A stretch of DNA of 12,621 nucleotides from Omnitrophica bacterium GWA2_52_8 (GTDB lineage: Bacteria > Omnitrophota > Omnitrophia > Omnitrophales > Aquincolibacteriaceae): contig MHFC01000031.1 of assembly GCA_001804025.1 (NCBI GenBank), positions 1 to 12,621 of the forward strand, written 5' to 3'. Below the pieces are notes generated by a model, which worked only from the letters and a program-made list of their open reading frames with translations, searched no databases and was not told where the DNA came from. This document shows, piece by piece, positions 1 through 12,621 of this stretch. Both the position numbers and the translations under genes were made by a program. Within the stretch, counting starts at the first letter, position 1. Every line of letters begins with the position of its first letter.

Positions 1-197
1 TGGAATCCATGATGCATAGTGCCCGCCCGCTCAGGGCGGAAGTCTCCGACGTCGCCAACGCTGTTTTTGACGGCACGGATATGGTCATGTTGTCCGGCGA
101 GACGGCGATTGGAGAGCATCCGGTCGAGACCGTTCAAATGATGGCGAAAATCATCCTCGAAGCCGAATCCTATGTCCGCATCGGAAACCGGTATTGA
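1..197 (+). CDS. pyk: pyruvate kinase, 3' end (gene starts outside window)
   Basis: This is the C-terminal end of pyruvate kinase, the cytoplasmic glycolytic enzyme that makes pyruvate and ATP from phosphoenolpyruvate and ADP. The gene is cut by the left edge and is read in the frame beginning at base 3. Visible family signatures are [18 protein letters not shown], and the very conserved [13 protein letters not shown] followed by [12 protein letters not shown]. The stop is TGA at 195-197. The protein ends at [11 protein letters not shown], close to where the catalytic (beta/alpha)8 barrel ends in typical enzymes, so the usual C-terminal regulatory domain of roughly 110-130 residues is absent. 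A nearly identical second copy lies at 8303-8499. This copy keeps the family consensus Asp and hydrophobic residue where the second has changed, so it is the better candidate for the functional gene. Family identity is certain; whether the gene is intact upstream cannot be seen. Confidence 0.9.
1..197 (+). repeat. direct repeat, left copy (pyruvate kinase tail)
   Basis: Bases 1-197 align without gaps to 8303-8499. I count five differences in 197 bases: 69 G/A, 80 T/C, 82 T/G, 110 T/C, and 196 G/A in the stop codon. Similarity stops immediately after the stop codon on both sides. The left limit of this copy lies outside the window. Confidence 0.93.
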
Positions 198-227
198 AGA
201 AATTTATGGGATATAACCATAACTCAT

Positions 228-255
228 TTTACAATAAGCGCTTGCATAATATACT
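228..255 (+). promoter_or_regulatory. sigma70-type promoter candidate for the 581-7373 operon
   Basis: TTTACA (228-233, 5 of 6 to TTGACA) and TATACT (250-255, 5 of 6 to TATAAT) are separated by 16 bases in an AT-rich setting. Transcription would start near 262 and leave a leader of about 320 nt before the ATG at 581. It is the best promoter match upstream of the secretion operon. Assignment is by pattern only. Confidence 0.5.
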
Positions 256-535
256 TTTCCTTTTCAATTTTCAGTGCTAACTGAGCTTTTGGCGCCCATA
301 GGTGACAGGCGACGAAGTATTTGCTCCTTATGGGAAGTACGCCGCCGACTGGCCATTTTGTAAAGATCCTGTTCTAAGAGCCGGTATTGATAACATGGCC
401 TGTGACATAACCAGTTTTAATTATTCAAGTTACAAAGAGCGCCGTCAAACCGGCGCAGTCTGGAAGCGCGACCCCCTCGGCGATTATTTGCCGCCCGTCC
501 GCCGGGCCCAACTGAGCCGAGCCTAATGTCTGGTT

Positions 536-559
536 AACGGTTGTTTTAGAAAACCCGTT
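536..559 (+). promoter_or_regulatory. leader hairpin just upstream of the 581 gene
   Basis: AACGG (536-540) pairs with CCGTT (555-559), and inside it GTT/AAC pair around a small TTAGAA loop, with TT unpaired on one side. It sits 21 nt before the ATG at 581 and has no T tract. It could shape translation initiation of the first operon gene, which lacks a clear Shine-Dalgarno sequence, or be incidental. Confidence 0.25.
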
Positions 560-580
560 GTAGGTTCGATAATCAAGACA

Positions 581-1039
581 ATGAAATTCCGGTTCATCCT
601 TTTATTTTTTTTGTTGCTTCTTTCTTTTCCGGCCTACGCGAAGAAAGAGGACGAAGGTAGTCGTGCGACCCTTCATGCCCCCACGGATGTCCAGCCGTAC
701 CCCCATCAAATATTCGAGTCTCAAACGCAAAAGGGAACGACGATTCACGGCCAGGTCTACCGGCCGCGTGAAAATCTCGTTGTTTTAGAAATGATGCCGG
801 AATGGAAAAAAAGCCATAAACCGAAACCAACCAAAAGCGCCCGCAAACAACCCGGCGAAGCCCAAGAAGCCCCCGTCATCAAGTCCGTGCGGCTGAAAAC
901 CGAAAGCGGAAAAGTTTATGAGACCGAAATCCGCCGCGTGCCTTCATGGTTCATGCCGACTGCACGGCAAAATTATCAGACACCCGCCGGTCAAACTGCG
1001 GCGCCGGTGTCACGGGCCGGCGAAGAAAAGGCCCCGTGA
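581..1039 (+). CDS. small exported basic protein, unknown function
   Basis: A 152-residue protein that I do not recognise. It begins MKFRFILLFFLLLLSFPAYA, a classical signal peptide with a likely cleavage after Ala20, so it should be exported. The mature part has no cysteines. Around residues 45-70 it is beta-prone (TTIHGQVY, ENLVVLEMM), followed by a Lys/Pro-rich stretch at 71-95 (KKSHKPKPTKSARK) and a second possible beta segment (IKSVRLKTESGKVYETEIRRV, split by a Gly-Lys turn). The C-terminal 25 residues are rich in Ala, Gln and Pro. It is the first gene of an apparent operon: its TGA stop overlaps the ATG of the giant downstream gene (ATGA at 1039), which implies translational coupling. 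The start is chosen for the signal peptide; no strong ribosome binding site is visible. A role as a small periplasmic or surface partner of the giant protein is inferred from position only. Confidence 0.75.
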   Translation: MKFRFILLFFLLLLSFPAYAKKEDEGSRATLHAPTDVQPYPHQIFESQTQKGTTIHGQVYRPRENLVVLEMMPEWKKSHKPKPTKSARKQPGEAQEAPVIKSVRLKTESGKVYETEIRRVPSWFMPTARQNYQTPAGQTAAPVSRAGEEKAP

Positions 1040-4000
1040 TGAAAAGGCCGCTCTTGCTTTTTATCCTGATTTTTTTAGGGGCCTTCCACCCTCGGGCCTG
1101 GGCCACCTACGAACATGAAGAAAGCCGCGGAGAATCCCATGCAGGGGCGGGCGCAGCCGTCGGGATTTTTACGGCGCTGCTCCAGCAAAGTTTGCAAAAA
1201 GAAGAAGAGGAAAAGGAGCCCGAGCCCCCGCCTGTTGTCACGGTCGTCGAAGTCCCGGCTGACGAAGAATTGAAAGGCCCTTGCCATGCGGAAGTGGAAG
1301 TCGAACACCCGGATAAAAAAGAACCCTATGTTTTTGATGTGCAAATTTATATTCCGCCCTCCGCCGCCGACGCTTTCGCCTGCTGCGAAATGCGGTCGCT
1401 GGAGTTTGTCAACCGATGGCAGCATCCGCTCGAATTTCGCGTTGAAAAAGCCCCGGGCAAAGTCGTCGGTCCCGGCGAGAGCATCCGGCTGGAAGGCAAA
1501 TGGGGGGAGTGTGTCCGCGTCACGGCTTTGAGCCACGGCCAGCAGGGAAAAACCGGCGAACATTTAGTGATCGAAGACCAGCGTTTTTGCTGCAATGAAC
1601 TGAGGACAAAAGGCGCAGGCCGTTTTACGGCGATGCAACTCGTGGACTTTTCCCTCGAGGAAAAAACGCCGCCGTGCAAGCAAGCCGAAGAGTTCCAGTT
1701 GATTTGCTGCGAAGCCTGCCCCGGCCGTCTCGGGGATCGGTTTTATTCGCCGCTCCCTCCGGATACCGAATGCCAGCCCGGCGATATCCGCCACGACGAA
1801 CTGGTCTTCGGCGAAAAGGATTGCGCCAATCCGATGCTTGAGCCCCAATATTATCCCGGGCCCATTATCCCGAATCCGGCCTGTCCTTATAAAGAAGAAG
1901 GTTCGTGTCCGCCGGAATACCGGCCTTGTTCGGCCCAGCCGCGGGCATGTTTTGAAGGATTTGTGGACAAGTGCATTCAAACGGAAACCTGCCGGTATGC
2001 TTGCTGTCAGTGTGTTCCCGAGACCACCACCACCACGACTACCGGCCAGTGCCCGTCTGATTACAATGCCTGCGGTTCTCCAGCTGAATGCGGCGAAGGC
2101 ATGAAGCAAGAGTGCACTCAAACGGAAACGTGCGAAAAGCCCTGCTGCCGCTGCGTGCCGGAAACCGTGACAAAAGACCAATGCCCGGCGGGGTACAATC
2201 CTTGCGGTTCTCCAGCTGAATGCGGTGAAGGCATGAAGCAAGAGTGCACTCAAACGGAAACTTGCGAAAAGCCCTGCTGCCGCTGCGTGCCGGAAACCGT
2301 GACAAAAGACCAATGCCCGGCGGGGTACAATCCTTGCGGGGACCAGGTTGCCTGCGCCGAAGGGTCTACGCGCCAGTGCGTGCGTGTGGAGTCGTGTCCC
2401 GATGAATGCTGCAAATGCGAGCCAAAGACAAAAGATCAAAACTATTGTCCCGATGACTATCCGCCGTGCGGCACGCCGGCGGAATGTCCCGAAGGTTTCA
2501 CGCCGGATTGTGTCCAGGTTTCGACCTGTCCGGAAGCTTGCTGCCGGTGTGTTCCGGCGGTGGAAGAAAATTATTGCCCGGCCGGGTATCCGCCGTGCGG
2601 TACGCCGGCGGAATGTCCCGAAGGTTTCACGCCGGATTGTGTCCAGGTTTCGACCTGTCCGGAAGCCTGCTGCCGGTGTGTTCCGGCGGTGGAAGAAAAT
2701 TATTGCCCGGCCGGGTATCCGCCGTGCGGTACGCCGCCGCCCGTTTGTCCGGATCGATCCGTGCTGCAATGCATCCAGACGGCAGCCTGTCCTGAAAAAT
2801 GCTGCAAGTGCGTGCCCGTCGACGACGATGAAGACTGCCCTCCCGGTTATCCTCCGTGCGGGACTGTTCTTGAATGTCCCGAAAGCTTCACGCGCCACTG
2901 CATTAAAGTGCCTGCCTGTCCGGAGGAATGCTGCAAATGCGAACCTTCGGACAAACGGTCCTGTCCGCCGGGGTTTGGGCCCTGCACGCCGGATCCGATT
3001 CAGTGTCCGCCGGATACTGTTAAGGAATGCGTACCGTCACCGGATTGTCCGTATGATTGCTGCCGGTGCGTTAAACCGCCTCCGCCGCCGTGCGACTGCT
3101 CTTGTGATTTGACGGATGACCTGGATCCTTATCAACCGATCGAAGGCAATCTTGTTTCGCCCGCGGAAACGCCCGAACCGCTGCGGATTCCTTTGAGGGC
3201 GCAGCTGCCGCTTGTCGCGAACGCTTCCGATACCGATTTATTGAAATTGATATGCGAGAAAACATCCCGGGGCGGCGATCATTGCGAGCCTCCCTGCGCG
3301 TCGGAAGACGCTTTGGTTTTTCCGATAAACGCCGAGTATGGCTGGGAAATTGTCCAGGGCGAGGGGGTTCTCGTTTCCGATCCGGCGCCGCCGCTTGCGG
3401 GAGCGAAAACAGCCGCCGGTCCGGCCACGATTTATGTGGCGCCTTCGCATCTGCCGCCCGACCCGAGGGTGCGGATCGAGCTGACCCTGTCGGATGATTC
3501 CCGGCATCGGCGCAATGCGCCTGACGGGTCCCAAAAAATCGAGGTCCGTTTCGAATTGACGGACGAAATTGAAAAAGTGGAAATTCCTTTTGGCAGCGGC
3601 AAGCCGCCCTGGGCCGATGCCCCCAAACCGCCGCCGTCCGATTGCTCCTGCCGGCCGGAAAAAGAATGGGAAGTGAATGGCGGGCTTTCCGGCCCCGATG
3701 GCGAAGAGCGCTATGTGATGTGCGCCGGCCATCATCTTGTGCTTTCCAATTGGGCTAAGGACGGGGATGAATACACGCTGCGCTGCAGCGATCCTGAATG
3801 CGGCCGGCCTGAGAAAAAAGACGCTCAGGACGATCCCATTCTTTACCGCTGGGCTGCCTCGGCGGGAGCCATTATCGGGGAATCGGATAAAATCGTTTTC
3901 CGGGCCCCCGCCGAAGCCGGCCGGGTGAGGGTCTCTCGGAGTGCTTCCGACAGCGGGATGCAGGCGCGTGACGGGGGCAAGGACTTTGCGCCGGTTACAA

Positions 4001-6435
4001 TCGATGTTATCAAAGTAGATTTGCAGGCGGAGGGCATCAAGGAAGAAGACGAGATCACACGGGGCGCACTCGTGGCCTACAATAAGGACAACGACGATTT
4101 TAACGCCGCGGGCGCGGTCTTCAATTACGACCCCGACCGTGAACAAAATGAAGTGGCCGGAGAAGACGATCTAAAGGAAGTGGTGCTCGATATTCAGATG
4201 GGAGAGGTCAACGAAGGCGAAGTGAGGTTTGAAATTGCCGAAGGCGCGGACGGCGAGAACGCCAAACTCAAAGTTTGGGATAGCCTGGAGAAAAGGAATC
4301 CCGTGCTGAACGGCACAACCCGCGTCAAAAGCTGGAGCGCCGCCGAGTTCAAGGCGCTGCCACAGCCGGTCCGTTTCTATGTGGAAGGCTTCAACCGCTC
4401 CGACAAGGTGAAAGATGCGGAGCTTCGCCTGATTTATGCCCGTCAGGCCGGCGCTGAGCCGATGTGTTTGGACCGCATCAAATATACGGTCTTCGAACTT
4501 CTTTTGGATGCAGACCGCGACGACGCGTTGACGGATGACAATAGCACATATCTTCCCGGTTACGATTCGGCCGGCCGCCCACGGATCGCGGCACCCGCAG
4601 GCGAACACTTGACGCGCTTGATCGCCGCACCGCTCAATGAAAAAGTAGCGGACATCGCACGCTTTGTGATCTTCCAGACCACGAATTTCCACGGCATGGC
4701 CATGAATCGCGGGAATATAGAGGACAATGATTATTCTTTCGAAGCGGGCGGCGATATTCTGGAAAAAGCTGCCGAAGGTTTTGCGGACGATCGGGCGCGC
4801 ATGGATTTCTTTGTGCGCGATTACGGCGGCGAGAGCCGGCAAGAGGTGGCTTTGGCGCGTGATGGGATATTTTTGGCCTCCGCGGAATTGCGCGTGCCGT
4901 TCGATACCGACCGTGATCATTTGCCTGATGTTTGGGAAAGGCAATATGCGGGTTTTGACCCCCGCAATCGGGATACAGACGGCGACGGGCGGCAGGATGG
5001 CGCAGAAGATGACGACGCCACGCCCGTGGTGACCGGCGCGCCGGCCCAGGGGCTTACCGGCGACGGCCTGGCCGCGCGGGAAGAATATCGCGGCTTTTTC
5101 CACGGCGAGCCCGACAATACCGGCCATCGCCATTACCGGACCGCGCCGGACACAAAAGATCTCTTTATTCATAGCACAGTCTCTGAAGGTGTGACCAATT
5201 TGGGAATTGCGCACCTGCATACGGCCAATCTGCCGCTTCGCGCCTACCGTATCAATGGAGAAGAATGGCTGAGCCGCTCGACCAAACAGATTAATTTCAA
5301 TGCCCTTCCGGAAACGATGCTCCAGCGCGCTCTGGACCTCGACGTCAGTCCAGTCATTGATCCGACTCTTTTTGGGCTGGCTTATCCCGGAGGCATTGAC
5401 ACGGGCGCCAACGGTGTTTGCGAGACGCCGGCAGTTCCAGACGACAGCCAGGTGATTCCGATCGGGCGGGGTAATCCGGGATCGGTGATCATCACGGCCG
5501 GGCGCAACGGTTATCTTGAAATCCTTCTCGGCGGCGATGATGTGCGCGACGGCCATCTGGTGCGCACAGGCCCGGACGGCATTTTGAATACCGTGCCTCA
5601 TCCTGATGATGCCCCTGTTTTCCTTCAAGGGCAGGGCGAAGCGAACCGTCTTATGATTCGTCCCGGTCCCGGCGAAGCGGCGCTTAAAACCCCACATGCC
5701 AGCGGCGATGACGTGTTAGGCGGCAATCAGATCACGACGGGACCTAACGGGATTGCAGAAACGGCCGCGGCGGAGGGCGACGAACAAGTGATCGCGGTTG
5801 GCCGGGGCGATCCGAATACGGTCGGTATCCGTCCGGGCGCCAACGGGATTTTAGATCCGGTGCGTGCCGGTGATGATGAACTTTCGGGCGATGTTATCAC
5901 TTCCGGAGTGGACGGCATTGCAAATACGGCCGCACTTGCCGGCGACGATCAGAAAATCCCCGTCGGGCAAGGTGAACCGCATGCGCTTTGTGTACGACGC
6001 GGTTCGCTCAATAACTATGAGCGCAAAAGCGTGCCGGTGCCGGATGACGAAGCCCAGGACACGGCCGCGAACCGGGTCAATGAAAGTCCGAATGAGCATG
6101 CCACCCTTTGGATTTATATTCCGACGTTCCACAACATTTTTCACACCTTCGGCAGTGACGGGATTTGGCAGGGCGGTCCCGGCGCGCCCGGAAGCGACGA
6201 CGTGGACGTCGATTTAATGGGCGCTGCCAATCAGGCGCGCCGTCACGATTGGATCCGCAAAACGATGACGCACGAAGGCGGGCATGGCATTCACATCAAT
6301 CACTACAGGCCGCCGGCCGCTCCCGGGCATGCAGTCCCCTGGAGCGTCATGCGTAGCGGCATTTGGGGGTTGGCGGCTCCCGCCAATTATGATGCCACTG
6401 ACGGGGACCAACGCCGGTTGCATTTGAAACATTAA
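1039..6435 (+). CDS. giant exported multidomain metzincin-type metalloprotease with nine 8-Cys repeats
   Basis: A protein of about 1798 residues. The frame is open from 946, but ATG 1039 is preferred: it overlaps the previous stop, has AAGG 7 nt upstream, and gives a clear signal peptide (MKRPLLLFILIFLGAFHPRAWA, cleavage near residue 22). Order of parts: a Glu/Pro-rich segment (about 50-75); a Cys-containing beta-prone region (about 80-285); nine tandem 8-Cys repeats (290-677) with a seven-Thr linker after the first; a proline run and CDCSC; two PKD/Ig-like segments (about 760-840 with YGWEI and IYVAP, and about 930-995 with YRWAA and VFRAP); beta-rich sequence; a calcium-binding-type segment (1289-1325, DTDRDHLPDVWE then DTDGDG) and GDGLAAREEY at 1341; KDLFIH at 1373; a 55-residue Gly/Asp repeat (1453-1656); and a C-terminal protease signature. 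The last is HEGGHGIHINH (H1745, E1746, H1749, H1755) followed by SVMRSG with Met1771, which matches metzincin zinc binding plus Met-turn. The usual Gly at position 8 of that motif is His. Substrate is unknown. The signal peptide and motifs are seen; surface or secreted proteolysis is inferred. Confidence 0.85.
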   Translation: MKRPLLLFILIFLGAFHPRAWATYEHEESRGESHAGAGAAVGIFTALLQQSLQKEEEEKEPEPPPVVTVVEVPADEELKGPCHAEVEVEHPDKKEPYVFDVQIYIPPSAADAFACCEMRSLEFVNRWQHPLEFRVEKAPGKVVGPGESIRLEGKWGECVRVTALSHGQQGKTGEHLVIEDQRFCCNELRTKGAGRFTAMQLVDFSLEEKTPPCKQAEEFQLICCEACPGRLGDRFYSPLPPDTECQPGDIRHDELVFGEKDCANPMLEPQYYPGPIIPNPACPYKEEGSCPPEYRPCSAQPRACFEGFVDKCIQTETCRYACCQCVPETTTTTTTGQCPSDYNACGSPAECGEGMKQECTQTETCEKPCCRCVPETVTKDQCPAGYNPCGSPAECGEGMKQECTQTETCEKPCCRCVPETVTKDQCPAGYNPCGDQVACAEGSTRQCVRVESCPDECCKCEPKTKDQNYCPDDYPPCGTPAECPEGFTPDCVQVSTCPEACCRCVPAVEENYCPAGYPPCGTPAECPEGFTPDCVQVSTCPEACCRCVPAVEENYCPAGYPPCGTPPPVCPDRSVLQCIQTAACPEKCCKCVPVDDDEDCPPGYPPCGTVLECPESFTRHCIKVPACPEECCKCEPSDKRSCPPGFGPCTPDPIQCPPDTVKECVPSPDCPYDCCRCVKPPPPPCDCSCDLTDDLDPYQPIEGNLVSPAETPEPLRIPLRAQLPLVANASDTDLLKLICEKTSRGGDHCEPPCASEDALVFPINAEYGWEIVQGEGVLVSDPAPPLAGAKTAAGPATIYVAPSHLPPDPRVRIELTLSDDSRHRRNAPDGSQKIEVRFELTDEIEKVEIPFGSGKPPWADAPKPPPSDCSCRPEKEWEVNGGLSGPDGEERYVMCAGHHLVLSNWAKDGDEYTLRCSDPECGRPEKKDAQDDPILYRWAASAGAIIGESDKIVFRAPAEAGRVRVSRSASDSGMQARDGGKDFAPVTIDVIKVDLQAEGIKEEDEITRGALVAYNKDNDDFNAAGAVFNYDPDREQNEVAGEDDLKEVVLDIQMGEVNEGEVRFEIAEGADGENAKLKVWDSLEKRNPVLNGTTRVKSWSAAEFKALPQPVRFYVEGFNRSDKVKDAELRLIYARQAGAEPMCLDRIKYTVFELLLDADRDDALTDDNSTYLPGYDSAGRPRIAAPAGEHLTRLIAAPLNEKVADIARFVIFQTTNFHGMAMNRGNIEDNDYSFEAGGDILEKAAEGFADDRARMDFFVRDYGGESRQEVALARDGIFLASAELRVPFDTDRDHLPDVWERQYAGFDPRNRDTDGDGRQDGAEDDDATPVVTGAPAQGLTGDGLAAREEYRGFFHGEPDNTGHRHYRTAPDTKDLFIHSTVSEGVTNLGIAHLHTANLPLRAYRINGEEWLSRSTKQINFNALPETMLQRALDLDVSPVIDPTLFGLAYPGGIDTGANGVCETPAVPDDSQVIPIGRGNPGSVIITAGRNGYLEILLGGDDVRDGHLVRTGPDGILNTVPHPDDAPVFLQGQGEANRLMIRPGPGEAALKTPHASGDDVLGGNQITTGPNGIAETAAAEGDEQVIAVGRGDPNTVGIRPGANGILDPVRAGDDELSGDVITSGVDGIANTAALAGDDQKIPVGQGEPHALCVRRGSLNNYERKSVPVPDDEAQDTAANRVNESPNEHATLWIYIPTFHNIFHTFGSDGIWQGGPGAPGSDDVDVDLMGAANQARRHDWIRKTMTHEGGHGIHINHYRPPAAPGHAVPWSVMRSGIWGLAAPANYDATDGDQRRLHLKH
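1906..3069 (+). repeat. nine tandem 8-cysteine repeats (about 42-48 residues each)
   Basis: The first Cys codons of the nine units are at 1906, 2050, 2182, 2314, 2446, 2575, 2704, 2836 and 2962. The consensus is C-x6-C-x5/6-C-x7-C-x5-C-x3-C-C-x-C, with CPxGYxPCG at the front and CPExCCxCVP at the back. All eight cysteines are kept in every unit, as expected for four disulfides in an exported protein. Units 2/3 (period 132) and 5/6 (period 129) are nearly identical at DNA level. I do not recognise the domain; the spacing resembles small knottin-like modules only in a general way. Confidence 0.9.
5395..6006 (+). repeat. about 3.7 copies of a 55-residue Gly/Asp-rich repeat
   Basis: Units begin at 5395, 5560, 5731 and 5896 (periods 165, 171, 165 bases). 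Each follows the pattern I-T-G-x-[ND]-G-I-x-x-T-A, then DD/DE-Q-x-I-x-V-G-x-G-x-P, then I-x-P-G-x-N-G-I-L, then GDD. The DNA is well diverged, so the repeat is old compared with the Cys units. It lies between the KDLFIH segment and the HExxH motif, so it is probably a surface insertion or spacer in the protease region. A calcium-binding role is possible from the Asp/Gly pattern but unproven. Confidence 0.75.
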
Positions 6436-6445
6436 AAGGGAAAAA

Positions 6446-6470
6446 GGCCAGGTTGCTTTCCGGCCGGGAG
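6446..6470 (+). promoter_or_regulatory. intergenic hairpin plus Shine-Dalgarno before the third operon gene
   Basis: GGCC(A)GG at 6446-6452 pairs with CCGGCC at 6460-6465 around a 7-nt loop with one bulged A. GGGAG (6466-6470) follows immediately and is 9 nt before ATG 6480, an ideal ribosome binding site that decides this start. With no T tract, the hairpin is more likely an mRNA stability or processing element than a terminator, and lets the downstream gene be set apart from the giant. Confidence 0.4.
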
Positions 6471-6479
6471 AAAAGGGCA

Positions 6480-7373
6480 ATGCATTTTATGAAACATTCA
6501 GCTTATTTCCGCGCTTTTGGCCTTTGTTTTGTCTTATTCGCTGCCGTGAGTACCCGGCTTGAAGCGGCTCACGAAGTGGAAGCGGATTTTCGGCTGCAGG
6601 GGACCTGGCCGTCCTTTCCGCAAGTCATGGCCGAAGAGGAGACCGCGGCTGCTGGCGGTCCCGTTTTTTTCAGAGACCAGGACCAGGCCGTGCGGGGCGT
6701 GCTGCGGCTTAGAAATTTGGATGCGGAACCTCTGCGGCTGGAAGAGCACCGCACGAAGTGGACGGATTTTTTGTACGCAGAATTGAAAAAGAACGGCCAG
6801 CGCATGGACTCCGGCAGTTACCGCATCCTTTGGGGCAAGCCTGCGGCTTCCAAAGACGTCCGCAAATTACATCCTGGAGAAACGGTGGAATTGCCGTTTG
6901 AAATCGAAACGGCGGGCGCGGGGGACTCCAAAATCCTGCCCGAAGGGCAGTACCGCATTAAGATCGGGCTGAACACGCTGGAAGTCTCCGTCCTGACGCC
7001 GCTGCGGATCGAAACCGGGTTCCGGAACTTCCGGGTGAAAAACATCGAAAGCCGCGAAGAACGGTTCAATTATTTCGAATACCTTTATCAGCGCGCGTTT
7101 GAAGAAAAAAACGAGGCGCAAATGCGGACGCTGCTGGAAGAAATGATTACGAGAGAGCCGGCGGATGATTTGACTCTGGCCCGGCTCGGGGACTTTTATT
7201 TTTTTAAAGGGGAGTATGCGCAGGCCTTGCCTTTTTTTGAAAGGCTCCTAAAAACGCTGGAAACCGGCGGCCGAAAGAGGCTGCTCGGCTGGCAAAGTGA
7301 ATATTTAAGCGAAGAAGAAATCCTTGAGCTTGCACGCGGGAAGGCCGAAGCCGCCCGCCGTTTGGCGGTTTAA
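6480..7373 (+). CDS. exported protein with Ig-like (BsuPI-like) domain and TPR-like helices
   Basis: A protein of about 297 residues, starting at ATG 6480 behind GGGAG. ATG 6489 is an alternative, and a TTG at 6453 is rejected because it would lengthen the signal peptide and lies in the hairpin. The N-terminus has a hydrophobic signal peptide (AFGLCFVLFAAVS, cleavage near LEA-AHE, about residue 27). Residues about 68-167 are beta-rich: VLRLRNLDAEPLRL, then LHPGETVELPFEI, then LPEGQYRIKI. This order (a free-ligand strand, L-x-PGE-T, then P-x-G-x-Y) resembles the Ig-like BsuPI fold named after the Bacillus intracellular proteinase inhibitor; the similarity is a hint. Residues about 190-260 are helical with one clear TPR-like unit (LARLGDFYFFKGEYAQALPFFERLL). 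It follows the giant protease after 44 nt and is probably co-transcribed. A role as partner, inhibitor or assembly factor of the protease is possible but not shown. Confidence 0.75.
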   Translation: MHFMKHSAYFRAFGLCFVLFAAVSTRLEAAHEVEADFRLQGTWPSFPQVMAEEETAAAGGPVFFRDQDQAVRGVLRLRNLDAEPLRLEEHRTKWTDFLYAELKKNGQRMDSGSYRILWGKPAASKDVRKLHPGETVELPFEIETAGAGDSKILPEGQYRIKIGLNTLEVSVLTPLRIETGFRNFRVKNIESREERFNYFEYLYQRAFEEKNEAQMRTLLEEMITREPADDLTLARLGDFYFFKGEYAQALPFFERLLKTLETGGRKRLLGWQSEYLSEEEILELARGKAEAARRLAV

Positions 7374-7713
7374 ACCGCGGCAATGGTCCGGTAACACACC
7401 AAGGTCTGTTCTTCATAAGGCCGCTCCCGTATTGAACCGGCGTATCAAATTCGGAATCAAAATAATAAAACAACAAATCGGTTCAATCCCTCATGGGGCG
7501 GATTTACTCGGCGGGCGGTTACGGATGAAGCCATCGGAACGGATTATTTTGGCGGCGGACCTTGCGGGCATAATTTTCCCGCTAACGATTATTCCGCAAA
7601 AATCCGATAAAGAACTGTTTGGACAGGCCCCAAAATCTTCAAAATTCTGTCCGTAAACGATCCCTAGCATCAATGCGGGGAGTCTTCGATGCTTCCGATG
7701 GGTCCAGGTGGTG
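7374..7713. other. intergenic region, 340 bp, with inverted repeat 7431-7487
   Basis: No credible gene is seen; short frames on both strands lack motifs and ribosome binding sites. ATTGAACCG (7431-7439) and CGGTTCAAT (7479-7487) form a perfect 9-bp inverted repeat with a 39-nt AT-rich spacer. Smaller hairpins are GCGGG/CCCGC (about 7564-7582) and AGCATC/GATGCT just before the 7714 gene. None is followed by a T tract, so no rho-independent terminator for the operon is evident here. The inverted repeat could be an operator or an mRNA stem. Confidence 0.35.
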
Positions 7714-8061
7714 ATGTGCCCCAAATGCAGTACCGTTATCCCGTGGGCATCGCTTTCCTTTGTGGTGAAACATTTAAGAGGAATCTGCCTCAGCTATCCG
7801 CACCGGTTTGACTGCACCAAGTGCCGGGCCCCGCTGACCGTGCGCTACGCCCCGCTGCACTGGATCGTCTACCTCTCATTCATGGCCGGCACGGCTTACT
7901 TGATGGGCTACTTTTACAGAGTCCAAATCGCCAGCCAGTTTTTCGTTTTTATTGCCTCTCTTTATATGCTTTGCGGCATTGTGCTTATTTGCGGCGGCGT
8001 CCATCTAAAAATTCCCATGCGCGTCGAAAACAAAGGCCGCGCGAAATTTAGGGAAAGATAA
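7714..8061 (+). CDS. small zinc-ribbon membrane protein, unknown function
   Basis: A 115-residue protein if begun at ATG 7714; two in-frame GTG codons (7708, 7711) directly precede it. It starts MCPKCSTVIPW (Cys2, Cys5) and has a second pair CTKC (Cys34, Cys37), giving a four-Cys zinc-ribbon arrangement of the kind found in many small regulatory or membrane-anchored bacterial proteins. An extra Cys25 lies between the pairs. Two hydrophobic segments follow, about 50-68 (HWIVYLSFMAGTAYLMGYFY) and about 74-96, with a short basic C-terminal tail. The expected topology is ribbon and tail in the cytoplasm. The ribosome binding site is poor: AGGTGG at 7706-7711 is too close to the ATG. The gene stands alone between non-coding DNA and the pyruvate kinase fragment, so context tells nothing about function. 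Confidence 0.65.
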   Translation: MCPKCSTVIPWASLSFVVKHLRGICLSYPHRFDCTKCRAPLTVRYAPLHWIVYLSFMAGTAYLMGYFYRVQIASQFFVFIASLYMLCGIVLICGGVHLKIPMRVENKGRAKFRER

Positions 8062-8062
8062 C

Positions 8063-8094
8063 ATTCCTCAGAAAAAAACGGACGGAATCTTTTT
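8063..8094 (+). terminator. weak terminator candidate after the zinc-ribbon gene
   Basis: ATTCC (8063-8067) can pair with GGAAT (8084-8088), followed directly by CTTTTT (8089-8094). The 5-bp stem and 16-nt loop are weak, so this is a tentative call based on position and the T run. Confidence 0.25.
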
Positions 8095-8127
8095 AAACAA
8101 ACAGCGCGGTTTGGACGGCCTTGATGA

Positions 8128-8499
8128 AAACCGATGGCGCTCGACCATATCCCGTGCATTCTCTCGGCCTGCGACGGGCTGATGGTCGCGCGGGGCGACC
8201 TCGGGATTGAACTCGGGGTCGAAAAAGTTCCGGTGATCCAGAAAAAACTGATCTGGATTGCAAGCCGCAACCGGGTGCCCGTGATTACGGCGACGCAGAT
8301 GCTGGAATCCATGATGCATAGTGCCCGCCCGCTCAGGGCGGAAGTCTCCGACGTCGCCAACGCTGTTTTTAACGGCACGGACAGGGTCATGTTGTCCGGC
8401 GAGACGGCGATCGGAGAGCATCCGGTCGAGACCGTTCAAATGATGGCGAAAATCATCCTCGAAGCCGAATCCTATGTCCGCATCGGAAACCGGTATTAA
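8128..8499 (+). pseudogene. pyk: 5'-truncated pyruvate kinase copy
   Basis: Pyruvate kinase similarity runs from Lys-Pro at 8128 (KPMALDHI) through the Mg-binding region [12 protein letters not shown], the conserved [12 protein letters not shown] and the [15 protein letters not shown] segments, to the TAA stop at 8497-8499. Immediately upstream are two in-frame TGA codons (8122-8127). The catalytic segment normally reading AKIEKP, with the essential Lys and the first Mg-ligand Glu, is missing, as is everything N-terminal. The longest ATG frame is 8134-8499 (121 residues) and has no ribosome binding site. Compared with the left copy, the conserved stretch has Asp to Asn and Met to Arg changes. 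It ends at the same point before the C-terminal domain as the left copy. This is almost certainly a non-functional duplicate; a translated partial barrel would not be catalytic. Confidence 0.85.
8303..8499 (+). repeat. direct repeat, right copy (pyruvate kinase tail)
   Basis: Matches 1-197 at about 97.5% with no gaps. The pyruvate kinase similarity of this copy continues left to about 8128, beyond what the window shows of the left copy, so the true repeat may be longer, up to about 370 bases. The right limit is sharp: sequences after the two stop codons are unrelated. Confidence 0.93.
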
Positions 8500-8596
8500 A
8501 AAACGTTAAAGCCTGCACTGCGCGCCGTTCGAAACCGCTTATTTTTTTATCTCCGCAGTGAAATTTTATCTGATCAATTCCTAACATCCGAAAACA

Positions 8597-8625
8597 TCAG
8601 GGATCATCCTGAGCCTTCTTTTTTT
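8597..8625 (+). terminator. rho-independent terminator candidate
   Basis: TCAGGG (8597-8602) and TCCTGA (8607-8612) form a 6-bp stem with one G-T pair and a 4-nt loop. After GCC comes a run TTCTTTTTTT (8616-8625). It lies between the pyruvate kinase remnant and the promoter of the next gene, where a terminator is expected. Confidence 0.5.
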
Positions 8626-8632
8626 CGCATTC

Positions 8633-8661
8633 TTGCAATCACGGCAGGTGCGGGTTATATT
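8633..8661 (+). promoter_or_regulatory. sigma70-type promoter candidate for the 8702 gene
   Basis: TTGCAA (8633-8638) and TATATT (8656-8661, 5 of 6 to consensus) are separated by exactly 17 bases. Transcription would begin near 8668, leaving a leader of about 34 nt. GGAG at 8683-8686 is the only ribosome-binding-like sequence and is 15 nt before ATG 8702, longer than ideal. Confidence 0.5.
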
Positions 8662-8701
8662 TTACAACCTCTTATCGCGATTGGAGTTAACATCAGTCTG
8701 A

Positions 8702-11700
8702 ATGGTTCAACACACCCCCCGGCCAAGCGACTATAAAAAGGAAGCGTTCTCCGCAGTTCAAAAACTCATCGCTATTTTTTTGTCCCTTTCTTTAATCCTT
8801 TCAGAAAGCTTTGCATACGGGCAAACAATCCAGATAGCAGATACCAGGCCGCAAGCGGCAGATAATGCTGCTGCCGTTCTTTCAATTCCCGCGGAACTGG
8901 GCCATGTGGAAGAGGCCTACTTTCAGCATACGAGCAGCCGGCAGTCCGCCAGCGGTTTTTCTTCCGCAGTGATTTATATCCAGGACGCTCACGACTCCGT
9001 TGAAGCTCAAAAAAATATTGCGCGGATCATCCGGTATCTTGTGGCCCGTTACGGGGTAAAAACGGTTCTTGAAGAAGGATACGAAGGCCCCGTGCCGACG
9101 GAGGATTATTTCGGATTTATTCAGGATGCCGCAGTCAAACGTAAGGTCGCCGGTGTTTTTATGGACCGGCTCATGCTCGGCGGGGCGGAATACGCGCATA
9201 TCAATCGTGACCGCGACTTTGATCTCGTCGGCGCGGACGATGCGAAATTATTTACGGAGAACATCGAATGGTACCGTGAGGCCGCAAAAGAAAAAGACCA
9301 GACCGCCGCGGAACTTGCGGATTTGCAGGAGCATATCGGACGGCTGGCAGGCCGGAGATTTCCCACAGCACTGAAGAAATGGATGAAGCTCCGCGATAAA
9401 TTCGACAAAGGCCTCCTGAACCTGCCGGATTATGTCAGACAATTCAGCAGGATCGAAGCGCCTCTTGCCGGGTCCCATATGGAAATGCTGCTGCGGGCCC
9501 TAAACAGCGCCGGACCTGAAAGTCTTCGCACGGCCGAAGAGATTGACCCTAAAAAGCTCTTCCTGGAAATCGAGGAAGCCGAAAACCGTCTCGCCTTCGA
9601 ACAGCTGCAGCACGACGTTCAGAAAGAAATCTTCCGTGCCTACAGGGAAATCCGTTTAGTCGGACGCCTCAACAATATCGAAATGACTTATGACGAGTTT
9701 GCGGCCGTCCGGCCGGCGCTCGACACGCTGCGTACGTCCGGGATTGCGGAACTGATGGTCCGGGAAACGGGCAAATCCGTGGTGTTGTCCAAACGCTGGG
9801 AACGTGTCATCGGCCGGGCCGTGAGATTTTACGAACTTGCCCGGGCGCGTGAACGGGCGGTGGAAAAGAGTCTTGAGTTTTGGGTCGGGAGTCGTGAGAA
9901 TTTTAGCGGGGATTTCACCCAAGATACACGACGCCGGACGCGCGGCAATGTGGTGCTCGTCTTCGGGGGATTTCACAAGGGCAGCTTGACCGAAATGTTT
10001 AAGAAAAACGGATACAACTATATCGTCATCACGCCGCGCATGACCGAAGTGGACATGAAACATCAGGCGCTCTACCGCCGGCTCATGACGGCAGGACTCC
10101 CGGATTTTAATTCGTTACCGGGACCGGCCAACGCGGCGCGGTTTGTTCCGGTCTTCGGCGCGGAGTATCTCGGCCGCCGCAGCGAGGCCCGCGCCCTTGT
10201 CCGGCGCGTGGCCGCAAGGTTCGGAGCCGAATCATCGCCGGAAAACAGCGCTGTCAAAACACCGGCCGGCGAGCGTTCTGATGCGCGGACCCTGAAGCGC
10301 GGGGATTTGCCCTCGAAAACGGCGGCGGAGCTGGCGGAGGAATTTCTGCGGATCAGGGAAGAACGGGACGGTCATGTGCAAAAAATGGATGAATTGGATA
10401 GGGAGTTCCTGCGCCGGAGTCCCGCAGCGTACGGGGGGCTCGGGTTGTTTTTATTTGCCGGGGTGATTGCCGGAGGATGGATGGCAAAATTTCAGGGGCC
10501 GGCGAACGGCGGACAAATCGCCAGCCTTGTTTTTCTGGGCGCTTTTTTGACCGGCACAGCCTGGGCGATTTATCGTTTAGCGCCTACCACCCGTCCTTAT
10601 GCCGATCTTAAGAAATACGACGCGTCTCTTTCAGCAGATCTCCGGCAACGGCTCAAATTCCTGCTGTCGCGCATGGGAATTGAGAGTTCCGGTAAACGGG
10701 ATTATTGGGGTGTGGACACGGAGGTGATGGGGGATGTTTACTCACTGTTAGAGTCCTCCGGACGGGATTTGATACGGCACAAAGAACGTGTTCTTGAAAA
10801 AGTTGGAACCTACCGCCGTTTTCTTAACCGCTATCGTTTTCCCTGGAGCCCGGCGCGGCGCCTTGAACTTGAGCTGGGGATGCGCAAAGTGGCCGAAAAT
10901 TATGAAAATCTTGTCTTGGCCGCAGCGCGTGCGGCGGAAGCATCAAACTATTCTGTGAAAAAACATTGGGTTGATGAAATGATCCTTGCCGGCGACGGTT
11001 TGCAGTCTGCGGTGGACCGCTTCCTCGAAAAGGCAGGTCCTTCCTCCGCCAACCGCTCCGAGGGCCGTAGCGGAAATAAACGGCTTGAAGTTGTTCGGGG
11101 ACTCGGAATGCAGTTTGGGAACCTTAGTTATCAACAAGTGGCCGATTATTTTTTGCCTTATGAAGGATGGAATGCGCTTAAGCTGGGGGGTCTGATTCGG
11201 ACCGGTGCCTCTGCCTCGCCGGGACAGCCCAATGGTTATGCTTTTCAGGAAGAAGAAGAGCGAATTGTCCGTCGGGCCCTTCGCTCCGCTGCTGACGGCC
11301 CAAGCCGTGAGATTTTTCTTACGGCGTTTGCTCCCGGGGAAGGGTGGGAACTGAGATGGACCGGATTGACGCTGAAGAAGTTGCTGCAGGAGAATGGGAC
11401 TTCCGGAGAAACGGTCAGGGTTATTCTCACGGCCTTTGACAAGAGTTTCGAGGGGTTGCAAAAGCTCGATCGCGGAATGTTATTTTGGATTGAGGAGGAA
11501 AACAGGCGCGAATCCGCCCGCAAAGTTTTGTTTGAATATCGGGGCTTCTACGGAGATTTTAAAAACCGGGACCTTTGGGAAAACATGACAAAGGCCGTTC
11601 CTCCGTCCGCACTCATCTTTCTCCGGAATTCTGGAACGCGTCTTGATGGGGGAATCGAGGAATGGAAAGAACTTTCCCGCTTGCTTTGGGAGCGGGTGAC

Positions 11701-12621
11701 GCCTTCCGGAGCCCTGATTGTCGGGGAGAGTGCATGGAACTATGATGTGACGACACTGAACGAGTTGCATGCCGCCGAAATAAAAGCATCGGAGAATCAG
11801 CCCCCGCCTCTCAAGATTGCCCGCTCCGAAACGCGCGGGACGCCGTCCGGTGAAATTGACGGGCAGGCGCGGCAGGAGTTGCTGGAAGATATCGAAAGGC
11901 AACTTGTGCAAATTGCAATTTCTTCCGGCGACGGCAAGCGGCGGATTCTCCGCGACGACAAAAATTTTACGGTCCGGGCGGAGTTTGTACGGCTAAACCG
12001 GTTTGCCACGGTCCTTGTATCCCTAGTGCCTGAGGAAAACCGTGTCCGTATTACGGGATATTCCGACCTTCCGCTCGGTACGGACGGTTTTCAGGTGCAG
12101 GCGCTGGACGCGGAAGGGGAAGTGATTCCGGGTGTTGAGGCGGTTGCCGGAACATTCACCCTCGAGATGGAGGTGAGTTTGGACGGCGAATGGCAAGGGG
12201 CAAGAAAGCAGGTGCTTGATGCCGTCCGCAGTGCCAGAATCCGCCTCTGGCAGCATCTCTACCCTGAAGCTATGGCCGCCAAAATGGCCGAAGATGCGAA
12301 AGCTCCGGTTACCGATCCCTCCTCATTTGCGGTGCCTTCCGCCGATGACATTATCCGGTTCTATGAACAGCATGATGAAAACGGATGGATGCCGTTACCG
12401 TCCGGGGCAAAAGTGCCTGTCGGGATGCTCCAATTGGACCCCCGTATTTTGCAATGGTACCGCGGCCTCATCAATGACTTTGGCAGAAATCTTAATATTC
12501 TTTCCATCGGTTCGGGCCGCGGGCAATTGGAAAAAGCCCTTCAGGACGACGGTCATGACGTCACGGCGGTGGACATCAGCCGGAAAAATGCGGAATACTC
12601 AAAGAAACTTGGCGTCGAGAC
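8702..12621 (+). CDS. giant exported/membrane protein: TraB/ChaN-like, CheR-like and SAM methyltransferase parts (right end cut)
   Basis: The frame is open from ATG 8702 to the window edge (at least 1306 residues). The N-terminus has a basic stretch then LIAIFLSLSLILSESFAYG, a signal peptide or anchor. Residues about 90-440 look like the TraB/TIKI/ChaN/erythromycin-esterase-like superfamily: IYIQDAHDS (His97), KTVLEEGYEG (Glu124/125) and VLVFGGFHKG (GxxH, His425). These fit the two His motifs and early Glu of that fold. Two hydrophobic segments follow (about 576-597 and 604-627). Residues about 870-1020 resemble a CheR methyltransferase core with eroded SAM motif (EIFLTAFAPGEGWE, then VRVILTAFDKS, ALIFLRN, SGALIVGES). 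An unassigned beta-rich part (about 1060-1180) precedes a class I SAM methyltransferase start: ILSIGSGRGQLEKAL (glycine motif at about 1270) and VTAVDIS (about 1290). The gene has its own promoter and is separate from the left operon. Domain reading is by motif only; overall function is unknown. Confidence 0.8.
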   Translation, partial: MVQHTPRPSDYKKEAFSAVQKLIAIFLSLSLILSESFAYGQTIQIADTRPQAADNAAAVLSIPAELGHVEEAYFQHTSSRQSASGFSSAVIYIQDAHDSVEAQKNIARIIRYLVARYGVKTVLEEGYEGPVPTEDYFGFIQDAAVKRKVAGVFMDRLMLGGAEYAHINRDRDFDLVGADDAKLFTENIEWYREAAKEKDQTAAELADLQEHIGRLAGRRFPTALKKWMKLRDKFDKGLLNLPDYVRQFSRIEAPLAGSHMEMLLRALNSAGPESLRTAEEIDPKKLFLEIEEAENRLAFEQLQHDVQKEIFRAYREIRLVGRLNNIEMTYDEFAAVRPALDTLRTSGIAELMVRETGKSVVLSKRWERVIGRAVRFYELARARERAVEKSLEFWVGSRENFSGDFTQDTRRRTRGNVVLVFGGFHKGSLTEMFKKNGYNYIVITPRMTEVDMKHQALYRRLMTAGLPDFNSLPGPANAARFVPVFGAEYLGRRSEARALVRRVAARFGAESSPENSAVKTPAGERSDARTLKRGDLPSKTAAELAEEFLRIREERDGHVQKMDELDREFLRRSPAAYGGLGLFLFAGVIAGGWMAKFQGPANGGQIASLVFLGAFLTGTAWAIYRLAPTTRPYADLKKYDASLSADLRQRLKFLLSRMGIESSGKRDYWGVDTEVMGDVYSLLESSGRDLIRHKERVLEKVGTYRRFLNRYRFPWSPARRLELELGMRKVAENYENLVLAAARAAEASNYSVKKHWVDEMILAGDGLQSAVDRFLEKAGPSSANRSEGRSGNKRLEVVRGLGMQFGNLSYQQVADYFLPYEGWNALKLGGLIRTGASASPGQPNGYAFQEEEERIVRRALRSAADGPSREIFLTAFAPGEGWELRWTGLTLKKLLQENGTSGETVRVILTAFDKSFEGLQKLDRGMLFWIEEENRRESARKVLFEYRGFYGDFKNRDLWENMTKAVPPSALIFLRNSGTRLDGGIEEWKELSRLLWERVTPSGALIVGESAWNYDVTTLNELHAAEIKASENQPPPLKIARSETRGTPSGEIDGQARQELLEDIERQLVQIAISSGDGKRRILRDDKNFTVRAEFVRLNRFATVLVSLVPEENRVRITGYSDLPLGTDGFQVQALDAEGEVIPGVEAVAGTFTLEMEVSLDGEWQGARKQVLDAVRSARIRLWQHLYPEAMAAKMAEDAKAPVTDPSSFAVPSADDIIRFYEQHDENGWMPLPSGAKVPVGMLQLDPRILQWYRGLINDFGRNLNILSIGSGRGQLEKALQDDGHDVTAVDISRKNAEYSKKLGVE

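Follow-up and report, generated by a model that had tools for sequence, protein, structure and literature searches.

What does an array of nine eight-cysteine units do within a large bacterial protein, and does the unit belong to a family that already has a name? Both questions are raised by one gene in the stretch of 12,621 nucleotides from Omnitrophica bacterium GWA2_52_8 that was analysed here in full and is called the window (features in Table 1). Our analysis suggests that the array probably serves as a spacer, a string of disulfide-folded beads, within a large exported protein that carries a metallopeptidase-like head. On this reading a conserved N-terminal domain would be linked by the array to a core of Ig/PKD-like appearance and to the metallopeptidase-like (HExxH) domain at the C-terminus; the array would hold this head away from the cell or from a complex, and would replace the Pro/Ser/Thr-rich linker that occupies the position in two relatives. 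Export, the disulfides and the spacer role are what we infer; the evidence for each is given below.

Table 1. Features of the window around the array gene, with amino acid ranges (aa) counted in the array protein.
Feature	Coordinates	Strand	Remark
152-aa protein, signal-like start	581..1039	+	stop TGA overlaps the next ATG as TGATG
Array protein, 1798 aa	1039..6435, stop included (1039-6432 without stop)	+	six relatives found
Signal-peptide-like hydrophobic N-terminus, aa 1-22	1039..1104	+	by eye
N-terminal domain, aa 24-213	1108..1677	+	in 3 of 384 phylum genomes at E 1e-4
Pre-array segment, aa 214-289	1678..1905	+	almost entirely absent from P0004
Nine-unit eight-cysteine array, aa 290-677	1906..3069	+	
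Units 1-3	1906-2013, 2050-2154, 2182-2286	+	
Units 4-6	2314-2418, 2446-2550, 2575-2679	+	
Units 7-9	2704-2811, 2836-2940, 2962-3069	+	
Pro run and CDCSC cluster, aa 678-689	3070..3105	+	connects array and core
Core, aa 690-1000	3106..4038	+	Ig/PKD-like by appearance only
Middle region, aa 1001-1440	4039..5358	+	Asp-rich DTDGDG-type stretches
TGxNGI / GDD repeats, aa 1441-1655	5359..6003	+	
C-terminal metallopeptidase-like domain, aa 1656-1798	6004..6432	+	
HEGGHGIHINH motif, aa 1745-1755	6271..6303	+	
SVM, possible Met-turn, aa 1769-1771	6343..6351	+	
Downstream protein, signal-like start	6453..7373	+	weak TPR matches under cut-off

The original prediction described nine tandem units spaced C-x6-C-x5/6-C-x7-C-x5-C-x3-CC-x-C, and this was borne out: the spacing is kept in 9 of 9 units in one open frame. 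The strings proposed for the two ends of the unit stand as a majority consensus but are not constant, CPxGYxPCG being exact in five of the nine units and CPExCCxCVP in three; constant across all nine are CP, the eight cysteines and their spacing. Cysteines number 72 in the 388 array residues, compared with 27 in the remaining 1410 residues. A chance origin of the pattern was rejected, as none of 2000 shuffles of the array gave even one unit. The linkers between units are 7–12 residues long. Within each of the pairs 2/3 and 5/6, 97 of 105 bases are identical, and these units are apparently recent copies. The remaining 34 unit pairs have 6–23 of 35 third codon positions in common; since third positions have diverged in these pairs and the eight cysteines are kept in every unit, most of the repeat is likely to be old and constrained. 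Several non-cysteine positions of the unit are also well kept, and the variable positions, judged by their entropies, are scattered across it with no one loop standing out. Against the relative P0002 the array is 77% identical and the other parts 75–87%; for non-cysteine positions only, the array falls to 72% and the other parts to 75–86%. The array thus appears somewhat less constrained than its neighbouring parts, which fits a spacer. Relaxed constraint or diversification may lie behind the faster change at its non-cysteine positions.

The unit had been left outside any named family, and there it stays, as no Pfam, NCBIfam, PHROGs or PDB-sequence match reaches E 0.001. At E up to 1, Pfam gave 0 families for the array or the protein as a whole, and when 43 units were scanned one by one the sole match was EGF_Tme5, in one unit at E 0.016. 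NCBIfam and PHROGs returned 0 families for array or protein, NCBIfam returned 0 for the 43 units, and the PDB sequences gave one row only, at E 3.8. A strong match to TIL, VWC or a similar repeat had been named as the evidence against a new domain, and the Pfam search gave none. Assignment to any named family, whether TIL, VWC, WAP or another cysteine-rich Pfam family, bacterial or phage, was likewise rejected for want of a library match. The literature search, made by titles and with subscription papers mostly outside its reach, returned none on this eight-cysteine repeat. Going by the libraries and literature searched, the unit appears to be undescribed; tandem cysteine-rich or disulfide modules in large surface or secreted proteins are a kind already known.

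A model of units 6–8 (three units, 30 aligned rows) reached pLDDT 78 and pTM 0.41. Each unit is modelled with one beta-hairpin, for instance residues 18–23 and 32–37, with cysteines 4 and 6–8 on the strands, and four predicted disulfides inside each unit are plausible. No significant match was obtained in a fold search of this model (Foldseek, VIA). The arm had been proposed to be stiff, and this was not sustained: pTM is 0.41 despite the fair pLDDT, so the model gives no fixed orientation between units, and linker length varies. Beads with unfixed mutual orientation would suit the model. The hydrophobic start of the array protein, judged by eye, suggests its export, and the N-terminal starts of the six relatives are hydrophobic too. 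VKOR is encoded in the genome (one match over cut-off), and DsbB was not found in it at 82% completeness; because of the VKOR gene, oxidative folding is possible. Our guess is that resistance to proteases outside the cell, the protein's own head among them, may be the reason for beads instead of a floppy linker.

When about 5.8 billion proteins were searched with the array region, six relatives emerged, with 8, 8, 8, 8, 6 and 5 units, and a search of shorter proteins with the array alignment produced one more, a fragment with three full units. Both searches depend on five-residue words in common and on set limits of length, and may miss relatives that are distant, very short or very long. In the seven full-length proteins, the window's included, the unit number is therefore 9, 8, 8, 8, 8, 6 and 5. 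The same cysteine spacing recurs in 52 units across seven proteins, a count made with a pattern that required eight cysteines and so passes over degenerate units. One relative, P0001 (1755 residues), is the window's protein minus one unit of the 5/6 pair, plus a change of F44 to L; the missing unit may reflect either variation in copy number or an assembly in which two units were collapsed into one. Among 58 near genomes and 384 sampled phylum genomes, the array is present only in the window's own genome. A wider spread in the phylum was considered and rejected: at E 0.01, the 384 genomes yield three, the window's own with its nine units and G120 (E 0.008) and G312 (E 0.0007) with one weak piece each, of 23 positions in a 25-residue frame and of 25 positions in a 63-residue frame, and these single pieces are taken as probable chance matches. 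Scans of genome contigs and viral contigs for the whole protein found no relative with patterns drawn from the N-terminal part, near genomes possibly being left out of them.

The N-terminal domain reaches further than the array. At E 1e-4 it is found in the window's own genome and in G005 and G017, two genomes of the same family, and in both of the latter a Pro/Ser/Thr-rich stretch stands at the array's position. From the CC of the N-terminal domain to the next cysteine cluster there are 113 residues in G005 and 111 in G017, compared with 501 in the window. Pro, Ser and Thr make up 56% (G005) and 47% (G017) of the 75 residues that precede the cluster; for stretches of equal length in the window's protein the median is 19% and the maximum 37%. 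These two are the only complete genes known to have the N-terminal domain without the array, and in G017 the match to the window after the linker spans 90 core residues only, its cysteine cluster being chosen by eye. In G005 and G017, too, the related gene is preceded by one for a relative of the 152-residue protein. Core relatives in which no array can be seen occur in G316, G031, G004 and G005, those of G031 and G004 being cut by contig ends; G004 and G031 have Pro-rich sequence ahead of the core, but their frames begin at those ends. The proposed arm or spacer thus gains comparative support from the Pro/Ser/Thr-rich linker found in the same place in relatives.

A second comparison concerns what follows the array. 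P0003, P0004 and P0006 have the N-terminus and the array as in the window, but over the C-terminal parts their identity to the window's protein is about 20% (middle 21–25%, C-terminus 20–23%). Between the window and P0003, identity at non-cysteine positions is 64% in the N-terminal domain and 51% in the array, and then 31%, 21% and 19%. Across the array's end it goes from 51% to 31% for P0003, from 42% to 34% for P0004 and from 36% to 36% for P0006; the drop is clear only against P0003, and the join may therefore lie further on, or the core may just diverge faster. From the core on, P0003 is 51% identical over 755 residues, and P0006 47% over 758, to a protein of G031 in which no array is seen up to the point where its contig stops. 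The window's remainder is 36% identical over 902 residues to the protein of G316 (middle region 38% over 489 columns), a counterpart of the core and C-terminal part that has no array. As judged from these alignments, the N-terminus and array are combined with two kinds of C-terminal half. The TGxNGI / GDD repeats, which bear no Pfam name, were found again in large proteins among 24 matches.

HExxH occurs in the last 80 residues of all seven full-length proteins. In the window it is extended by a third ligand, HExxHxxxxxH, as HEGGHGIHINH, and similar forms are HEGGHGFHLDH (P0016), HECGHGCHVEH (P0015) and HEGSHACHLNH (G316). In P0003, P0004 and P0006 the HExxH stretches are of a different type and lack the third His at that distance. 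At position 8 of the metzincin motif Gly or Asn is expected; the window, P0002, P0005, P0016 and G316 have His instead. The protein of G017, with a different C-terminus, has HEVGHTQNGQHEDGEIM, with Asn at motif position 8. The SVM, which we take to be a possible Met-turn, is found in the window, P0002 and P0005 and is not clear in P0016 or G316. Pfam has no family for the window's C-terminus, and the G017 C-terminus meets Reprolysin_5 at E 0.044, under the Pfam cut-off. A C-terminal profile run against PDB sequences at E up to 10 gave only 6z2d and 6z2o, an O-glycan protease that is presumably OgpA; at E 0.057 this likeness is not significant, and it concerns the C-terminal domain alone, over the HExGHG stretch. 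The C-terminal fold model, built from four sequences, had pLDDT 31. With peptidase matches below significance and a failed fold model, 'metallopeptidase-like' is a reading of the motif, from which we infer zinc binding and catalysis by the C-terminal domain.

A spacer is the most economical account of the array, in view of the linker's position, the 5 to 9 units of the full-length proteins and the different heads. Alternatively, the units could bind a glycan, a protein or a mineral, with tandem avidity positioning the head on its substrate. The well-kept non-cysteine positions, Pro2 and Tyr5 above all, favor such a multivalent array, as does the positional matching of the end units: the window's first unit is matched best by the first unit in four of the six relatives, and its last by the last unit in five of six, one weakly. 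A gain of avidity reported for tandem cysteine-rich peptides (PMC6262176) points the same way. Nevertheless, binding would be lost with the low-complexity linkers that G005 and G017 have at the same place, and the range of 5 to 9 units also argues against it, so we regard binding as the main role as unlikely. A binding role on top of spacing is possible because several non-cysteine positions are well kept; their conservation would exceed the needs of a pure spacer.

It is quite improbable that the units are small protease inhibitors, silencing the C-terminal head or blocking foreign proteases. A cysteine-rich tandem beside a peptidase-like head does resemble TIL, WAP and pacifastin inhibitors as they are generally known, and outside the cysteines the array changes somewhat faster than the protein's other parts. 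However, none of such inhibitor families was matched, the variability is spread over the unit with no single loop conspicuous, and the C-terminal halves that accompany the array are of two kinds. Least likely of all, in our judgment, is a metal store or metal-binding polymer whose 72 cysteines hold metal instead of pairing. The CCxC in every unit and the density of cysteines, 72 per 388 residues, could be read in that way, but the signal-like start and the VKOR of the genome speak against it, and the fixed eight-cysteine spacing would better suit a folded module.

Several features of the surroundings were also observed. The array-less gene of G316 (L098 1610-7718) encodes 1384 residues with a lipobox-like start, judged by eye, and adjoins a 662-residue gene that has pieces in common with the 1384-residue protein, an apparent case of domain shuffling between neighboring genes. 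The 300-residue gene that follows this G316 version has no similarity by BLAST to the window's protein at 6453–7373. In the window, a 201-base direct repeat (97% identical), a fragment of pyruvate kinase at 1–201 and 8303–8503, flanks 8.3 kb of sequence that includes the array gene; contig C84 has a third piece of pyruvate kinase, which stops at the contig edge, and the open piece at 8134 is preceded by in-frame stops. A 1306-residue frame at 8702–12619 has a signal-like start and runs past the contig end; at its end it has a weak match to a methyltransferase, under the cut-off.

The spacer reading concerns a bacterial tandem module that is without a family match and occurs in few proteins, and whose fold may be undescribed. 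The relatives with linkers, together with the same arm on two C-terminal halves, form a natural experiment, so that a disulfide array can be compared directly with a floppy linker. Among extracellular building blocks, disulfide modules in tandem are familiar mainly from animals. We tentatively raise the possibility, with less confidence than the spacer itself, that a bacterial lineage invented its own EGF- or TNFR-like extracellular bead, with an eight-cysteine fold not described before, and strings it into an interchangeable arm that can replace disordered linkers and be fitted with different metallopeptidase heads.

Among known systems, TNFR (CD40) and EGF-type (Pvs25) modules head the Foldseek results for the three-unit model, in which no match is significant; we take both to be cysteine-rich proteins. 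TIL, VWC, WAP and granulin are small cysteine-rich modules that often occur in tandem, and none was matched to the unit by Pfam. The middle repeat region of CagY from Helicobacter pylori is a long polymorphic tandem repeat for which the published model has disulfides throughout (PMC10706595). CagY is, like the array protein, a large bacterial protein with a long tandem repeat; it has two cysteines per module between helices, whereas the unit here has eight and a modelled beta-hairpin, a comparison of architecture in which the sequences were not compared. The secreted cysteine-rich repeat proteins (SCREPs), a class with venom peptides at its center that spans diverse species (PMC6262176), are a descriptive class and not a homologous family; their general architecture, secreted tandem modules rich in cysteine, is the one predicted for the protein described here.
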